Of a stretch of DNA of 64,000 bases, positions 1 to 64,000 are shown piece after piece. A program made the translations under genes and the position numbers. This stretch comes from Planktothrix tepida PCC 9214 (GTDB taxonomy: Bacteria; Cyanobacteriota; Cyanobacteriia; Cyanobacteriales; Microcoleaceae): positions 1,282,871 through 1,346,870 of the forward strand of contig NZ_LN889782.1 of the NCBI RefSeq assembly GCF_900009145.1, written 5' to 3'. The notes beneath the pieces were generated by a model. It worked only from the letters and a program-made list of their open reading frames with translations, searched no databases and was not told the DNA's origin. Position 1 is the stretch's first letter. Every line of letters begins with the position of its first letter.

Positions 1-56
1 TATCTTATCGATTTGTCGCTTGGCTCCAAGAGAATCATGATGTATTTGCTCTACAT

Positions 57-555
57 CTAAGCAATTTGGGGCTTGTTTGGGCTTGAACTTTGTTCAAATC
101 CCGTTAATAAAAAGGCTTGTTCAATTTGCCAGCGATTTCGGTACAACTCACAAACTTGTTGAGCCGATAATTCCTCTGGATCTAAGACATTGGTTAAATA
201 GCGATACCAAGTTTTTCCCCATAAGACTGAGACTAATCGCACGGGGTGATGACATTGGTTAGAACGATTCTATCCACAGCATTCCTTCTTCCGTTAGAAT
301 TCTTAACAGTTCTCGCAATCCAGCTATTCTTCTATACACTAAGCCAATAACTACTGCCATCATCACCGGTAAATTTAATACTCGCGAACGCAGTTTTTTT
401 TCCTGAATTCCTCGGCTTTCCTTTAACGGTTTAAAATTTTCGGGTGTTAGTAGTCTATACAGTTCTTTTTCTAGCACTTCTAATGGTGGCCCTGCCATTT
501 GACTTTGATGCCTTAAATCCGCATTTCTCAAAATTCTCCCTGTTGTTTTACTCAT
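57..555 (-). pseudogene. IS4-type transposase remnant
   Basis: Two leftward fragments in different frames look like the head and tail of one IS4-type transposase. The first (about 259-555, 98 aa) has the conserved N-terminal look of these enzymes, including the segment LPVMMAVVIGLVYRRI. The second (about 57-242) carries YRNRWQIEQAF, which fits the Y-(2)-R-(3)-E block around the third catalytic acid of DDE transposases. The central part with the first two catalytic aspartates is missing, and after the E block the reading frame leaves the family and stops. It is therefore an internally deleted, inactive copy. I did not find clear terminal inverted repeats. Confidence 0.7.
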
Positions 556-689
556 CTGATTTCTTTCCCCCTTCCACTAACACTGACCTTGGCGATCGCC
601 CCTTTAAACTAACACCTACAGTTGCCACGTTGCCAGGGCGACTACTCATCGCCCTCTTCAACTCCCATTAGTCGTTGCGATCGCCTTTC

Positions 690-709
690 CTTAAGTTGAC
701 ACCAATGGG
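690..709. repeat. Fragment of repeat end (TTAAGTTGACACCAATGGG)
   Basis: The sequence CTTAAGTTGACACCAATGGG is found again near 32356-32375 and resembles the right end of the element at 9861-10044. It is probably a leftover end of the same small element. Confidence 0.5.
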
Positions 710-760
710 CGCGCCTCGCCCCTACGGGGGATAATTTAATCATTAACAATCTTACTCTGA

Positions 761-874
761 TCATTCTGAATCAGGCAACTGTTCTAACTCTTCAGCAATT
801 AAAGTTTGTAAATCTTCGCCACAATGGGTTTGCAGATGAATTATTGATGCTAATAACTCTGCTAAACTATCCAT
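761..874 (-). CDS. Tiny hypothetical protein (37 aa)
   Basis: An ATG-started frame encodes MDSLAELLASI followed by an acidic helix-like stretch ending LEQLPDSE. Its start overlaps by a few bases the end of another short leftward frame (TTG start, ending IQTGNLLSYS, stop at 878-880), so the two may be the remains of a small two-gene unit. I do not recognise a family. Codon use looks ordinary for the region, but the length alone makes the call weak. Confidence 0.25.
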   Translation of the reverse strand: MDSLAELLASIIHLQTHCGEDLQTLIAEELEQLPDSE

Positions 875-1146
875 TTTTTAACTATAGCTTAATAAGTTTC
901 CTGTCTGAATTTTATCTAAAACCTGAATAACGGTTTGACATTCTTCTTCGAGTTCTGCTATCAAATTTTGTCAGTTTTAACTTTTAATAAAAGATGTGCG
1001 ATCGCTAATATACATAATGGTTTCCTCATCGGTTTATCGTTAAATATGAAGGGTGCAGAATAGTGCAATTAAACTGCTTAGTTTTGCGCTGTTGCTGCAC
1101 TAATGATTTTACCTAGCGTGGTTTCAGAGTTTAAGAGAAACCCGCT

Positions 1147-2040
1147 ATGCGACAGAAATCAATAGGGATTTCCTATGCCATTATCGCTCCGTTATTCTTT
1201 GGTGTACTACCCTTATGTTGGCGGTATGTACCCCTCCCAACACTGCTTTTAATTCTTGATCGCTGCTTATTCACCTTTGCCATTGTAGGAGTGATTTTAT
1301 TCATCACAGGTCAATGGGAAACAGTTTGCAACTTTGGCTTAAAAGTTATTGCAAAAGTGGCTATATCTGCCTTTTGTTTAGCGTTACATTTAGGCTTTTT
1401 TATGGGTGCGATCGCTCTAGGACATCAAGTAGAAGCCGCCATCGGAATGTTCCTCGCTCCCGCAGCAACAGCCGTTTTATCAACAATTTTATTAGGAGAA
1501 AAGCTTAACACAATTAAACGGCTTTGTGTTGGAATTTCGGTATTTTCAGCGATTATTTTCTTCTATGAAGCTCAAGAAATCCCTCATTTTGCTGTCTTCA
1601 TCTCGTTAACTTGGGGGCTGTATTTATGTGAACGCAAACACGCTTTAAAAATGGTCAGTAACCCCCTCGCCTACAGTTGGCTGGAACAAAGCTTAATTGC
1701 AGGGGTTTTAATTGTAATTGTAATTTTCAATAGCGTTTTTCCGGCTAATGTTCAACCCTTAACTGCTGTTAATTCCAGTGCTTTCTTAGTATTGGCTGGC
1801 GGATGTACCTTAGCAACCATCGCTAGTTTTTTACAATCAAAAGCCTCTCAAATGATTGACTGTTCCCAGGTGGGGATGTTAGGGGTACTTTCTCCCGTTG
1901 TGCAGTTTATTGTTGCGGTACTCGTCGATCAAAAACCCGTCAGCTTGTTACAACTAACTGCTATCATGCTGTTATTAATTGCCGTTGTCTTATACAACTG
2001 TCCTCCCCTCAAAAACCCAACATTATCAAAAGCAAACTAA
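1147..2040 (+). CDS. EamA/DMT-superfamily transporter
   Basis: This 297-aa protein is almost entirely hydrophobic, with about ten predicted membrane helices arranged as two EamA repeats (roughly residues 8-140 and 150-285). The N-terminal GISYAIIAPLFFGVLPLCW and the block GCTLATIASFLQSKAS are typical of the RarD-like branch of the drug/metabolite transporter superfamily. Such proteins export or import small metabolites across the inner membrane, and the substrate cannot be read from sequence. The gene stands alone: the region before it is non-coding, and a pair of GAAACCGGGTTTCT-type repeats follows the stop. The ATG start gives a full-length family member. No strong Shine-Dalgarno sequence is visible. 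Confidence 0.8.
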   Translation: MRQKSIGISYAIIAPLFFGVLPLCWRYVPLPTLLLILDRCLFTFAIVGVILFITGQWETVCNFGLKVIAKVAISAFCLALHLGFFMGAIALGHQVEAAIGMFLAPAATAVLSTILLGEKLNTIKRLCVGISVFSAIIFFYEAQEIPHFAVFISLTWGLYLCERKHALKMVSNPLAYSWLEQSLIAGVLIVIVIFNSVFPANVQPLTAVNSSAFLVLAGGCTLATIASFLQSKASQMIDCSQVGMLGVLSPVVQFIVAVLVDQKPVSLLQLTAIMLLLIAVVLYNCPPLKNPTLSKAN

Positions 2041-2047
2041 TTGAAGC

Positions 2048-2115
2048 AGAAACCGGGTTTCTGAATGAAAACTCTTGATTTTCACAACAAACCCTAAACG
2101 AGAAACTCGGTTTCT
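2048..2115. repeat. Pair of GAAAC(C/T)(G/C)GGTTTCT palindromic repeats
   Basis: AGAAACCGGGTTTCT at 2048-2062 and AGAAACTCGGTTTCT at 2101-2115 flank a 38-bp spacer just after the EamA gene. The same palindromic motif recurs near 13780 and at 29405-29551, so it is a dispersed repeat that often sits after stop codons. Confidence 0.65.
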
Positions 2116-2154
2116 TGAAGCTCTTGAAAAATCATCTAAATAGGAGTTAATATT

Positions 2155-2334
2155 ATGTCCTGTCCTCAAGTCGGTTGCAAGCTCAGAAAAACGTCCGAAA
2201 ACCAAGCGGTTTGTTTAAAAAATGGTTGTGTGTTTAGATTAGAAAAACAGCAAACTGTTGATCATGGAGAGGGGATTTTATGGTTTTTATTAATTGCTGT
2301 GTTTGTGTTTATTATTGTAGTCGGTAGAGGATAA
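2155..2334 (+). CDS. Small Cys-containing single-span membrane protein (59 aa)
   Basis: An ATG preceded at good spacing by the Shine-Dalgarno sequence TAGGAG opens a 59-codon frame. The N-terminal half is hydrophilic with five cysteines (C3, C8, C20, C25 plus context CPQVGC and NGC; four clearly placed in pairs). The C-terminal half is one membrane helix (about residues 41-56, ILWFLLIAVFVFIIVV) with a short basic end. The paired Cys pattern suggests metal binding or disulphides facing one side of a membrane. I do not recognise a named family. The good ribosome site and clean frame make it likely to be a real gene. It follows the EamA gene in the same direction but after a repeat, so co-transcription is uncertain. 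Confidence 0.6.
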   Translation: MSCPQVGCKLRKTSENQAVCLKNGCVFRLEKQQTVDHGEGILWFLLIAVFVFIIVVGRG

Positions 2335-2394
2335 TTTGGAAAAATCAATGATTAACAATGAGGTGGGTGCGCTGCGCTTACCCACCCGACGAGA

Positions 2395-2982
2395 TTACCA
2401 ACCAAAAGCTGAATAAAATTGGCTATCTTCAGGGGTTGATTCTGATGAATTTTCAGCATCAGGATTAACCCTAATTTCCGTACAAAATGTTGAGGTATTA
2501 AACCCACCAAATCGTTTAACGGCGCTGGTTCGCATCCGCACATCTGAACCAACAAACCAAAAGCGTTCAATGGAACTCATGGTTTCATATTCAGTAATTA
2601 AAATTAAGGCATCATCTTCATCCATTTCAAACTCACCCGCAACGGGCATAATTTCTGCATAACCCCGTTCTCGCAACATTTTGCCTTTACGGGGATTTTC
2701 AGCATCAGGAACAATAGCAAACACCGTTGATCCTTTGTGGTTTTCGTCTTCCTTATCCCAAGCCATTTCCCCCGCCCAGGTGACATAAGCACCCCCGGCG
2801 GCTAAACTGGGGTCAACTTCGTGCATCTGACAAATTTCGATGACTCTAGGATCGCCTGCATCTAAGCTGGTGACTTGAATATCAGAAAATCCTTTTTCAG
2901 CTTGTCTAAAGGCTAAATGGTGAGTGGTTCGTTGCGATCGCCAGGTTCCCGCACTCTTGTGAAAAAATTCCATTGCATCCAT
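2395..2982 (-). CDS. cpcS: Phycobiliprotein lyase, CpcS/CpeS family
   Basis: The product attaches a bilin chromophore to a cysteine of phycobiliproteins, or helps in this. It belongs to the CpcS/CpeS lyases, which have a lipocalin-like beta-barrel. The N-terminal MDAMEFFHKSAGTWRSQRTTHH matches the usual FF..S.G.W.SQR start of the family, and the block SSIERFWFVGSDVRMRTS fits the conserved barrel strand (ERFWF...N/D.R.R.S). The frame is open to a GTG at 3006, but I prefer the ATG at 2982 because family members begin at this MDAMEFF position; this gives 195 aa. The gene is head-to-head with nblA, so assembly and dismantling factors for the phycobilisome share one intergenic region. The exact subclass (CpcS-III versus others) is inference. 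Confidence 0.82.
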   Translation of the reverse strand: MDAMEFFHKSAGTWRSQRTTHHLAFRQAEKGFSDIQVTSLDAGDPRVIEICQMHEVDPSLAAGGAYVTWAGEMAWDKEDENHKGSTVFAIVPDAENPRKGKMLRERGYAEIMPVAGEFEMDEDDALILITEYETMSSIERFWFVGSDVRMRTSAVKRFGGFNTSTFCTEIRVNPDAENSSESTPEDSQFYSAFGW

Positions 2983-3205
2983 CACGGTTAAAATCCCTTC
3001 ATTCACTGATGTTTCAAGGTTTCACCCTTTATCATAGAGCGATTCTGAGTTAGTTGTGAATTTTTGCAACAGAGATTAGTTCCAAAATGTGCATTATGGA
3101 CAGTTTGTCAAGCTGTTGTTACGATAATTTACATTTAGTGTGATACAGGTTAACTTAGTCAGTCCGAATCTTTGTGATTTGTACAACTTAGTCAGAGGAG
3201 TGAAT

Positions 3206-3373
3206 ATGAAAACGCCTGCAAACCTCAGTCTTGAACAACAATTCAAGTTACAAGTTCTAAAAGAACAAGTCAAAACCTTAAATTTAGAAGAAGCCCAAGA
3301 TTATTTAATAGAACTGTTATGCCAAAGTATGGTTAAAGATAATCTCCTGCGTCAATGGATTAAAAACCCTTAA
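3206..3373 (+). CDS. nblA: Phycobilisome degradation protein NblA
   Basis: NblA is a very small adaptor that brings phycobilisomes to the Clp protease during nitrogen or sulphur starvation, causing bleaching. The 55-aa product has the classic features: LSLEQQFKLQVL, then LNLEEAQDYLIELL, then MVKDNLLRQWIK, forming the helix pair of the NblA dimer. The reading frame is open further upstream, but the ATG at 3206 has GAGGAG just before it and gives the usual length. Family members normally carry an Arg-Met where this one has LLCQSMV, so one position is unusual. Expression is usually NtcA- or NblR-controlled; only an imperfect NtcA-like site is visible upstream. Confidence 0.93.
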   Translation: MKTPANLSLEQQFKLQVLKEQVKTLNLEEAQDYLIELLCQSMVKDNLLRQWIKNP

Positions 3374-3389
3374 TCAGTTATCAGTGTAG

Positions 3390-3409
3390 AGACGTGCCAT
3401 GGCACGTCT
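3390..3409. repeat. REP-type palindrome AGACGTGCCATGGCACGTCT
   Basis: This is a perfect 20-bp palindrome just after the nblA stop. Closely related palindromes occur inside and upstream of the RAYT gene (51733-51756, 52106-52129, 52181-52204, 52256-52279). It is therefore probably a REP element mobilised by such a transposase. Confidence 0.7.
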
Positions 3410-3465
3410 GTATCAGTCATCAGTGGAGAGTTAGCAGTTAATCGTTTATAGTTCATTGTTAATGA

Positions 3466-3493
3466 TTTATGGCTGAAAACTATCAGCCATAAA
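3466..3493. terminator. Hairpin between convergent nblA and pstB
   Basis: TTTATGGCTGA and TCAGCCATAAA form a perfect 11-bp stem with a 6-base loop. It lies between the ends of nblA (+) and pstB (-). There is no strong T-run, so it could act as a weak bidirectional terminator or an mRNA-end stabiliser. Confidence 0.45.
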
Positions 3494-3505
3494 CTCCAGA
3501 CTAAC

Positions 3506-3540
3506 AACTGATAACTGATAACTGATAACTGATAACTGAT
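3506..3540. repeat. AACTGAT heptamer array, 5 copies
   Basis: Five perfect tandem copies of AACTGAT end at 3540, the same base that begins the complement of the pstB stop codon. Identical arrays occur at 6534-6560 and 10062-10110. They fit the cyanobacterial short tandemly repeated repetitive (STRR) class. Confidence 0.85.
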
Positions 3541-4358
3541 TATCCAAACCGACCACTAACGTATTGTTGAGTGGCTTCTTCTTTGGGATTTTGGAAGATG
3601 GTTTGGGTGTCATCATATTCCACTAAATAGCCAAAGCGTTTTCCACCTTCTATGGCTTTGGCGTTAAAAAATGCCGTCATATCTGCAACTCGTGTGGCTT
3701 GCTGCATATTGTGAGTAACAATAATAATGGTGTAATTTTGTTTGAGTTCGTGAAGTAAATCTTCAACGGCTAAAGTAGAAATTGGGTCTAAAGAAGCACA
3801 GGGTTCATCCATTAACACAACATCAGGATTAATGGCGATCGCCCTTGCAATACAAAGTCGTTGTTGCTGACCGCCTGATAATGCAAAACCACTTTGATTG
3901 AGTTTATCTTTCACTTCATCCCATAACACGGCTTGACGCAGCGATTTTTCGACAATATCATCTAATTCCGCTTTATTTTTAGCTAATCCATTCACCCGAA
4001 CCCCATAGGCAATATTATCATAAATTGATTTGGGGAAAGGATTGGGTTTTTGAAACACCATTCCGATGCGACGACGAACTTCTACCGGATCAACATTAGG
4101 GGCATATAGATTTTGATTATGATAAAATATATTCCCCTTTAATCGAAATCCTTGAATTAAATCATTGAGACGATTAAAACAGCGTAAAATCGTACTCTTT
4201 CCACAACCTGAAGGCCCAATAAAAGCCGTGACTCTATTTTTAGGAATTTCTAAACAAACGCCCCGAACAGCCTTGAAATCACCATAATAGATATCAATAT
4301 TTTCAGTTTGGATGACCGTTTCCATTTCTACCGAGGCATACTGATGAAAATCGTACAT
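3540..4358 (-). CDS. pstB: Phosphate ABC transporter ATP-binding protein PstB
   Basis: The ATPase subunit drives high-affinity phosphate import. The 272-aa protein has Walker [10 protein letters not shown] (48-56), signature LSGGQ (160-164), Walker B VVLMDEP (180-186) and the switch His in [11 protein letters not shown]. The block [19 protein letters not shown] is diagnostic for PstB. The start is an ATG with AAGGAG in front. It is the last gene of a leftward pstS-C-A-B operon. No phoU follows: the gene ends directly on a heptamer repeat array. Length and motifs are normal. Confidence 0.97.
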
Positions 4359-4517
4359 GAGATTAACTCCTTAAAGGATACAATAATTAAAAAATCCACA
4401 TCAAAATTAAGTATTTTCATCAATTCATACAAAATTCTGATGACCGTCTAATTACAGGTTAAAGTTACCCCAAATCGAGTAACCTAGCCATTATCATTTC
4501 GGGTTTAAAGCTTAGAC

Positions 4518-5417
4518 TTAAAACTGTTTTTGACGAGTCGCAAATCGGGCAATTACGCTCGTTAATAACACTAAAGCCACCAATACCAGGGATGCTGCCC
4601 AAGCAAACTCCTGTAAAACTTTATCAAACCCTCTAGCAAATTCATAAACTAAATAGGCGAGGGAGGGAAGGGTCGGAGACAAAGGGCCTTTAGGCCAGTT
4701 ATTGGTATAAACAACGGTAAATAATAGGGGTGCAGTTTCTCCAGCAGCCCTGGCAACAGCTAACGTTACCCCGGTTAAAATGGCGGGTAAGGCGGCAGGA
4801 AGAACTACTTGTAATGCTGTTTGATAATTAGAAGCCCCCACCCCAACGGATGCCCAACGAATCTCTTGGGGAACAATTTGTAGAGCTTCATCGGTGGTGC
4901 GAATAATCGTAGGTAACATCAAAATCGAGAGAGCAATCGCACCCGCCAGCACAGAAAACGTTCCCATTTTTAACACAATAAAACTGTAAGCAAACACCCC
5001 CGCAATAATTGAAGGAACACCACTCAAAACATTTGTAATAAATCGAATCCAACGCACAAATTGACCATTTTTGCCAAATTCCGAAAGAAAAATTGCAGCT
5101 AAAACCCCAAAGGGAATAGCAACTATAGTAGCAATTGCCACCACTTGTATTGTGCCAAGAATAGCACTGGCAATGCCTCCGGTTGTTTGACCCGCAACGG
5201 GGGGAAGCTTGGTAAATAAATCTAAATTTAAACGTCCAGCCCCCTTAACTAAAACATAAAACAAAACTGCAAAAAGCGGAATCAAGGTGATTAAAATACA
5301 AGCTGTTGCAATCCCGGTCATTAAAAATTCAAAAATGTCACGGGAACTTTTAGAATTGCGAATTAAACTGAAACCTTGACTTCCAGCATAGTTTGTTTTT
5401 TGGGAAAGATTTGACAT
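4518..5417 (-). CDS. pstA: Phosphate ABC transporter permease PstA
   Basis: PstA is one of two membrane-spanning halves of the phosphate importer. The 299-aa protein has a first helix near residues 30-60 and the BPD-transporter domain over the rest, with about six membrane helices. The cytoplasmic coupling loop is visible as EALQIVPQEIRWASVGVGASNYQTALQVVLP, where the EAA-type motif contacts PstB. It follows pstC with a gap of about 108 bp and precedes pstB by about 160 bp, all leftward. The ATG start gives the usual N-terminus. Confidence 0.95.
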   Translation of the reverse strand: MSNLSQKTNYAGSQGFSLIRNSKSSRDIFEFLMTGIATACILITLIPLFAVLFYVLVKGAGRLNLDLFTKLPPVAGQTTGGIASAILGTIQVVAIATIVAIPFGVLAAIFLSEFGKNGQFVRWIRFITNVLSGVPSIIAGVFAYSFIVLKMGTFSVLAGAIALSILMLPTIIRTTDEALQIVPQEIRWASVGVGASNYQTALQVVLPAALPAILTGVTLAVARAAGETAPLLFTVVYTNNWPKGPLSPTLPSLAYLVYEFARGFDKVLQEFAWAASLVLVALVLLTSVIARFATRQKQF

Positions 5418-5525
5418 AAAAGAATACTCAATGTTTTCAGCTAATTAGATTATTGAAAAACGAATTTTGAGAATTTTTAAGATTTAATGGATTCCTCAAT
5501 TAACTTCCATCCACTGCCATCTCCA

Positions 5526-6482
5526 TTATTGGTATTTAGCCTTAACTTGATTAACAATCCACTCCGCAGCAATATTAACCAATAAGGTGAGAGCAAATAA
5601 AACTAATCCAGCATACATCAGAGCCGAAACTTGTAAACCAGAGGCTTCTGGGAATTGATTTGCCATCAAAGAAGCAATGGTATTCCCTGGAGCAAAAAGG
5701 GAAATTTTCAGATTATTCGAGTTTCCAATAATCATCGTGGCTGCCATGGTTTCTCCCATTGCCCGCCCTAGACCTAACATAATTCCCCCCACAATTCCAG
5801 AAAAAGCGGCAGGAATTAAAACTCGAAAGATTGTGACCCAACGAGTTGCTCCTAACCCCAAGGAAGCTTGACGTAAATCCGGCGGTAAACTCGCTAATGA
5901 ATCCCTGGCAATGGCGGTAATAATCGGCAGAATCATAATCGCTAAAATTACCCCTGCCGGAAACATTCCAGGGCCAGCTGGAGGGGTACTAAATAACGGT
6001 ATCCAGCCGAAATTTTGATACAGAAACATTTGAAAAGGTCTTAAAAATGGAATTAAGACAAAAATACCCCAAAGACCATAAACCACACTGGGAATCGCCG
6101 CTAACAATTCCACCAAAAACGTTAAAGCGGTACGAATTGAAAGGGGAATAAAATCCTCACTTAAGAAAATCGCAGTTCCTAACCCCAAAGGAACAGCAAA
6201 TACCAAAGCAATCAATGAACTCACCAGCGTCCCATAAATCATAGGAAACGCACCATATTGATTGTTAACCGGGTTCCAAGAACTACTGAATAAAAATTCT
6301 AATCCAAACTCTTGAATAGCTGGGATCGCTTGTTGAGCGATGGGAAAACCCAGTAATAGTAAGACTAAAATAACGCCCCAAGCCATCAGCCGTGTTAGCC
6401 AGACAAATCCTTGATCTAGCACTTTTTCTACAGGGGAACGAGATTGAGGAATTCCTGTTACATTTTGATTCGGTAAGACCAT
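5526..6482 (-). CDS. pstC: Phosphate ABC transporter permease PstC
   Basis: This is the second permease of the phosphate importer (318 aa, six predicted helices plus a longer periplasmic loop rich in Phe, Pro and Trp). The coupling loop reads DSLASLPPDLRQASLGLGATRWVTIF, and the following GGIMLGLGRAMGETMAATMIIGNS is strongly conserved in PstC. It lies between pstS and pstA in the leftward operon. A short heptamer array sits in the pstS-pstC gap, which could affect relative transcript stability. Start and length are normal for the family. Confidence 0.95.
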   Translation of the reverse strand: MVLPNQNVTGIPQSRSPVEKVLDQGFVWLTRLMAWGVILVLLLLGFPIAQQAIPAIQEFGLEFLFSSSWNPVNNQYGAFPMIYGTLVSSLIALVFAVPLGLGTAIFLSEDFIPLSIRTALTFLVELLAAIPSVVYGLWGIFVLIPFLRPFQMFLYQNFGWIPLFSTPPAGPGMFPAGVILAIMILPIITAIARDSLASLPPDLRQASLGLGATRWVTIFRVLIPAAFSGIVGGIMLGLGRAMGETMAATMIIGNSNNLKISLFAPGNTIASLMANQFPEASGLQVSALMYAGLVLFALTLLVNIAAEWIVNQVKAKYQ

Positions 6483-6533
6483 ACAAGATTAATTATACAT
6501 CATAAAATCGGCACCCGACACCCGACACCTGAT

Positions 6534-6560
6534 AACTGATAACTGATAACTGATAACTGA
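6534..6560. repeat. AACTGAT heptamer array, 3 full copies plus part
   Basis: Three perfect AACTGAT units and six bases of a fourth lie in the pstC-pstS gap. The array ends two bases before the complement of the pstS stop codon. Confidence 0.8.
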
Positions 6561-6562
6561 AA

Positions 6563-7747
6563 TTACTCAACTTTAATCGTAAAGTCTGGGCTAATTTGAT
6601 CGGCTTTTTCTGCAACTTTTTTAACAACGGCTGGAGGTAAAGGCACATATCCTAGTTCAGGACTAATTTTTTGGCCTTCAGTTAATCCATATTGAATCAT
6701 AGCTTCAACAGACTTGGCAACTTCAGGATTATCATATTTTTGATAAGCCAGTATCCAAGAATAAGTCACAATCGGATAGGAATCGGCTCCTTCAGGATTG
6801 GTAATAAAAGCGCGTAAATCTTCCGGTAATTCGACAGACTCCAGGGTTTTTGCAGCAGCCGCATCGGTCGGTTTGATGAAATTTCCGGCTTTGTTTTGCA
6901 AATCGGCCATCTTCAAGTTAGCACTTTTGGCATAACCATATTCAATATAACCAATCGCACCGGGAGCTTGATTAATTTGAGCCGTTACCCCATCGTTGCC
7001 CTTGGCTCCAATTCCCACAGGCCATTGAACGGTTTTACCTTCTCCCACACTATTTTTCCACTCTTCGCTCATGGCACTTAAGTTTTTAGTGAAAACCCCG
7101 GTTGTTCCACTACCATCAGACCGATAAACGACTTGGATGGGTAAATCTGGAAGGGTAATACCCGGATTATCTGTAGCGAGTGCTGGGTCATTCCAGTTGG
7201 TGATTTTACCCGAAAAGATATCGACTAGATTTTGTTGAGATAATTTTAATTCAGCTAAATCAGGGACATTATAAGCTAATACAATACTTCCGGCCGTCAT
7301 CGGTAGCATTAAAACCCCGTTAGTGACTTTGGCAATTTCATCATCTTTCATGGCAACATCACTAGCGCCAAACTGAACTAATCCCTGGACAAATCGTTCT
7401 ACCCCAGCACCACTTCCCACAGCTTGATAATCAATTTGTAGGTTTTTGGTTCCCGCACCAATATCACTAAACCAGCGTTGATATAGAGGGGCCGGGAATG
7501 TAGCCCCTGCACCCACTAAGTTAACGGGTTTTTCTAAACTAATTAATTGAACCGCACCAGAAGTTGTATTGGGGGCTGTGGTGTTGGTAGCGGTTGGGGT
7601 TCCCTCTGTACCTGTTGTTGGACTTGGAGCCTGGGTTGTGGGGGTATTACTTCCGCCACAGGCAGCTAAACTCAAACTTAGGGCTAACGCTGAACATTTA
7701 GCCACAAACTGACGAGAGGGATTAAGAGAATTCAGACGGAATAGCAT
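6563..7747 (-). CDS. pstS: Phosphate-binding lipoprotein/periplasmic protein PstS
   Basis: PstS captures phosphate outside the inner membrane and delivers it to PstCA. The 394-aa precursor has a signal peptide ending in a lipobox (SLAAC, Cys about residue 30), followed by a Thr/Pro-rich linker of about 35 residues. The binding domain starts near VNLVGAGATFPAPLYQRWF. Phosphate-contact blocks are seen at GAGATFPAP, YRSDGSGTT and SVGEGKTVQWPVG. It is the first gene of the pst operon, with a Pho-box-like repeat 64 bp upstream of the start. The Thr/Pro linker is common in anchored cyanobacterial PstS and probably spans the envelope. Confidence 0.96.
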   Translation of the reverse strand: MLFRLNSLNPSRQFVAKCSALALSLSLAACGGSNTPTTQAPSPTTGTEGTPTATNTTAPNTTSGAVQLISLEKPVNLVGAGATFPAPLYQRWFSDIGAGTKNLQIDYQAVGSGAGVERFVQGLVQFGASDVAMKDDEIAKVTNGVLMLPMTAGSIVLAYNVPDLAELKLSQQNLVDIFSGKITNWNDPALATDNPGITLPDLPIQVVYRSDGSGTTGVFTKNLSAMSEEWKNSVGEGKTVQWPVGIGAKGNDGVTAQINQAPGAIGYIEYGYAKSANLKMADLQNKAGNFIKPTDAAAAKTLESVELPEDLRAFITNPEGADSYPIVTYSWILAYQKYDNPEVAKSVEAMIQYGLTEGQKISPELGYVPLPPAVVKKVAEKADQISPDFTIKVE

Positions 7748-7810
7748 AAAAAAAAATCAATGTTTTGTTAGAGCCGCTACCGTAGAGAATACCGTCTCTA
7801 TAACAAATTC

Positions 7811-7829
7811 AGGTAAAGGAAAGGTTAAG
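7811..7829 (-). promoter_or_regulatory. Pho-box-like PhoB/SphR site upstream of pstS
   Basis: Read on the minus strand, CTTAACCT, three bases, then CTTTACCT form two direct 8-bp repeats at 11-bp spacing. This fits the cyanobacterial Pho box (PyTTAAPyPy-type repeats spaced by 3 bp) recognised by the SphR/PhoB response regulator. Flanking 8-mers at the same period are much weaker. The site lies 64 bp upstream of pstS, in promoter position. Confidence 0.7.
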
Positions 7830-8105
7830 GATTCCAGAAGACCGGAAACCTTGATGATGAGGCTAGACATCAAGGAGCAGGTTTTCAATCCCAATCTTTG
7901 ATAAGATAACTCAGGAGACACAGAGGATGGGTAACTTTCGGGACAAGGGGACAAGAAGACAGGGATAAAAATCACCGAAACTCCTCAACCGTTAAGCGTA
8001 AACCATCAACCGTCAACACTTCGGCAAGCTACTTCGACTGCGCTCAGTACAAGTCAGTGCAAAGCCGTCAACCGTCAACATCCTTGGATAACTGGCAATT
8101 CCAGC

Positions 8106-9224
8106 ATGATCAATGTAGTTTCAGTACGACCCGCCCTCAACCGTTCGTCTTCCGACAGTAATTCTGTGTTGGAAGTTCCTCAGCATTGGAACACCCTAGA
8201 AGACTTGCAAACGTGGCTGCATTATTTAGTTGAAGGGATTATATCAGGCGATCGCATCAGTCGAGAAGCAGCCCTCGCCCTGAGTGATCTCGAAGATCAA
8301 GACCAAATTTTATTACTGTGTCAAGCTGCGGATCAAGTTCGTCAAGCCTGCTGCGGGAATACCGTTGACCTGTGTAGTATTGTTAATATTAAATCTGGGA
8401 ACTGTTCGGAAAACTGTGGTTTTTGTTCCCAATCTGCCCATCATCCGGGTGAAGCGTCTCCGATTTATGGGTTAAAGTCTGCTGATGAAATTTTAGATCA
8501 TGCTAAAGCCGCAGAAGCAGCCGGAGCTAAACGGTTTTGTTTAGTTTCTCAGGGACGAGGAATTAAATATAATAGTCCGAAATCTACGGAATTTGAACAA
8601 ATCTTAGCAACGGTTCACCGGATTATTCAGGAAACCAATGTTAAACCCTGTTGTGCGTTAGGGGAATTAACCTTAGACCAAGCTCAAGCTTTAGCCGAAG
8701 CAGGTGTTACTCGCTATAACCATAATTTAGAAGCTTCAAAAGCCTTTTATCCCCAAGTCGTCACCACCCATACTTGGGAAGATCGGGTACAAACCGTTAA
8801 AAACTTAAAAGCCGCAGGAATTCAAGCTTGTACAGGTGGCATTATTGGCATGGGAGAAACTTGGGAAGATCGGATCGATTTAGCGTTCTCGTTACGCGAG
8901 TTAGAGGTGGAGTCCGTTCCCATTAATTTATTAAACCCCCGTTCGGGAACCCCGCTCTCAGAACAATCTAAACTTGACCCCTATGAAGCGTTAAAAGCGA
9001 TCGCTATTTTTCGTTTAATTCTTCCTCAGCAAATTCTCCGCTATGCGGGAGGACGGGAGGCCATCATGGGAGAACTGCAAGGTTTAGGCTTACAATCGGG
9101 AATTAACGCCATGTTAATTGGCAATTACCTAACAACCTTGGGTCAACCCCCTGAACAGGATCAAGCGATGTTAGCATCCTTGGGACTCGTCGGCGGTGAA
9201 GCTCCTGTTCCTGGTTTCTCCTAA
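8106..9224 (+). CDS. bioB: Biotin synthase BioB
   Basis: This radical SAM enzyme inserts sulphur into dethiobiotin to make biotin, the last step of the pathway. The 4Fe-4S cluster cysteines are in the CxxxCxxC motif at C100, C104 and C107 (NCSENCGFCSQS). The rest of the TIM barrel matches BioB, including RYNHNLEASKAFY and GGIIGMGETWEDR, and the 2Fe-2S ligands lie in the C-terminal half, including the Arg of RYAGGRE. At 372 aa it is slightly long because of a non-conserved N-terminal stretch of about 30 residues; the start could lie a little downstream. bioY follows after 19 bp, so synthesis and uptake of biotin are linked in one transcript. Confidence 0.96.
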   Translation: MINVVSVRPALNRSSSDSNSVLEVPQHWNTLEDLQTWLHYLVEGIISGDRISREAALALSDLEDQDQILLLCQAADQVRQACCGNTVDLCSIVNIKSGNCSENCGFCSQSAHHPGEASPIYGLKSADEILDHAKAAEAAGAKRFCLVSQGRGIKYNSPKSTEFEQILATVHRIIQETNVKPCCALGELTLDQAQALAEAGVTRYNHNLEASKAFYPQVVTTHTWEDRVQTVKNLKAAGIQACTGGIIGMGETWEDRIDLAFSLRELEVESVPINLLNPRSGTPLSEQSKLDPYEALKAIAIFRLILPQQILRYAGGREAIMGELQGLGLQSGINAMLIGNYLTTLGQPPEQDQAMLASLGLVGGEAPVPGFS

Positions 9225-9243
9225 AGGCTAATATTTCTCTGTT

Positions 9244-9828
9244 GTGACTCCTGCACTTGAGTTTCTCTGGGCGATTATCGGTGTTTTATTAACGATTGGT
9301 GGCACTTTTTTAGAAGCGTTTGTCACCGATCCCTCTTGGCTTTGGCAACAACAAAATGTTGAAGTTCACTCTTTAGGAGTAACCTATCAAATTGGGGCGG
9401 TTTTACTTGTGGGTTGTCTGGGAGGAAAAAATGCTGCCGCCATGTCCCAAATTGCTTATCTAGCTTTAGGATTAACGGTATTACCCGTTTTTTCAGAAGG
9501 AGGCGGACTAGATTATTTTAAACAGCCTACCTTTGGATATCTATTAGGCTTTATTCCGGGGGGATGGATTTGTGGTTTTTTAGCCTTTAAAGCGTTACCA
9601 AAATTAGAGTTATTAGGGTTTAGTTGTTTGTGTGGATTGTTGACGGTTCATGGTATGGGGATAATGTATTTAACTCTAAGTCACCTCATTAATGGAGCCT
9701 CAACCCAAGGAATTCTTCTGACAGAAGCCTTTGAAAAATATTCCCTTCAACCCTTACCTGGACAATTAGCAGTTAGCTGTGCGGTAGCTGTTTTATCTTA
9801 TATTTTAAGGGGATTAATGTTTTATTAA
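9244..9828 (+). CDS. bioY: Biotin transporter, BioY family
   Basis: BioY is the substrate-binding membrane (S) component of energy-coupling-factor biotin importers. It can work alone or with a shared ECF module. The 194-aa protein has about six membrane helices and the family block FGYLLGFIPGGWICGFLAFK, with HGMGIMYL in a later helix. The start is GTG: no ATG is available at the right place, and it lies 19 bp after bioB. A dedicated ATPase is not next to it. The coupling with bioB strongly supports biotin as substrate. Confidence 0.88.
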   Translation: MTPALEFLWAIIGVLLTIGGTFLEAFVTDPSWLWQQQNVEVHSLGVTYQIGAVLLVGCLGGKNAAAMSQIAYLALGLTVLPVFSEGGGLDYFKQPTFGYLLGFIPGGWICGFLAFKALPKLELLGFSCLCGLLTVHGMGIMYLTLSHLINGASTQGILLTEAFEKYSLQPLPGQLAVSCAVAVLSYILRGLMFY

Positions 9829-9860
9829 AGTTAACTAATAACTGAGTACGGGCGGAGTAA

Positions 9861-10044
9861 CCCAAAGTCCGTCAACTTAAGTTCCCCGCGCCCGGAAATA
9901 AATTTCGGGCTAAAAGCCCAAACCCGTTAAAACGGGTTAAGAAAGATAGGTATTGAGTAATCTTGAGTCATCTTTAGATGACTTGATCTCTTAGCCCGAA
10001 ATGCAAGTTCAGGGCGTCGGAGGCTTAAGTTGACGGACTTTGGG
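9861..10044. mobile_element. MITE-like element with 21-bp terminal inverted repeats
   Basis: Bases 9861-9881 and 10024-10044 are perfect inverted repeats (CCCAAAGTCCGTCAAC... and its complement). The sequence GAGTAACCC occurs on both sides, which looks like a 9-bp target duplication in an original GGCGGAGTAACCCCGCCC sequence. The interior (about 9890-10020) has a perfect ACCCGTTAAAACGGGT hairpin and shares about 125 bp with a copy at 32230-32350. It carries no gene, so it would need a transposase elsewhere. Confidence 0.72.
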
Positions 10045-10061
10045 AGTAACCCCGCCCCTAC

Positions 10062-10110
10062 AACTGATAACTGATAACTGATAACTGATAACTGATAACT
10101 GATAACTGAT
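10062..10110. repeat. AACTGAT heptamer array, 7 copies
   Basis: Seven perfect tandem copies run directly into the lspA coding region. The last AT of the final unit supplies the first two bases of the annotated ATG at 10109. Confidence 0.9.
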
Positions 10111-10573
10111 GATGCAATTTCAGAAAAATTCTAATTTTTGGATCGTGGCAATTGCGAGTTTGATTTTAGATCACCTGACTAAATTCTGGGTGGTAAGAAA
10201 TTTTGAACTCGGAGAAACTTTACCCCTTTGGCCGGATGTTTTTCACTTAACTTATGTTACTAATACCGGAGCAGCCTTTAGCTTGTTTAGTAATGGAGGT
10301 GTTGCTTGGTTACGATGGTTATCATTGCTGGTTAGTCTTGGATTAATGGCAATGGCTTGGTTTGGCCCCCGTTTCAATCGTTGGGAACAAGTGGGATATG
10401 GTTTAATATTAGGGGGTGCATTAGGGAATGGAATTGATCGCTTTATATCCGGTCATGTTGTAGATTTTATCGATTTTCGACTGATTCATTTCGCCGTGTT
10501 CAATTTGGCAGATGTTTCGATTAATATTGGAATCTGGTGTTTAATTATTGCAATTTTCAGAATTAAAACCTGA
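10109..10573 (+). CDS. lspA: Lipoprotein signal peptidase (signal peptidase II)
   Basis: LspA is an inner-membrane aspartyl protease that removes signal peptides of prolipoproteins. The 154-aa protein has four membrane helices and both catalytic aspartates: D110 in GGALGNGIDRF and D135 in FNLADVSINIG. The NTGAAFSLF block (residues 52-60) is also diagnostic. Two adjacent ATGs are possible (10109 and 10112). The first is partly formed by the upstream heptamer array, and neither has a Shine-Dalgarno sequence because the leader is repeat DNA. It follows bioY after a MITE-like insertion, so any ancestral co-transcription may be altered. Confidence 0.95.
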   Translation: MMQFQKNSNFWIVAIASLILDHLTKFWVVRNFELGETLPLWPDVFHLTYVTNTGAAFSLFSNGGVAWLRWLSLLVSLGLMAMAWFGPRFNRWEQVGYGLILGGALGNGIDRFISGHVVDFIDFRLIHFAVFNLADVSINIGIWCLIIAIFRIKT

Positions 10574-10629
10574 GTCCTGAAATCAGAAGGTACAATGAAT
10601 ACAGCCCAATGCCACTCTGAGTGCTGAAA

Positions 10630-12900
10630 ATGTCCACAACCAAGCCCCCTCAGAAACCCCAAACTCTCCTGAACACAATCACACAGGTTGTCCAGACACT
10701 TCACGCCAAAGTTAATTTTTCGCGGCTGCTCCTCAAGCCCAACGCTAAAGTCCCCGAATTGCGGGTACACCATGCGGATACCGATAAACCGGAAGTTTAT
10801 CCTTTATTGGGTGATCGCTATGTGGTGGGGCGTTCTTCCCGAACCTGCGATATTGTGGTACGGAACCCCTTGGTGAGTCAAATTCATGTCAGTGTTGTCC
10901 GAAATGCTAAAGGAACAAGCTTACTACCCAGTCGTCCTGGGTTTATGATTCAGGATGAAGACTCCACAAACGGTTTGTATTGGGGAAAGCGAAAGATCAA
11001 GAATCTGCCGTTACGACATGGGGATAGTTTAACTTTAGGGCCACCTGAACTCGCCTCCGTTGCCCGTGTTGAATATAATGATCCTCCGGCTTGGTATGTG
11101 CAAACGATCCGTTATGGCTTTTATGGATTTTGCGGCATTAGTGCTGTGGTGGGAGCGGTAGTACTCTTTGAGTGGCAGAAATTTCAAGTTGACCCCCTAC
11201 CGGAAACCGTAACCGGGCCTGTGATTATTCATGCAGCCGATGGTCGTCCCCTACGAGAAGCGAATACCATTGCCCATTTGGAAACGGATCGGTTAGGAGA
11301 TTTTGGCCCCTATTTACCTAAAGCTGTTGTTGCATCCGAGGATAGTCGCTTTTACTGGCATTTGGGAATTGATCCCCTAGGAACGTTACGGGCTTTATTA
11401 ACGAATGTGCGGGGTGGAGAAATTCGAGAAGGAGGAAGTACCCTTTCTCAACAGTTAGCCCGGAGTTTATACCGGGATTATGTAGGTACAGAAGATTCGG
11501 CTGGACGCAAATTTCGAGAAGCAGTTGTTGCCTTAAAATTAGAAGCGGTTTATGGTAAAAATCAGCTACTTAAAACTTATTTGAATCGGGTTTATTTAGG
11601 AATTAATTTATATGGGTTTGAAGATGCGGCTCGATTTTATTTTAATAAATCAGCAAAAGATTTAACGCTTTCCGAAGCCGCAACATTAGTCGGAATATTA
11701 CCCGCCCCCAATAGTTTTAATCCGATTCAAAATTATCAATTAGCAGTACAATACCGCGATCGCGTCATTAGTCGAATGTTAGAAAAGGGGATGGTGAGTG
11801 AAGAGGAAGCGGATCGCGCTCGTCGTTCTCGGATTGAAATTAATCCCAAAGCCAAAGAATTTTTAGAAAGTACCATTGCCCCCTATTTTTATGATTATGT
11901 TTTTGTTGAATTGGAGAAATTATTAGGGGAACAGTTAGCTCGTGAAGGTAATTTTATTGTAGAAACAGCCTTAGATATTCCCACTCAAACCATTGCAGAA
12001 TCTTCTCTAAAACGTGCAATTCAGACGACCGGATCAGGGAATGGATTTTCTCAAGGCGGTTTAGTAACGTTAGATTCTAATACCGGAGAAATTTTAGCAA
12101 TGGCGGGGGGAAAAGATTATAAAGAAAGTCAATTTAATCGTGTTACTCAAGCTCAACGTCAACCGGGATCAACGTTTAAATTATTTACCTATTTAGCCGC
12201 TTTAGCTCAAGGCATTCCTCCTGGTCAAACCTATTCCTGTGAACCCTTAACCTGGAAAGGACAAAGTTATCAAGGATGTGAACGCAGTGGCGGTGATCTT
12301 GATATGTATCGGGGGTTAGCATTATCAGAAAATGTAATTGCTTTGAGAATTGCTCAAGATATTGGATTAGATCGGGTGATTGACATAGCAAAACGTTTAG
12401 GAATTCAATCTAAACTTGATCCGGTTCCGGGTTTAGTTCTCGGTCAAAGTGAAGTGAATCTATTAGAATTAACGGGAGCTTATAGCACCGTTGCGAATGA
12501 AGGATTATATCATTCTCCTCATGCCATTAAACGGATTTTAGATAGTAGTGATTGTACGGATATTAATGATCCTAATACCTGTCGGGTGATTTATGCTTAT
12601 GATCGAGAAAATCCAACGGTTCCTTCTGTTTTGTCTCCTTCTGTGGCTGAAACCATGACCACTTTATTACAAGGAGTTATTCGTCGGGGAACGGGTCAAA
12701 GTGCCTATATTGGGTTAGGAGAAGCGGGTAAAACTGGAACAACAAATGATAACGTTGATTTGTGGTTTATTGGTTATCTTCCAGATTCTAAATTAACAAC
12801 GGGAGTATGGTTAGGTAATGATGATAATTCTCCTACTAATGGAACCAGTGGGAATGCGGCTCAATTATGGCGAGATTATATGGGTCAAATTGCTCGATAA
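10630..12900 (+). CDS. FHA domain-containing class A penicillin-binding protein
   Basis: This bifunctional cell-wall enzyme polymerises glycan strands (GT51) and cross-links peptides (transpeptidase). In order it has a forkhead-associated phosphothreonine-binding domain (about residues 40-145, VGRSSRTCDIVVRNPLVSQIH), one membrane helix (about 160-180), the transglycosylase domain with EDSRFYWHLGID and EGGSTLSQQLARSLY, then the transpeptidase with STFK, SEN and KTGT as catalytic motifs. The frame is open to a GTG at 10621, but the ATG at 10630 is preferred. The N-terminal FHA domain would face the cytoplasm and could link wall synthesis to protein phosphorylation. This fusion is seen in other cyanobacteria. 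It starts 56 bp after lspA. Confidence 0.93.
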   Translation: MSTTKPPQKPQTLLNTITQVVQTLHAKVNFSRLLLKPNAKVPELRVHHADTDKPEVYPLLGDRYVVGRSSRTCDIVVRNPLVSQIHVSVVRNAKGTSLLPSRPGFMIQDEDSTNGLYWGKRKIKNLPLRHGDSLTLGPPELASVARVEYNDPPAWYVQTIRYGFYGFCGISAVVGAVVLFEWQKFQVDPLPETVTGPVIIHAADGRPLREANTIAHLETDRLGDFGPYLPKAVVASEDSRFYWHLGIDPLGTLRALLTNVRGGEIREGGSTLSQQLARSLYRDYVGTEDSAGRKFREAVVALKLEAVYGKNQLLKTYLNRVYLGINLYGFEDAARFYFNKSAKDLTLSEAATLVGILPAPNSFNPIQNYQLAVQYRDRVISRMLEKGMVSEEEADRARRSRIEINPKAKEFLESTIAPYFYDYVFVELEKLLGEQLAREGNFIVETALDIPTQTIAESSLKRAIQTTGSGNGFSQGGLVTLDSNTGEILAMAGGKDYKESQFNRVTQAQRQPGSTFKLFTYLAALAQGIPPGQTYSCEPLTWKGQSYQGCERSGGDLDMYRGLALSENVIALRIAQDIGLDRVIDIAKRLGIQSKLDPVPGLVLGQSEVNLLELTGAYSTVANEGLYHSPHAIKRILDSSDCTDINDPNTCRVIYAYDRENPTVPSVLSPSVAETMTTLLQGVIRRGTGQSAYIGLGEAGKTGTTNDNVDLWFIGYLPDSKLTTGVWLGNDDNSPTNGTSGNAAQLWRDYMGQIAR

Positions 12901-12911
12901 TTGTTGATCAT

Positions 12912-12939
12912 AGGGAACAGGGAACAGGGAACAGGGAAC
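12912..12939. repeat. AGGGAAC heptamer array, 4 copies
   Basis: Four perfect AGGGAAC units follow the PBP stop, with further degenerate AGGGAAT/AGGGAAC units to about 13010. A fragment CTTCGACAGGCTCAGTGCTTCG in the middle resembles the one near 8030-8055. This is another STRR-type array. Confidence 0.8.
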
Positions 12940-13029
12940 ACTTCGACAGGCTCAGTGCTTCGCAGGGAATAGGGAATAGAGGGGAAAAGAAAATAGGGAA
13001 CAGGGAATAGAGGAGAATTATACAAAAAA

Positions 13030-13665
13030 TCATGATTCTCCTAATTCAAAAATCTGTTCAGCCGTTAAATTTAATTCAGGGAATATAGCAGATTGGATGA
13101 GATCATTTTCTCGAAATAAATTAACCATATATTCACCATCAATCATTTGATAAACTGAAATAGTGGGTTGTTTGGGATTACCAATATAACGCCGACCTCC
13201 TAACCCTAAATAATCAACAATCCAATATTCTTGAATTCCTAATTTTTCATATTCTGATAATTTTAATAAATAATCATCTTGCCAATTCGTACTCACAACT
13301 TCAACAACTAACGGTAATGTTTCTCCTTGAGTAATCGTTGAACGTTTTTTCCATATAGGTTCTTGATCTAAAGAATTTTTATTGATCACAGTCACATCTG
13401 GACTATAACCTGAATTGTCGGAATCAATGGGTTTAATAATACATTGTCGAGGAATCAAATAAGGGAATTGTAAACGCCGAATTTCTAAGGTCAACTCAGC
13501 CGCAATTTCTCCTGCAATTTGTTCATGAGTTCCTGTCGGCTGCATTTCTTTAACAACTCCTCTATGTAATTCATAACGTCCAGAACCATCAGGAACCCAG
13601 TTCAAAAATTCCTCTAAGGTCATTAATTGAGCTTCCGATTCTGATTCTAATAAAGTTTGTGTCAT
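13030..13665 (-). CDS. Uma2-family putative nuclease (DUF820)
   Basis: This 211-aa protein has the Uma2 fold related to PD-(D/E)xK nucleases. The visible motif blocks are MTLEEFLNW, YELHRGVVKEM, YSPDVTVI (catalytic Asp), LVVEVVS (catalytic Glu) and KLSEYEKLGIQEYWIVD. Uma2 genes are present in dozens of copies in many cyanobacteria, and their biological role is not established. It is a single gene, divergent from the kinase gene that follows. All core residues are present, so it looks intact. Confidence 0.85.
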   Translation of the reverse strand: MTQTLLESESEAQLMTLEEFLNWVPDGSGRYELHRGVVKEMQPTGTHEQIAGEIAAELTLEIRRLQFPYLIPRQCIIKPIDSDNSGYSPDVTVINKNSLDQEPIWKKRSTITQGETLPLVVEVVSTNWQDDYLLKLSEYEKLGIQEYWIVDYLGLGGRRYIGNPKQPTISVYQMIDGEYMVNLFRENDLIQSAIFPELNLTAEQIFELGES

Positions 13666-13836
13666 AGCTGTTAATAGTTTTAATTAAAAATTATACACAG
13701 ATAATAGTATAACAATGAAATTAGGGATATAAATATAGGCATCGCTTCCTAGAAACTCCTAGAAACCTGCTTTCTTCAAGAAACCCGGTTTCTGTTTAGA
13801 CTAAAATAGACTTAAGCTGGTTGGACTTGATCATCT

Positions 13837-15777
13837 ATGAGTTATTGCCTAAATCCCCAATGTCCTCAACCCCAAAATACCCCAGAGGCTAAATTTTGTT
13901 TAACCTGTGGGGCAAAATTATTATTACGAGAACGGTATCGCGCCATTAAAGTGATTGGTCATGGGGGGTTTGGCAAAACATTTTTAGCCATCGATGGAGA
14001 TAAACCCTCCCGTCCTCCCTGTGTAATTAAACAATTTCGCCCCCAAATGCAGGGAAATTCTCAAAAAGCCATAGAATTATTTCATCGAGAAGCAGAACGA
14101 TTAGATGAGTTAGGAAAACATCCCCAAATTCCTGAATTATTAGCCCATTTTGAACAAGATAGCCATCAATATTTAGTTCAAGAATTTATTAATGGGCCGA
14201 ATTTAGAAGAAGAACTTTTGCGCCAAGGAGTTTTTAATGAAACTCAAATTCGTCAAGTTTTAAATGATTTACTCCCGGTTTTACAATTTATTCATCATCA
14301 TAGAGTTATTCACCGAGATATTAAACCCGCTAATATTATTCTCAGAGAAACTTCTCAACACCAAGGTCAGTTAGTCTTAGTAGATTTTGGTGCCGCAAAA
14401 GTGGTTACTGATACTGAAGTGGCGATGATGGGAACTGTAATTGGTAGCCCTGAATATGTTGCCCCAGAACAAACCAGAGGACAAGCAATTTATGCCAGTG
14501 ATATTTATAGTTTGGGGGTAACTTGTATTTATTTAATGACGGCAATTTCACCCTTTGATTTATATGATATTCATGAAGATCGTTGGATTTGGCGAGATTA
14601 TTTAAAACACCATTCTGTTAGTTCAGAATTAGGAAAAATTCTGGATAAAATGTTGGCTGTATTACCCAGTCAACGTTATGATTCTGCATTCAAAGTCTTA
14701 AAAGATTTATATCCCGGTGGCATACCTGTTGCGATCGCCCGCCATTTACAGCCCCCGCCTTTACCTCCCCCACTGCCAACCGTTAGAACTCCGATTTCAT
14801 CACCATCCCAGACCTTACCCCCCCGCACCATCCAACAACCGACCCCCCCACAAAAACAGCGTGTTCAACCCTTGCGATCGCCTTCCTGGCGTTGTGTTCA
14901 TACCCTCACAGGTCATCGTAACGCTATCACCGGAGTTGCGTTTAGTCCCGATGGGGAGACATTAGCCAGTGGGAGTCAGGATCAGACCCTTGAAATTTGG
15001 CGGCTGGAGTCGGGTAAACGGTGGTATACCTTGGTGGGTCATAGTAACTGGATCACAAGTATTGGTTTTAGTCCCGATGGTAAGACCTTAGCCAGTGGGA
15101 GTCGAGATCAAACCATTGAAATTTGGGATATGACCAAGGGGAAACGGTGGTATACCCTCACGGGTCATCAAGATGGGGTGGAAGCGGTGGCGTTTAGTCC
15201 CAATGGTCAATTATTAGCGAGTGGAAGTCGGGATAAAACCATTGAAATTTGGAATATGAATAAGGGAAAACGGGGGTTTACCTTAACAGGTCATCAAGAT
15301 CGAGTTTATAGTGTGGCGTTTAGTTCGGATAGTCAAAAGTTAGCAAGTGGGAGTCGAGATCAAACCGTAAAAATTTGGGATTTAAAGACAGCAAAGGAAG
15401 TCCAAACCTTAACGGGTCATGGTGACTGGGTGAGAAGTGTGGCGTTTAGTTTAGATGGTCAATTCTTGGCTTCAGCATCAAAAAATGGGATGATTAAAAT
15501 CTGGATAAATCAACAGGAAAAATGGGTATTATTAAGAACATTAAGAGTAGATGATCAAGAGATATTTAGTATCGTTTTTAGTCCTAATTATCAGATATTA
15601 GTGAGTGGAGGAGGACAGGGATTATTAGATATTTGGGATGTGCAGAAAGGGATATTATTAGAAACCCTTAAAGCCCATGACAGTGATATTTTTACAGTGG
15701 CGTTTAGTGGGGATGGTCAATGGTTAGCAACGGGCAGTTATGACCGGACAGTCAAATTGTGGAAACCATCAACTTGA
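13837..15777 (+). CDS. Serine/threonine protein kinase with zinc ribbon and WD40 repeats
   Basis: The 646-aa protein combines a short N-terminal zinc-ribbon-like motif (C4, C9, C21, C24), a eukaryotic-type kinase domain and a C-terminal beta-propeller. Kinase hallmarks are the glycine loop GHGGFGKTF (41-49), Lys65, HRDIKPANI (159-167), DFG (183-185) and APEQ. A Pro-rich linker (about residues 300-345, PPPLPPPLPTV) joins it to seven WD40 repeats that end in the usual W-D/W-K pairs. Such kinases are common in filamentous cyanobacteria; the partner bound by the propeller is unknown. Several WD repeats are very alike (LASGSRDQTIEIW), suggesting recent duplication. Confidence 0.93.
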   Translation: MSYCLNPQCPQPQNTPEAKFCLTCGAKLLLRERYRAIKVIGHGGFGKTFLAIDGDKPSRPPCVIKQFRPQMQGNSQKAIELFHREAERLDELGKHPQIPELLAHFEQDSHQYLVQEFINGPNLEEELLRQGVFNETQIRQVLNDLLPVLQFIHHHRVIHRDIKPANIILRETSQHQGQLVLVDFGAAKVVTDTEVAMMGTVIGSPEYVAPEQTRGQAIYASDIYSLGVTCIYLMTAISPFDLYDIHEDRWIWRDYLKHHSVSSELGKILDKMLAVLPSQRYDSAFKVLKDLYPGGIPVAIARHLQPPPLPPPLPTVRTPISSPSQTLPPRTIQQPTPPQKQRVQPLRSPSWRCVHTLTGHRNAITGVAFSPDGETLASGSQDQTLEIWRLESGKRWYTLVGHSNWITSIGFSPDGKTLASGSRDQTIEIWDMTKGKRWYTLTGHQDGVEAVAFSPNGQLLASGSRDKTIEIWNMNKGKRGFTLTGHQDRVYSVAFSSDSQKLASGSRDQTVKIWDLKTAKEVQTLTGHGDWVRSVAFSLDGQFLASASKNGMIKIWINQQEKWVLLRTLRVDDQEIFSIVFSPNYQILVSGGGQGLLDIWDVQKGILLETLKAHDSDIFTVAFSGDGQWLATGSYDRTVKLWKPST

Positions 15778-15829
15778 TCCTTCTAAGTAGATATAATTAA
15801 ACTATAAATCTAATAAACGAGTCACAACA

Positions 15830-17143
15830 ATGGCAACAGGTATACCCGGTAAAACTAAATACAAAAACTTTACAAATAGCAGCCAACTTTCATTTCGCTT
15901 AGAATATGAGGGAAAAGTTAGTCTTGAAGAAATTTTAGATAGTCCTTCGGCAAAATTAAGTTGTGTTGTCAGAGTAGATAAACCGATTAATAACAAACTC
16001 ATTTATGGAGAAAATTTTAGAGTTTTAAGAAATTTATCAGAGCATTCTGATGTGGCTGGAAAAATTGGATTAATTTATATTGATCCACCCTATGCAACTG
16101 GATTAGGGTTTGAGTCAAGGCAACAAGCTTATGCTTATCAAGATTTTAGGGAAGGTGTAGATTATTTAGAATTTATTCGTCAACGCTTAGTTTTACTAAG
16201 AGAACTGTTAGCCAATCATGGCTCAATCTATGTTCACCTTGATCAAAATATGGCTTTTCCCGTTAAAATATTAATGGATGAAATTTTCGGATCTAAAAAT
16301 TTCCGTAATTGGATTACTCGCAAAAAATGTAATCCCAAAAATTATACTCGAAATCAATATGGAAATATTTCAGATTATATTCTTTTCTATACAAAAACTG
16401 ATGATTATGTCTGGAATCAACCTTTTGAATCGTGGACAGATGATAAAGTAATTAAAGAATATCAATATATTGAAGAAGAAACAGGAAGACGTTATAAAAA
16501 AGTTCCAATTCATGCACCTGGAGAAAGGAAAGGAGCAACAGGTCAACCTTGGCGGGGGATGCTTCCACCTCCGGGTAAACATTGGCAATATACCCCTGAA
16601 ACCTTAGAAGAAATGGATAAACGAGGTGAAATTTACTGGTCGTCAACTGGAAATCCTAGACGAAAAGTTTACCTTGATCAAAGTAAAGGAATCGGTGTTC
16701 AAGATATTTGGCTGGATTTCAAGGATGCTCATAACCAGAATATTAAAATTACAGGCTATCCTACAGAAAAAAATCCTGAGCTTCTCCAACGAATTATTAT
16801 GGCTTCTTCTAACCCTGGAGATCTAATCTTAGATGCTTTTGTTGGCAGTGGAACTACCGTTGCTGTCGCAGAAGAATTACAACGACAATGGATTGGAATA
16901 GATAACTCTCTGTTAGCAATAGAAACAACAATTTATCGTTTAGTTAAAGGAACTCAAGCTATGGGAGATTTTACCAAGAGAAATGGAAGTTTACCTAAAC
17001 AGGAACCTTTAATCAATACAAATAGAATTCTAAAAAGTGGTTTAGAGGTATATCTTGAGATGGAATCTGAGCTTGATCAGGTTGCAGAAAGCCAGATTGA
17101 AGATTGGAACAATTTACTTAATTTTCAAGCCAATCTTTGGTAA
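15830..17143 (+). CDS. DNA methyltransferase (beta-class, DPPY)
   Basis: This 437-aa enzyme has the amino-methyltransferase catalytic motif DPPY at residues 85-88, followed much later by the AdoMet-binding motif DAFVGSGTT (about 335-343). That order defines the beta class, which methylates adenine N6 or cytosine N4. The region between the motifs holds the target-recognition part, with the block SIYVHLDQNMAFPVKILMDEIFG typical of the class. It is convergent with the next gene and overlaps its 3-prime end by 26 bp, as expected for a type II restriction-modification pair. The recognition sequence cannot be inferred. It starts 52 bp after the kinase gene, but no functional link is evident. Confidence 0.88.
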   Translation: MATGIPGKTKYKNFTNSSQLSFRLEYEGKVSLEEILDSPSAKLSCVVRVDKPINNKLIYGENFRVLRNLSEHSDVAGKIGLIYIDPPYATGLGFESRQQAYAYQDFREGVDYLEFIRQRLVLLRELLANHGSIYVHLDQNMAFPVKILMDEIFGSKNFRNWITRKKCNPKNYTRNQYGNISDYILFYTKTDDYVWNQPFESWTDDKVIKEYQYIEEETGRRYKKVPIHAPGERKGATGQPWRGMLPPPGKHWQYTPETLEEMDKRGEIYWSSTGNPRRKVYLDQSKGIGVQDIWLDFKDAHNQNIKITGYPTEKNPELLQRIIMASSNPGDLILDAFVGSGTTVAVAEELQRQWIGIDNSLLAIETTIYRLVKGTQAMGDFTKRNGSLPKQEPLINTNRILKSGLEVYLEMESELDQVAESQIEDWNNLLNFQANLW

Positions 17144-17978
17144 ACCTTTCATCCAACATTTTTAAAGTACAGACCATCACTCGCCCTTTTCCATAAGTTT
17201 CTAGAGAAGCATAATCATTCCACATTGATCCCAGGGTCAATCCAGGGCCATCATTTAAAAAGAAAACTTTTAGGGGGAGATTATAAGTATCTGCATAGTT
17301 GAGAATATTAGTAATTTTCTCTCGATTTCCACTAATACGATCATCTTCTTGTGCTCCTCCTCGATCTGAATCATAACGAGCAAACCCAATCACTAAAGGA
17401 GCACCAGTATAACTAGAGATTAAAATATCTGCTGGAGTTTTTTCTAGCCAATTTTCTAAGACTTCATCAAGCATAATATCTCGTCCTGCTCGGATGGGGC
17501 CTTCAATTAAATATTCTGAGCCAAAATGGGTTTCAAACCACAGAAAAAATGCTTCTGTCAATTCATATCCTTTCTGACCTCGATGTTTATATTCTACTAG
17601 GATTGCCATGAGAGCTTCATCAGGAGTGGAACGAGTGGCTAATTTCTCTTGAACCTCTTCTATCTTTCTAAATCTATTTCCATAGTCTTCAATAATATTG
17701 GGAATTCTTTTCTTAACTTTTAACATTTCAACAGAAGTATCTGGAGATACATACTTACGAAAAACTCGTAATAATTGTGTTCTAGACGGATTAGGAATTT
17801 CAGTAATCCTCAATAGTAAATCAGCCGAAGTGTTAGCAATATTGACCAAATTTGCAAACTGCTCTATAACACTCCCATAAATCATTTTGGCTTCATCCAA
17901 ATAATCTGGATAAAATTCTGAATCTATGAAAGTGATATATTGAGAATTTCTAGTCTTGTATTCAGCAAACGAAGCCAA
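17118..17978 (-). CDS. Putative type II restriction endonuclease
   Basis: The 286-aa protein sits tail-to-tail with the methyltransferase and overlaps it by 26 bp, which is the main evidence for its role. I do not recognise a named restriction-enzyme family. Visible features are an N-terminal helical half, then LVEYKHRGQKGYELTEAFF, EGPIRAGRDIMLDEVLENW, and a charged block FARYDSDRGGAQEDDRISGN that is likely conserved and could hold catalytic or DNA-contact residues. ILVEYKHRGQKG resembles an E-x-K element, but I cannot map a full PD-(D/E)xK site. The sequence is complete with a good frame and no sign of decay. Confidence 0.6.
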   Translation of the reverse strand: MASFAEYKTRNSQYITFIDSEFYPDYLDEAKMIYGSVIEQFANLVNIANTSADLLLRITEIPNPSRTQLLRVFRKYVSPDTSVEMLKVKKRIPNIIEDYGNRFRKIEEVQEKLATRSTPDEALMAILVEYKHRGQKGYELTEAFFLWFETHFGSEYLIEGPIRAGRDIMLDEVLENWLEKTPADILISSYTGAPLVIGFARYDSDRGGAQEDDRISGNREKITNILNYADTYNLPLKVFFLNDGPGLTLGSMWNDYASLETYGKGRVMVCTLKMLDERFTKDWLEN

Positions 17979-18047
17979 AGCTAATCTCCTCTAAACAAGA
18001 GTCGCACGCTATTAACGTGCAACTCAACATCTTCTGCTAGAACTGAA

Positions 18048-20738
18048 CTATGAGGTTGTTTTTTTACGGGTCGTTGAGGATTTTTTAGCCGTGGTTTTGG
18101 TGGTTTTAGCGGTTGATTTCGAGGCGGTTTTTGTCGTTTTAGACTTACTTCGAGAACTCGAACTTGAACCCGCTTTTGCTGCTAATAATTCCAAACCTTG
18201 GGCTAATGTAAAGGCTTCTACAGCCGAATCTTTTGGTAAAGAGGCATTGACTTTTCCGTGTTTTACATAGGGCCCATAACGACCATCATAAATATTCACG
18301 GGTTCGCCATCTTCCGGGTGAGTTCCTAACTCGCGTAACGGTGGAATTTCTTTTTTCCCCCGTCCTCCCCGTCCACTGGTTTTCGGTTGAGCTAATAATT
18401 CTAAAGCTCGTTCTAAACTAATGGTTAACACATCATCTGGGGCTTTAATTGAGCGATAATCTTTACCTTCTTTCCCCTGGTCATGAACCACATAAGGCCC
18501 AAACGGCCCCAAGGCGGCTTTAATTTTTGCCCCGGTTTCAGGATGGGTTCCTAACAGTCTGGGTAATGCCAATAACCCTAACGCCATGTCCATGGTGACG
18601 CTTTCCTTATCAACCCCTTTGGGGAGAGAAACCCGTTTTGGTTTTTTATTCTCTTCCGACTCTAACCCCAACTGAATATAGGGGCCATAGGGGCCAATTA
18701 ACACATAAATGGCTGTTCCGGTTTGCGGGTCAGTGCCTAATTGTTCTGGGCCTTCGGCTTTTTGTCCCACTAATTCCCGAATCACATCAGGAGTTAAGTC
18801 CGCCGGAGTTAAATCTTGGGGAATGGAGGCGGTGATCATTTCTTCACCTTTCCCCGCTTCAATATAGGGGCCAAACTTCCCGATACAAACTCGGTAATGA
18901 ATCGGATCATTTTCATCCCCTAACTGTTCCAATTCAATCGTCCGGGCAATTTTGGTATCAATTTTACTTTCCTGGTCTTTAACTTGATGTTCGAGTCCGG
19001 TTTCTCCTAAATAGAATTTTTGTAAATAAGGAAGCCAAGGCGCTTCTCCGGCGGCAATATCATCCAGAGTATCCTCCATACGGGCGGTAAACCGGATATC
19101 CACCAAATCGGGGAAATATTTCTCTAATAAATTAGTAACTGCAAAAGCCGTAAAGGTGGGAATCAGGGCATTATTTTTTAACTGTACATAGCCCCGGTCA
19201 ATAATTGTCCCGATGACGCTGGCGTAGGTACTGGGGCGACCAATGCCTTCACTTTCTAAGGTTTTGACTAAGGAAGCTTCCGTAAACCGGGCGGGGGGTT
19301 GGGTTTCGTGTCCCACCACATCCAAGGCTTTACAATTGGGATGGTCGCCCACCTTCAGAGACGGTAATAAGACCTCTTGGTCTTCCAAGGCGGCTTCTGG
19401 GTCATCAGAGCCCTCAACGTAAGCCCGGAGAAACCCCGGAAAATCGATGCGTTTCCCGGTACTGCGGAACCCGGCATCCTCAACTTTTAACTCAACGGTA
19501 ATATTGGTTTGACGGGAATCAGCCATCTGAGAGGCAACGGTACGCTTCCAGATTAAATCATAGAGGCTGAGTTCGGCTCCACTGAGATCGGTTTCTTGGG
19601 GCGTGCGGAAATGATTTCCCGCCGGACGGATTGCTTCGTGGGCTTCCTGGGCGCCTTTAGATTTGGTCGTATATTGACGAGGTTTAGGACTGAGGTAGTT
19701 TTTCCCATATTTCTGTTCCACACATTCCCGCGCTGCGGTGATTGCTTGCTCCGATAAATGTACTGAATCCGTTCTCATATAAGTAATATAACCCCGTTCA
19801 TACAAACTTTGGGCAATTTGCATGGTTTGACGGGCACTTAACCGCAGTTTCCGGTTGGACTCTTGCTGCAATGTGGAGGTTGTAAACGGAGGTAACGGTT
19901 TGCGGGTAACGGCTTTTTCTTCCAGATTAGTGACTGTCCAGGGTTTACCAGAGATTCGTTGTTTTAAAGCTTCTGCTTGGGCTTCATCGAGTAAAACCAC
20001 ATTCCGACCTTGAGCAATTTTTCCAGTGGTTTCATCAAAATCGCTTCCGGTAGCTACCTTTACCCCCCCAAGGCTGACGAGTTTAGACTCAAATTGACTT
20101 TGGGTGTGTTCCAGAAGCGCTTTTAAATCCCAATATCCTCCAGACCGAAACGCCCGACGTTCTCGTTCTCGACTGACGAGCAACCGCACCGCCACCGATT
20201 GTACCCGTCCGGCGGATAATCCCCGCGCAATTTTTTTCCACAGCAGGGGGGAAAGCGTATATCCATAGAGGCGGTCAAGAATGCGGCGGGTTTCTTGGGC
20301 GTGAACCAATTGTTCATCAACAGTACGACAATTTCTCAGCGCTTCACGAATGGCCTCTTGGGTAATTTCGTGAAACACCATGCGTTTAATTGGAACTTTG
20401 GGTTGCAGAATTTGAAGTAAATGCCAACTAATACTTTCTCCCTCTCGGTCTTCGTCAGTGGCGAGGACAAGTTCATCCGCTTGCTTGAGGGCGGCTTTGA
20501 GTTCTTTAACGATTTTTTGCTTATCTTTGGGGATAACGTAAATGGGTTCAAAGTTGGATTCTACATTGACCCCCAGTTGCGCCCACTTCTCCGTCTTATA
20601 CTCTTCAGGAATTTCTTCCGCCGAGGGAGGGAGGTCACGAACATGACCCATTGACGCTTCCACCCGATAACTGGACGGGAGGAAGTTGCGAATGGTACGC
20701 GCTTTAGTGGGAGATTCAACGATGACTAAGGTTGACAT
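18048..20738 (-). CDS. topA: DNA topoisomerase I
   Basis: Type IA topoisomerase that relaxes negative supercoils. The Toprim domain opens with [15 protein letters not shown] (Glu8) and has DEDREGE (Asp95, Asp97). The catalytic tyrosine is in ITYMRTDS near residue 318. The C-terminus holds several short topoisomerase C-repeats ([27 protein letters not shown]) typical of cyanobacterial and actinobacterial enzymes, then a Ser/Lys/Thr-rich tail of about 45 residues that probably binds DNA. The frame is open 33 codons further, but the ATG at 20738 directly before the Toprim strand is the family start. This gives 896 aa. Confidence 0.97.
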
Positions 20739-20945
20739 GGCGCCTTCTTCGGATAGCAGCGAACTGGGACAAATGCAAGAAAAGGGACGGTTAACTGCTA
20801 GGAGTGAACAGCCCTTTAGCTCTATGCTATCTTGCAAAGTTCATTTAATTACGACCCATTCTGTAATCAAGCATGATAGCACCCCGATTTGACAACATTG
20901 ATCAGGGTGTTTACAGAATTTTAAATTTTTAAGACCAACTTTCCC

Positions 20946-21170
20946 TCACGGAGGAGATTCCGGGTAAGAAATCTCGTCTTTGAGTCCAGACAAGTTAATG
21001 TAGATTTGGGAAGTGGCTGTTTCTGAATGGGAGTCGGATCTATTTTTTTTTGAGAGGTCGGCTAATGACCAAGTTAAACTTAAGATCGCTAGTTTAGCGA
21101 TCGCATCTAATTGTTGATCTTGAGATTTTGTGATCGGATTGGTTTTCGGATCAGAATTATTAGTATTCAT
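20946..21170 (-). CDS. Hypothetical protein (74 aa)
   Basis: The product is a short hydrophilic protein with one helix-like middle segment (QQLDAIAKLAILSLTWSLADL) between Asn/Ser/Lys-rich ends. I do not recognise a family. It lies between topA and the PMT gene, in the same direction as both. An ATG start with normal codon use supports it, but no strong ribosome site is visible. Confidence 0.45.
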   Translation of the reverse strand: MNTNNSDPKTNPITKSQDQQLDAIAKLAILSLTWSLADLSKKNRSDSHSETATSQIYINLSGLKDEISYPESPP

Positions 21171-21316
21171 AGAAGTAAATTGTATAGAACCTATCCCAAT
21201 TATTCTTGATCCGGCTTGACATTTCCGTAATGTTTGTCAATTTTTCTTGTGATAATTCTTACAAATTTCTGTGACTCATCTCACAGTTATTTCGGCTCGT
21301 TACTAAATTCTGAAAA

Positions 21317-22798
21317 TTAAATCCAGGACTGAAACCACATCCGCATTTTCCACTCTCCAGGAGACAAAGGTAAACCTAAATATAAAGGCATCCAATACAA
21401 AAAACCGAATAAAACTAGAAAGATAACCGTACCTCCCAGCCACCGAAATTGAGGTTTATGGCTATATAACCAGCGTTCTAACCACCAAGCTAAAGCCATA
21501 CAACTAAAAACAAACCCCGTCATGTAATGGTAAATAAATAAACAACGGCTTACTTCCACCCAAGGTAATAAATTAGCCAACCAATTCAGGGTGAGAAATG
21601 TTGTTAACCACAGTTCCGGTGTTGGGGGAAATTGAAAAGAGGATTGAGGTTTTAACTGGAGAAATCGAACGGATACCTCCCTCCAAATTCGTTGAATTAA
21701 CATCCCGATTAATAAGAGACTCGCCAAGGTTGATAACCACCATAAAAACGGATTTCCCATCGCATGAACGGCATAAATGAGGGGGAGTTGATCAGGATAA
21801 TTTAAGGGTAAAACTGGATTAGGGGGCGTTGTAGCTTCAACTTTGGTGAAAAAATAAGCAACGGGTCGTAACATTAAAATCCAACTGTACCATTTAGAAC
21901 AGTAGGGATGAACTTTTTCCCCATCTCCTAAGTTGTGATGATACGCCCAAATTTTAATTTGAAGACCCCAAAAACCCGGAGTCGGATTTTGTTGTAAATG
22001 GGGAATCCAAGCAATAATATAAACTAGAATAGGAATCAGAATTAAAGTAACTGCAATGGAAATCGGGGTGAGTTGATTTAGGTTTTGTAAGGGGGATTTA
22101 AAGGAAGTGTCTGAGGGTGATGGTTTTGAAGTTGGGGTAAATTTGGCAATGATCCAACCAGCGATTACGACTAAATAAATTCCTAATAAAAATCCTAAGC
22201 CATTCCATTTCGTTGCGATAGAAAGTCCTAAACCAATTCCAGATAAACTCAACCATAACCAACGGTTAAATGCTTTTTTTTGTAAGGCGATTAGAAAGAA
22301 AAGTTGTCCTAATAATCCAAAAAAGACAATATAAACATTACTTAAGGCATAGCGGGATTCAACAATAAATAATCCATCAATTGCCATTAAAAAAGTAGCA
22401 ATTAAGGTATAACTACGACGGTGAGTGAGTTGATAAGCGATCGCTCCTACAATTAAAGGAATAAAGGAACCAAATAACGCATTAAACCAGCGATAACTCC
22501 AGGTTGAGAGGGTAGAACCTGTTAACTGATTAATGGTGTCTTGTCCAAAGGGCAGTTTAGAACCCAGCCAAATTCCTATTGCAATTAAATATTGGCTGAC
22601 GGGAGGATGGGAATTAAAAAAGGGAGTTTGGGTTAAATAATTATTGCCAAATTTAGCATAATAAACTTCATCAAAGACTAAGGTATTAAATCGGCTTAAA
22701 CCCCAAAATCTTAGGAGGATAGACCCGATAAATATTGTGATCATTGCCAAGGTAAACCCGGAGACTTGGACTGGAGCTCGAGAGGTGGGGTGAGTCAT
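21317..22798 (-). CDS. PMT-family glycosyltransferase (GT39)
   Basis: This 493-aa polytopic protein has about ten membrane helices and the hallmark first-loop acidic pair of the dolichyl-phosphate-mannose protein mannosyltransferase family (D43-E44 in FDEVYYAKF), followed by SHPPVSQYLIAIG. The bacterial members transfer a sugar from a polyprenyl-phosphate carrier to an exported protein or glycolipid. The large loop LRPVAYFF and PYCSKWYSWILMLRP are also characteristic. It is a single leftward gene. The acceptor substrate is unknown. Confidence 0.88.
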   Translation of the reverse strand: MTHPTSRAPVQVSGFTLAMITIFIGSILLRFWGLSRFNTLVFDEVYYAKFGNNYLTQTPFFNSHPPVSQYLIAIGIWLGSKLPFGQDTINQLTGSTLSTWSYRWFNALFGSFIPLIVGAIAYQLTHRRSYTLIATFLMAIDGLFIVESRYALSNVYIVFFGLLGQLFFLIALQKKAFNRWLWLSLSGIGLGLSIATKWNGLGFLLGIYLVVIAGWIIAKFTPTSKPSPSDTSFKSPLQNLNQLTPISIAVTLILIPILVYIIAWIPHLQQNPTPGFWGLQIKIWAYHHNLGDGEKVHPYCSKWYSWILMLRPVAYFFTKVEATTPPNPVLPLNYPDQLPLIYAVHAMGNPFLWWLSTLASLLLIGMLIQRIWREVSVRFLQLKPQSSFQFPPTPELWLTTFLTLNWLANLLPWVEVSRCLFIYHYMTGFVFSCMALAWWLERWLYSHKPQFRWLGGTVIFLVLFGFLYWMPLYLGLPLSPGEWKMRMWFQSWI

Positions 22799-22934
22799 CG
22801 CTGTTCATAGTAAGTGCTAAGGGAACTTAAACAAATTTTAATGCTAAATCAGGCTTAAACTCAACTGATAATCTGCAAATATTTCCCTGTTATTGTAAAG
22901 CCAATTACTCTAATCATTGTTATTGCTGTTTTCA

Positions 22935-23924
22935 TTAACCACTGGCATGAATCCCCCTTTCTTTTAACTTCTGCATAAAGAATTCTTCTAACGTTAATCG
23001 CGCTGAATTTAAACTAAACAGTTGAGCATCCATTTCTTTTAATACTCCTAAAAATACTTCGGGATCACCTTTGAGATGTCCTTCCCAATAGTCTTGATCG
23101 ACTTCTAAATCTGATATCCAATTTTTTAAACTATTCATATCTCCCCCTTTCCCTTTAACAGCGTAGGTTTGAGTTGTTCCTAATAAATCATCCAGAGAAC
23201 CGATACTAATTAATTCCCCTTCGGCTAAAATAGCAATGCGATCGCAAACTTTCTCCACATCGGATAAAACATGACTATTGAAAAAAATGGTTTTATTTTG
23301 TGCTTTTAACGATAAAATAATTTCCCGAATTTGATAACGTCCCATCGGGTCGAGTCCTGACATTGGTTCATCTAAAAATACCACTTCAGGATCATTAATT
23401 AACGCTTGCGCCATGCCTACCCGTTGTAACATTCCCTTAGAATATTGACGCATTTGCTTTTTAATCGCGGCGGATTTTGCTAATCCGACTAAATCTAATA
23501 ATTGGGGAATGCGTTGACGTTGAATCGATTTGGGAATTTGAAAGAGTCCAGCGGCAAATTCTAAAAATTCCCATCCTGTGAGATGATCATAAAAATAGGG
23601 ATTTTCAGGTAAATATCCGACTCGTTGTTTAACCAAGCGATCGCCAATGGGTTTCCCTAATAATAACCCTGAACCTGATGTCGGACTTACAATTCCTAAT
23701 AGGGTTTTTAATAAGGTTGTTTTCCCCGCACCATTTTGTCCTAATAAACCAAAGGTTTCCCCAGCGTGAATCGTTAAAGTACAGTTTTTTAAAGATTCAA
23801 TCTTTTGATTCATCCAAAAACCCGTGCGATAAAATTTTCCTAAGTTCTGCGTTTTTACCACAGGGTTTAAAGGAAGAATTGAAGCGGAATTTTTAACTTC
23901 GATAGCCGAATCCATAAGCGTCAC
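22935..23924 (-). CDS. ABC transporter ATP-binding protein
   Basis: The 329-aa protein is an ATPase of an ABC-2-type exporter. It has Walker A GQNGAGKTT (62-70), a Q-loop segment (VGYLPENPYFYDHLTG), signature YSKGMLQRVG, Walker B VVFLDEPMSGLDP and switch His in FFNSHVLSD. A C-terminal extension of about 80 residues follows, common in DrrA/CcmA-like ATPases. The frame starts with GTG overlapping the upstream stop by 4 bp (GTGA), which suggests translational coupling; an ATG three codons downstream (23915) is the alternative. No permease gene is adjacent, so the partner must be elsewhere. Confidence 0.9.
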   Translation of the reverse strand: MTLMDSAIEVKNSASILPLNPVVKTQNLGKFYRTGFWMNQKIESLKNCTLTIHAGETFGLLGQNGAGKTTLLKTLLGIVSPTSGSGLLLGKPIGDRLVKQRVGYLPENPYFYDHLTGWEFLEFAAGLFQIPKSIQRQRIPQLLDLVGLAKSAAIKKQMRQYSKGMLQRVGMAQALINDPEVVFLDEPMSGLDPMGRYQIREIILSLKAQNKTIFFNSHVLSDVEKVCDRIAILAEGELISIGSLDDLLGTTQTYAVKGKGGDMNSLKNWISDLEVDQDYWEGHLKGDPEVFLGVLKEMDAQLFSLNSARLTLEEFFMQKLKERGIHASG

Positions 23925-24352
23925 GGATGAATAGGAATGTTTAGGCGATAATATTCTATTTTAATACAACAATTCATCGCTATATTCAACCCCCCATTCA
24001 AAGCAATTTCAGCCGCTTGAGCATCAAAAATCCCACTTTGCGCCCAAACGGTTTTTGCTTGAACGGCGATCGCTTCTTCGACAATTTCCGCTAAATATTC
24101 AGAACGGCGAAACACATTGACAATATCAATCGGTTCAGGAATTGCTGTTAAATTCGGGTAACAGGATTGACCGTCAATTCCTGTAAAAGCCGGATTAACG
24201 GGGTAAACCCGATAACCCACGTTTCGTAAAAATTGCCCCACTTGATAACTCGCGCGCTCCGGTTTATTGGAATATCCCACAAGAGCAATTACTCTCCCTT
24301 GGGTCAGAACCTCGCGCATTGCTGTATCGTCTTGATTGAGATTAATAGACAT
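23921..24352 (-). CDS. CoA-binding protein (YccU-like)
   Basis: This 143-aa single-domain protein has a Rossmann-type CoA-binding fold. The nucleotide loop is IALVGYSNKPERASYQVGQFL, and other conserved blocks are YRVYPVNP, SCYPNLTAIPEPIDIVNVFRR and AKTVWAQSGI. Homologues occur in most bacteria, bind CoA in crystal structures and have no settled function. It overlaps the downstream ABC ATPase gene by 4 bp, indicating co-translation, though a functional link between the two is not known. Confidence 0.87.
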   Translation of the reverse strand: MSINLNQDDTAMREVLTQGRVIALVGYSNKPERASYQVGQFLRNVGYRVYPVNPAFTGIDGQSCYPNLTAIPEPIDIVNVFRRSEYLAEIVEEAIAVQAKTVWAQSGIFDAQAAEIALNGGLNIAMNCCIKIEYYRLNIPIHP

Positions 24353-24590
24353 ATTTAAAATAAATTAGGGGTCATTGTATTGTACCTAATGGTCTAATGT
24401 GCAAAACAACATACATTTGACAAAACCTTTAAAAAAAGGATTGCTCACCTTCAAGAAATAGCCAATTATCAAAAAGAATTTGTTTCCACAGGGAATTATG
24501 CCAGAGCACAATAGCACTTTAATTCATGATTAAATCCTGAGATTGCATTCAGTTTAAAGACATTAAGCAACGGTATATCATTACACTTTT

Positions 24591-25637
24591 ATGATCAATT
24601 TAGCTTTTTTAAAACAGCGAGGATTACGCCTTTTAATGGGGCGAAAAACCTATCAAGAGTTATGTGAAAAACAATAAACTCTTTATGCAGGTCACAGTTC
24701 AATTTCTTCCCGTGCCATCTACTTACCAGGAGAACTTGATAAAGTAACAGGTGTTCCCGAAAAAACAACTTATGCAAAGGAATTGCAACGAATACAAGGG
24801 GGAATAACTGAACACGCAGCAACAATAGCTTATAAGTTGAGAGATGTACAAATCCACAATGGATATATTTATAAAGAAGCGATGAAAGTTCCTTTGACTA
24901 AAACAAAAGAATCGTGGTTTAATCACGGTGAAACAGAGTATATTCCTGAAGCCGCACTCGCTTGCACGTTTTGTGGAAATCGTTACTTTGGTCATTGGAT
25001 GACCGATGATGTTGTCTTGAATTTGGCAGCGAAACAATTAGCAACAGCCGTTAGAACGTCTCAGAAACTGAGCTCTAATCAAATCGAATATAGCCATCTT
25101 TTTGAGATCAATTCTACTCCTGTTACCCAAGCTAAATTTAACGAATTGATCATGATTCAAGATTATGCCCAAAATCAATTTAAACGAGAACGATATGAAT
25201 ATATTCGATCTAAAATTCAGCCTCTAGGTTCGTCGTCCGTGAGTCCAGGTGTGATGTTATTACGGGGAAAGTCAGGCATTCAGCGCTCTCTCTGTAATGA
25301 GGCTGAAGTTGCTGAATTTTTGAGAAGTCAAGGCTTTACTATTATTGACCCCGAAAAAACACCCGCGCGGGAAATTATACGTCAATCTCTAGGAACTAAA
25401 ATTATTGTTGGAGTTGAAGGAAGTCAATTAGCCAATGGATTATTTACCGTTGTCCAAGATGGTGTTCTATTGACGTTACAACCCCCTTATCGATTTAATA
25501 ATGTCTACAAAGGTCGAGTAGATTGCTTAGGAATTAAATATGCGTTTGTTGTGGGTACACAGGTTGATAATGGATTTGAAATTAGTATAGAAAACTTGGC
25601 AAGAACCCTGGATTTAATTGATTCACAACTGATCTAA
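24591..25637 (+). pseudogene. Glycosyltransferase 61 family gene with in-frame stop
   Basis: From the ATG at 24591 one frame runs for 348 codons and is open except for a single TAA at 24675-24677 (codon 29). The downstream 284 codons contain the GT61/DUF563 core: CGNRYFGHWMTDDVV, SPGVMLLRGKSG and TKIIVGVEGSQLANGLF. The 28 codons before the stop (MINLAFLKQRGLRLL) and the stretch after it (GHSSISSRAIYLPGEL) read as normal protein, so the stop looks like a recent point mutation. Translation could restart at the TTG at 24783 and still make the catalytic core, so partial function is possible. Confidence 0.7.
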
Positions 25638-25721
25638 GCAATCAGCAACGAGATTTTTAAACTGGGTTTGGGGTGATAATTACTGAACTTTAAATTGATT
25701 TTCTACACCCCAGACACATTT

Positions 25722-27239
25722 TTACCGACCGTATAATTGATTTAATTTCAACAATTGATCACTTAATTCCTGAGTCAATAATTCCGAACTTTCATAACGC
25801 CAACGCCAATTTCCAGCATTATCACGGGGATCATTCATGCGGGCACTATGTCCTAAACTTAGGATATCCTGGAGGGGAATAATAGCTAAACTGGCAACGG
25901 AACTTAACGCTAAACGAATCATTAACCAGTTAATATTTGTGATTTCGTCGGGGGAAGAATACCCTAAATATTCAGCAAAATATTGTTTTTCTTTTGCACC
26001 TGCTGTTTCCCACCAACCGATGGCTGTATCATTATCATGGGTTCCCGTATAAACTAAACAATTTTGAATATAATTATGGGGAAGATGTACACTATTTGCA
26101 TCTCCTCCAAAGCCAAATTGTAAGATTTTCATCCCTGGAAAATCATAATGATCTCGCAATTGTTCAACTTCCGGGGTAATAATTCCTAAATCTTCCGCTA
26201 AAACGGGTAAATCTCCCAGAGCTTGTTTAAGTAAGTCAAAAAATTCATAACCAGGCGCTTTAATCCATTCTCCTTTCATCGCATTTTGTTCACCCCCCGG
26301 AACACGCCAATAGGCTTCAAAGGCGCGAAAATGATCAATGCGAACATAATCTACATATTCTAATGTTGTTTTAAATCGTTCAATCCACCAAGCAAAATTT
26401 GTTTTTTGCATCGCATCCCAATTATAAATCGGATTCCCCCAAAGTTGTCCAGTTTCACTAAAAAAATCGGGGGGAACTCCGGCAATATAAGTGGGTTCTA
26501 AGGTGTGCGGGTTGAGTTGAAATAGTTCAGAATTTGCCCAAACATCAACGCTATTATGGCAAACATAAATGGAAATATCGCCAATAATTTTAATTCCTTG
26601 TTCATTGGCATAATGTCGCAGATCTTCCCATTGCTTAAAAAACAAAAATTGCAGAAATTTTTGATATAATATCGTTTCTTTTAATTCCTCAGTCTTAGCT
26701 TTTAAGGTATCAGAATTTCGATGGGCTAAGGCAGGTTCCCAATAATTCCAAGCTTTGCTTTCGTGGGCTTCTAATAAAGCCATAAATAAGGCATAATCAT
26801 TTAACCAAGCTGAATGTTTTTGGCAAAATGTTTCAAATTCAGTATTATGTTGTTCATCTAATTGCTTTTTAAAGCGAGTGTAAGCTTTTTGAAGATATAA
26901 AGCTTTATGGGGAACAACGGTTTCATAATTAACTTTATTTGCAACTTTTTCTTCTAACTCTAAAGGGACAATTTCTTGAGGTTCTAATAATCCTTCCTGG
27001 ACTAATCTTTCTAAATTAATCATTAAAGGATTTCCGGCAAACGTGCTATAATTCATAATATAAGGAGAATGTTCTTCTGCCGTTGGCCCTAAAGGTAAAA
27101 TTTGCCAAAATTTATAACCACTACGCTTTAAAAAATCAATAAATTCATAAGCCGATTTTCCAAGGTCTCCAATGCCATGTTGACTGGGAAAAGAGGTAGG
27201 ATGAAGTAAAATTCCACTAGAACGTTGAAATAACATCAC
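25722..27239 (-). CDS. malQ: 4-alpha-glucanotransferase (amylomaltase)
   Basis: MalQ (GH77) moves glucan chains between maltodextrins during glycogen turnover. The 505-aa protein begins with the typical SSGILLHPTSFPSQHGIGDLG. It has the catalytic nucleophile in VRIDHFRAFEAYW, the acid/base in VLAEDLGIITP and the stabilising Asp in YTGTHDNDT. The length is normal and all key residues are in place. It is a single leftward gene convergent with the broken GT61 gene. Confidence 0.96.
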   Translation of the reverse strand: MMLFQRSSGILLHPTSFPSQHGIGDLGKSAYEFIDFLKRSGYKFWQILPLGPTAEEHSPYIMNYSTFAGNPLMINLERLVQEGLLEPQEIVPLELEEKVANKVNYETVVPHKALYLQKAYTRFKKQLDEQHNTEFETFCQKHSAWLNDYALFMALLEAHESKAWNYWEPALAHRNSDTLKAKTEELKETILYQKFLQFLFFKQWEDLRHYANEQGIKIIGDISIYVCHNSVDVWANSELFQLNPHTLEPTYIAGVPPDFFSETGQLWGNPIYNWDAMQKTNFAWWIERFKTTLEYVDYVRIDHFRAFEAYWRVPGGEQNAMKGEWIKAPGYEFFDLLKQALGDLPVLAEDLGIITPEVEQLRDHYDFPGMKILQFGFGGDANSVHLPHNYIQNCLVYTGTHDNDTAIGWWETAGAKEKQYFAEYLGYSSPDEITNINWLMIRLALSSVASLAIIPLQDILSLGHSARMNDPRDNAGNWRWRYESSELLTQELSDQLLKLNQLYGR

Positions 27240-27506
27240 AATATTTTACTAATATTTCATTGGATAAAAATAGCATAAATTTAAACCTATAACATCTTTC
27301 TAACGATAGGGAATCGCTGAACTGGGAATAGAAGGAAGTTTCCTTTTCTTATAGACAGGTGTGATGGTACATCTTAAGCCCAAAATGGGCTATTCTGGAT
27401 ATTTACTTAAAGTTCCAGTTGCTGATTTCGGGAATTGATATGATTGAATCAGTAGTCTCTCAACTAACAACGATAGCAGCATCCCCTTTAGGACACGGTA
27501 AAATCA

Positions 27507-27977
27507 ATGATCAAATTTCTTAATCTTTTCCATCCCTTTTTATTAACAACTGGTTTGAGTATCGGGAGTCTTATTTTATCTTTATCCTCGGTTCAAGCTC
27601 AAGACGCAGTTGATATTCCCGTTATTCAAGGAACTCCCGCCCAAACCTATACCCCAGGTGCTTGGCAACCTGTCGCTAGAGTTAATCCTAATCAACCAGT
27701 CACTGTAACTATTACCAATGAAACCGGATATAACTTAGAAACGGGATTAACGACGGGGCAGACTAACACTCAAATTCCTCCCGGTGGGAGTTATACCATC
27801 AATAATGTTCCCAAAAATTCTAATATTGTGATTAATTCTATCGCCAGGGCTGCCGTCCTTGACTATCGGATTGATGTACAGGATAATGTTGTTAATGTGA
27901 CTGTAAAAACGGCTGCTGGTGTTGCCGGAGATAATGCGATTAATATCCAAGATACAGGCGCAATTTATATTTATTAA
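27507..27977 (+). CDS. Secreted hypothetical protein (156 aa)
   Basis: The precursor has a clear signal peptide (positive start MIKFLNLFHP, hydrophobic core LLTTGLSIGSLILSL, cleavage probably after VQA-Q). The mature part of about 125 residues is rich in Thr, Val, Asn and Ile with alternating hydrophobic residues, and looks like an all-beta domain. It contains no cysteine and no membrane anchor. I do not recognise a family. It stands alone between malQ and a short membrane protein. Confidence 0.65.
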   Translation: MIKFLNLFHPFLLTTGLSIGSLILSLSSVQAQDAVDIPVIQGTPAQTYTPGAWQPVARVNPNQPVTVTITNETGYNLETGLTTGQTNTQIPPGGSYTINNVPKNSNIVINSIARAAVLDYRIDVQDNVVNVTVKTAAGVAGDNAINIQDTGAIYIY

Positions 27978-28151
27978 TCGCTATTTTTTAAACTGTAGAG
28001 TTTGGGACATAACTGAACCTTGATGTTTAATGTTCGTTCAAAACACCTCAACTCTATCTAAAGAATTCATTCACTAGGATGAGGGGAAAATATAGGATTT
28101 TAGGCATACTATAGCCAAGCTGACTCAATAAACCCTTTGCCAAATGCCAAT

Positions 28152-28316
28152 ATGAAACGTCTACATTATATCGGGATACTGGCAATAGTGATGATCGCCT
28201 TATCAATATTGCCCGGTATTGTTTATCGAATCTTTTTTTCCTCTAAATCTACCATTCCCGCACAGGTTGATACACCCCATCATGCTGTTTCTCCCCAAGT
28301 TTTATGGCATCAGTAA
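28152..28316 (+). CDS. Short membrane-anchored hypothetical protein (54 aa)
   Basis: An ATG opens a 54-codon frame with a positive start (MKRLHYIG), one membrane helix (ILAIVMIALSILPGIVYRIFF) and a short soluble tail ending VLWHQ. It could be a small membrane protein or the N-terminal remnant of a longer exported protein cut by the TAA at 28314. No conserved continuation was seen in other frames. Confidence 0.35.
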   Translation: MKRLHYIGILAIVMIALSILPGIVYRIFFSSKSTIPAQVDTPHHAVSPQVLWHQ

Positions 28317-28466
28317 CTTGATTTTCACGGGGAGGTTGCAAACTTAACCGTCTTCAATCAGTTGACGATGGTACCCTTATTCGATATGAATATTAAATAA
28401 GAACCCATCAGGATGAGGACTTTTATTCTGCTGGGGGTAAGGATTTAACTGTTTTAGGAAATAGAA

Positions 28467-29405
28467 ATGCGAATTTTAATCATGGGTGGAACCCGATTTA
28501 TTGGGGTTTATTTAACGAAACTTTTAGTTGAACAAGGGCATGATGTTGTTTTATTTAATCGAGGGAAAAAGCCTGCACCTATTGAAGGCATTCAACAAAT
28601 TCATGGCGATCGCACCGATGCTGCCCAAATTCAAGACAAATTAGCTCATGAAGAATTTGATGCTATTTTTGATAATAATGGACGAGAACTCAGTGATACC
28701 AAACCTTTAGCAGATTTATTCAAAGATCGGGTGAAACATTTTGTGTATATGAGTTCGGCGGGTGTTTATTTAAAATCCGATCAAATGCCTCATATTGAAG
28801 GGGATGCTACTGATCCCAAAAGTCGTCATTTAGGCAAATACGAAACCGAGAGTTATTTACAAGCTCAAAATTTACCTTGGACATCCATTCGCCCCACCTA
28901 TATTTATGGGCCATTAAATTATAATCCCTTAGAATCTTGGTTTTTTGATCGCATTGTTAAAGATCGTCCTATTCCAATTCCTGGGAATGGATTTCATATT
29001 ACCCAGTTAGGTCATGTGAAAGATTTAGCAACAGCAATGGCGGCGGTTTTAGGCAATGAAAAAGCAATTGGTCAGGTGTATAATGTTTCTGGAGAACGTT
29101 ATGTTACCTTTGATGGTTTAGCGAAAGCTTGTGCTGTGGCTGCGGGTAAATCCTTAGATTCTCTGCAACTGATTCATTATGATCCTAAACAGTTTGATTT
29201 TGGCAAACGTAAAGCGTTCCCGATGCGTGTACAACACTTTTTTGCGGATGTTCATAAAGCCATGCAGGATTTAAACTGGAAACCTGAATTTGATTTAATT
29301 TCTGGTTTAAAAGATTCGTTTCAAAATGATTATTTAGCCCGAAAACTCGACCAAGCAGATGTTGATTTTTCAACGGATGATGAGATTATTCAAGCACTAC
29401 AATGA
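28467..29405 (+). CDS. NAD-dependent epimerase/dehydratase, CSP41b-like
   Basis: The 312-aa atypical short-chain dehydrogenase closely resembles the chloroplast RNA-binding protein CSP41b. It has the nucleotide loop MGGTRFIG (residues 6-13), FVYMSSAGVYLKSD, and SIRPTYIYGPLNYNPLESWFFDR, which is typical for the CSP41 group. In plants these proteins bind and stabilise plastid RNAs and associate with ribosomes; a similar role here is inference. The usual YxxxK pair is altered to a KYETE context, as expected for the non-enzymatic branch. The stop codon overlaps a downstream GAAACCGGGTTT repeat. Confidence 0.85.
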   Translation: MRILIMGGTRFIGVYLTKLLVEQGHDVVLFNRGKKPAPIEGIQQIHGDRTDAAQIQDKLAHEEFDAIFDNNGRELSDTKPLADLFKDRVKHFVYMSSAGVYLKSDQMPHIEGDATDPKSRHLGKYETESYLQAQNLPWTSIRPTYIYGPLNYNPLESWFFDRIVKDRPIPIPGNGFHITQLGHVKDLATAMAAVLGNEKAIGQVYNVSGERYVTFDGLAKACAVAAGKSLDSLQLIHYDPKQFDFGKRKAFPMRVQHFFADVHKAMQDLNWKPEFDLISGLKDSFQNDYLARKLDQADVDFSTDDEIIQALQ

Positions 29406-29551
29406 GAAACCGGGTTTTTGCATAACTCTTGATTGGAAACCAAAAGGTTAGAAGAAAAACCAGGTTTCTGAACCCTAACTAGAATAAGAAACCGGGTTTT
29501 TGTAGACAGCTTGGTGAAAAACCAAAAGGTTAGAAGAAAAACCCGGTTTCT
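29405..29551. repeat. Direct/inverted GAAACCGGGTTTTT repeats
   Basis: Two direct copies of about 65 bp (starting 29405 and 29487) each contain AGAAACCGGGTTTTTG, AACCAAAAGGTTAG and AAAAACC(A/C)GGTTTCTG. In the second copy AGAAACCGGGTTTTT (29487-29501) and AAAAACCCGGTTTCT (29537-29551) are perfect 15-bp inverted arms. Lying between convergent csp41b-like and photolyase genes, they could serve as a transcription end. Confidence 0.8.
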
Positions 29552-29573
29552 GAGTCCTTGGTTTCTGATAACC

Positions 29574-31007
29574 TTAAAGCTTTTGCTCTTGATACAGTTG
29601 TTTAAACAAACGTTGCTGTTGATTATGATCAACAATGGGTTGGGGATAACCGCAGGATTTGCGATCGCGGGGCGATATTTTTCCAGTCACTAATTGGTCT
29701 GTTTCTAAAGATCTTAATTCGGGCAACCATTGACGAATATATTCCGCTTCAGAATCGAATTTTTGGGCTTGACTAGCCGGGTTAAAAATCCTTAACGGTT
29801 TTGGATCCATTCCACTCGAAGCACTCCATTGCCATCCACCATTATTAGACGCTAAATCCCCATCAATTAAGGTTTGCATAAAATATTTTTCTCCCCATTG
29901 CCAATTAATAATTAAATCCTTGGTTAAAAAACTAGCAACGATCATTCGACAACGGTTGTGCATCCAGCCAATTTCCTGAAGTTGTCGCATTGCAGCATCA
30001 ACAATGGGATATCCCGTTTTTCCCTCACACCACGCTTGAAAATACTGTTCATTATTATGCCAAGGAAAGCTTTTAAAAGGTTCTCGATAGGAGCCTAATT
30101 CTAATTCAGGAAAATGATATAAAGCGTGTTGATAAAATTCCCGCCAAGCCAGTTCCTGTTGCCAAGATTGAATCTGATTTCGGGTTTCATCACTGCGACA
30201 ATTTTCCATCGCTTCTATCGTTTTTTGCCAAATACTTCTAATACTAATTACCCCAAATTTTAACGCCGCACTCAGTTGAGACGTGCCATCAATAGCCGGA
30301 AAATTTCGCTGTTCATCATATTCATAAAGAGCGCGATCACAAAATTCCTCTAAACGTTCTTGAGCAGCGATTTCTCCAGGTTCTAAAATTAAAAAATTAT
30401 CCCAAATAAAGCCTAATTCTTGGGCAGAAGGTACAGGAATAACCCCGATATTTTTGGCTAATTCTTGTTCAGTTTCCGTTAAACCAATTAACGGTTTAGA
30501 GAATAGGGGTTGCGGTTTTGCTTTAGGTTTAAGATTCCAATTTCTCCAAAAGGGAGTATAAACTTTATAAGGTTCTTGGGATTGGGTTAAAATTTGATTA
30601 GGAGCATGAAGTAACTGATCCCAAGTTGTTTCTGTTCTAATTCCAATAGACTTTAAAGCTTCTGAAACGCTGCGATCGCGGTTTCTAGCAAAGGGTTCAA
30701 TATCTAAATTAAAATAAACCGCTTTAGCCTTTAATTCTCTGGCTAATTTCGGAATAATTTCTTGAGGTTCTCCCTGTAAAATTAATAATTGACTACCCAG
30801 TTTTTTATATTCTTCTTGGAGAAATTGCAAACAGCCGATCATGTAAGTGACTCGAACCGGAGCAATATCATCCCGCTTTAAAAGATTAGGATCTAAACAG
30901 AATAAACCAATCACTTTAGAACTGGATTCACAAGCCTTTATTAAGCCTAAATTATCCTGTATTCTCAGATCTCGGCGATGCCAAAATAAAATTAAATCTT
31001 CCGACAT
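29574..31007 (-). CDS. phrA: Deoxyribodipyrimidine photolyase
   Basis: This flavoprotein repairs UV-induced cyclobutane pyrimidine dimers with light. The 477-aa protein has the N-terminal antenna-binding domain ([21 protein letters not shown]) and the FAD-binding domain with [37 protein letters not shown] and [28 protein letters not shown]. These match the class I, 8-HDF-type photolyases of cyanobacteria. The Trp residues of the electron-transfer chain appear present. The ATG start gives the normal N-terminus. Confidence 0.94.
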
Positions 31008-31077
31008 AGAATTAGATTTCGGTATAGAAACTGATTCTATTTTAACCGAAATCTATCTATATTATTCAGATTTAAGA

Positions 31078-31632
31078 TTAATTTTTGAGATGGGGTTTAG
31101 CTAAGAGAAAACTAGAAATGGTTTTAGCATCCACAGGTTCACCGTCTAAAATTGCTTTTTCCAGTTCTTCAGGTGTCATTAATAGCGTATCAATATCTTC
31201 ATCATCATCTTGTTCTGGGGGCGTTTCTAACTGCTCTAAATCTTGGGCTAAAAACACATAAATAATTTCATCGGAATAACCCGGTGCTAATATAAATTGT
31301 CCTAATTTTTGCCAGCGATGAGCACGATATCCGGTTTCTTCTTCGATTTCTCGTTTAACAGTTTCAGCCGGATCTTCATCCGGTTCAACGGTTCCTGCGG
31401 GGAATTCTAAAGTGCGTCCTTCTACTGCAAATCGATATTGTTTAACTAAGACTAATTTTCCTTCAGATGTGACAGGAATCACTAACGCTCCACCCGGATG
31501 ACGAATACATTCCCAATTTCCTTCTACCCCATTGGGAAGGCGTAAATGATTAACATCAAAATTAAATTTTCGTCCTCGATAAAACAGACGATTTTCTAAA
31601 ATAGTTGGCGGTTCAGATCCGGGTTTTGTCAT
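31078..31632 (-). CDS. Nudix hydrolase (ADP-ribose pyrophosphatase-like)
   Basis: The protein has the Nudix box as GTVEPDEDPAETVKREIEEETG, which fits G-x5-E-x7-REUxEExGU, so it hydrolyses a nucleoside diphosphate linked to another group. The surrounding blocks (VRHPGGA-like RHPGGALVIPV, VLVKQYRFAVEGRTLEFPAG) point to the ADP-ribose pyrophosphatase group. The frame is open 11 codons upstream to 31665, which would overlap folK by 4 bp; I prefer the ATG at 31632 (MTKPGSEPP). Either way it follows folK closely in the same direction. Confidence 0.9.
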   Translation of the reverse strand: MTKPGSEPPTILENRLFYRGRKFNFDVNHLRLPNGVEGNWECIRHPGGALVIPVTSEGKLVLVKQYRFAVEGRTLEFPAGTVEPDEDPAETVKREIEEETGYRAHRWQKLGQFILAPGYSDEIIYVFLAQDLEQLETPPEQDDDEDIDTLLMTPEELEKAILDGEPVDAKTISSFLLAKPHLKN

Positions 31633-31661
31633 GATTTTCAAGCAGGTATAAAACAGGATAA

Positions 31662-32144
31662 TCAAAGTTTTTTAACGTCCGAACAATCAACGGTTTCTAA
31701 CAGTTGAATGATGGTTTTTCCGGTGACAGGATCAACCCAATTCGGTGCTATTTCCGCTAGAGGAACTAAGACAAATGCTCGTTCTCTCATACGAGGATGG
31801 GGAATTTCTAACACTGGGGTTTCCCAGATTAAATCATCAAACAAAAGTAAATCTAGGTCAAGGGTTCTTGGCCCCCAACGTTCCCGACGGATGCGTCCGA
31901 GTTGGTTTTCAACGGTTAATAGGGTTTCTAAGAGATGCTCCGGTTTGAGTTGAACTTCCAGAATAGCACAACCATTAATATAATCCGGCTGCGGTGGCCC
32001 AATCGGGGCGGTTTGATACCAACTTGAACAGGATTTGACTTGAATATCAGGATGATTATTGAGGATAGCTAATGCAACTTCAACATTTTTTTTAGAGTTT
32101 CCTAAATTACTTCCTAATGCGATCGCAACGGATGAAACTTTCAT
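31662..32144 (-). CDS. folK: Folate pathway pyrophosphokinase (HPPK)
   Basis: HPPK transfers pyrophosphate from ATP to 6-hydroxymethyl-7,8-dihydropterin. The 160-aa protein has the usual blocks: AIALGSNLGNS at the start, SSWYQTAPIGPPQPDYINGC, LLTVENQLGRIRRERWGPRTLDLDLLLFDD (ATP and metal ligands), and IPHPRMRERAFVLVPLAEIAP. The length is normal. It is the first gene of a probable two-gene unit with the Nudix hydrolase. Confidence 0.96.
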   Translation of the reverse strand: MKVSSVAIALGSNLGNSKKNVEVALAILNNHPDIQVKSCSSWYQTAPIGPPQPDYINGCAILEVQLKPEHLLETLLTVENQLGRIRRERWGPRTLDLDLLLFDDLIWETPVLEIPHPRMRERAFVLVPLAEIAPNWVDPVTGKTIIQLLETVDCSDVKKL

Positions 32145-32214
32145 TTTATTGTTATTAATAAATCAAGGTTTAATATTGAAACTATGGTGCTACGCTTTAG
32201 GGAACAGGGAACAG

Positions 32215-32375
32215 TAAGAAGCGCCAAAAGCCTTGAAATAAATTTCAGGCTAAAAGCTCAAACCCGTTAAAACGGGTTAAGAAAGACCAGAGTTTAGTCA
32301 TCTTTAGATGCCGATCGCTTTTAGCCCGAACTTCAGTTCAGGGCATTAATTATTTAAGTTGACACCAATGGGTCT
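32215..32375. repeat. Second copy of the hairpin-containing repeat
   Basis: About 125 bp here (around 32230-32350) match the interior of the element at 9861-10044, including AAATAAATTTC, the ACCCGTTAAAACGGGT hairpin, TCATCTTTAGATG and TTAGCCCGAA. It ends with TTAAGTTGACACCAATGGG, also found at 691-709. No matching left inverted repeat is visible, so this copy is incomplete or a different subtype. It lies between folK and purH. Confidence 0.65.
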
Positions 32376-32417
32376 CCCCGCCCTTAAACCTGAAATTTAT
32401 TTCAAAGTGATTCTGGC

Positions 32418-33965
32418 TTAATGAACAAAATGACGAATTCCTGTGAATACCATCACTAATCCTAATTCATTTGCGGCATTAATTGAATCTTGATCTCGCA
32501 GACTCCCACCCGGTTGTACAATGGCTGTAATTCCTGCTGCGGCTGCGGTGCGAACGGAATCATCAAAGGGGAAAAAGGCATCACTTCCTAAAACGGCTCC
32601 CTGAGCATTTTCTCCCGCTTGTTTAAGCGCAATTTCAACGGAGCCAACACGGTTCATTTGTCCGGCTCCAACTCCCAAGGTTGTTTGATTTTTAGTGACA
32701 ACAATGGCATTCGATTTAACGTGTTTAACTACTTTCCAAGCAAACATTAATTCTGCCAATTCTTCAGGGGTGGGTTGCTTTTCTGTTACCACTTTCCAGT
32801 CCGTTGATTGTTCCACGACATCATCGGCACTTTGAACTAAAAATCCTCCTGCAATCTGTTTAATAATTTCCTTTGGCCTTTGAGTAGAATCGGGTAAAAT
32901 TAACACGCGCAGGTTTGATTTTTTCTTGAGAATTTGAGCCGCTTCCTCATCACAACCCGGAGCAAAAATACATTCTAAAAAGGTTTTGCTTAATGCCTTT
33001 GCGGTCTGTGAATCAATGTTCTGATTTAAGGCAACAATTCCCCCAAAGGCTGAAATTGAATCTGCATTAAAGGCTTTTTCATAGGCTGTAACTAACGTAT
33101 CTGCAATGGCAACTCCACAGGGATTGGTATGTTTTAAAATCGCGGCTGCTGGTTGATCAGGAAACTCACAAATAATTCGTCTGGCTGCTTCTAAATCCAC
33201 TAAATTATTATAACTTAACGGTTTACCTTGCAAAATTTGACCCGATGTCCAACCCGTCGGTTGAGTTCCGGTTTGATACCAAGCTGCTGCTTGATGGGGA
33301 TTTTCACCATACCGTAAGGATTGAATTTGAGTTCCGGCTAACACAAAATTTTGGGGTAAAGGGGAATCTTCGCTAAGTTCTTGTTGTTCTAAATAAGCCG
33401 CGATCGCTCGATCATAAGCTCCTGTATGTTGAAAGGCTTTTAAAGCGCAATGTTGACGAAATTCAAAAGAAATTTCTCCATTTTTTGTCTGAAATTCTTC
33501 TAAATAACTTCCATATTGTTCAGGGTTACATAATACCGTTAAATGGGCATAATTTTTAGCGGATGCTCGCAATAAAGTGGGGCCACCAATATCAATATTT
33601 TCAATGGCTTCTGCTAAAGTTACATCGGGTTTAGCAATGGTTTGTTCAAAGGGATAAAGATTGACGACGACTAAATCAATGGGACGAATCTCATGGGTTT
33701 CTAATTCAGTCACATCTTGAGGCACATCTCGCCGTGCTAAAATTCCCCCATGAATACGGGGATGGAGGGTTTTTACTCGTCCCCCTAAAATTTCAGGAAA
33801 TCCCGTATAATCGGAGACTTTTGTAACGGGAAGTCCCGCTTCTTTTAAAGCCATTGCTGTACCGCCACTACTAATTAAATCAAATCCTAATTCTTCAACC
33901 AGACTTTTGGCAAACTCAATCAGTCCGCGTTTGTCAGATACACTCAATAAAGCTAAACGCGCCAT
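32418..33965 (-). CDS. purH: AICAR transformylase / IMP cyclohydrolase PurH
   Basis: This bifunctional enzyme carries out the last two steps of IMP synthesis. The N-terminal cyclohydrolase (MGS-like) domain opens with LALLSVSDKRGLIEFAKSL and includes TLHPRIHGGILARRD. The C-terminal transformylase domain contains SLRYGENPHQAAAWY, ILKHTNPCGVAIAD (catalytic Lys-His) and VKSNAIVVTKNQTTLGVGAGQMNRV. At 515 aa it has normal length. It is a single leftward gene. Confidence 0.97.
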   Translation of the reverse strand: MARLALLSVSDKRGLIEFAKSLVEELGFDLISSGGTAMALKEAGLPVTKVSDYTGFPEILGGRVKTLHPRIHGGILARRDVPQDVTELETHEIRPIDLVVVNLYPFEQTIAKPDVTLAEAIENIDIGGPTLLRASAKNYAHLTVLCNPEQYGSYLEEFQTKNGEISFEFRQHCALKAFQHTGAYDRAIAAYLEQQELSEDSPLPQNFVLAGTQIQSLRYGENPHQAAAWYQTGTQPTGWTSGQILQGKPLSYNNLVDLEAARRIICEFPDQPAAAILKHTNPCGVAIADTLVTAYEKAFNADSISAFGGIVALNQNIDSQTAKALSKTFLECIFAPGCDEEAAQILKKKSNLRVLILPDSTQRPKEIIKQIAGGFLVQSADDVVEQSTDWKVVTEKQPTPEELAELMFAWKVVKHVKSNAIVVTKNQTTLGVGAGQMNRVGSVEIALKQAGENAQGAVLGSDAFFPFDDSVRTAAAAGITAIVQPGGSLRDQDSINAANELGLVMVFTGIRHFVH

Positions 33966-34884
33966 TCAGAAAAACTCCCAAACTCAAAAAATCAACAGTT
34001 TACTATTGTGACACTTCAAGCTCAATTTCTCTTTGCTGTTTCATGATTCCTTCAGACAGAGACGTGATCGTTTTTAACTCAATGACGACCCCGACACCAC
34101 CCATCTCAAGAACCCAACTCGTAATCAGGGGATGTTTTAAGCGCAGCAACCCGCTAGAATATAAATATGTGTGCGAGACGTTCCTGTCAAAGTCTAGGGA
34201 TAACACCCAAAACGTAAACAGGGAGATAGGTTCAGACAATTGGTTAAAGGATACCAATCCAACAATAAATCCAATTAAGCCTATCTTAACTTTGAAAATG
34301 TGACCTTAAAGGAAGGTCAATCTCGGAGTCAATGGTACGGATTACCAAACCTAAAAGTACGGTAGCCAAACCAAAGAGATTCAGCAATTCCCACAGCACA
34401 AGACTGATTATCAAAGTGTTGAAGCTGGGAATAACGGGAAATCGGATATAAGTCAGATATCTAAGAATTTCTCTAGCCAATTGCCCAAGAATAACGAAAG
34501 TGAACATCTGGCTTGAACCGTCGTCAATATTAAGCAGCGAAAGTGACTTGATTACGTTACGTTCAAAAGAACAAGGGGAAAAGATAGAAAGCTCAATTGT
34601 CTTTCTATAAAAGGTAAGGTTTTGCATATAACACTTATCCAGACTCCCAAAATACCCCGGCGGAAAGGATGATTCTAAAGGCAATAATCCCATTTTCAAG
34701 GAACGTTAAAACCCCTCATCTACTCCTACAGAGGTCGAACACTGTTAGGCAGCCACAAATCTAAGGCAAATGTTGTGAGGGCGAAAGATGGAACTCAGAA
34801 GCCAAAGCCTAAATGTAATGTTTAGGATACGCTGATAGATTCCGGTTTAGTTGTTAGGTAAGGTTTCAATTAGCAGTAAAAACG

Positions 34885-36600
34885 GTGAAAACGAGTATAA
34901 CCAAGACTACGGCTGCATGGAATACTATCAATTGGGCGAAAGTCCAACGGGTAGTATTTAAGCTGCAAAAGAGAATTTACCAGGCATCATTATCGGGACA
35001 GAATGCAAAAGCTCGAAAGCTTCAGAAACTTCTAGTCAAGTCATATTATGCCAAACTTATAGCGATTAGAAAGGTAACTCAGGATAATCAAGGGAAGAAA
35101 ACAGCCGGGGTAGATGGAATAAAATCAATCACACCCAAACAACGGTTAGAACTTGCCCAAAATCTGAGTAAATACCAAAAAGCAAAACCACTCCGAAGGA
35201 AATGGATACCCAAACCCAACGGGGAAAAACGCCCACTAGGTATACCAACTATAAACGATAGAGTAAGGCAAGCCTTGGTTAAATTGGCACTAGAACCTCA
35301 ATGGGAAGCCAGATTTGAGGGTGAAAGCTACGGGTTTAGACCCGGACGGTCAGCCCATGATGCCATGTCACGAATCTTCCAAAGCATCCACAAAGGAGAA
35401 TACTATATTCTCGATGCTGACATCTCAAAGTGTTTTGACCAGATTAATCATGAATACCTACTGTCCAAAATTGATTGTCCATCAACAATAAAAGCTCAAA
35501 TCAAACAATGGTTAAAAGCTGGAGTGATGGATAACGACATATTTGAAGCAACAGAGGCAGGCACACCGCAAGGTGGTGTCATCAGTCCTCTACTCGCTAA
35601 CATCGCATTGGATGGAATGATAAAACTTGTAGAGCAAATATCCCCTAAAAAGAAAGGACGCTCTCAAGCAACAGTCATCAGATATGCCGATGATTTCGTT
35701 GTGATAAGCCCACAACTTGAAATTATTCAACAGTGCCAAATTGTCATCGAAGAATGGCTAAAACCCATCGGGTTAGAACTGAAACCAGCTAAAACTCGTA
35801 TATGTCATACACTGAGAGAAATCGAAGCAAAAGACGAAAAGGTAAAACCAGGATTCGACTTTCTAGGTTGGAATTTCCGACAATATCCAGTTGGTAAACA
35901 CCATGCTAGGAAAACTGGAGGATACAACTCAAAAGTATTAGGATTCAAAACCCTAATAAAACCTAGCAAGAAGGCAATTAAAGCTCACGCGGATAAAGTG
36001 AAAGAAGTGATTAAAACCCACAAAACTGCACCTCAATACGCATTAATCAAACACCTAAATCTGGTCATTAGAGGATGGTGTAACTACCATTCCAAAGTTG
36101 TTTCCAAAGAAACATTCTCCTCTTTAGACCATATAACATGGCAAAGATTAAGAGCATGGACAGTCAGTAGATGCGGTAAAGCCAGTTACAAGAAACTGAA
36201 AAATTACTTCAGAAAAAACGGTAATAGTGCATGGAGTTTTGAAACCAAAGATGGCTTTAGATTACTTACCCATGCAGAAACACCTATCACCCGTCATGTA
36301 ACTGTAAGACCTGACGCATCACCTTATGACGGAAACTGGACATATTGGAGTACAAGAAAAGGTACATCCTTTGATGTACCTAAAAGAGTAACAACTTTGC
36401 TCAAAAAGCAAAAAGGCAAATGTAACTTCTGTGAACAATATTTTACTCCAGAAGATATTGTAGAAATCGATCATATTCATCCCACAATTTTAGGCGGGAA
36501 AAACGAATATAAGAACCTACAATTACTACATCGCCATTGTCACGATATTAAAACGGCTACTGATGGGTCTTACAACTCAATCATAAACCGGATGTTCTGA
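34885..36600 (+). CDS. ltrA: Group II intron reverse transcriptase/maturase with HNH domain
   Basis: The 571-aa multifunctional protein helps the intron splice and inserts it into DNA. The RT domain has KKTAGVDGI, RRKWIPKPNGEKRPLGIPTI, YGFRPGRSAHDA, LDADISKCFDQI, GTPQGGVISPLLANI and the catalytic RYADDFVV. Domain X (maturase) follows with IRGWCNYHSKVVSKETFSSLD. The C-terminus (about 510-560) is an HNH endonuclease (CNFCEQYF, EIDHIHP, NLQLLHRHCHD) with two Cys pairs for zinc. All catalytic motifs are intact, so the element may be mobile. The start ATG at 34885 gives a typical N-terminus. Confidence 0.95.
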   Translation: MKTSITKTTAAWNTINWAKVQRVVFKLQKRIYQASLSGQNAKARKLQKLLVKSYYAKLIAIRKVTQDNQGKKTAGVDGIKSITPKQRLELAQNLSKYQKAKPLRRKWIPKPNGEKRPLGIPTINDRVRQALVKLALEPQWEARFEGESYGFRPGRSAHDAMSRIFQSIHKGEYYILDADISKCFDQINHEYLLSKIDCPSTIKAQIKQWLKAGVMDNDIFEATEAGTPQGGVISPLLANIALDGMIKLVEQISPKKKGRSQATVIRYADDFVVISPQLEIIQQCQIVIEEWLKPIGLELKPAKTRICHTLREIEAKDEKVKPGFDFLGWNFRQYPVGKHHARKTGGYNSKVLGFKTLIKPSKKAIKAHADKVKEVIKTHKTAPQYALIKHLNLVIRGWCNYHSKVVSKETFSSLDHITWQRLRAWTVSRCGKASYKKLKNYFRKNGNSAWSFETKDGFRLLTHAETPITRHVTVRPDASPYDGNWTYWSTRKGTSFDVPKRVTTLLKKQKGKCNFCEQYFTPEDIVEIDHIHPTILGGKNEYKNLQLLHRHCHDIKTATDGSYNSIINRMF

Positions 36601-36622
36601 TGATAACAGTCAACTAGACTAG

Positions 36623-36656
36623 GAGCCGTGTGCGGTGAAAGTCGCAAGCACGGTTC
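36623..36656 (+). ncRNA. Group II intron domain V
   Basis: The 34-nt hairpin begins GAGCCGTGTGCGGTGAAA and ends GCACGGTTC. It shows the catalytic AGC-like triad region, the GAAA tetraloop and the asymmetric bulge of domain V. It lies 22 bp after the maturase stop. Confidence 0.95.
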
Positions 36657-36928
36657 TGAATGGGAGGTGAGGGTTGTAAAGCCCTCATCGACCCCTAATT
36701 CCCTCAGTTAGTTCGCTTAATCATGGCGGCAGCTAGAATGCCTACTGCTTTAAGCGATGGGAGCCTATAAAATGGGAGTATAGATACTATCAAATTCACA
36801 AAATATAAAAAAATGCAAAGAAACTCTCGAAAATGGGTAGATTTGAGGTAACAATTGGTCACTAACCTTGGTGTAGCCTACGCAGTCTGAGTTGAACTTA
36901 AATTTCAAAAGCTGAAAGTATAAAGGAT

Positions 36929-37297
36929 ATGACTACAGTCATGATTGTCGATGATAGCATCTCCCTCCGAGAGATGATTGCAGATATGTTGCGTAAAAGT
37001 GGCGTGGAGGTAATCTCAGCGGGAGATGGGATGGAAGCCTTAGAAAAAATTGAACAAGTCAAGCATCTGGATTTGGTGGTGTTAGATATTGTCATGCCGA
37101 ATATGAATGGCTATGAACTTTGCCGCCATATTAAAAAACACCCCAAAACCCAGAATGTCCCTGTAGTAATGTGTTCGAGTAAAAGCGAGGAATTTGATCG
37201 CTATTGGGGAATTAAACAGGGGGCTGATGCTTATATCTCAAAACCCTTCCATCCCCAAGAACTCATGAGTACAATCAAACAACTTCTACGCAAGTAA
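36929..37297 (+). CDS. Single-domain response regulator (CheY/PilH-like)
   Basis: This 122-aa protein is only a receiver domain. Asp8-Asp9 (VDDS) bind Mg, Asp53 in LDIVMPNMNG is the phosphorylation site, and Lys105 in ISKPFHP and Ser83/84 complete the active site. The sequence resembles PilH/PatA-type regulators of cyanobacterial phototaxis or chemotaxis clusters, but no kinase or methyl-accepting protein lies nearby. The ATG is preceded by AAAGGA. The group II intron ends about 230 bp upstream and may have separated it from former neighbours. Confidence 0.9.
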   Translation: MTTVMIVDDSISLREMIADMLRKSGVEVISAGDGMEALEKIEQVKHLDLVVLDIVMPNMNGYELCRHIKKHPKTQNVPVVMCSSKSEEFDRYWGIKQGADAYISKPFHPQELMSTIKQLLRK

Positions 37298-37490
37298 GCC
37301 GTTATACTCAACACTGACTGTTGAGAGGGGCTGTGGGCCTTACCCGGTCACAACCCCGTCAAAAACCCTGGCTAGAGGAAATGGAGCCAAATTGCGGTAA
37401 AAAAAGATGGGGTAGTATTCGTGAAAAAGCCCCATCAAGTCAAAAAGAGTCCTCAATTTTACCAGTTCTATTTGGAACCTAAAGCGGTGA

Positions 37491-39359
37491 CTACAGATTG
37501 GGTAAATACGGTTGCAAGGCGTCTTTAGTAACCGCAATATTACAAGCTAACGCAATTTGTTCTTTTTCAATAATGCCAACAACTTGACGGGGCTGTTCAC
37601 GAGTCACAACAGGTAACTGGGGTAAATCCCGCGCAGCCATGCGTTCTAAAGCCGCTTTTACAGGTTCATCTTCATAGGCGCAAAGGATTTCGGTTGTACA
37701 AACAGCCTTTAATTTTTGCTGTCCTAATGCTAAAGATTCCTCCTGATTTGTCGCTTGAAAAATTGAGCGACGAATATCCGTAACCGTTACTAATCCAGCT
37801 AATTGAGAGGTTTCATCTAAGATTAAAGCCGTATGACAATTAAGATGTACCATCACTGAACCTGCCTCTAAAATAGGCATTGAACAAGGAAGAGTTAAAT
37901 AAGATTGACCCATCACTTCAGAAATCCGAATCGTTTGTAAGACTTCTAACTCATTGGGACGTTCTAAATAAACCCCCATTTGTTGTAAATTTAATCCTGA
38001 ATCTGATTGATTAGATTGCACCACATCGACAATTAAAACACTCACGCCCACCGCCACCATTAACGGTAAAATAATTAAATAATTTTGCGTCATTTCAAAT
38101 AACAATAAAATCGCCGTTAATGGCGCTCGCACACTTGCCGCTAATACCGCCGCCATTCCCACCATTGCATAAGCTGCTGGGGGTGCAATATCGGGTAAAA
38201 AAGGGTGTAATAAACCCGCTAAGGCTTGCCCATAAGTCGCGCCTAATGTTGCTCCAATAAACATCGCTGGCGCAAAAATTCCCCCGACTAATCCACTCCC
38301 TAAACTGACAGAAGTGGCAATGATTTTAAGAATTAATAAAATCATTAATAAATCTAAAGAAAATTGCCCTTCCTCTAATAAAGCTTGAATGGTTCCATAA
38401 CCAGGCCCTAGAATATGGGGAAATTGAATCGCAATCATCCCGACAAATAATCCCCCTAACATCGGATGAAAGGTGCGAGGAATTTTAGTTAAAAATAGGA
38501 AAGCTGGAATTTCGCCTCGAAAACAACGTTGAGCAAATTTAATCGCTTGGGTATAAGCTAAGGAAACAAAACTAGCTAAACACCCTAATCCTAAATAAAG
38601 TAATAATTCCCAATTGCTTCGGACTTCATAAAGGGGAGGAGAAAAGGCTGGATGATCACCCAAAACAATCCGAGCAACCACCGAAGAAACCACAGAAGCT
38701 AATAATACTAAACCGACACCTGAAGCCGCAAAACTTGTGCCTAAAATCACTTCTAAGGCAAAGAAAACTCCCGCAATCGGTGCATTAAATCCCGCAGCTA
38801 ATCCGGCGGCGGCTCCGGCTCCTAATAATAACCGATAACGTTCTTTTGAAACTTGAAAAATTTGCCCTAAAATTGCCCCTAAATTCGCCCCTACTTCTAC
38901 ACTCGGCCCTTCCGGCCCCAAGGAAGCTCCTGAACCTAACGAAATCGCCGCAGCTAATAGTTTAATAAAAGGTCTTAAGGGGGAAATAATTTGGATTCTT
39001 TGGGTATTAATTAAGGAAGAAATGCCCTCGCCAAAAAATTCTTGATAACGACAGCGAATTAACCCCACAATTAAGCCGCCAAGAGGTGGAATTAAAGCGA
39101 TTGTCCATAAACCAAAGGGCACCATTAACCCCATAAAATCTTCTAGGGTTAACCGTTGAAATAGTTCCACTAATTTATGGAACATGACCATAACTAATCC
39201 CGTTCCCCCGCCAATTAAGAGGGCAAACATTAAAATTAAAAATTGCGGGGGGGGCTGTAAACGGTTTAAGAGGCTGGTTAGGCGGTCAGAAACAGAGACA
39301 GAGGCGAGTTCAGTTTGCTGCGGGAGGACGCCCTCATTATTGGGCAGAGTAGTCGTCAT
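37491..39359 (-). CDS. ClC-family chloride channel/antiporter with CBS domains
   Basis: The protein (about 622 aa) has the ClC membrane core followed by two CBS domains in the cytoplasm (about residues 480-600). Selectivity-filter blocks are visible as GSGASLGPEGPSVEVG and GIFAPAMFIGATLG, and GFNAPIAGVFFALE lies in the pore-lining region. A Glu is present at the GPEGP gate. Such proteins exchange chloride for protons or conduct it; which one cannot be told. The frame opens with GTG at 39371, but the ATG four codons later (39359) is preferred. Confidence 0.92.
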   Translation of the reverse strand: MTTTLPNNEGVLPQQTELASVSVSDRLTSLLNRLQPPPQFLILMFALLIGGGTGLVMVMFHKLVELFQRLTLEDFMGLMVPFGLWTIALIPPLGGLIVGLIRCRYQEFFGEGISSLINTQRIQIISPLRPFIKLLAAAISLGSGASLGPEGPSVEVGANLGAILGQIFQVSKERYRLLLGAGAAAGLAAGFNAPIAGVFFALEVILGTSFAASGVGLVLLASVVSSVVARIVLGDHPAFSPPLYEVRSNWELLLYLGLGCLASFVSLAYTQAIKFAQRCFRGEIPAFLFLTKIPRTFHPMLGGLFVGMIAIQFPHILGPGYGTIQALLEEGQFSLDLLMILLILKIIATSVSLGSGLVGGIFAPAMFIGATLGATYGQALAGLLHPFLPDIAPPAAYAMVGMAAVLAASVRAPLTAILLLFEMTQNYLIILPLMVAVGVSVLIVDVVQSNQSDSGLNLQQMGVYLERPNELEVLQTIRISEVMGQSYLTLPCSMPILEAGSVMVHLNCHTALILDETSQLAGLVTVTDIRRSIFQATNQEESLALGQQKLKAVCTTEILCAYEDEPVKAALERMAARDLPQLPVVTREQPRQVVGIIEKEQIALACNIAVTKDALQPYLPNL

Positions 39360-39371
39360 TGATAGACCCAC

Positions 39372-39886
39372 AATTATAATAATCTTTATAAAATTTAAAA
39401 CAAGTTCTAACGTTTGGGAGCATTAAAACCCAAAGAGGGTACTCATCCATAAAGGACAGGGACTCCAAATTTCATCGATTGGATACCCAAGACCATACAG
39501 AAAGGACATTCGCTACGGCGTCCGACCTGATGCTGATACCCGTCTTAGGCTTCTAATCTTAACTGTTCCAACTTCATGACTCATCACCCGTTTGAGGTGA
39601 AGGAAAAATCAAACACTCCTCTTCCTTCATCTCTTTCAGTCCCAACGATCAGTTCTCAGTTGGACTTGACAATGTTTGCAATCCTATCGTTCGGTTAACC
39701 GAGACGATATTTGCTTAAAGTTGCCAATACTTGCTGAATTTTATCGTGAGTACGGCTATTTCCCGTTTTCGATTCGTTAAAACCGAATTATCCCGGCGGC
39801 CGAATTCATTATCTTAGAATCAAAAGGCTGCAATCAAGCCTATATAAATAGTGTATCAAATAAAAGCGTTAATGGAGGTAACGATT
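39372..39886. other. Non-coding region between ClC and hsp20 genes
   Basis: No credible gene is seen in this 515-bp divergent region. It must hold the promoters of both genes. A CIRCE element (TTAGCACTC-N9-GAGTGCTAA) is not present. A CGGCGGCCG-containing stretch near 39795 is more GC-rich than its surroundings. Confidence 0.5.
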
Positions 39887-40321
39887 ATGCCGTTAGTCCG
39901 TTGGCAACCGTTCCAAGAAATTGATTCTCTACAACGAGAAATGAATCGTTTGTTTGATAGTTTAGCTTTGCCCACCGAAAAAATGGGGATGTCCATCTTT
40001 CCTCCGGCGGAACTCCATGAAACACCCGATGCGGTTATCCTGAAACTGGAAGTTCCGGGGATAGATTCCAAAGATTTAGACATCCAAGTCAGTGCTGATG
40101 CAGTGGCGATTACCGGAGAACGAAAATCACAAATCCAAACGGAAGAAAAAGGGGTAACTCGAAGTGAATTCCATTATGGAAAATTCCACCGTGTGATTCC
40201 ACTTCCGACTCGGATTCAAAACACCCAAGTTAAAGCCGACTATCAAGATGGAATTCTCAGCTTAACCTTACCGAAAGCAGAAGAAGAGAAGAACAAAGTC
40301 GTTAAGGTAACCTTAAATTAA
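39887..40321 (+). CDS. hspA: Small heat-shock protein (Hsp20/alpha-crystallin)
   Basis: This 144-aa chaperone holds unfolded proteins and stabilises membranes during heat and oxidative stress. It has a short N-terminal arm (LVRWQPFQEIDSLQREMNRLF), the alpha-crystallin domain (about 40-135, including LKLEVPGIDSKDLDIQV and FHYGKFHRVIPLP) and the hallmark ADYQDGILSLTLPK. The frame is open further upstream, but the ATG at 39887 has GGAGG at optimal distance and begins with the family-typical MPLVRWQPF. A hairpin follows the stop. Confidence 0.95.
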   Translation: MPLVRWQPFQEIDSLQREMNRLFDSLALPTEKMGMSIFPPAELHETPDAVILKLEVPGIDSKDLDIQVSADAVAITGERKSQIQTEEKGVTRSEFHYGKFHRVIPLPTRIQNTQVKADYQDGILSLTLPKAEEEKNKVVKVTLN

Positions 40322-40436
40322 GGGGGAATTCAAGGATTAGTAATTGTTTAAGGTTTGGCTGGAATCAAGGACAAACAAAAAAGTCGGTAATCTCAGTCGA
40401 AATTTAAACGAGATTCGACTATAATAAAAAAACAGG

Positions 40437-40466
40437 AAAGCGGATTTATGGAAATATTTCCGCTTT
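40437..40466 (+). terminator. Terminator-like hairpin after hsp20
   Basis: AAAGCGGA and TCCGCTTT form an 8-bp stem followed by TTCTTGATC. A second hairpin (AGTCG...CGACT arms, 40382-40420) lies just before it. Both are between the hsp20 and htrA genes. Confidence 0.45.
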
Positions 40467-40570
40467 TCTTGATCTAAATTACAATCCTAAATTTGAGGAT
40501 AATAACATTGAATCCAAATGAATCAGAGTCCCAGTCTAAACCTTCAATTGAGATCGTGGAGGATGAATTT

Positions 40571-41791
40571 ATGGGAAAATCCCAACTCCAAAATAAAACC
40601 TTTTATCAGATGAGCCGTTATGTTTTGGTTGCTGTTTTCAGCGTCGTCTTAACCTTAACCAGCTTACAATTTTTTCCCAATTTTTTAGGAACTTCTGCCC
40701 AAGCTGACCCCATACCAACCCCGACTCAACCCCAACCTGTAGCTGTCGTTCCTAACCCGAATTCTGCCAGAAATTTTGTTGCGGCTGCGGTGAATCGAGT
40801 CGGGCCAGCCGTGGTTAGAATTGATACAGAACGGACTGTTTCTGCTAATATTCCAGATCCTTTTTTTGATGATCCTTTTTTCCGGCGTTTCTTTGGGGAA
40901 GGAATGCCTCAAACGCCCCAAGAATATCAACAACGGGGACAAGGTTCGGGGTTTATTGTCGATAGTAGTGGGATTATTTTAACCAATTCCCATGTGATCA
41001 AAGGAGCCGATAAAGTCACCGTTACCCTCAAAGATGGTCGTCAATTTCAAGGGGAAGTTCGAGGCAGTGATGACCCGTCTGATTTAGCCGTTATTAAAAT
41101 TAATGGGAATAATTTACCCGTTGCTCCCTTGGGGAATTCCAGTGAAGTTCAAGTGGGAGATTGGGCGATCGCATTAGGAAATCCATTAGGATTAGATAAT
41201 ACCGTAACTTTGGGAATTGTCAGTACCTTAAATCGTCCCAGTTCTCAAGTGGGAATTCCTGATAAACGATTAGATTTTATTCAAACTGATGCGGCAATTA
41301 ATCCAGGGAATTCTGGAGGGCCGTTATTAAATGATAGAGGGGAAGTGATTGGAATTAATACCGCTATTCGCGCCGATGGTCAAGGTATTGGATTTGCCAT
41401 TCCCATTGATGCTGCAAAAAGCATTCAAGCTGCGTTAGTGCGAGGGGAAAAAATCGCCCATCCCTATATTGGCATTCGCATGGCAACCTTAACGGCGGAT
41501 ATGGCAAAACAACTCAATCAAGACCCTAATTCTTTAATGTTAATTCCTGAAGTGAATGGGGTATTAGTCGTACAAATTATGCCCAATAGTCCAGCAGCCA
41601 ATGTGGGTTTACGTCGGGGGGATGTGATTACAGAAATTGATGGACAAGCCATTACCAGTGCTGACCAATTACAACGTTTAGTCGAAAAAAGCAAAATTGG
41701 TCAGCCCCTAAAAATCACCCTCCATCGCGGACAAAAAACCGAACAAATTTCAGTGCGTCCCGGTCAATTGAATGAAGAAGCACTGCGGTAA
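40571..41791 (+). CDS. HtrA/Deg-family serine protease
   Basis: This envelope-anchored protease degrades or refolds damaged proteins. It has an N-terminal membrane helix (about residues 15-40), a Pro-rich linker, the trypsin-like domain with catalytic His in LTNSHVIKGAD, Asp in SDLAVIKI and Ser in PGNSGGPLL, and one C-terminal PDZ domain (VVQIMPNSPAANVGLRRGDVI). The long frame could begin at TTG 40493, but the ATG at 40571 has GGAGG in front. This makes 406 aa, close to cyanobacterial HhoA/HhoB/HtrA. Which of the three it is cannot be stated. The order hsp20-htrA suggests shared stress function. Confidence 0.94.
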   Translation: MGKSQLQNKTFYQMSRYVLVAVFSVVLTLTSLQFFPNFLGTSAQADPIPTPTQPQPVAVVPNPNSARNFVAAAVNRVGPAVVRIDTERTVSANIPDPFFDDPFFRRFFGEGMPQTPQEYQQRGQGSGFIVDSSGIILTNSHVIKGADKVTVTLKDGRQFQGEVRGSDDPSDLAVIKINGNNLPVAPLGNSSEVQVGDWAIALGNPLGLDNTVTLGIVSTLNRPSSQVGIPDKRLDFIQTDAAINPGNSGGPLLNDRGEVIGINTAIRADGQGIGFAIPIDAAKSIQAALVRGEKIAHPYIGIRMATLTADMAKQLNQDPNSLMLIPEVNGVLVVQIMPNSPAANVGLRRGDVITEIDGQAITSADQLQRLVEKSKIGQPLKITLHRGQKTEQISVRPGQLNEEALR

Positions 41792-41833
41792 ACTGTAGGT
41801 TTTGAAGATAGGTATCGCCCCTCCGACAGAAAA

Positions 41834-41875
41834 AAATGCACTCTTCCTGAATCCAGTTGCAGGAAGGGTGCATTT
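41834..41875 (+). terminator. Strong hairpin after htrA
   Basis: AAATGCACTCTTCCTG and CAGGAAGGGTGCATTT form a long stem with one mismatched region, with a 10-base loop. It is preceded by an A-run and not followed by a T-run, so it may work better in the opposite direction or as an mRNA-end stabiliser. Confidence 0.55.
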
Positions 41876-42221
41876 GTCAGGAGAAAACCTAAAAAATTAA
41901 TAAAAATTTAAACAATCAGGAAAGTTCAAACTTATAGCTTAGACCCGAATTAACGTGATGATTGATGAAATCTGAATCTGAGACTTTTCTAGGCTTCGGA
42001 GCCGTGTTATTCTTGGGTTTGTCTATTAGCAAAGCCGGTCTTCCTAATTATAACCAATTTATTCGGTTTTGAACCAGAAGATCGGTCACAGGACAGATGT
42101 AATGGTCAAGATAGGGGTTAAGAAAAAAAACCGATCAAAAAACGTATAAGAATTATGTAAAACTAGCATAAGCTAATTTGATATTAACCCGTTTTGGCGC
42201 TAAAATCAAAGAGAGTAGTGA

Positions 42222-42312
42222 AATCGTTCATCTTTTGGTAGTCTTCTAATCCTCGAATATCAAAAAGACTACTAGAAGACGGAAGTAGGGAGTTCTCCCG
42301 AAGGAACGCGCC
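42222..42312 (+). ncRNA. Glutamine riboswitch (Downstream-peptide/glnA RNA type)
   Basis: The sequence shows the conserved parts of this aptamer: ATCGTTCATC at the 5-prime end, GACGGAAGTAGGG in the middle, and CCGAAGGAACGCGCC at the 3-prime end. P1 pairs CGTTC (42225-42229) with GAACG (42304-42308). A variable stem pairs GTCTTCTA with TAGAAGAC, and GGGAG/CTCCC forms a short hairpin. The RNA ends 38 bases before the start of a 64-aa gene, the exact context described for Downstream-peptide RNAs of cyanobacteria. The glutamine ligand is known for the family and inferred here. Confidence 0.88.
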
Positions 42313-42342
42313 TGTTTTCACTGCGAGTTGAAACAGGAGGCG
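42309..42342 (+). promoter_or_regulatory. Shine-Dalgarno hairpin next to the riboswitch
   Basis: CGCCTGTTTTCA (42309-42320) can pair with TGAAACA...GGCG (42329-42342). The ribosome site AGGAGG at 42335-42340 lies inside or at the base of the stem. The hairpin starts at the base directly after P1, so the two helices could stack. This makes translation control the most likely output. Confidence 0.6.
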
Positions 42343-42349
42343 AAAAACC

Positions 42350-42544
42350 ATGACTTTGAGTAAAGAACGTGTGCGCGAAACTTCCGCATCGGATATTCCG
42401 ACCAGTGAAAGTTTCGATTTTGATTTGTGGGCAATAAAAGTGAAACGTCAGCTAATTGCGGCTCTCAATCACCAACTGGCTCCCGAACTTTCTCAGAACG
42501 ACGCTCAAACAACCTCTTCCCCATTATCAGGAATTAAAGGTTGA
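42350..42544 (+). CDS. Small protein under glutamine riboswitch (64 aa)
   Basis: The gene has an ideal Shine-Dalgarno sequence nine bases before the ATG and follows a glutamine riboswitch. The product has a Ser/Thr-rich N-terminus, a central amphipathic helix (FDFDLWAIKVKRQLIAALNHQL) and a flexible end. The DLWA..VKRQ core is what I would expect to be conserved in this class. Other cyanobacterial genes with this leader encode glutamine-synthetase inactivating factors or small unknown peptides. It does not look like IF7 itself. A role in nitrogen control, perhaps binding an enzyme or PII, is inference. Confidence 0.82.
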   Translation: MTLSKERVRETSASDIPTSESFDFDLWAIKVKRQLIAALNHQLAPELSQNDAQTTSSPLSGIKG

Positions 42545-42735
42545 GGAAAATAGCTAATCCCAATTAATCGGGTTTTATCCTATTTTCTAATTCAATAATA
42601 TTATTTGTAGGGGCGACAAATGAGTCGCCCTTACCTGTATTAAGACTGGTTATTTATCCACCCTAGGACTAAGGATGGTAAACTCTTTCTATTACCTATC
42701 TATTACCTGTTCCCTGTTCCCTACTCCCTACTATA

Positions 42736-43596
42736 TCAAGTCAGAAATTGTTCGACGGTTTGCCAATATTGTTCCCCTCCCACCTGTCTAACATTATTAT
42801 GGCCTGCACCGGAAACAATTAACAGTTGTTTGGGTTCTATTGCTGCGGTAAATAAAGCTTCAGTCATAGACTGAGGAATTAACTCATCTTCTGTTCCATG
42901 AGTAAATAATATCGGCATTTTTAAAATTGGAACTTTAGCCAGAGAATCAAATCGTTGAGTTAAAATTAAATTAATTGGAAACATCCAATATTTCTTTTTA
43001 TAATTAACCATTTGCCGAATATTAGTAAAAGAGCTTTCAATAATTAATCCAGCTATTTCTGGATGGTTGGAGGCTAAATTAATCGCGATCGCTCCTCCTA
43101 AAGAATGACCAAAAACATAAATATTGTGAGGATTAAATTGACGTTCATTTACTAAATAATTCCAAGCCACTTCTACATCCTCATAAACCGTTTTTTCCGA
43201 GGGAAAGCGATCTGTACTGCGTCCATAGCCTCGATATTCTACTAATAAAACTGATAATCCCATTTGGTTAAATTGTTTAGCATAACCCACATTTGCTCCA
43301 ATATTATTACGGTTTCCATGTAAATCAATAATCACTTTTTCTGAATTAAATTTACTAGGAACCCACCAGCAATGCACTATTTCTACTTTTCCAGAAGGGA
43401 TAGGAATTTTTAACTCAATATTTTCATACGTTAAACCCACATCATCCGGGGTGATGGAAATAAGACGAGAGGGGAAAAAAATAAATCGAGTTTGTCGAAA
43501 AAACAGGAATAAACAAGCACAAAAATATGCGATCGCACCAATAACTAAAACAATTAATCCCAATTTAAACAGAGCCGTTAAAATAATATTTAACAT
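42736..43596 (-). CDS. Alpha/beta hydrolase, membrane-anchored
   Basis: The 286-aa protein has one N-terminal membrane helix (about residues 8-32) and an alpha/beta hydrolase domain. The nucleophile Ser is in VFGHSLGGAIA, the acid in HGTEDELIPQS and the His in SGAGHNNV. The oxyanion region reads IIDLHGNRNNIGAN. It resembles the BEM46/YfhR-like serine hydrolases; substrate unknown. It is a single leftward gene. All triad residues are present. Confidence 0.87.
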   Translation of the reverse strand: MLNIILTALFKLGLIVLVIGAIAYFCACLFLFFRQTRFIFFPSRLISITPDDVGLTYENIELKIPIPSGKVEIVHCWWVPSKFNSEKVIIDLHGNRNNIGANVGYAKQFNQMGLSVLLVEYRGYGRSTDRFPSEKTVYEDVEVAWNYLVNERQFNPHNIYVFGHSLGGAIAINLASNHPEIAGLIIESSFTNIRQMVNYKKKYWMFPINLILTQRFDSLAKVPILKMPILFTHGTEDELIPQSMTEALFTAAIEPKQLLIVSGAGHNNVRQVGGEQYWQTVEQFLT

Positions 43597-44188
43597 GGTT
43601 TTATCCCCTCACTTTTTGATGAGATTTTCTTTTTTAAATCTCTATTCCCTGTCTTAAAAAAAGGTTAAAAAGATAAAAGAAAACTTCCTTTCCACACAAC
43701 TTTATTCTTTACGGTTTAAATCAAGCCATTTCCGTTTAATTTCAGGAAATTTCCTACAATGATCCACCAAGGGTTATTTGTTTCTATAATGACAAGACAG
43801 AGTATCAACGATATTGTGTAGTAAATTGGGGTCAAATTTAAGGACAATATATCTTTTGTTGCTATAGCGGTGACTCCCCGATAAGTAGAATAAGAAAAGA
43901 AACAGATTGAATAGCTAAAAAGCATGCAGAGTAAGCTGTTCAGCATTTTAGGTTTAATCAAGTCGAGCGACTTATCCCCATAGCTGTCACTCTCCGAAAA
44001 TCTTTGCCATTTCTAAACTCCAGAGCTTTTGTATAGGAAGCAAGTACCCCTAGTTTGGAATAATAACTTTTATAACTTTTGTGGGTTTTGTAGTCGTATG
44101 AGGTAGTATTGATCCTACAGAAGACAATCTTCTTTTTAAACCTACATTACTTGATTATAGCTCAACTTGTATTGAAGATTTAAGATTT
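43597..44188. other. AT-rich non-coding region
   Basis: No convincing gene is seen in this 592-bp divergent region between the hydrolase and the SGNH-like gene. A leftward 81-codon frame with two hydrophobic stretches (43716-43961) lacks a ribosome site and family signature. Confidence 0.45.
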
Positions 44189-45322
44189 ATGTTACTGAGT
44201 GTCCGTCACAAGTTTAAGTACCTTGTTCATCGTTGGAAAAAATTGAATTTCGTGAGATTATTATTAATTGGTTTTATATCCTTCCTCTTGACGTCTGTAT
44301 TGCTCTATCAAATCGCACCTGCACCTGAAATCCCAATCATCAGCGAAAAATTTAGGAAATTTGAAGAACATAAAAACGACTACAATACGCTTTTTTTTGG
44401 CTCAAGCCGAATTTATCGTCATATTATTCCTCGTGTTTTTGATCGGCAAATGGCATCTAAAGGGTATAATATTAAATCCTATAATTTAGGAGTTTCCGGC
44501 ATGAATTTTGCAGAAACCTATTTTTTTATTCAACAAATTTTAGAAACTAAACCCATGAATATTAAATGGGTTTTTATAGAGATTCCTGATTTTAATCTCA
44601 ATATTGCCGATGAAAATTTGAAAACAAATCGAGTCATCTATTGGCATACACTCAAACATACTTTATGGATATATCGATTCATTTTCAAAGCTGATTTTTC
44701 CGTGAGAACAAAGCTTCTGCTCATCCAAGAACACACGATTCCTTTAATTCATAATCTATTTAATATCAGTAAAGCTGATCCCATGATCCGAAGTTTTATC
44801 CTCAGCCAAACTGATCAAAACCCTTATTTAATCCGAGAAACAGATCAACGAGATTATAGTTCCCCACAGGAAGATGGATATTTAGCTTTAGATGATGAGG
44901 ATAAAAAATATACTCATTTTGTGAAGCGAAATCAAGATTATTTATCTCATCTAAAATCGTATCAAAACAATGTTTTAAAATTCATTGAAAATGAGAAAAA
45001 AAGTAATAATGGATCTTCCCTTAACACTCTTGAGATTAGAACGATAGAAGATATAACTCAACTGATTGTAAAAATTGATGCACAGCCTATTTTAATTATT
45101 AGTCCAATTTTATCTAACCAAGATAAATTTATTATCGCTTCCAAACAAGGACAAATTCCTCCATTAATTTCTTTTAATAATCCAATAAAATATCCTGAAC
45201 TCTATGAGCCTAAGAATCGATTTGATAGCGATCACCTCAATCAAGCAGGAGCGCACAAATTTACTACAATTCTAGCTGAGCAATTTGCTACCTATCTCAA
45301 TTCTCAATTAAAAAAAGATTAA
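44189..45322 (+). CDS. SGNH-hydrolase-like membrane-anchored protein
   Basis: The 377-aa protein has one N-terminal membrane helix (about residues 24-45) and a large outer domain. LFFGSSRIYRHI near residue 68 resembles SGNH block I (GxSR), and DSDHLNQAGAHKF near the C-terminus resembles block V (DxxH). It lies 19 bp upstream of an MBOAT acyltransferase gene. In AlgI/AlgJ- and DltB/DltD-type systems, an SGNH-like protein works with an MBOAT protein to acylate an exported polymer, so this is the likely role. The polymer is unknown. Confidence 0.7.
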   Translation: MLLSVRHKFKYLVHRWKKLNFVRLLLIGFISFLLTSVLLYQIAPAPEIPIISEKFRKFEEHKNDYNTLFFGSSRIYRHIIPRVFDRQMASKGYNIKSYNLGVSGMNFAETYFFIQQILETKPMNIKWVFIEIPDFNLNIADENLKTNRVIYWHTLKHTLWIYRFIFKADFSVRTKLLLIQEHTIPLIHNLFNISKADPMIRSFILSQTDQNPYLIRETDQRDYSSPQEDGYLALDDEDKKYTHFVKRNQDYLSHLKSYQNNVLKFIENEKKSNNGSSLNTLEIRTIEDITQLIVKIDAQPILIISPILSNQDKFIIASKQGQIPPLISFNNPIKYPELYEPKNRFDSDHLNQAGAHKFTTILAEQFATYLNSQLKKD

Positions 45323-45341
45323 ACCATAAAATATACAAACT

Positions 45342-46748
45342 ATGTTATTTACAGAATTTCGGTTTATTATCTTCTTCATTATTATTTTTACAACTTATTG
45401 GACTTTAAAGAAAAATCAACATCGAAAAATATTTTTACTGCTTTGCAGTTACATTTTCTATGGAGCGTGGAATTGGCGATTTTTATCATTAATTTTGATT
45501 TCTACCTTTATTGATTATTGGGTAGGTATTTATCTATCAAAAACACAAGATAATTCCTTTAAAAAAAAATGGTTAATTTTTAGCTTAATCACAAATTTAG
45601 GAATTTTAGGGTTATTTAAGTATTTTAATTTTTTTACGGTTTCAGCTTCTCAATTTTTTAACTTTTTAGGACTACCTCTTGATTTTCCAACGCTTCACTT
45701 GATTCTTCCTGTTGGAATCAGCTTTTATACCTTTCAAAGCCTGAGTTATTCTATTGATGTCTATCAGGGAAAACTAAAAGCGGTCAACAATATTTTAGAT
45801 TTTGCTTTGTTTGTAAGTTTCTTTCCGCAATTAGTGGCTGGGCCAATTGTCAGAGCGAGTAGCTTTTTACCTCAGTTAGAGACATCTCGAAAATTTGAAC
45901 AGATCCCTTTTAAAAATTGTTTTATTCTATTTTTAATTGGATTTATTAAAAAAGCTTGTATTTCTGATCGCATTTCACCCATTGTAGATCAATTTTTTGA
46001 TGCTCCAGAAACCTATACAGCCTTTAGTGCCTGGCTAGGTGTGTTGTTATATACAGTGCAAATTTATTGTGATTTTTCAGGTTATACAGACATGGCAATT
46101 GCTACAGCTAAATTACTGGGTTATGAACTTTGTATCAACTTTAATTTTCCTTACTTCGCTTCAAATATGAGTGATTTTTGGCGACGTTGGCATATTAGTT
46201 TATCAACTTGGTTACGAGACTATCTTTATATTCCATTAGGTGGAAATCGAGGTGGAAAATTAACAACTTACCGAAATTTAATGGCAACTATGGTATTAGG
46301 AGGATTATGGCATGGTGCTGGTTGGAATTTTGTGATTTGGGGTACTTTACATGGAATTGCATTAGTTATACACCGCGAATGGTCAGCTTATAAGCTTCAA
46401 TTTTATGCCCTAAATCAGATTCTTAAAATAATTAGTCCTTTATTAACATTTTATTGGGTTTGTGTCGCCTGGATTTTCTTCCGTTCTGTTAATTTGAAAA
46501 CAGCTTTAGTAACTTTTAATTCATTTGTTTTATTTCAATCATCGGGAAACAAAACCCTCAGCTTTAATTTAGTTTGGCTTCTGCTCGGTTTAACTATTAT
46601 TCACTATGCAACGTATAAACACTGGTTCAACTACAAATTAGAAAAACTTCCTAACAGTATATTTGCTATGTTGTATGGGGTAGCTGTAGCTGTTGTGTTG
46701 ATGTTTGTTGCTTCACAATATTCTGCTTTTATTTACTTTCAATTTTAA
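45342..46748 (+). CDS. MBOAT family O-acyltransferase
   Basis: The 468-aa polytopic protein has about ten membrane helices and belongs to the AlgI/DltB-like membrane-bound O-acyltransferases. Key blocks are PVGISFYTFQSLSYSIDVYQGK, FWRRWHISLSTWLRDYLYIPLGGNRGG and GGLWHGAGWNFVIWGTLHG, which contains the catalytic His. It moves acyl (usually acetyl) groups across the membrane to a polysaccharide. The upstream SGNH-like gene is the probable partner. A hairpin follows the stop. Confidence 0.93.
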   Translation: MLFTEFRFIIFFIIIFTTYWTLKKNQHRKIFLLLCSYIFYGAWNWRFLSLILISTFIDYWVGIYLSKTQDNSFKKKWLIFSLITNLGILGLFKYFNFFTVSASQFFNFLGLPLDFPTLHLILPVGISFYTFQSLSYSIDVYQGKLKAVNNILDFALFVSFFPQLVAGPIVRASSFLPQLETSRKFEQIPFKNCFILFLIGFIKKACISDRISPIVDQFFDAPETYTAFSAWLGVLLYTVQIYCDFSGYTDMAIATAKLLGYELCINFNFPYFASNMSDFWRRWHISLSTWLRDYLYIPLGGNRGGKLTTYRNLMATMVLGGLWHGAGWNFVIWGTLHGIALVIHREWSAYKLQFYALNQILKIISPLLTFYWVCVAWIFFRSVNLKTALVTFNSFVLFQSSGNKTLSFNLVWLLLGLTIIHYATYKHWFNYKLEKLPNSIFAMLYGVAVAVVLMFVASQYSAFIYFQF

Positions 46749-46750
46749 GA

Positions 46751-46789
46751 CTTACACAAAAATCGAATTTCTTATCCTTTTTGCGTAAG
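46751..46789. terminator. Hairpin between convergent MBOAT and clpB genes
   Basis: CTTACACAAAAA and TTTTTGCGTAAG form a 12-bp stem with one mismatch. The A and T runs in the stem would suit a bidirectional terminator for two genes that end facing each other. Confidence 0.5.
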
Positions 46790-46935
46790 CCTTGAATTTT
46801 CCAAGTCAACCTAACCTATAATCTAAGATGAAATCTTTATAGGAAAGAAGCCTCCGAAAAGTCAGGAGTATACTCATCATTAGATTGTCTTAATCAATCC
46901 TTGTTAAAATTAACCAGTAAACCCCAATCCTCAAA

Positions 46936-49788
46936 CTACTCATCCTTCACAGGTTCAACCGTAATAATATCATCCCCCTCTGGACTTTTAGAGGTGTTTA
47001 AAATCACAGGTTGAACATCCATTTCTAACGGATCAGATTGTGTTTTTTTCCGCATGGGTTGAACATTCATTACTAACGGTTCTTCTTTCTTTTTAGGAGT
47101 TAAAGGTTGATGATTAAAAACTAATTTTTCATGGTCGCAATCCACATAAATTGTATCTCCTGTGATGAATTCTTGCTCTAGTAATAAATTAGCAATATGA
47201 TTCTCTAATTCCCGTTGAATGGCTCGTTTTAACGGTCTAGCTCCATACACTGGGTCATAACCAATATCTGCTAAATAATTTAAGGTCGCAGGCGATAATT
47301 CAATGGATATTTTTTGATCTGATAATAACCGTTGAATCCGCTTAACTTGAATCGCAACAATATGACGTAATTCCCCTTTACTTAACGAATGGAATAGAAT
47401 TGTATCATCCACCCGATTTAAAAATTCGGGGCGAAAATGCGATCGCAATGCTCCCATTACCCGCTTTACCATTTCCTCATAACGAGATTCATCTCCCGCC
47501 ACATCTAAAATATGTTCACCCCCGATATTACTGGTCATCACAATTACGGTATTTCTAAAATCAATAGTTCTTCCTTGGGAGTCGGTAATTCTGCCATCAT
47601 CTAATACCTGTAATAAAATATTAAACACATCAGGATGGGCTTTTTCCACTTCATCAAATAAAATCACCGAATAGGGATGACGTCGCACCGCTTCCGACAG
47701 TTGACCGCCTTCGTCATATCCCACATACCCCGGAGGTGCCCCGACTAACCGGGAAACGGCGTGTTTTTCCATGTATTCGGACATATCAATCCGAACAATA
47801 GACTCTTCACTATCAAATAAAAACTCCGCTAACGCTTTAGCTAACTCGGTTTTTCCCACCCCCGTTGGCCCCATAAACAGGAAAGACCCAATGGGACGCC
47901 CCGGATCTTTCATTCCCGCCCGTGCCCGTCGAATGGCGGCTGCAACGGCTGAAACCGCTTCCTGTTGTCCGATCACCCGTTGATGTAAATGACTCTCTAA
48001 GCGCAGTAATTTTTGCCGTTCTGACTCCAATAAACGGTTAACTGGTATCCCCGTCCATTTCGCAATAATCGCGGCGATATCGGCTTCTGTGACCTCCTCC
48101 CGCAACATGGAAGATCCCTGAGATTGTAACTTGACTAATTCCGCTTCTTTCGCTTCCCGTTCTTGATGTGAAATTTCTAATTGACCATATTTTAATTGGG
48201 CGGCTTTGTTGAGATCATAAGCTCGTTCGGCTTGTTCGATTTGAACTCGTAATTGTTCTTCTTCTTCCTTCAGTTTATTAATACTATCTAACAGTTGTTT
48301 TTCCCCTTGCCATTGGGAAGCCAGTTTTTCTTGTTTAGTTTTTAAGGTTTCAATTTCTTCTTTAATTCGGTCTAAACGAATAGCAACTCCTCCATCATTT
48401 CTCCGCTTGCTTTCTCCATTACTTAAATTTTCTCCTTCAATGGATAATTTTTCCATTTCTAACTGCATCACCCGCCGATCAATTTGTTCTAATTCAACAG
48501 GTTTTGAGGTAATTTCCATCTTTAATTGGGCTGCGGCTTCATCAACAACATCAATGGCTTTATCCGGTAAAAAGCGATCGCTAATATATCGACTCGATAA
48601 CATTGCCGCCGCCACTAACGCACTATCGGTAATTTTGACTCCATGATGGCGTTCATAACGGTCTTTTAATCCCCTTAAAATCGATATCGTATCTTCAGGA
48701 GAAGGTTGATCAACATAAACTTGTTGAAACCGTCGTTCTAAAGCTGGATCTTTTTCAATATGTTTGCGATATTCATCAACGGTTGAAGCGCCAATACAAC
48801 GCAATTCTCCCCGTGCTAACATCGGTTTGAGTAAATTACTGGCATCCATTCCCGATGAACCACTTCCCGAACCTGCACCCACAACGGTATGTAATTCATC
48901 AATAAATAATACAATTTGTCCTTCGGAATGGGTAACTTCTCGTAATACCGATCGCAATCTTTCTTCAAATTCTCCTCGATATTTTGCTCCCGCAATTAAA
49001 CTTCCCATATCCAAGGAAATTAACTGACGATTTTTTAACGATTCTGGCACATCTCCATTCACAATTCGTTGAGCTAAACCTTCTGCAATTGCGGTTTTTC
49101 CCACTCCTGGTTCACCAATTAAAACCGGATTATTTTTCGTTCTGCGAGATAAACAACTGACCACCCGACGCACTTCTTCATCTCGCCCAATAACCGGATC
49201 AAGTTTTCCGGCTTTGGCGAGTTCCGTTAAATCTTTACCATATTTTTTTAACGCTTCATAACTGGTTTCTGGGCTTTGGGTTTCAACTTTAGAACTTCCC
49301 CGAATGGCTTTAATGGCTTCTTCCAGTTTCGGACGGATAGAAGGGGGACGACTGGGGCGGTCATACCCTGGACGTCCGGGGCGTTGGGTAGTCGGTTGTT
49401 CTCCGGCTAAGAGTTTACGGCCAATGCGATCATCTTCGGAGAAGGCGAGGATTAAATGTTCTACGGAGATAAAACTATCTTGTAGCACCTGACGAGCTTC
49501 TTCCGCCTTATCTAAGAGGATATCGAGGCTTTGTCCTAAATATAAATGTTCAATACGTCCGACTTTGGGTTGACGTTTGGTAAAGGCATCTAACTGTTGG
49601 CCTAAAATATCCGTATCCACTCCCGCCCGACTCAGGAGACTGGTGGCGAGTCCATTTTGTTCAAGCAGGGCGGTGATCAGGTGTTCGACTTCTAAATTCT
49701 GATTTTGAAAACGACGCGCTACATCCTGGGACTTGACAACGGCTTCCCAGGCTTTATCTGTAAATTTACTTGGATCGGTTGGTTGCAT
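46936..49788 (-). CDS. clpB: ClpB disaggregase with extra C-terminal tail
   Basis: ClpB is a hexameric AAA+ chaperone that extracts proteins from aggregates with the DnaK system. It has the double Clp-N domain, NBD1 (Walker [10 protein letters not shown]), the coiled-coil middle domain (about 430-550), and NBD2 (Walker [33 protein letters not shown]). At 950 aa it is longer than the usual 860-880. The excess comes from a linker insertion after the N domain ([19 protein letters not shown]) and from a 54-residue tail containing PLVMNVQP and PLEMDVQP. It is leftward and apparently alone. Confidence 0.95.
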
Positions 49789-49949
49789 CGTTGCTGCTTA
49801 TCAATAAAGGGTAAGAAATAATGATCACTATACTGCCCCCATTTTAACTATATTTGGGTGCAATCTGTTAATCAATGTAGGATGATGGAGAAAGGGCGAT
49901 CACGTCTATAGCATAAAAACTTTCGTAAATCCGGTGGAGTAATTTTAAA

Positions 49950-50321
49950 ATGATCCAAAGGCTATATATCCATAACTTTAGATGCTTAGAAAATTTTGAA
50001 CTGAGCTTAAAGGATCTGCCATCGGCTTTATTAATTGGTAAAAATGGAGTAGGTAAATCAACCATTTCTGATGTATTACAAATCTTTCAATCTATTGGTC
50101 GAGGAAAGAATAGAGTTCGTGATTTAGTTAAACCCAAGGGTTTTGCTCGTGGTCGCTCTGATGTGCCAATCCGCTTAGAAATAGAAGTATTACTTCAGGA
50201 AAAATTATATCAATATATTTTAGCTTTTGAGTTACCGAAAAATTTTAAAGGACTTCGAGTTTCTGAAGAAAAACTATTAGTGACAGGAGAGCCAATTTAT
50301 TCTCGAACTCAGGCACAATAA
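49950..50321 (+). pseudogene. Truncated AAA/SMC-like ATPase gene
   Basis: The 123-aa frame begins like a RecF/SMC-type ATPase (MIQRLYIHNFRCLENFELSL) with Walker A GKNGVGKST (about residues 31-39). Full-length relatives have about 350-450 aa with Q-loop, signature and Walker B near the C-terminus, all of which are absent. The frame stops at 50319 and no continuation was found in other frames, so most of the gene is deleted. Relatives often accompany defence or HNH-type nuclease genes; none is left here. Confidence 0.65.
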
Positions 50322-50380
50322 TAAAATATTAGTAGCGATTAAAATCCTTTTTTGCTTATATTTTTTAAATAGTTCATCTA

Positions 50381-50674
50381 TCAAAACTCTCGAATTTTCA
50401 TGGATTCTACTTCTCCGGTTTCAGCATTAATTTTAAATATTTTATATTCTCTGTCATATTGAGGAACTTCTTGCAGTGGATTATTAGAATTTACACAATC
50501 AAACCCTAATGTAATTAACCAAAATTGTTTATCCTCAGATAATTCAACTTCTTCTAATCTTAAACTTTGGATAGAAGAATCTATCATATCCTGTAAATTA
50601 TTAAAGTATTTTTGTGCTAAACCAACCGCAGCACGAACATCAATTTTAGGTAAATTTTTAACTGATGATTCCAT
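50381..50674 (-). CDS. Hypothetical protein (97 aa)
   Basis: The product is acidic and soluble with mixed helix and strand patterns: a first helix (DVRAAVGLAQKYFNNLQDMI), then alternating strands (KQFWLITLGFD, REYKIFKINAETGEVESMKI). The last part resembles a PepSY-like strand-helix layout, but I cannot assign a family. The ATG start and steady codon use support a real gene. It is convergent with the truncated ATPase gene. Confidence 0.55.
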   Translation of the reverse strand: MESSVKNLPKIDVRAAVGLAQKYFNNLQDMIDSSIQSLRLEEVELSEDKQFWLITLGFDCVNSNNPLQEVPQYDREYKIFKINAETGEVESMKIREF

Positions 50675-50832
50675 ATTTTTTCCTTCAATGGGTTGAAATG
50701 ATATCCTAATTAAAAATTATATCCCCTCAGTAAAGATATGATATACCACGTTTCTATCCAGGGGAATAGGGATTCCTTGTTTCTAGGTTCTACCTAGAAA
50801 TGCTTCTCCTGTGGCTCTGCCACCCATATAAT

Positions 50833-50974
50833 AATAGAGGCAGAGCCTCAATAGGGTATTCCCAGGCGGGAGCCTGGGAACAAGAAAAGCGAGTTAACGA
50901 TCTTTTAGAAGAGTTAATAGAGGCAGAGCCTCAGTATAGTATTCCCAGGCGGGAGCCTGAGAACCAGAAAATAG
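50833..50974. repeat. Palindromic repeats GAGGCAGAGCCTC and CCCAGGCGGGAGCCTGGG
   Basis: Two copies (from 50833 and from 50916) each contain AATAGAGGCAGAGCCTCA followed by TATTCCCAGGCGGGAGCCTG. Each has two small palindromes, and the first copy has a perfect CCCAGGC/GCCTGGG hairpin. This is a dispersed cyanobacterial repeat family unrelated to the AGACG palindromes nearby. Confidence 0.8.
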
Positions 50975-50998
50975 CAAAACTTAAGCCAGAAATCCGGT

Positions 50999-51358
50999 TC
51001 ATTGGAGGGGTTGGTGGGGTTTTAAAGCCTCAAAAATAACCGATAACAGACGTTTCTGAATGGCGGGAGTTCTCAACACTTTTTTGTCCGCAGAAAACGG
51101 CTGCAACCCTAGCAAAACGACATCATATTTAGTTCCAATCTCCAACCCACTCGCCTCAAAAATCGGTTCGTATTCAGCAGGAACTGGGATATTTTCAATC
51201 CAATATTCACCGTGAATGGTTTGACTGTCAAAAAACGCGATGCCGAGATTACTTTCTTTGTAGCGAAAAAACTTAATTTTTCGGACTTGGCGTTCCTTGG
51301 CTCCGACCAAATCTGATACCAGATCGGCGGCTCCGAATATTTTATTCAGATCGAACAT
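50999..51358 (-). CDS. Hypothetical protein (119 aa)
   Basis: The 119-aa product has a helical start (MFDLNKIFGAADLVSDLVG), then several probable strands with RKIKFFRYKESNLGIAFFDSQ and EYWIENIPVPAEYEPIFE, and a helical end. I do not recognise a family. The frame is complete with an ATG, and it lies in the same direction as the RAYT gene upstream. Confidence 0.55.
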   Translation of the reverse strand: MFDLNKIFGAADLVSDLVGAKERQVRKIKFFRYKESNLGIAFFDSQTIHGEYWIENIPVPAEYEPIFEASGLEIGTKYDVVLLGLQPFSADKKVLRTPAIQKRLLSVIFEALKPHQPLQ

Positions 51359-51479
51359 AAGTTAAACCCTCTATAGTCGTCGGTTAATACTAAGTAGCGA
51401 TCGCATACTGCTATTATTATAGCAGTATTCGTTAATCCAAATTTTGTAAACTCTAGCAAAAGTATCTATTTATATTTTA

Positions 51480-52046
51480 TCACATCCACAAATTAGCAGG
51501 ATTATCTTGATCTTCATTCCATTTGGCAGGATTATTAACAATATATTCCTGAATCTTAGCTAATGATTGTTCATCTCGAATGATATGATCATAAAATCGA
51601 GGTTGCCATGCAAAATTATCGTAACCATTTTTACGACACCAACGGGTTACAGAAGATTTATAAGCATTAATAATAGCTTGTAAGGAACCTGGTTTTAAGG
51701 GTGCAAATTTGTTAGATTCATCCGTCCCTTGTAGAGACGTGCCATGGCGCGTCTCTCCGTGTTCTTCGTTCTGCGATCGCTCAATCACAAGAATCCCATG
51801 TACATGATTAGGCATAATAATATAAGCATCTAGGTAAATATCCTGAAAATGATTCGGAATGTCTGACCAAAATTTATTGGCAATTTCACCAATAGCAGAA
51901 AATTGAATATTACCGGAAACGATATCACCAAAAAACCACAGTTTATCCTTTGTGCAAATGGTAACAAAATACCAGCCATTGGCAGCATAATTATGATGAG
52001 GTAATCGTGTAGATTCAATCCGATATTTATTTTTATATAATGTCAT
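51480..52046 (-). CDS. rayT: REP-associated tyrosine transposase (RAYT, Y1-Tnp)
   Basis: RAYTs are single-copy relatives of IS200/IS605 TnpA that move REP palindromes. The 188-aa protein has GWYFVTICTKD at the start, the metal-binding HUH-type motif in YIIMPNHVHGILVI (residues near 75-90), and a C-terminal helix with SSVTRWCRKNGYDNFAWQPRFYDHIIRDEQSLAKIQEYIVNNPAKW, where the catalytic Tyr lies near EYI. A REP-like palindrome is embedded in frame between these parts, encoding ETRHGTSL. Three more palindromes lie upstream. Conserved residues are intact, so the enzyme may be active. Confidence 0.9.
   Translation of the reverse strand: MTLYKNKYRIESTRLPHHNYAANGWYFVTICTKDKLWFFGDIVSGNIQFSAIGEIANKFWSDIPNHFQDIYLDAYIIMPNHVHGILVIERSQNEEHGETRHGTSLQGTDESNKFAPLKPGSLQAIINAYKSSVTRWCRKNGYDNFAWQPRFYDHIIRDEQSLAKIQEYIVNNPAKWNEDQDNPANLWM
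51733..51756. repeat. REP-type palindrome inside the RAYT coding sequence
   Basis: This 24-bp palindrome (core GACGTGCCATGGCGCGTC, one G.T-type mismatch) keeps the RAYT frame open and adds eight residues plus flanks. It matches the copies at 52106-52129, 52181-52204 and 52256-52279. Confidence 0.85.
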
Positions 52047-52080
52047 CGTTGTCCATCCTACATTTATTCTTACCCTACAT

Positions 52081-52279
52081 CACGGCTATATTTCCTAAAC
52101 CTAGTAGAGACGAGCCACGGCGCGTCTCTCTCTTAAATTAATATTTATATCAGATCACGGTGGTGTTCCCTAGATCTCGTAGAGACGCGGCATGGCACGT
52201 CTCTCTCTTAAATTAATATTTATATCAGATCACGGTAGTGTTCCCTAGATCTCGTAGAGACGCGCCATGGCGCGTCTCT
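52081..52279. repeat. 75-bp tandem array with REP palindromes
   Basis: Units start at 52081, 52156 and 52231 with exactly 75-bp spacing; each begins CACGG and holds one 24-bp palindrome (at 52106, 52181 and 52256). The third unit is cut after the palindrome and contains the perfect version. The units share CTCTTAAATTAATATTTATA. The array lies between the chlH stop and the RAYT start. Confidence 0.9.
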
Positions 52280-52308
52280 ACAGGGGGTTATGGATTGTTT
52301 AAAGGATT

Positions 52309-55300
52309 TTATTCAATCCCTTCAATACGGTCTTCAACTTCTTGGTATAACTCGCGCAGACGATCTAAATTCTCTTCGCTGGTTTCCCAATAGCCACGAC
52401 CATTCACTTCTAACAACGTGCTAATAATCTTGCGGAAAGAATGAGGGTTTAAGTTCATCAAACGTTTCTGCATTTCTGCATCTTCAATAAACGTTGTATT
52501 TACATCCTCATACACCCAATTATCCACCGCACCCGCCGTTGCACTCCATCCCATTGTATTAACAAGGCGCTTAGAAAGTTCCCGCACCCCTTCATACCCA
52601 TGAGATAACATTCCTTCATACCATTTCGGGTTTAGAAGTTTAGTCCGTGCATCCAAACGCACCGTTTCCGATAACGTCCGAACTTGAGCATTTGCTGTTG
52701 TTGTATCCGCAATATAAGAGGCAGGTTTTTTGCCATCTTTGCGTAAACTGGAAATTAATTTGGTTGGGTCAGAATCGAAATAATGGGAAACATCCGTTAA
52801 ACTAATTTCTGAAGAATCTAAGTTTTGGAAGGTTACATCTGCGGTTTTTAACGCCGACTCGAAGATATTTCGATCTTGTTCCATTGTCCCTGGATTATCA
52901 GAATTAAAGGCAAAAGATTTGCGCTTCAAATACATTTCCTGTAACTCAGATTCCTGTTCCCAACTGCTATTTTCAACGGCTAAATTAACGTTAGACGAAT
53001 AGGAACCCGACGCATTTGTAAACACCCGAGTTGCCGCTTGTCGGACAGAAACCCCTAATTCTTTCGCTTGTTCTAAAGCGTGTTTGCGAACAAAATTCAT
53101 TTCTAAGGGTTCATCTGCTTCTGCTGCCATTTTCACGGCTTTATCTAACAGCGCCATTTGGTTAATAAATAAGTCGCGGAACACCCCAGAACAGTTAATC
53201 ACCACATCAACACGCGGACGTCCCAACTCTTCTAAAGACAGTAACTCCAACTTATTCACCCGTCCTAACGCATCGGGTACGGGTTTAACCCCCACCATCC
53301 ACATCACTTGGGCGAGGGACTCCCCATAAGTTTTGATGTTATCGGTTCCCCAGAGGACGACGGAGATGGTTTCTGGGTAATTTCCACCATTTTCGACCTT
53401 TTGCCGTTCTAACAGCCGTTCTACGACGATTTGGGCGGACTTGACGGCTGCTGCGGTGGGGATAGACTGGGGATCGAGGGCGTGCATATTTTTGCCCGTC
53501 GGTAACACATCGGGGTTACGGATGGGGTCGCCTCCTGGCCCCGGTAAGATGTATTCCCCTTCTAACGCGCGCAGCAACGAACCTAACTCGTTATCGGCGC
53601 AAACCTGTTGTAAGCAGAATTCCAAATACTCAAATAACGGTTTAATGGGTTCGGGGTCAACTTTGGTAAAACCGGACTGATACAGGGACTCAACCCAGGG
53701 TTCTTTTTTACCCATATTGAAGAAGTTGAGTTTGGAGACTAAGGAAACCCGTCCTTCTGCATCGGTTTGTTCGTGGACTAAGGCGGTAACAGCGGCGCGG
53801 GTGGCTTCCGTGATTTTTTGTAATAACTCCACATCCGCTAATACCCCTAAATTATTATTGCGGTAGAGTTCCTCAATATCGCGGTTGAGGCTATTGGCAA
53901 TAATTCGGGGTAAACTGAGAAGACCTTCTTCTTCTCGATCAATACTGGCGATATTCACCAGGGTTGAAATTGCTTCTTCGGCTGTGGGGGGTTTCCCAAT
54001 GACGTGCAACCCACAGGGTAACAACCGCGACTCAATTTCCATTAACCGCCGATACACTTGTCCGACTATATTATCTCGTTCTTCTGCGGTTAATTCAGAA
54101 GCGTCTTTTTCGGGTAAAGTGACATCTTGGTCTAAATTCACCAAGCGACACTTATCCATAATACTGTTAACAATTGCCACGCCCCGACCGCTATCTTTTA
54201 GGGTTTGATAAGAGGCAATTAACTCGTTGAGTTCTTGCAGTCCTTTATATAACCCTGCGTTTTCTGCTGCCGGAGTTAAATAAGAAATGGTCGCGGCATA
54301 ACTGCGACGTTTGGCGATGGTGGCTTCGCTGGGGTTATTGGCGGCGTAGTAATACAGGTTAGGAATACTGCCAATTAAATTATCAGGGTAGCACTCTCCC
54401 GACATCCCCATTTGTTTACCCGGCATGAATTCTAAGGAGCCGTGCGTGCCGAAGTGTAACACCGCGTCGGCTTGCCAAACTTGTTCTAAATAGGTATAGT
54501 AGGCCGCAAAGCCGTGATGGGGACTGGCTGACCGGGAGAACAATAACCGCATCGGGTCGCCTTCATAGCCGAAGGTAGGTTGAACGCCGATAAACACATT
54601 CCCGAACTGTTTCCCGAAAATTAATAAATTCTCGCCGTCGGTATTTAAGGTTCCCGGTGGTGGCCCCCAATTTTCATTGAGTCGGTCATAATAGGGGGTT
54701 AACCGTTCATATTCGGTAACGGACATCCGATAGGCAATATTCAGTTCTGGGCTTTGATATTGGGCGGTGGCGTCGTGGATGACTTCCTGCATCAGTTTCT
54801 CGGCGGACTCTGGCACGTCTTGAACGTCGTAGCCATTGCCTTTTAAGGCTTTGAGCACTTCATAAATAGACCCGAACACATCCAAATAAGCGGCTGTCCC
54901 GACGTTGCCTTTATCGGGGGGGAAACTGAAAACGGTAATAGCAACTTTTTTGTCTAATTTGGGTTTTTTCCGTAGATTTGCCCATTTTAAAGCTCTTTGG
55001 GCGATCGCTTCAATTCTATCTTGCAGTGCGATCGCTTTTCCAGTTGCCCCATCCCGTCCTGATATAATAATGGGTTCAATAGCGCCATCGAGTTCAGGAA
55101 TAGCAATTTGCAGCGCCACTTGGATCGGATGTAACCCTAAATCACTTTCTTCCCATTCTTCAGTGGTTTGGAAGACTAAGGGCAACGCCACCATATAGGG
55201 ACGGTTTAACCGTTTTAAGGATTCTATTGCTTTTGGGTGATCTTGTCGAGCGGGGCCACCGACTAAGGCAAACCCGGTTAAGGAGACAATAGTATCGACA

Positions 55301-56292
55301 ATAGGTTGGGGTTGAATACCTTTCGGGGGGTTATCCCAGAAATATTCCTCGATGGGTTTAGAAAAGTCTAACCCCCCTGCAAACACGGGTAAGACTCGTG
55401 CCCCTAACGCTTCGAGTTCCTGTACCATTGCCACATAATGGGCATCATCTCCCGTTACCAGGTGGGTGCGTTGCAGCACTAACCCGACGCAGGGGGCGAG
55501 GGGATCTTTTTGGTCATCGGGAATATCGTCGCGGCTATTATTCCACTGGAAATATTCTTTCGCATCCTCGAACATTTTCGGGGCGAGGGGATGCCAAATA
55601 CCCATATCGGGATAGGTTACGGGGTCAGCAAATTGCAGTTTTTCTTTGCCCGTAAACACATATTTTGCCCCTAACATCAGTAGGAAGTTTTCCAGGTTTT
55701 CGGAAGAACCCCCTAACCAATATTGGAAGGATAACATAAAGTTGCGAGCGTCCTGGGCTTTGTCCATCGGCAGGTATTTCAGGACTTTAGGCAAAGTTTG
55801 CAGCAACTTCAACATCGCGTCTTGGAAAGACCCCCCGGACTGTTCTTTCCGTTTTTTCATAAACTGGGCGATGGCACTTTTGCTTTGTCCCAGTTGCGCC
55901 ATTGAGAATGTCCCCATTTTGTTGAGGCGCATCACTTGAGGCATAGAGGGGAAGACCACCGCCACATCCAGTGTATCCCGATAGGGGGTCACGGCCTCAA
56001 CAAGTTTATCGGCTAAATCTTCAATAAAAATCAGGGAGGCGATAAAGATATTCGCCTTTGATAAATCTTGTTTAAAACTTTCGTAGTTTTCCGCAGATCG
56101 TAACTCTTCGATCAAATAACCGCTAATTTCGATCGCAACATTAGGGTTATTTTTGTTAATGGACTCCACTGCTGCCGATAAGGCACTTTGATATTGTGCT
56201 TCTAACACCACATAAACGACTTTCATCAGTTGCCGCCCGTTCAGGTTCTCTGGCTTGATGTGTCTAATGGTGGGTTTTACATAAGTAAACAT
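52309..56292 (-). CDS. chlH: Magnesium chelatase subunit H
   Basis: ChlH binds protoporphyrin IX and, with the ChlI/ChlD motor, inserts Mg2+ in the first committed step of chlorophyll synthesis. The 1327-aa protein matches the usual length and has the DUF3479 N-terminal domain followed by the CobN/Mg-chelatase domain. Blocks typical of the family include [57 protein letters not shown] and [16 protein letters not shown]. It is leftward, with a long upstream intergenic region (56293-56821), and ends on a tandem REP array. Confidence 0.98.
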
Positions 56293-56821
56293 ATCTTAAT
56301 TTGTTCCTTTTTTGTCTACTCTCTCTTAAGGTGATCGGCTATGGGCATCGCCAGATCATTCGGGCTTACACAGGCAAGATGCCTGTTCCACTTTGAGTAT
56401 TGTTACCAGAAAATGGGCATTCTGGGCAAATTTGTCCCCCATTTGCAATAATTCGACAAAAAAATCGACATTATTTTTTACATTACTTGACTTTTTGGAA
56501 GCTGTTATTCTCAAGAATTATTTGCAATAAGAAAGAATCGGCAAATTTATATGAATTTGATTTTTTGCTGCCTGCTTATGAAGGAAGGAGAAGTTAATCT
56601 GATTAGGATAACATACGATTCAGTTTTTGTCCAGAAATCAAGGATCTATGAGCTTGGGTCAAAAAATTCTGTTTTAACAATATGGTTATTTATAATAGTA
56701 GAGAGAGAGTTCCCAGATGTTGAGGTGCGCGCGTTGGTACTTACGCACCCTACAATCTAGGAAAATAATAACAGCTTAAGCCAAACAATTTACATTAACT
56801 TTCGTTTGGAGAATCTCATCT
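56293..56821. other. Non-coding region upstream of chlH
   Basis: This 529-bp region holds the chlH promoter, presumably near its right end. It contains only short frames without ribosome sites or family signatures. A repeat fragment GTGCGCGCGTTGGTACTTACGC near 56720 is GC-rich compared with the AT-rich surroundings. Confidence 0.45.
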
Positions 56822-57280
56822 TTAGTTACCAAAAGCATCCTTGATATTATCAACGGTGCGCTCAATGGCATTTTTTGTATTGTCTACCGCTTTCTCAGTT
56901 CGAGCAGCATCTTGATTAGCTCTTTCTTCAATTCGTCCGGTATCTTTGCTGGCTTTGCGGTCAAGGAAACTACTATTATCCGTTGCTCGATCAACTCGAT
57001 CAGCGTTTTTATTGGCAGTTTGTTTCACCTGATCTTTCGTATTTTCAATGAAATTTTTGGCTCGACCTGTATCTTTACTCACTTTCTCTTTAACTTGATT
57101 CCCTGCGTCTGATAGGGCGATCAAGCTGGAAGTTGGATTAGCCATTGCAACAAGGTTCGTTGAGAAAAATATCCCTTGCCAAAAAAAGGCGATCGCTGAG
57201 ATAAAAAATAAAGTTGTCATCATCCAGCGTCCCACCGTTGAAGCCAATTGGGTAAAATAATTCAGTTTCATAAAATACAT
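56822..57280 (-). CDS. Exported LEA-like helical repeat protein
   Basis: The 152-aa precursor has an N-terminal membrane or signal segment (WMMTTLFFISAIAFFWQGIFF, then NLVAMA), followed by about 100 residues rich in Lys, Asp, Asn, Thr and Ala. Repeats of the type KDTGRAKNFIENTKDQVKQ, KNADRVDRATDN, KDTGRIEERANQDAARTEK resemble the 11-mer amphipathic repeats of group 3 late-embryogenesis-abundant proteins. Such proteins protect membranes against drying or salt. The start could also be the ATG four codons in (MKLNYF). Function is inferred from composition only. Confidence 0.7.
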   Translation of the reverse strand: MYFMKLNYFTQLASTVGRWMMTTLFFISAIAFFWQGIFFSTNLVAMANPTSSLIALSDAGNQVKEKVSKDTGRAKNFIENTKDQVKQTANKNADRVDRATDNSSFLDRKASKDTGRIEERANQDAARTEKAVDNTKNAIERTVDNIKDAFGN

Positions 57281-57406
57281 TGTTTTGAATTTAACATTTT
57301 ATTTGTACTTGATCTAACTGGCTAACTAAATCTTTCCCTAGACATAATTTTTCTGTTCGTAAGTTTGGGTCATTTTTTGAAAAATTATGTTCCTTCTCCT
57401 TGGTAA

Positions 57407-58168
57407 TCAGTTATCAATTTTTAAGACACAATATTCTACCCCAACATCAAAAATGCGAGTTCCTCCTCCTTCAGCGATGGTTTGTCGCAATGCGTTGGTA
57501 TCGGTGATGGCTACCCCAGCCAGATAATTAATCCCCATCTCCGCTAATTCTGGCAACCAAGGAGTTGTAGGCCCCATTAACACTAACTGCGCTTGTTGCG
57601 ATAACTCCACCAAGCGGGGAAAGGTTTTGTTAGCAATGGAAGTGGCGGTGAGGAAAACCCAGTCTGCTTCTGGGAGGAGGTATTCACAGGCGATGTCGGG
57701 TAAATCTTGAGCAATGGGTTGACGCTCTAAGACGGTAATATCTGCCTGTTGTTCGTACTGAGAAAGTCCGGGGTAGCGACCAATAACAACGACTCGTTTT
57801 CCCTGAATTAAAGGCAGAAAATGCTCAAATACAGCTAGATTAGCTGAACCGTGAGAAGATAGGCGTTGAGCTTGTAGTAGTAGCGGTGACGTGCTATTAA
57901 TCACGGAATTGATCACCGCCATACCGATAGTCGCTTGGTAACTATCCCAGGAACGCACCCAGGAAGCTAAATCAGCGACGGCTTGACCCACTAAAGTGCC
58001 TGACCAAGATAAGGTACGATTGGGTTGACCCGGACTCATGCACAACCCTATACCCTCGGCTTGGCAGAACGTCCAGGTCAGTCCTAAGATAATTTCCTGC
58101 ACCGTCGCGTTACTGTGGCTTGATTTCTCCAGTAGGAGATCATAAATTTCTCGTGGATGAATTTTCAT
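57407..58168 (-). CDS. DUF364/DUF4213 domain protein
   Basis: The 253-aa protein matches the putative heavy-metal-chelation family. It has an N-terminal DUF4213-like part (ILGLTWTFCQAEGIGLCMSPG, AVINSVINS) and a C-terminal Rossmann-like DUF364 part (VVVIGRYPGLSQYEQQADITVLER, ADWVFLTATSIANKTFPRLVE, LMGPTTPWLPELAEMGINYLAGV). Members are proposed to bind metals or metal-organic cofactors, but no reaction is established. It lies between the LEA-like and InrS-like genes. Confidence 0.82.
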   Translation of the reverse strand: MKIHPREIYDLLLEKSSHSNATVQEIILGLTWTFCQAEGIGLCMSPGQPNRTLSWSGTLVGQAVADLASWVRSWDSYQATIGMAVINSVINSTSPLLLQAQRLSSHGSANLAVFEHFLPLIQGKRVVVIGRYPGLSQYEQQADITVLERQPIAQDLPDIACEYLLPEADWVFLTATSIANKTFPRLVELSQQAQLVLMGPTTPWLPELAEMGINYLAGVAITDTNALRQTIAEGGGTRIFDVGVEYCVLKIDN

Positions 58169-58921
58169 TGAAATCAGTTTTTAGTTTAGAAGAAATTGTA
58201 TCTGATGAGAAATATAAAAATAGCTTTTCAAAATTAAAAATGACAGTAGATATTTTATCTGATGAATCTGACCAAGATAACTTAACTAACTTGCTTCGAG
58301 ATATGGGAATGAAATATAGCATGGTTTAAGCAAAAATTCTTCTCTGGATGGTAATATCGTAATCATAAACTAATCTAGCTGACTCCTTATTCTCACTCCT
58401 AGTTGCTTTCGTTTCATGGTTTTTTAGGGTGAGTGCAGCGTGATTACTAAAAGTTATCATGATCAAAGTCATAAGCACCAATTCAGAACACAAAAAATTG
58501 CTCTGTCTGTATGCCATAAGCTGCTCCGCACCTAAATTGAATATTTTGTAGCCTAGAGTCCTTCTAGCAAGGCTTGTAAGCAAAAAAATTAAGTGCGTGA
58601 CAGCTTATAATTTTAGCATTATCATCCTTTCTTATTTTTAGTCAATTAATAATACATCATTTAGAAATCACTTGATTGAATTGAGTATATTATAAGTTTT
58701 TAAGCTGTATATTCTTTTCAATATTGCTCTATTTTTCCTATTTTAAATATTAATATAATTTTTTTAACTGTGCTTGATTTTATACAGATAAAGTCCCGAA
58801 GTGCTGAAGCACTTCAACGGTTTTTGAGTTGCTTCAACTTTTGAGTTAGGAATATTTCGTACAGAAGTAGAAGATTAAGGTACAATGATTAAATATTTGT
58901 CAATTTTATATTAACAAACAG
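58169..58921. other. AT-rich intergenic region
   Basis: No credible gene is seen in these 753 bases. The left edge holds a short rightward frame (58120-58329) that overlaps the DUF364 start and may be a remnant. The right part is very AT-rich and contains an 18-bp inverted repeat (58798-58815). Confidence 0.5.
58798..58815. promoter_or_regulatory. Inverted repeat upstream of the metal sensor gene
   Basis: GAAGTGCT-GA-AGCACTTC has perfect 8-bp arms and lies 106 bp before the InrS-like start. It could be an operator or just a hairpin. Confidence 0.35.
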
Positions 58922-59275
58922 ATGAATGACTTAGAACCGACGGTTGAAGAACTGAACAACTTGCTAGAACACCATCATCATTCTGAACATTCTAGCCATC
59001 CCCATATTCATAGTGAAGAATCTTTGCGAAAGATAGTCAATCGTCTATCACGGCTTGAGGGACATATTCGAGGCGTTAAAACAATGGTACAAGAAAATCG
59101 TCCTTGTCCTGATGTGTTAGTGCAGATTGCCGCCATTCGAGGAGCTTTAGATCGGGTGGCTCGAATTATTTTAGATGAACATTTGAGCGAATGTGTGGCT
59201 AGAGCAGCGCAAGAAGGAAATATTGATGATGAAATTGAAGCTTTAAAAGCAGCATTAGATCGATTTTTACCTTAA
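58922..59275 (+). CDS. CsoR/RcnR-family metal sensor, InrS-like
   Basis: This all-helical repressor lets go of DNA when it binds metal. The 117-aa protein has the CsoR-family core (RKIVNRLSRLEGHIRGVKTMV). Candidate ligands are His30, Cys62 (NRPCPDVL), His87 and Cys91 (DEHLSEC). These have the same spacing as the reported Ni(II) ligands of Synechocystis InrS (H21, C53, H78, C82), all shifted by nine. The N-terminus is His-rich (EHHHHSEHSSHPHIH), also seen in InrS. A membrane protein gene follows after 21 bp, then an RND efflux pair. The metal is inferred to be nickel. Confidence 0.87.
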   Translation: MNDLEPTVEELNNLLEHHHHSEHSSHPHIHSEESLRKIVNRLSRLEGHIRGVKTMVQENRPCPDVLVQIAAIRGALDRVARIILDEHLSECVARAAQEGNIDDEIEALKAALDRFLP

Positions 59276-59296
59276 AGTCTTGAAGGGAGTTTAACC

Positions 59297-59974
59297 ATGA
59301 AAAATAAAATCATTTTTGGATCAATTTGGTTAGGTTTTATCCTGTATGCGTTTATTTTTGCTCCCCCAGATCAACCCGATACTTTTACATTAATTCAAAA
59401 TCTTTCAACCGGGAACTGGACAGGAATTAATCCTTTAATTATTGCTCTATTTAATATTATGGGAATTTGGCCGTTGATTTATAGTTGTGTTCTGTTTATA
59501 GATGGACGGGGACAAAAACTCCCGGCTTGGCCCTTTGCTACCTTATCCTTTGGTGTCGGAGCTTTTGCAATTTTACCTTACTTAGCATTCCGACAGCCTA
59601 ATTCACAATTTGTCGGAAAAAAATCAGGATTAATTAAAGTTTTAGATTCTCGAATTACGGGAGTGTTATTAACCTTGGGAGCGAGTATTTTAGTCGGTTA
59701 TGGATTAACCCAAGGAAATTGGGGAGACTTTATTCAACAATGGCAAACCAGCCGTTTTATTCATGTGATGAGCCTTGACTTTTGTTTATTAAGCTTTCTA
59801 TTTCCGGCTTTATTAGGAGATGATATGGCAAGACGAGGGATGAAAAATCCGGCTATCTTTTGGGGGGTGAGCTTGGTTCCTTTATTAGGCCCTCTCTGGT
59901 ATTTAATAACCAGAATTCCGTTGAACGAGATGCAACCCTTAACAACATCTGAATCAACCTCCATCTCGGTTTAA
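59297..59974 (+). CDS. Conserved cyanobacterial membrane protein
   Basis: The 225-aa protein has about six membrane helices and a rather polar loop in the middle (FRQPNSQFVGKKSGLIKVLDSRITG). The first helix starts IIFGSIWLGFILYAFIFAPP. Similar proteins occur in cyanobacteria and plastid-bearing eukaryotes, but I know no established function. The 21-bp gap to the metal sensor gene, with GGGAG in front of the ATG, suggests one transcript. Confidence 0.75.
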   Translation: MKNKIIFGSIWLGFILYAFIFAPPDQPDTFTLIQNLSTGNWTGINPLIIALFNIMGIWPLIYSCVLFIDGRGQKLPAWPFATLSFGVGAFAILPYLAFRQPNSQFVGKKSGLIKVLDSRITGVLLTLGASILVGYGLTQGNWGDFIQQWQTSRFIHVMSLDFCLLSFLFPALLGDDMARRGMKNPAIFWGVSLVPLLGPLWYLITRIPLNEMQPLTTSESTSISV

Positions 59975-60137
59975 CATGAAACTCATGATGAGGCTACGGG
60001 AAATCCGGGTGAGACACAATTATAAGAATTATTGTGGTCAGTCCAAAATTCCCAGAAGACCCGTTATGCTATATTTCCGAAGACGTATTGCGAATTGAAT
60101 TATTTTCTGTTATTCATTCCCTATCCCTAGCCAAACT

Positions 60138-61787
60138 ATGCAACAGCATCCTCCCTTCTGGAAGTCCTATTTTTCCCTAATCTTGGGTAGTATTTTGATG
60201 ACGGGCTGTGGGAGTGAACCTCAAGCCGCGACTGTCCCACCCGTTAGCGTCAATATTGCCCAGGTAGGCTCTAGTGACGTTAAAAATAGTAGTATTTATA
60301 ATGCCAGGGTTGAAGGGGTTCAGAATGCCATTATTCAACCCCGTGTCAATGGTTTGGTGAAACAAGTTTATGTGCGGTTGGGCGATCGCGTTTCTCAAAA
60401 TAGCCCTTTAATTCAAATTGATGCAAGACAACAACAAGCGAATTATGAAAGCCAATTAGCCAGCGTTGAGTCCCGAATGGCTCAGTTAAATAGTGCAAGA
60501 GCGAATTTAGATGCTCAACGATCCGAACTGCGACGCATCCAAGCGGAACTGACTTACCAATCTCAAACAGCAGATTTAGAAGACGCTCAACAAACCCTCG
60601 CTGCAGAACAGAAAGAAAAACAGCGCTTACAATATGAGTTGGAATTTAACTCGGCTGGGGATGAGTTGAAAACAGCCCAAGAAAATGTACAAGTGGGAAT
60701 CAAAGAGCGGGAACGCAGACGGGCGATTATGGAAGAACGGAAAAAATCCTATGATCGCTATCAGCAATTGTATGAACAAGGAGTAGTGTCGGCTGAAATT
60801 TACGATCAAAACCTACGGGACTATCAAGCCACCCAAGCTGATTTTGCAGCCCAAGAACGAGAGGTATTGTCCCTAGAGGCGAGAGTTAGAACCGCGCAAC
60901 AAAACCTAGAACGGCAAGTTTCTACCCTAAACACCCAAATTGAGGGTCAACAAAGACGAGTTGATGCAGCCGTTGCTAAGGTTGAAGGTGCTAAACAAGA
61001 TTACAATCGTCAAATCTCAACCCTCAACGCACAAATTGCGACTCAACAAAATGTGATTATGGCTCAAGAAGCAGAGGTCAATAGACTTCAGCGAGACATT
61101 GATCAAGCCCGCTCCGATGCAACGGCTCAACAGGTACAGCTAGAATATTATGAAATCAAAGCCCCCATTAGTGGAATTGTGGGGGATGTGTTCGTGAAAG
61201 TGGGAGATTTTGTCGATAGCCAAACCAAATTGACCAGTATTCGTCAAAATGATTTATTAGAAGTTCAGATTAATATTCCTATTGAACGGTTATCTCAAAT
61301 CAGAGCCGGAACAACAGTAGAAATCCTAAGTCAAGAAACCGGAGAATTAATCGGAACCTCTCAGGTGTCTTATATTGCTCCGAGTGCGGGTACGGGAAGC
61401 CAAACCATTTTAGTGAAAGCTATTTATGATAACCGAGGGAATAAATTACGAACAGATCAAATAGTTCGAGCTAAGGTGATTTGGGAACAACAATCAGGAA
61501 TTACGGTTCCAGTAACAGCCATTAGTCGAATTGGAGATCAAAGCTTTGTGTTTATCGCCCAAGAAAAAACCGAAGCTGGGAAAACTCAATTAGTTGCGAA
61601 ACAACAGCCGGTGAAGTTGGGGAGTATTCAAGGTCAAAGCTTTGAGGTTTTATCAGGTTTAAAAGCAGGAGAAAAAATTGTTACCGATGGTGTGGTTAAA
61701 TTGCGAAATGGCACACCCATTGCCGATCAAAAACAGCAACCGACTCCGGCTTCATCCTCAAAACAGGAAACACCGAAATCCGAATAA
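60138..61787 (+). CDS. RND efflux periplasmic adaptor (HlyD/AcrA-like lipoprotein)
   Basis: The adaptor joins an RND pump to an outer-membrane channel. The 549-aa precursor has a lipobox (LMTGC, Cys24), a biotinyl-lipoyl half-motif (PRVNGLVKQVYVRLGDRVSQNSPLIQID), then an unusually long coiled-coil hairpin (about residues 95-330). The second lipoyl half (YEIKAPISGIVGDVFVKVGDFV) and the beta-barrel follow. Typical AcrA is about 400 aa, so the hairpin is roughly 150 residues longer than usual. The pump gene follows after 76 bp. Confidence 0.92.
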   Translation: MQQHPPFWKSYFSLILGSILMTGCGSEPQAATVPPVSVNIAQVGSSDVKNSSIYNARVEGVQNAIIQPRVNGLVKQVYVRLGDRVSQNSPLIQIDARQQQANYESQLASVESRMAQLNSARANLDAQRSELRRIQAELTYQSQTADLEDAQQTLAAEQKEKQRLQYELEFNSAGDELKTAQENVQVGIKERERRRAIMEERKKSYDRYQQLYEQGVVSAEIYDQNLRDYQATQADFAAQEREVLSLEARVRTAQQNLERQVSTLNTQIEGQQRRVDAAVAKVEGAKQDYNRQISTLNAQIATQQNVIMAQEAEVNRLQRDIDQARSDATAQQVQLEYYEIKAPISGIVGDVFVKVGDFVDSQTKLTSIRQNDLLEVQINIPIERLSQIRAGTTVEILSQETGELIGTSQVSYIAPSAGTGSQTILVKAIYDNRGNKLRTDQIVRAKVIWEQQSGITVPVTAISRIGDQSFVFIAQEKTEAGKTQLVAKQQPVKLGSIQGQSFEVLSGLKAGEKIVTDGVVKLRNGTPIADQKQQPTPASSSKQETPKSE

Positions 61788-61863
61788 TGATCAGGGATTG
61801 AAATTTTAACTGGATTTCACAGACTTAGCTAATAATTAACAGTCAACCGCCAACCGTCTACCC

Positions 61864-64000
61864 ATGATTCTGTTTGTTAACACCTTTATTAAACGGCCTG
61901 TCTTAACGACAGTGTGTAGCATCATCATTATTTTGGTGGGTGCGATTTCAATTCCGTTGCTTCCCATTACCCAACTGCCAAACTTAGCTAATACTCAAAT
62001 TAGTGTGACGGCGGTGAATATTGGGGCGGATGCAGAAACGACAGAAACCACCGTAACCACGATTATAGAGCGGGAAATTAACGGGGTAGAGGGGATGAAA
62101 TATATGTCCTCCAGCACGGGAAATAATGGGGTGAGTAATATTTCCGTGTTTTTTCCCAATGATGCTGATCGCAATATTGCTCAAGTTAACGTTCAAAACC
62201 GAGTCGCTCAAGCGGAATCCAATTTACCAGATGGTGTGAAACAAACAGGGGTAACGGTTGAAGCTTCATCGCCCAATATTCTATTAGTGAGCGCGTTTTA
62301 TTCGGCAAAAGATGAAACGGGAAAACCCCTCTACGATCCCACCTTTATTAGTAACTATATTGATCTATTTATTGTTGACCAAATTAGTCGAATTCCTGGG
62401 GTCGGTCAAGTCACGATCTTTGGAGAACGGAAATATGCCATGCGGCTTTGGCTTGATCCCTCTCGAATGGCAGCTAGGGGGTTAACGGCGCAGGATGTCG
62501 TCGGGGCTTTACGCGAACAAAATATTCAAGTAGGAGCCGGAACCCTGGGTCAACAACCCACTCCCCCCGGTCAACTGTTTGAAATTCCGTTGCAAGCGGT
62601 GAGTCGCCTTCGCACGGCTGAAGAATTTGCCCAAATGGTACTCAAAACCAATGATGATGGCAGTTTAGTTACGGTTCAGGATGTGGGTCGGGCGGAATTA
62701 GGGGCGGAAAGTTATAATTCTAATTCCACATTTAACGGAGAACCTGCTGTTGGTTTAGGGATTTATCAATTACCGGGAAGTAACGCCTTAGAAACCGCAG
62801 ATCAAATTAAATCCACCATTGCGGAAATGAGTAAAAGTTTCCCCCCCGGTATTGAAAGCCGTGTCGCTTACGATACCACTTTGTTTATTAAGGTGTCCCT
62901 TGAGGAAGTGGTGATCAGCTTGTTTATGGCGATCACCTTGGTGGTGTTGGTGATTTTCATCTTTTTACAGGACTGGCGGGCAACCTTAATCCCTTCGGTC
63001 GCCATTCCGGTGGCGTTAATTGGGGCGATGGCGGGGTTAAAAGCTTTTGGGTTTGAACTCAATACCTTAACCTTGTTTGCTTGTACCTTGGCGACGGGTT
63101 TAGTGGTGGACGATGCCATCGTGATTGTGGAAGCAGTCTCAATCAAAATTGAACAGGGAATGAAACCCCGTCAGGCGGCTTTAGATGCCATGCAGGAACT
63201 CACTGGAGCCACCATTGCCACCTCAATCGTGTTGATGGCTGTCTTCATTCCGGTATCATTTTTCCCCGGAACCACAGGGGCAATTTATCGTCAATTCGCG
63301 ATGACGATTATTTTTGCCTTGATCTTTTCCACCTTCAACGCCCTTTCCTTCTCTCCCAGTATGGCTGGGTTATTATTGCGCCGCAAACAAGAAACACGGG
63401 GGCCTTTAGGATGGTTTTTTGATAAATTTAATCAAGGTTTTGGTTGGGTACAGGAAAAATACGGTCGATTTATTACCTTTTTAACCCGGATTAATGCGTT
63501 GGTCATGGGCGTATTTGTGGGGGGTTTAGTCGCAACGGTATTAGTTTATCAATTAGTACCATCGGGGTTTGTTCCTGAAGAAGATCAAGGATATTTATTA
63601 ATTCTGTTTCGGACTCCTGATGGGGTATCCCTCAACTATACCTCCAAAGCAGCCGAACAAATTGTTGATCGTGTGTTAGCAATTCCTGAAATTGAAAGTG
63701 CTTTTGTAGTTCCGGGGTTTGGATTTGAAGGACAAAACCCAAGTCAGGGGATCGCGTTTGTGTTATTGAAACCTTGGGAAGACCGACCGACGGAACAACA
63801 GTCGGTTTATGGCGTTTTAAGACGATTAAATGGATCTTTACAATCAATTCCAGAAGTTCAAGCCTTTGCCGTTAACGCGCCTCCGGTACAAGGTTTAAGT
63901 AATACGGGGGGATTTGAATTTCAGTTATTAGATAAAACCGGAAGTTTACCGATTCAATCTTTAATTGAAAATGGGAATCGTTTAATTGCAGCAGCGAATG
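61864..64000 (+). CDS. RND efflux pump inner-membrane subunit (HAE1/AcrB-like), partial
   Basis: The frame starts at ATG 61864 and runs off the window after 712 codons; a complete pump has about 1040-1080. It begins like AcrB (FVNTFIKRPVLTTVCSIIIILVG) and has the porter domain, helices 2-6 and the second porter half. The proton-relay aspartates are in GLVVDDAIVIVE (Asp416, Asp417). The following MELTGATIATS-like segment and FMAITLVVLVIFIFLQDWRATLIP also match. With the upstream adaptor it should form a tripartite pump for drugs or other amphiphiles. The AcrB-like helix 4 motif speaks against a heavy-metal (CzcA-type) pump. Confidence 0.95.
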   Translation, partial: MILFVNTFIKRPVLTTVCSIIIILVGAISIPLLPITQLPNLANTQISVTAVNIGADAETTETTVTTIIEREINGVEGMKYMSSSTGNNGVSNISVFFPNDADRNIAQVNVQNRVAQAESNLPDGVKQTGVTVEASSPNILLVSAFYSAKDETGKPLYDPTFISNYIDLFIVDQISRIPGVGQVTIFGERKYAMRLWLDPSRMAARGLTAQDVVGALREQNIQVGAGTLGQQPTPPGQLFEIPLQAVSRLRTAEEFAQMVLKTNDDGSLVTVQDVGRAELGAESYNSNSTFNGEPAVGLGIYQLPGSNALETADQIKSTIAEMSKSFPPGIESRVAYDTTLFIKVSLEEVVISLFMAITLVVLVIFIFLQDWRATLIPSVAIPVALIGAMAGLKAFGFELNTLTLFACTLATGLVVDDAIVIVEAVSIKIEQGMKPRQAALDAMQELTGATIATSIVLMAVFIPVSFFPGTTGAIYRQFAMTIIFALIFSTFNALSFSPSMAGLLLRRKQETRGPLGWFFDKFNQGFGWVQEKYGRFITFLTRINALVMGVFVGGLVATVLVYQLVPSGFVPEEDQGYLLILFRTPDGVSLNYTSKAAEQIVDRVLAIPEIESAFVVPGFGFEGQNPSQGIAFVLLKPWEDRPTEQQSVYGVLRRLNGSLQSIPEVQAFAVNAPPVQGLSNTGGFEFQLLDKTGSLPIQSLIENGNRLIAAAN

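Follow-up and report, generated by a model that had tools for sequence, protein, structure and literature searches.

Genomic REP palindromes in frame in the variable loop of a Planktothrix RAYT gene and of its relatives

We have found that a RAYT gene of Planktothrix tepida PCC 9214 carries a REP palindrome in its own reading frame, and that the same loop of related genes carries REPs of other sequence and in another reading phase. The gene lies in a stretch of 64,000 nt of contig NZ_LN889782.1 (the window, to which coordinates refer unless a locus is named). The loop REP is probably a tolerated, recurrently acquired copy of the REP of this genome, and we infer that its movement was driven by the RAYT. 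An in-frame REP in a RAYT is a published trait of the enzyme subclass and not a new phenomenon: according to the available parts of Quentin et al. (2018; PMC6006769), tnpA_REP genes of subclass 2.4 carry REPs without frame disruption, generally between HUH and Y; such internal REPs are called ‘predominant’ in this subclass and may have little impact on activity. Beyond that work we add tests of phase, covariation and rate of change on the loop REPs. The locus is a countable case in which a short repeat, scattered through the genome, encodes part of a protein in the gene of the enzyme presumed to move it. Its features are the following.

51480..52046, minus strand: RAYT (TnpA_REP) gene, 188 aa, from the ORF and profile matches; HUH motif NHVH, WQ, Tyr motif YIVNNP
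51731..51758, minus strand: in-frame REP, 28-mer with feet; GGAG...CTAC on the coding strand, GTAG...CTCC on the other; encodes GETRHGTSLQ
52056..52279, no strand: tandem array of three 75-nt units, from repeat comparison
52104..52131, no strand: array REP 1, 10/12 inner pairs
52179..52206, no strand: array REP 2, 10/12 inner pairs
52254..52281, no strand: array REP 3, perfect double-foot palindrome, 14/14 pairs (inner 12/12)
52309..56292, minus strand: neighbour of the CobN/Mg-chelatase family, upstream of the RAYT gene on the same strand, with the array in between
3386..3413, no strand: dispersed REP copy between the NblA ORF 3140-3373 (plus) and ORF 3540-4358 (minus)

The window protein matches Pfam Y1_Tnp (4.4e-5, 24 bits, cut-off 23) and the NCBIfam model REP_Tyr_transpos (NF047646; E 3.3e-16); its 59.5 bits do not reach the 80-bit cut-off of this equivalog, which makes it a relative outside the equivalog. 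The E. coli TnpA_REP chain 4er8_A was matched at 1.5e-7 by a profile built from 20 relatives, and by analogy with the E. coli enzyme the window RAYT would have a putative activity of single-stranded DNA cleavage and joining at REPs. On published motifs the gene is assigned to the TnpA_REP subclass 2.4, or RAYT group 4, kind. The HUH motif of the subclass, NH[IFV]H, is present as NHVH; its W motif WQ and Y motif YIxNNP are present as FAWQ and YIVNNP; the insertion of variable length and sequence with in-frame REPs lies between HUH and the W/Y part; and double-foot or canonical long REPs are found within 1 kb, array REP 3 being a perfect double foot. The accessible text of PMC6006769 gives further points in common, namely flanking REPs, REPs with a double foot of the form GTAG...CTAC and an occurrence in Cyanobacteria, Bacteroidetes and other phyla. 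There is no difference in kind from what it describes; the 75-bp tandem array and the Planktothrix setting are particulars.

An earlier reading of the window from sequence alone (the sequence-only reading) had placed a 24-bp in-frame palindrome coding for ETRHGTSL at positions 51733-51756. It is there and keeps the frame, lying between HUH and the Tyr helix as an imperfect palindrome with 11/12 pairs, or 12/14 when the feet are included. None of 100 synonymous recodings reaches the palindrome score of the window loop. As mRNA the internal REP folds at −13.4 kcal/mol (z −3.17), and 2 of 200 shuffled sequences are equally stable. All four REPs of the locus have a full GTAG foot on the plus strand; the internal REP and array REPs 1 and 2 have one full foot each, and the outermost array REP 3 is the only perfect double foot. 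The core of the internal REP is the commonest one of the genome, GCCATGGC standing in 34 of the 50 sites listed out of 82.

The genome (6.78 Mb) holds 82 exact-arm REP sites, compared with 0 for the reversed control pattern; the double-foot pattern has 64 matches, and the window contains five matches with at most two mismatches, where 100 shuffles average 0.06. The family consensus is a double-foot GTAGAGACG-N10-CGTCTCTAC. As in the GTAG superfamily, a GTAG stands at the foot of the hairpin, copies are many and dispersed, and most are extragenic: of the 50 listed sites, which include four in the window, 43 do not lie well within an ORF, under a rule that takes ORFs of at least 90 codons with 25 codons to the left and 10 to the right of the site and uses no gene calling. 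The other seven are in-frame copies within large ORFs, namely that of the RAYT and six more: a DUF3326 protein, TrpD, a family 2 glycosyltransferase, a glutamate synthase, an AMP-binding enzyme and an ORF without a Pfam match. The in-frame REP is therefore not peculiar to the RAYT in this genome, and the description of such a REP as unusual for a RAYT has to be dropped, both on this count and because the available parts of PMC6006769 report it as predominant in subclass 2.4. In the DUF3326 protein (L003:1315-2496, minus strand) a tandem NAPRDAPR-like stretch runs into the in-frame REP, as though codons that came from the REP had multiplied.

Intragenic REPs are reported from several species in a 2013 survey (PMC3733652, available parts), whose GTAG-tagged REPs resemble those of the window in the GTAG foot, in being dispersed palindromes and in lying partly inside genes; what is available of the survey differs from the present case in making no mention of a REP inside a RAYT gene, and Planktothrix occurs 0 times in its main text. 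The Rickettsia palindromic elements, cited there, are likewise short palindromes in frame in genes; they differ in belonging to CGTC-tagged sequence families. Short repetitive sequences of 41-46 bp resembling REPs are described for Planktothrix in connection with microcystin genes (PMC9366434, available parts). The SDR5 repeat has one mention in the accessible part of PMC4390886, which cites Elhai et al. 2008 on very small mobile repeats in cyanobacteria, and the terms looked for are confined to the reference list in PMC4766695. In the open-licence literature we found no published description of in-frame REPs in Planktothrix and no published mention of GTAGAGACG in cyanobacteria.

Ten genomes of the genus, the present one included, contain two orthologues of the window RAYT, 93% and 95% identical, and both (in G002 and G007) carry a REP at the same place. 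The G002 orthologue (L019) has a longer loop with a partly repeated REP, and one upstream REP; that of G007 has three upstream REPs. A wider search gave 163 loci with 140 ORF hits, duplicates included, which reduce to 97 distinct genes with the window gene among them; by record titles, the relatives are spread over several phyla. The 97 passed a filter of text patterns for HUH and W/Y that dropped, among others, the REP-bearing L019, and one of the six search peptides (EEHGETRH) overlaps REP-coded residues, which biases the set towards REP bearers.

Foot octamers are found in the loops of 66 of the 97 genes, as against 1/97 in the upstream 85 aa and 2/97 downstream, and 50/97 loops reach a palindrome score of at least 10 compared with 2/97 upstream 85-aa parts. 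In 47 of the 97 genes the loop palindrome stands out from 100 synonymous recodings at p≤0.01. The feet are of two types, GTAGAGAC and GTAGGGGC-like. Among 58 5′ feet, 46 and 12 fall in two reading phases and 0 in the third, in which the foot would place a TAG stop in frame. Feet picked on the left side only (58 in 50 genes) have 25 different left cores; the five core pairs are complete in 38 of the 58, and pairing averages 4.33/5 compared with 1.80 in a control with the right half taken from another gene. Tandem repeats occur in 12/97 loops. In a RAYT from a Lunatibacter salilacus record (L084:9985 onward) the loop palindrome spans 50 bp, compared with the usual 28.

The alignment of homologues, proposed earlier as a check on the inserted REP, came out in its favour: palindromes of other sequence stand in L104 (68% identical), palindromes in the other reading phase in L063 and L064 (about 57-58%), and none in L106 (60%) and L108 (53%). 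With two phases and differing palindromes, the loop is not one inherited peptide. A quick tree from which the loop was left out, and in which 40 of the 93 inner branches are open, shows at least 8 phase changes among the 42 loops of the first foot type (200 label shuffles gave a mean of 11.9 and a minimum of 8) and 3 changes of foot type (shuffled mean 16.4). Foot type is nearly constant on the tree, and much of the pattern is therefore inherited. Among the 61 bearers there are 13 class changes, maybe one too many on account of the label of L051, which is doubtful as GTAGGGG, like those of L027, L047 and L050, and was kept so; some palindrome-bearing loops in which no foot was recognised were counted as N.

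The rate of change was measured in 14 disjoint close gene pairs chosen by rule, which are partly dependent, three coming from one Planktothrix paralogue family. Changes number 35/389 in the REP, 137/1537 in the rest of the loop and 458/6264 in the core; at third positions the figures are 14/125, 70/516 and 275/2089. The REP is unchanged in 5 of the 14 pairs, and 11 of the 35 REP changes come from a single pair, L045/L057, in which a copy has decayed. Within the limited power of these 14 pairs, the REP shows no slower change overall than the rest of the loop, and weak or recent selection on it is compatible with the test. In hand-picked pairs (13 tried, 12 counted) the REP had seemed more conserved; these pairs had been chosen with an intact REP in one member, and this result was set aside, since the 14 rule-based pairs show no difference.

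The rate test speaks more for tolerance and turnover than for regulation, and gives no support to the earlier suggestion that the in-frame REP serves self-regulation, in which binding of the RAYT to the hairpin of its gene or mRNA would limit its expression. A hairpin stabler than its shuffles, feet concentrated in the RAYT loop, arms that co-vary and the five close pairs with an unchanged REP would all fit a selected regulatory site, but the REP and the loop around it change at about the same rate, at third positions too, and open-frame genes exist without a REP or with a decayed one (L039, L106, L108, L163, L021, L022), so that we regard such a site as distinctly unlikely. Some chance, if a small one, is left to the gene as a carrier of a master copy, in which case horizontal transfer would carry the enzyme along with its cognate REP and new REP families would be seeded from the internal copy. 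The relatives in several phyla would fit this, as would the internal type being the commonest in the window genome and in G003 (among the sites listed) and the loop foot in all 27 genes that start with M[TI]LY[KQ]NKYR, a group defined after the data had been seen; the 14 close pairs, however, reveal no constraint on the internal copy, many REP-bearing genomes have no such RAYT, and flanking REPs would do the same job.

That the order was the reverse, with the loop an ancestral coding sequence and the dispersed REPs derived from it, could also account for the foot in all 27 of these genes and for a foot type that tracks the tree with 3 changes; we think it very improbable, since the loop, with its two phases, two foot types and 25 left cores, does not hold one inherited protein segment. 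Chance, or protein-level conservation of ETRHGTSL with the palindrome as a by-product, is scarcely credible: phase 0 does prevail (46/58 feet), but no synonymous recoding in 100 reaches the score of the window loop, and relatives encode other residues with equally good palindromes. Tolerance alone leaves unexplained the excess of REPs in the loop over the rest of the same genes; the yardsticks for this excess were the remainder of those genes and a uniform scatter, under which the 82 genomic sites would give 0.007 per 567-bp gene.

Under the preferred reading, a tolerated and recurrently acquired copy, the RAYT would move or copy REPs in the form of single-stranded DNA, and the sites at which they are repeatedly inserted or rewritten would include its own gene. 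In the loop they would be tolerated in the two reading phases without a TAG stop, and loop copies would later decay or be replaced. The earlier idea that the transposase's own gene served as a target and tolerated it thus stands as far as a genomic REP in frame in a variable loop goes; mobilisation is suggested by co-occurrence, and no clean empty-to-filled pair for the loop was found among the RAYT genes compared.

The REP of the window RAYT also lies in frame in linkers of core metabolic enzymes. In TrpD (L006:682-1782, minus strand; named from its Pfam domains and a reading of the sequence) it stands between the N-terminal helical and the catalytic domain, and among the eight species read (G006 and G008 left out) P. 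tepida alone has it, the seven congeners being without. In the glutamate synthase (L165) it stands in the linker that joins GATase_2 to the central domain. Compared over nine Planktothrix species (L195-L203), this linker carries a two-foot REP in P. tepida, G007, G004, G005 and G009 (the G009 piece was extracted out of frame and is scored for presence, not for reading frame), a shortened one in G008 and a decayed one in G001, G002 and G003. The two-foot REPs have four different cores. Both arms differ between congeners, with CGCCATGGCG in P. tepida, whose listed REPs have GCCATGGC cores in 34 of 50 cases, and TTGCATGCAA in G005, where the latter type makes up 15 of the 27 listed REPs, the linker site counted in; G004 has TTGCATACAA there, with no comparable abundance of that type shown. 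Another reading, which we hold to be rather unlikely, is that RAYTs of this clade rewrite REPs where they stand, both in the RAYT loop and in other coding linkers, and so keep a fixed coding site in step with the current REP type. Whether such replacement takes place can be tested directly on the differing cores of the glutamate synthase linker; if it were true, RAYTs would homogenise short coding segments besides moving REPs.

Across 386 cyanobacterial genomes, REPs (at least 3) and a RAYT (E≤1e-40) occur together in 18, the RAYT only in 3, REPs only in 41 and neither in 324; the corresponding numbers within the order are 11, 2, 41 and 51 (p=0.008), a weaker association than over all 386, and both statistics ignore kinship. 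The proposed co-occurrence is thus strong over the 386 genomes with kinship ignored, whereas within the genus REP counts show no difference between the three genomes with an orthologue and the seven without (p=0.52). A strict dependence of REP and RAYT is rejected by the 41 genomes with REPs only and the three with a RAYT only. At E≤1e-30, 27 of the 59 genomes with at least 3 REPs have no RAYT; when 18 of these, picked as REP-rich without such a match, were searched again, 15 had none at E≤1e-8. In REP-rich genomes without a RAYT of the window kind the mover may have been lost, or may be another enzyme.

The pairing is also seen in the sequence of the REPs. A copy of the internal REP occurs in the flank at 11 of 22 loci with long flanks, compared with 0/22 in the control. 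In G003 the REP of its own RAYT (L023) makes up 21 of the 40 GTAGGGG-type sites listed out of 72; among the three genomes of the genus whose cores were listed for this comparison (G001, G002 and G003), it is found at 0/14 sites in G001 and 0/21 in G002, where no such RAYT was found, with a near variant occurring once and twice, respectively. The commonest among the GTAGGGG-type sites of both G001 and G002 is a second double-foot family, GTAGGGGTAATTCATGAATTACCCCTAC.

The three palindromes upstream of the RAYT gene, at starts 52106, 52181 and 52256, do have the 75-nt spacing read from the sequence. Identity to the RAYT-proximal array unit is 70% and 73% for the two units on the Mg-chelatase side. 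Because only one such unit is present in one close relative, the array presumably grew from a single REP with its spacer, duplicated in tandem. Array REP 3 lies 27 nt from the stop codon of the Mg-chelatase ORF, which we take to be chlH, and as RNA folds at −23.6 kcal/mol. No RAYT stands in the chlH 3′ spacer of G001, G003, G004, G005 and G008; in these five congeners (L134, L135, L136, L139 and L140) a stem-like or REP-like remnant is seen shortly past the chlH stop, so a palindrome 3′ of chlH may predate the RAYT. Gene order differs further downstream among the congeners, so the ends of a mobile unit cannot be fixed from these empty sites; the comparison left out G006, and the G009 contig stops early in unrelated sequence. 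At the other end of the window, the 24-mer of the dispersed copy (3388-3411) begins 14 bases past the last base of the NblA ORF, and the ORF on its far side presumably encodes PstB. This 24-mer has 11/12 pairs, and the perfect 20-bp palindrome that had been noted near nblA at 3390 is indeed perfect (3390-3409).
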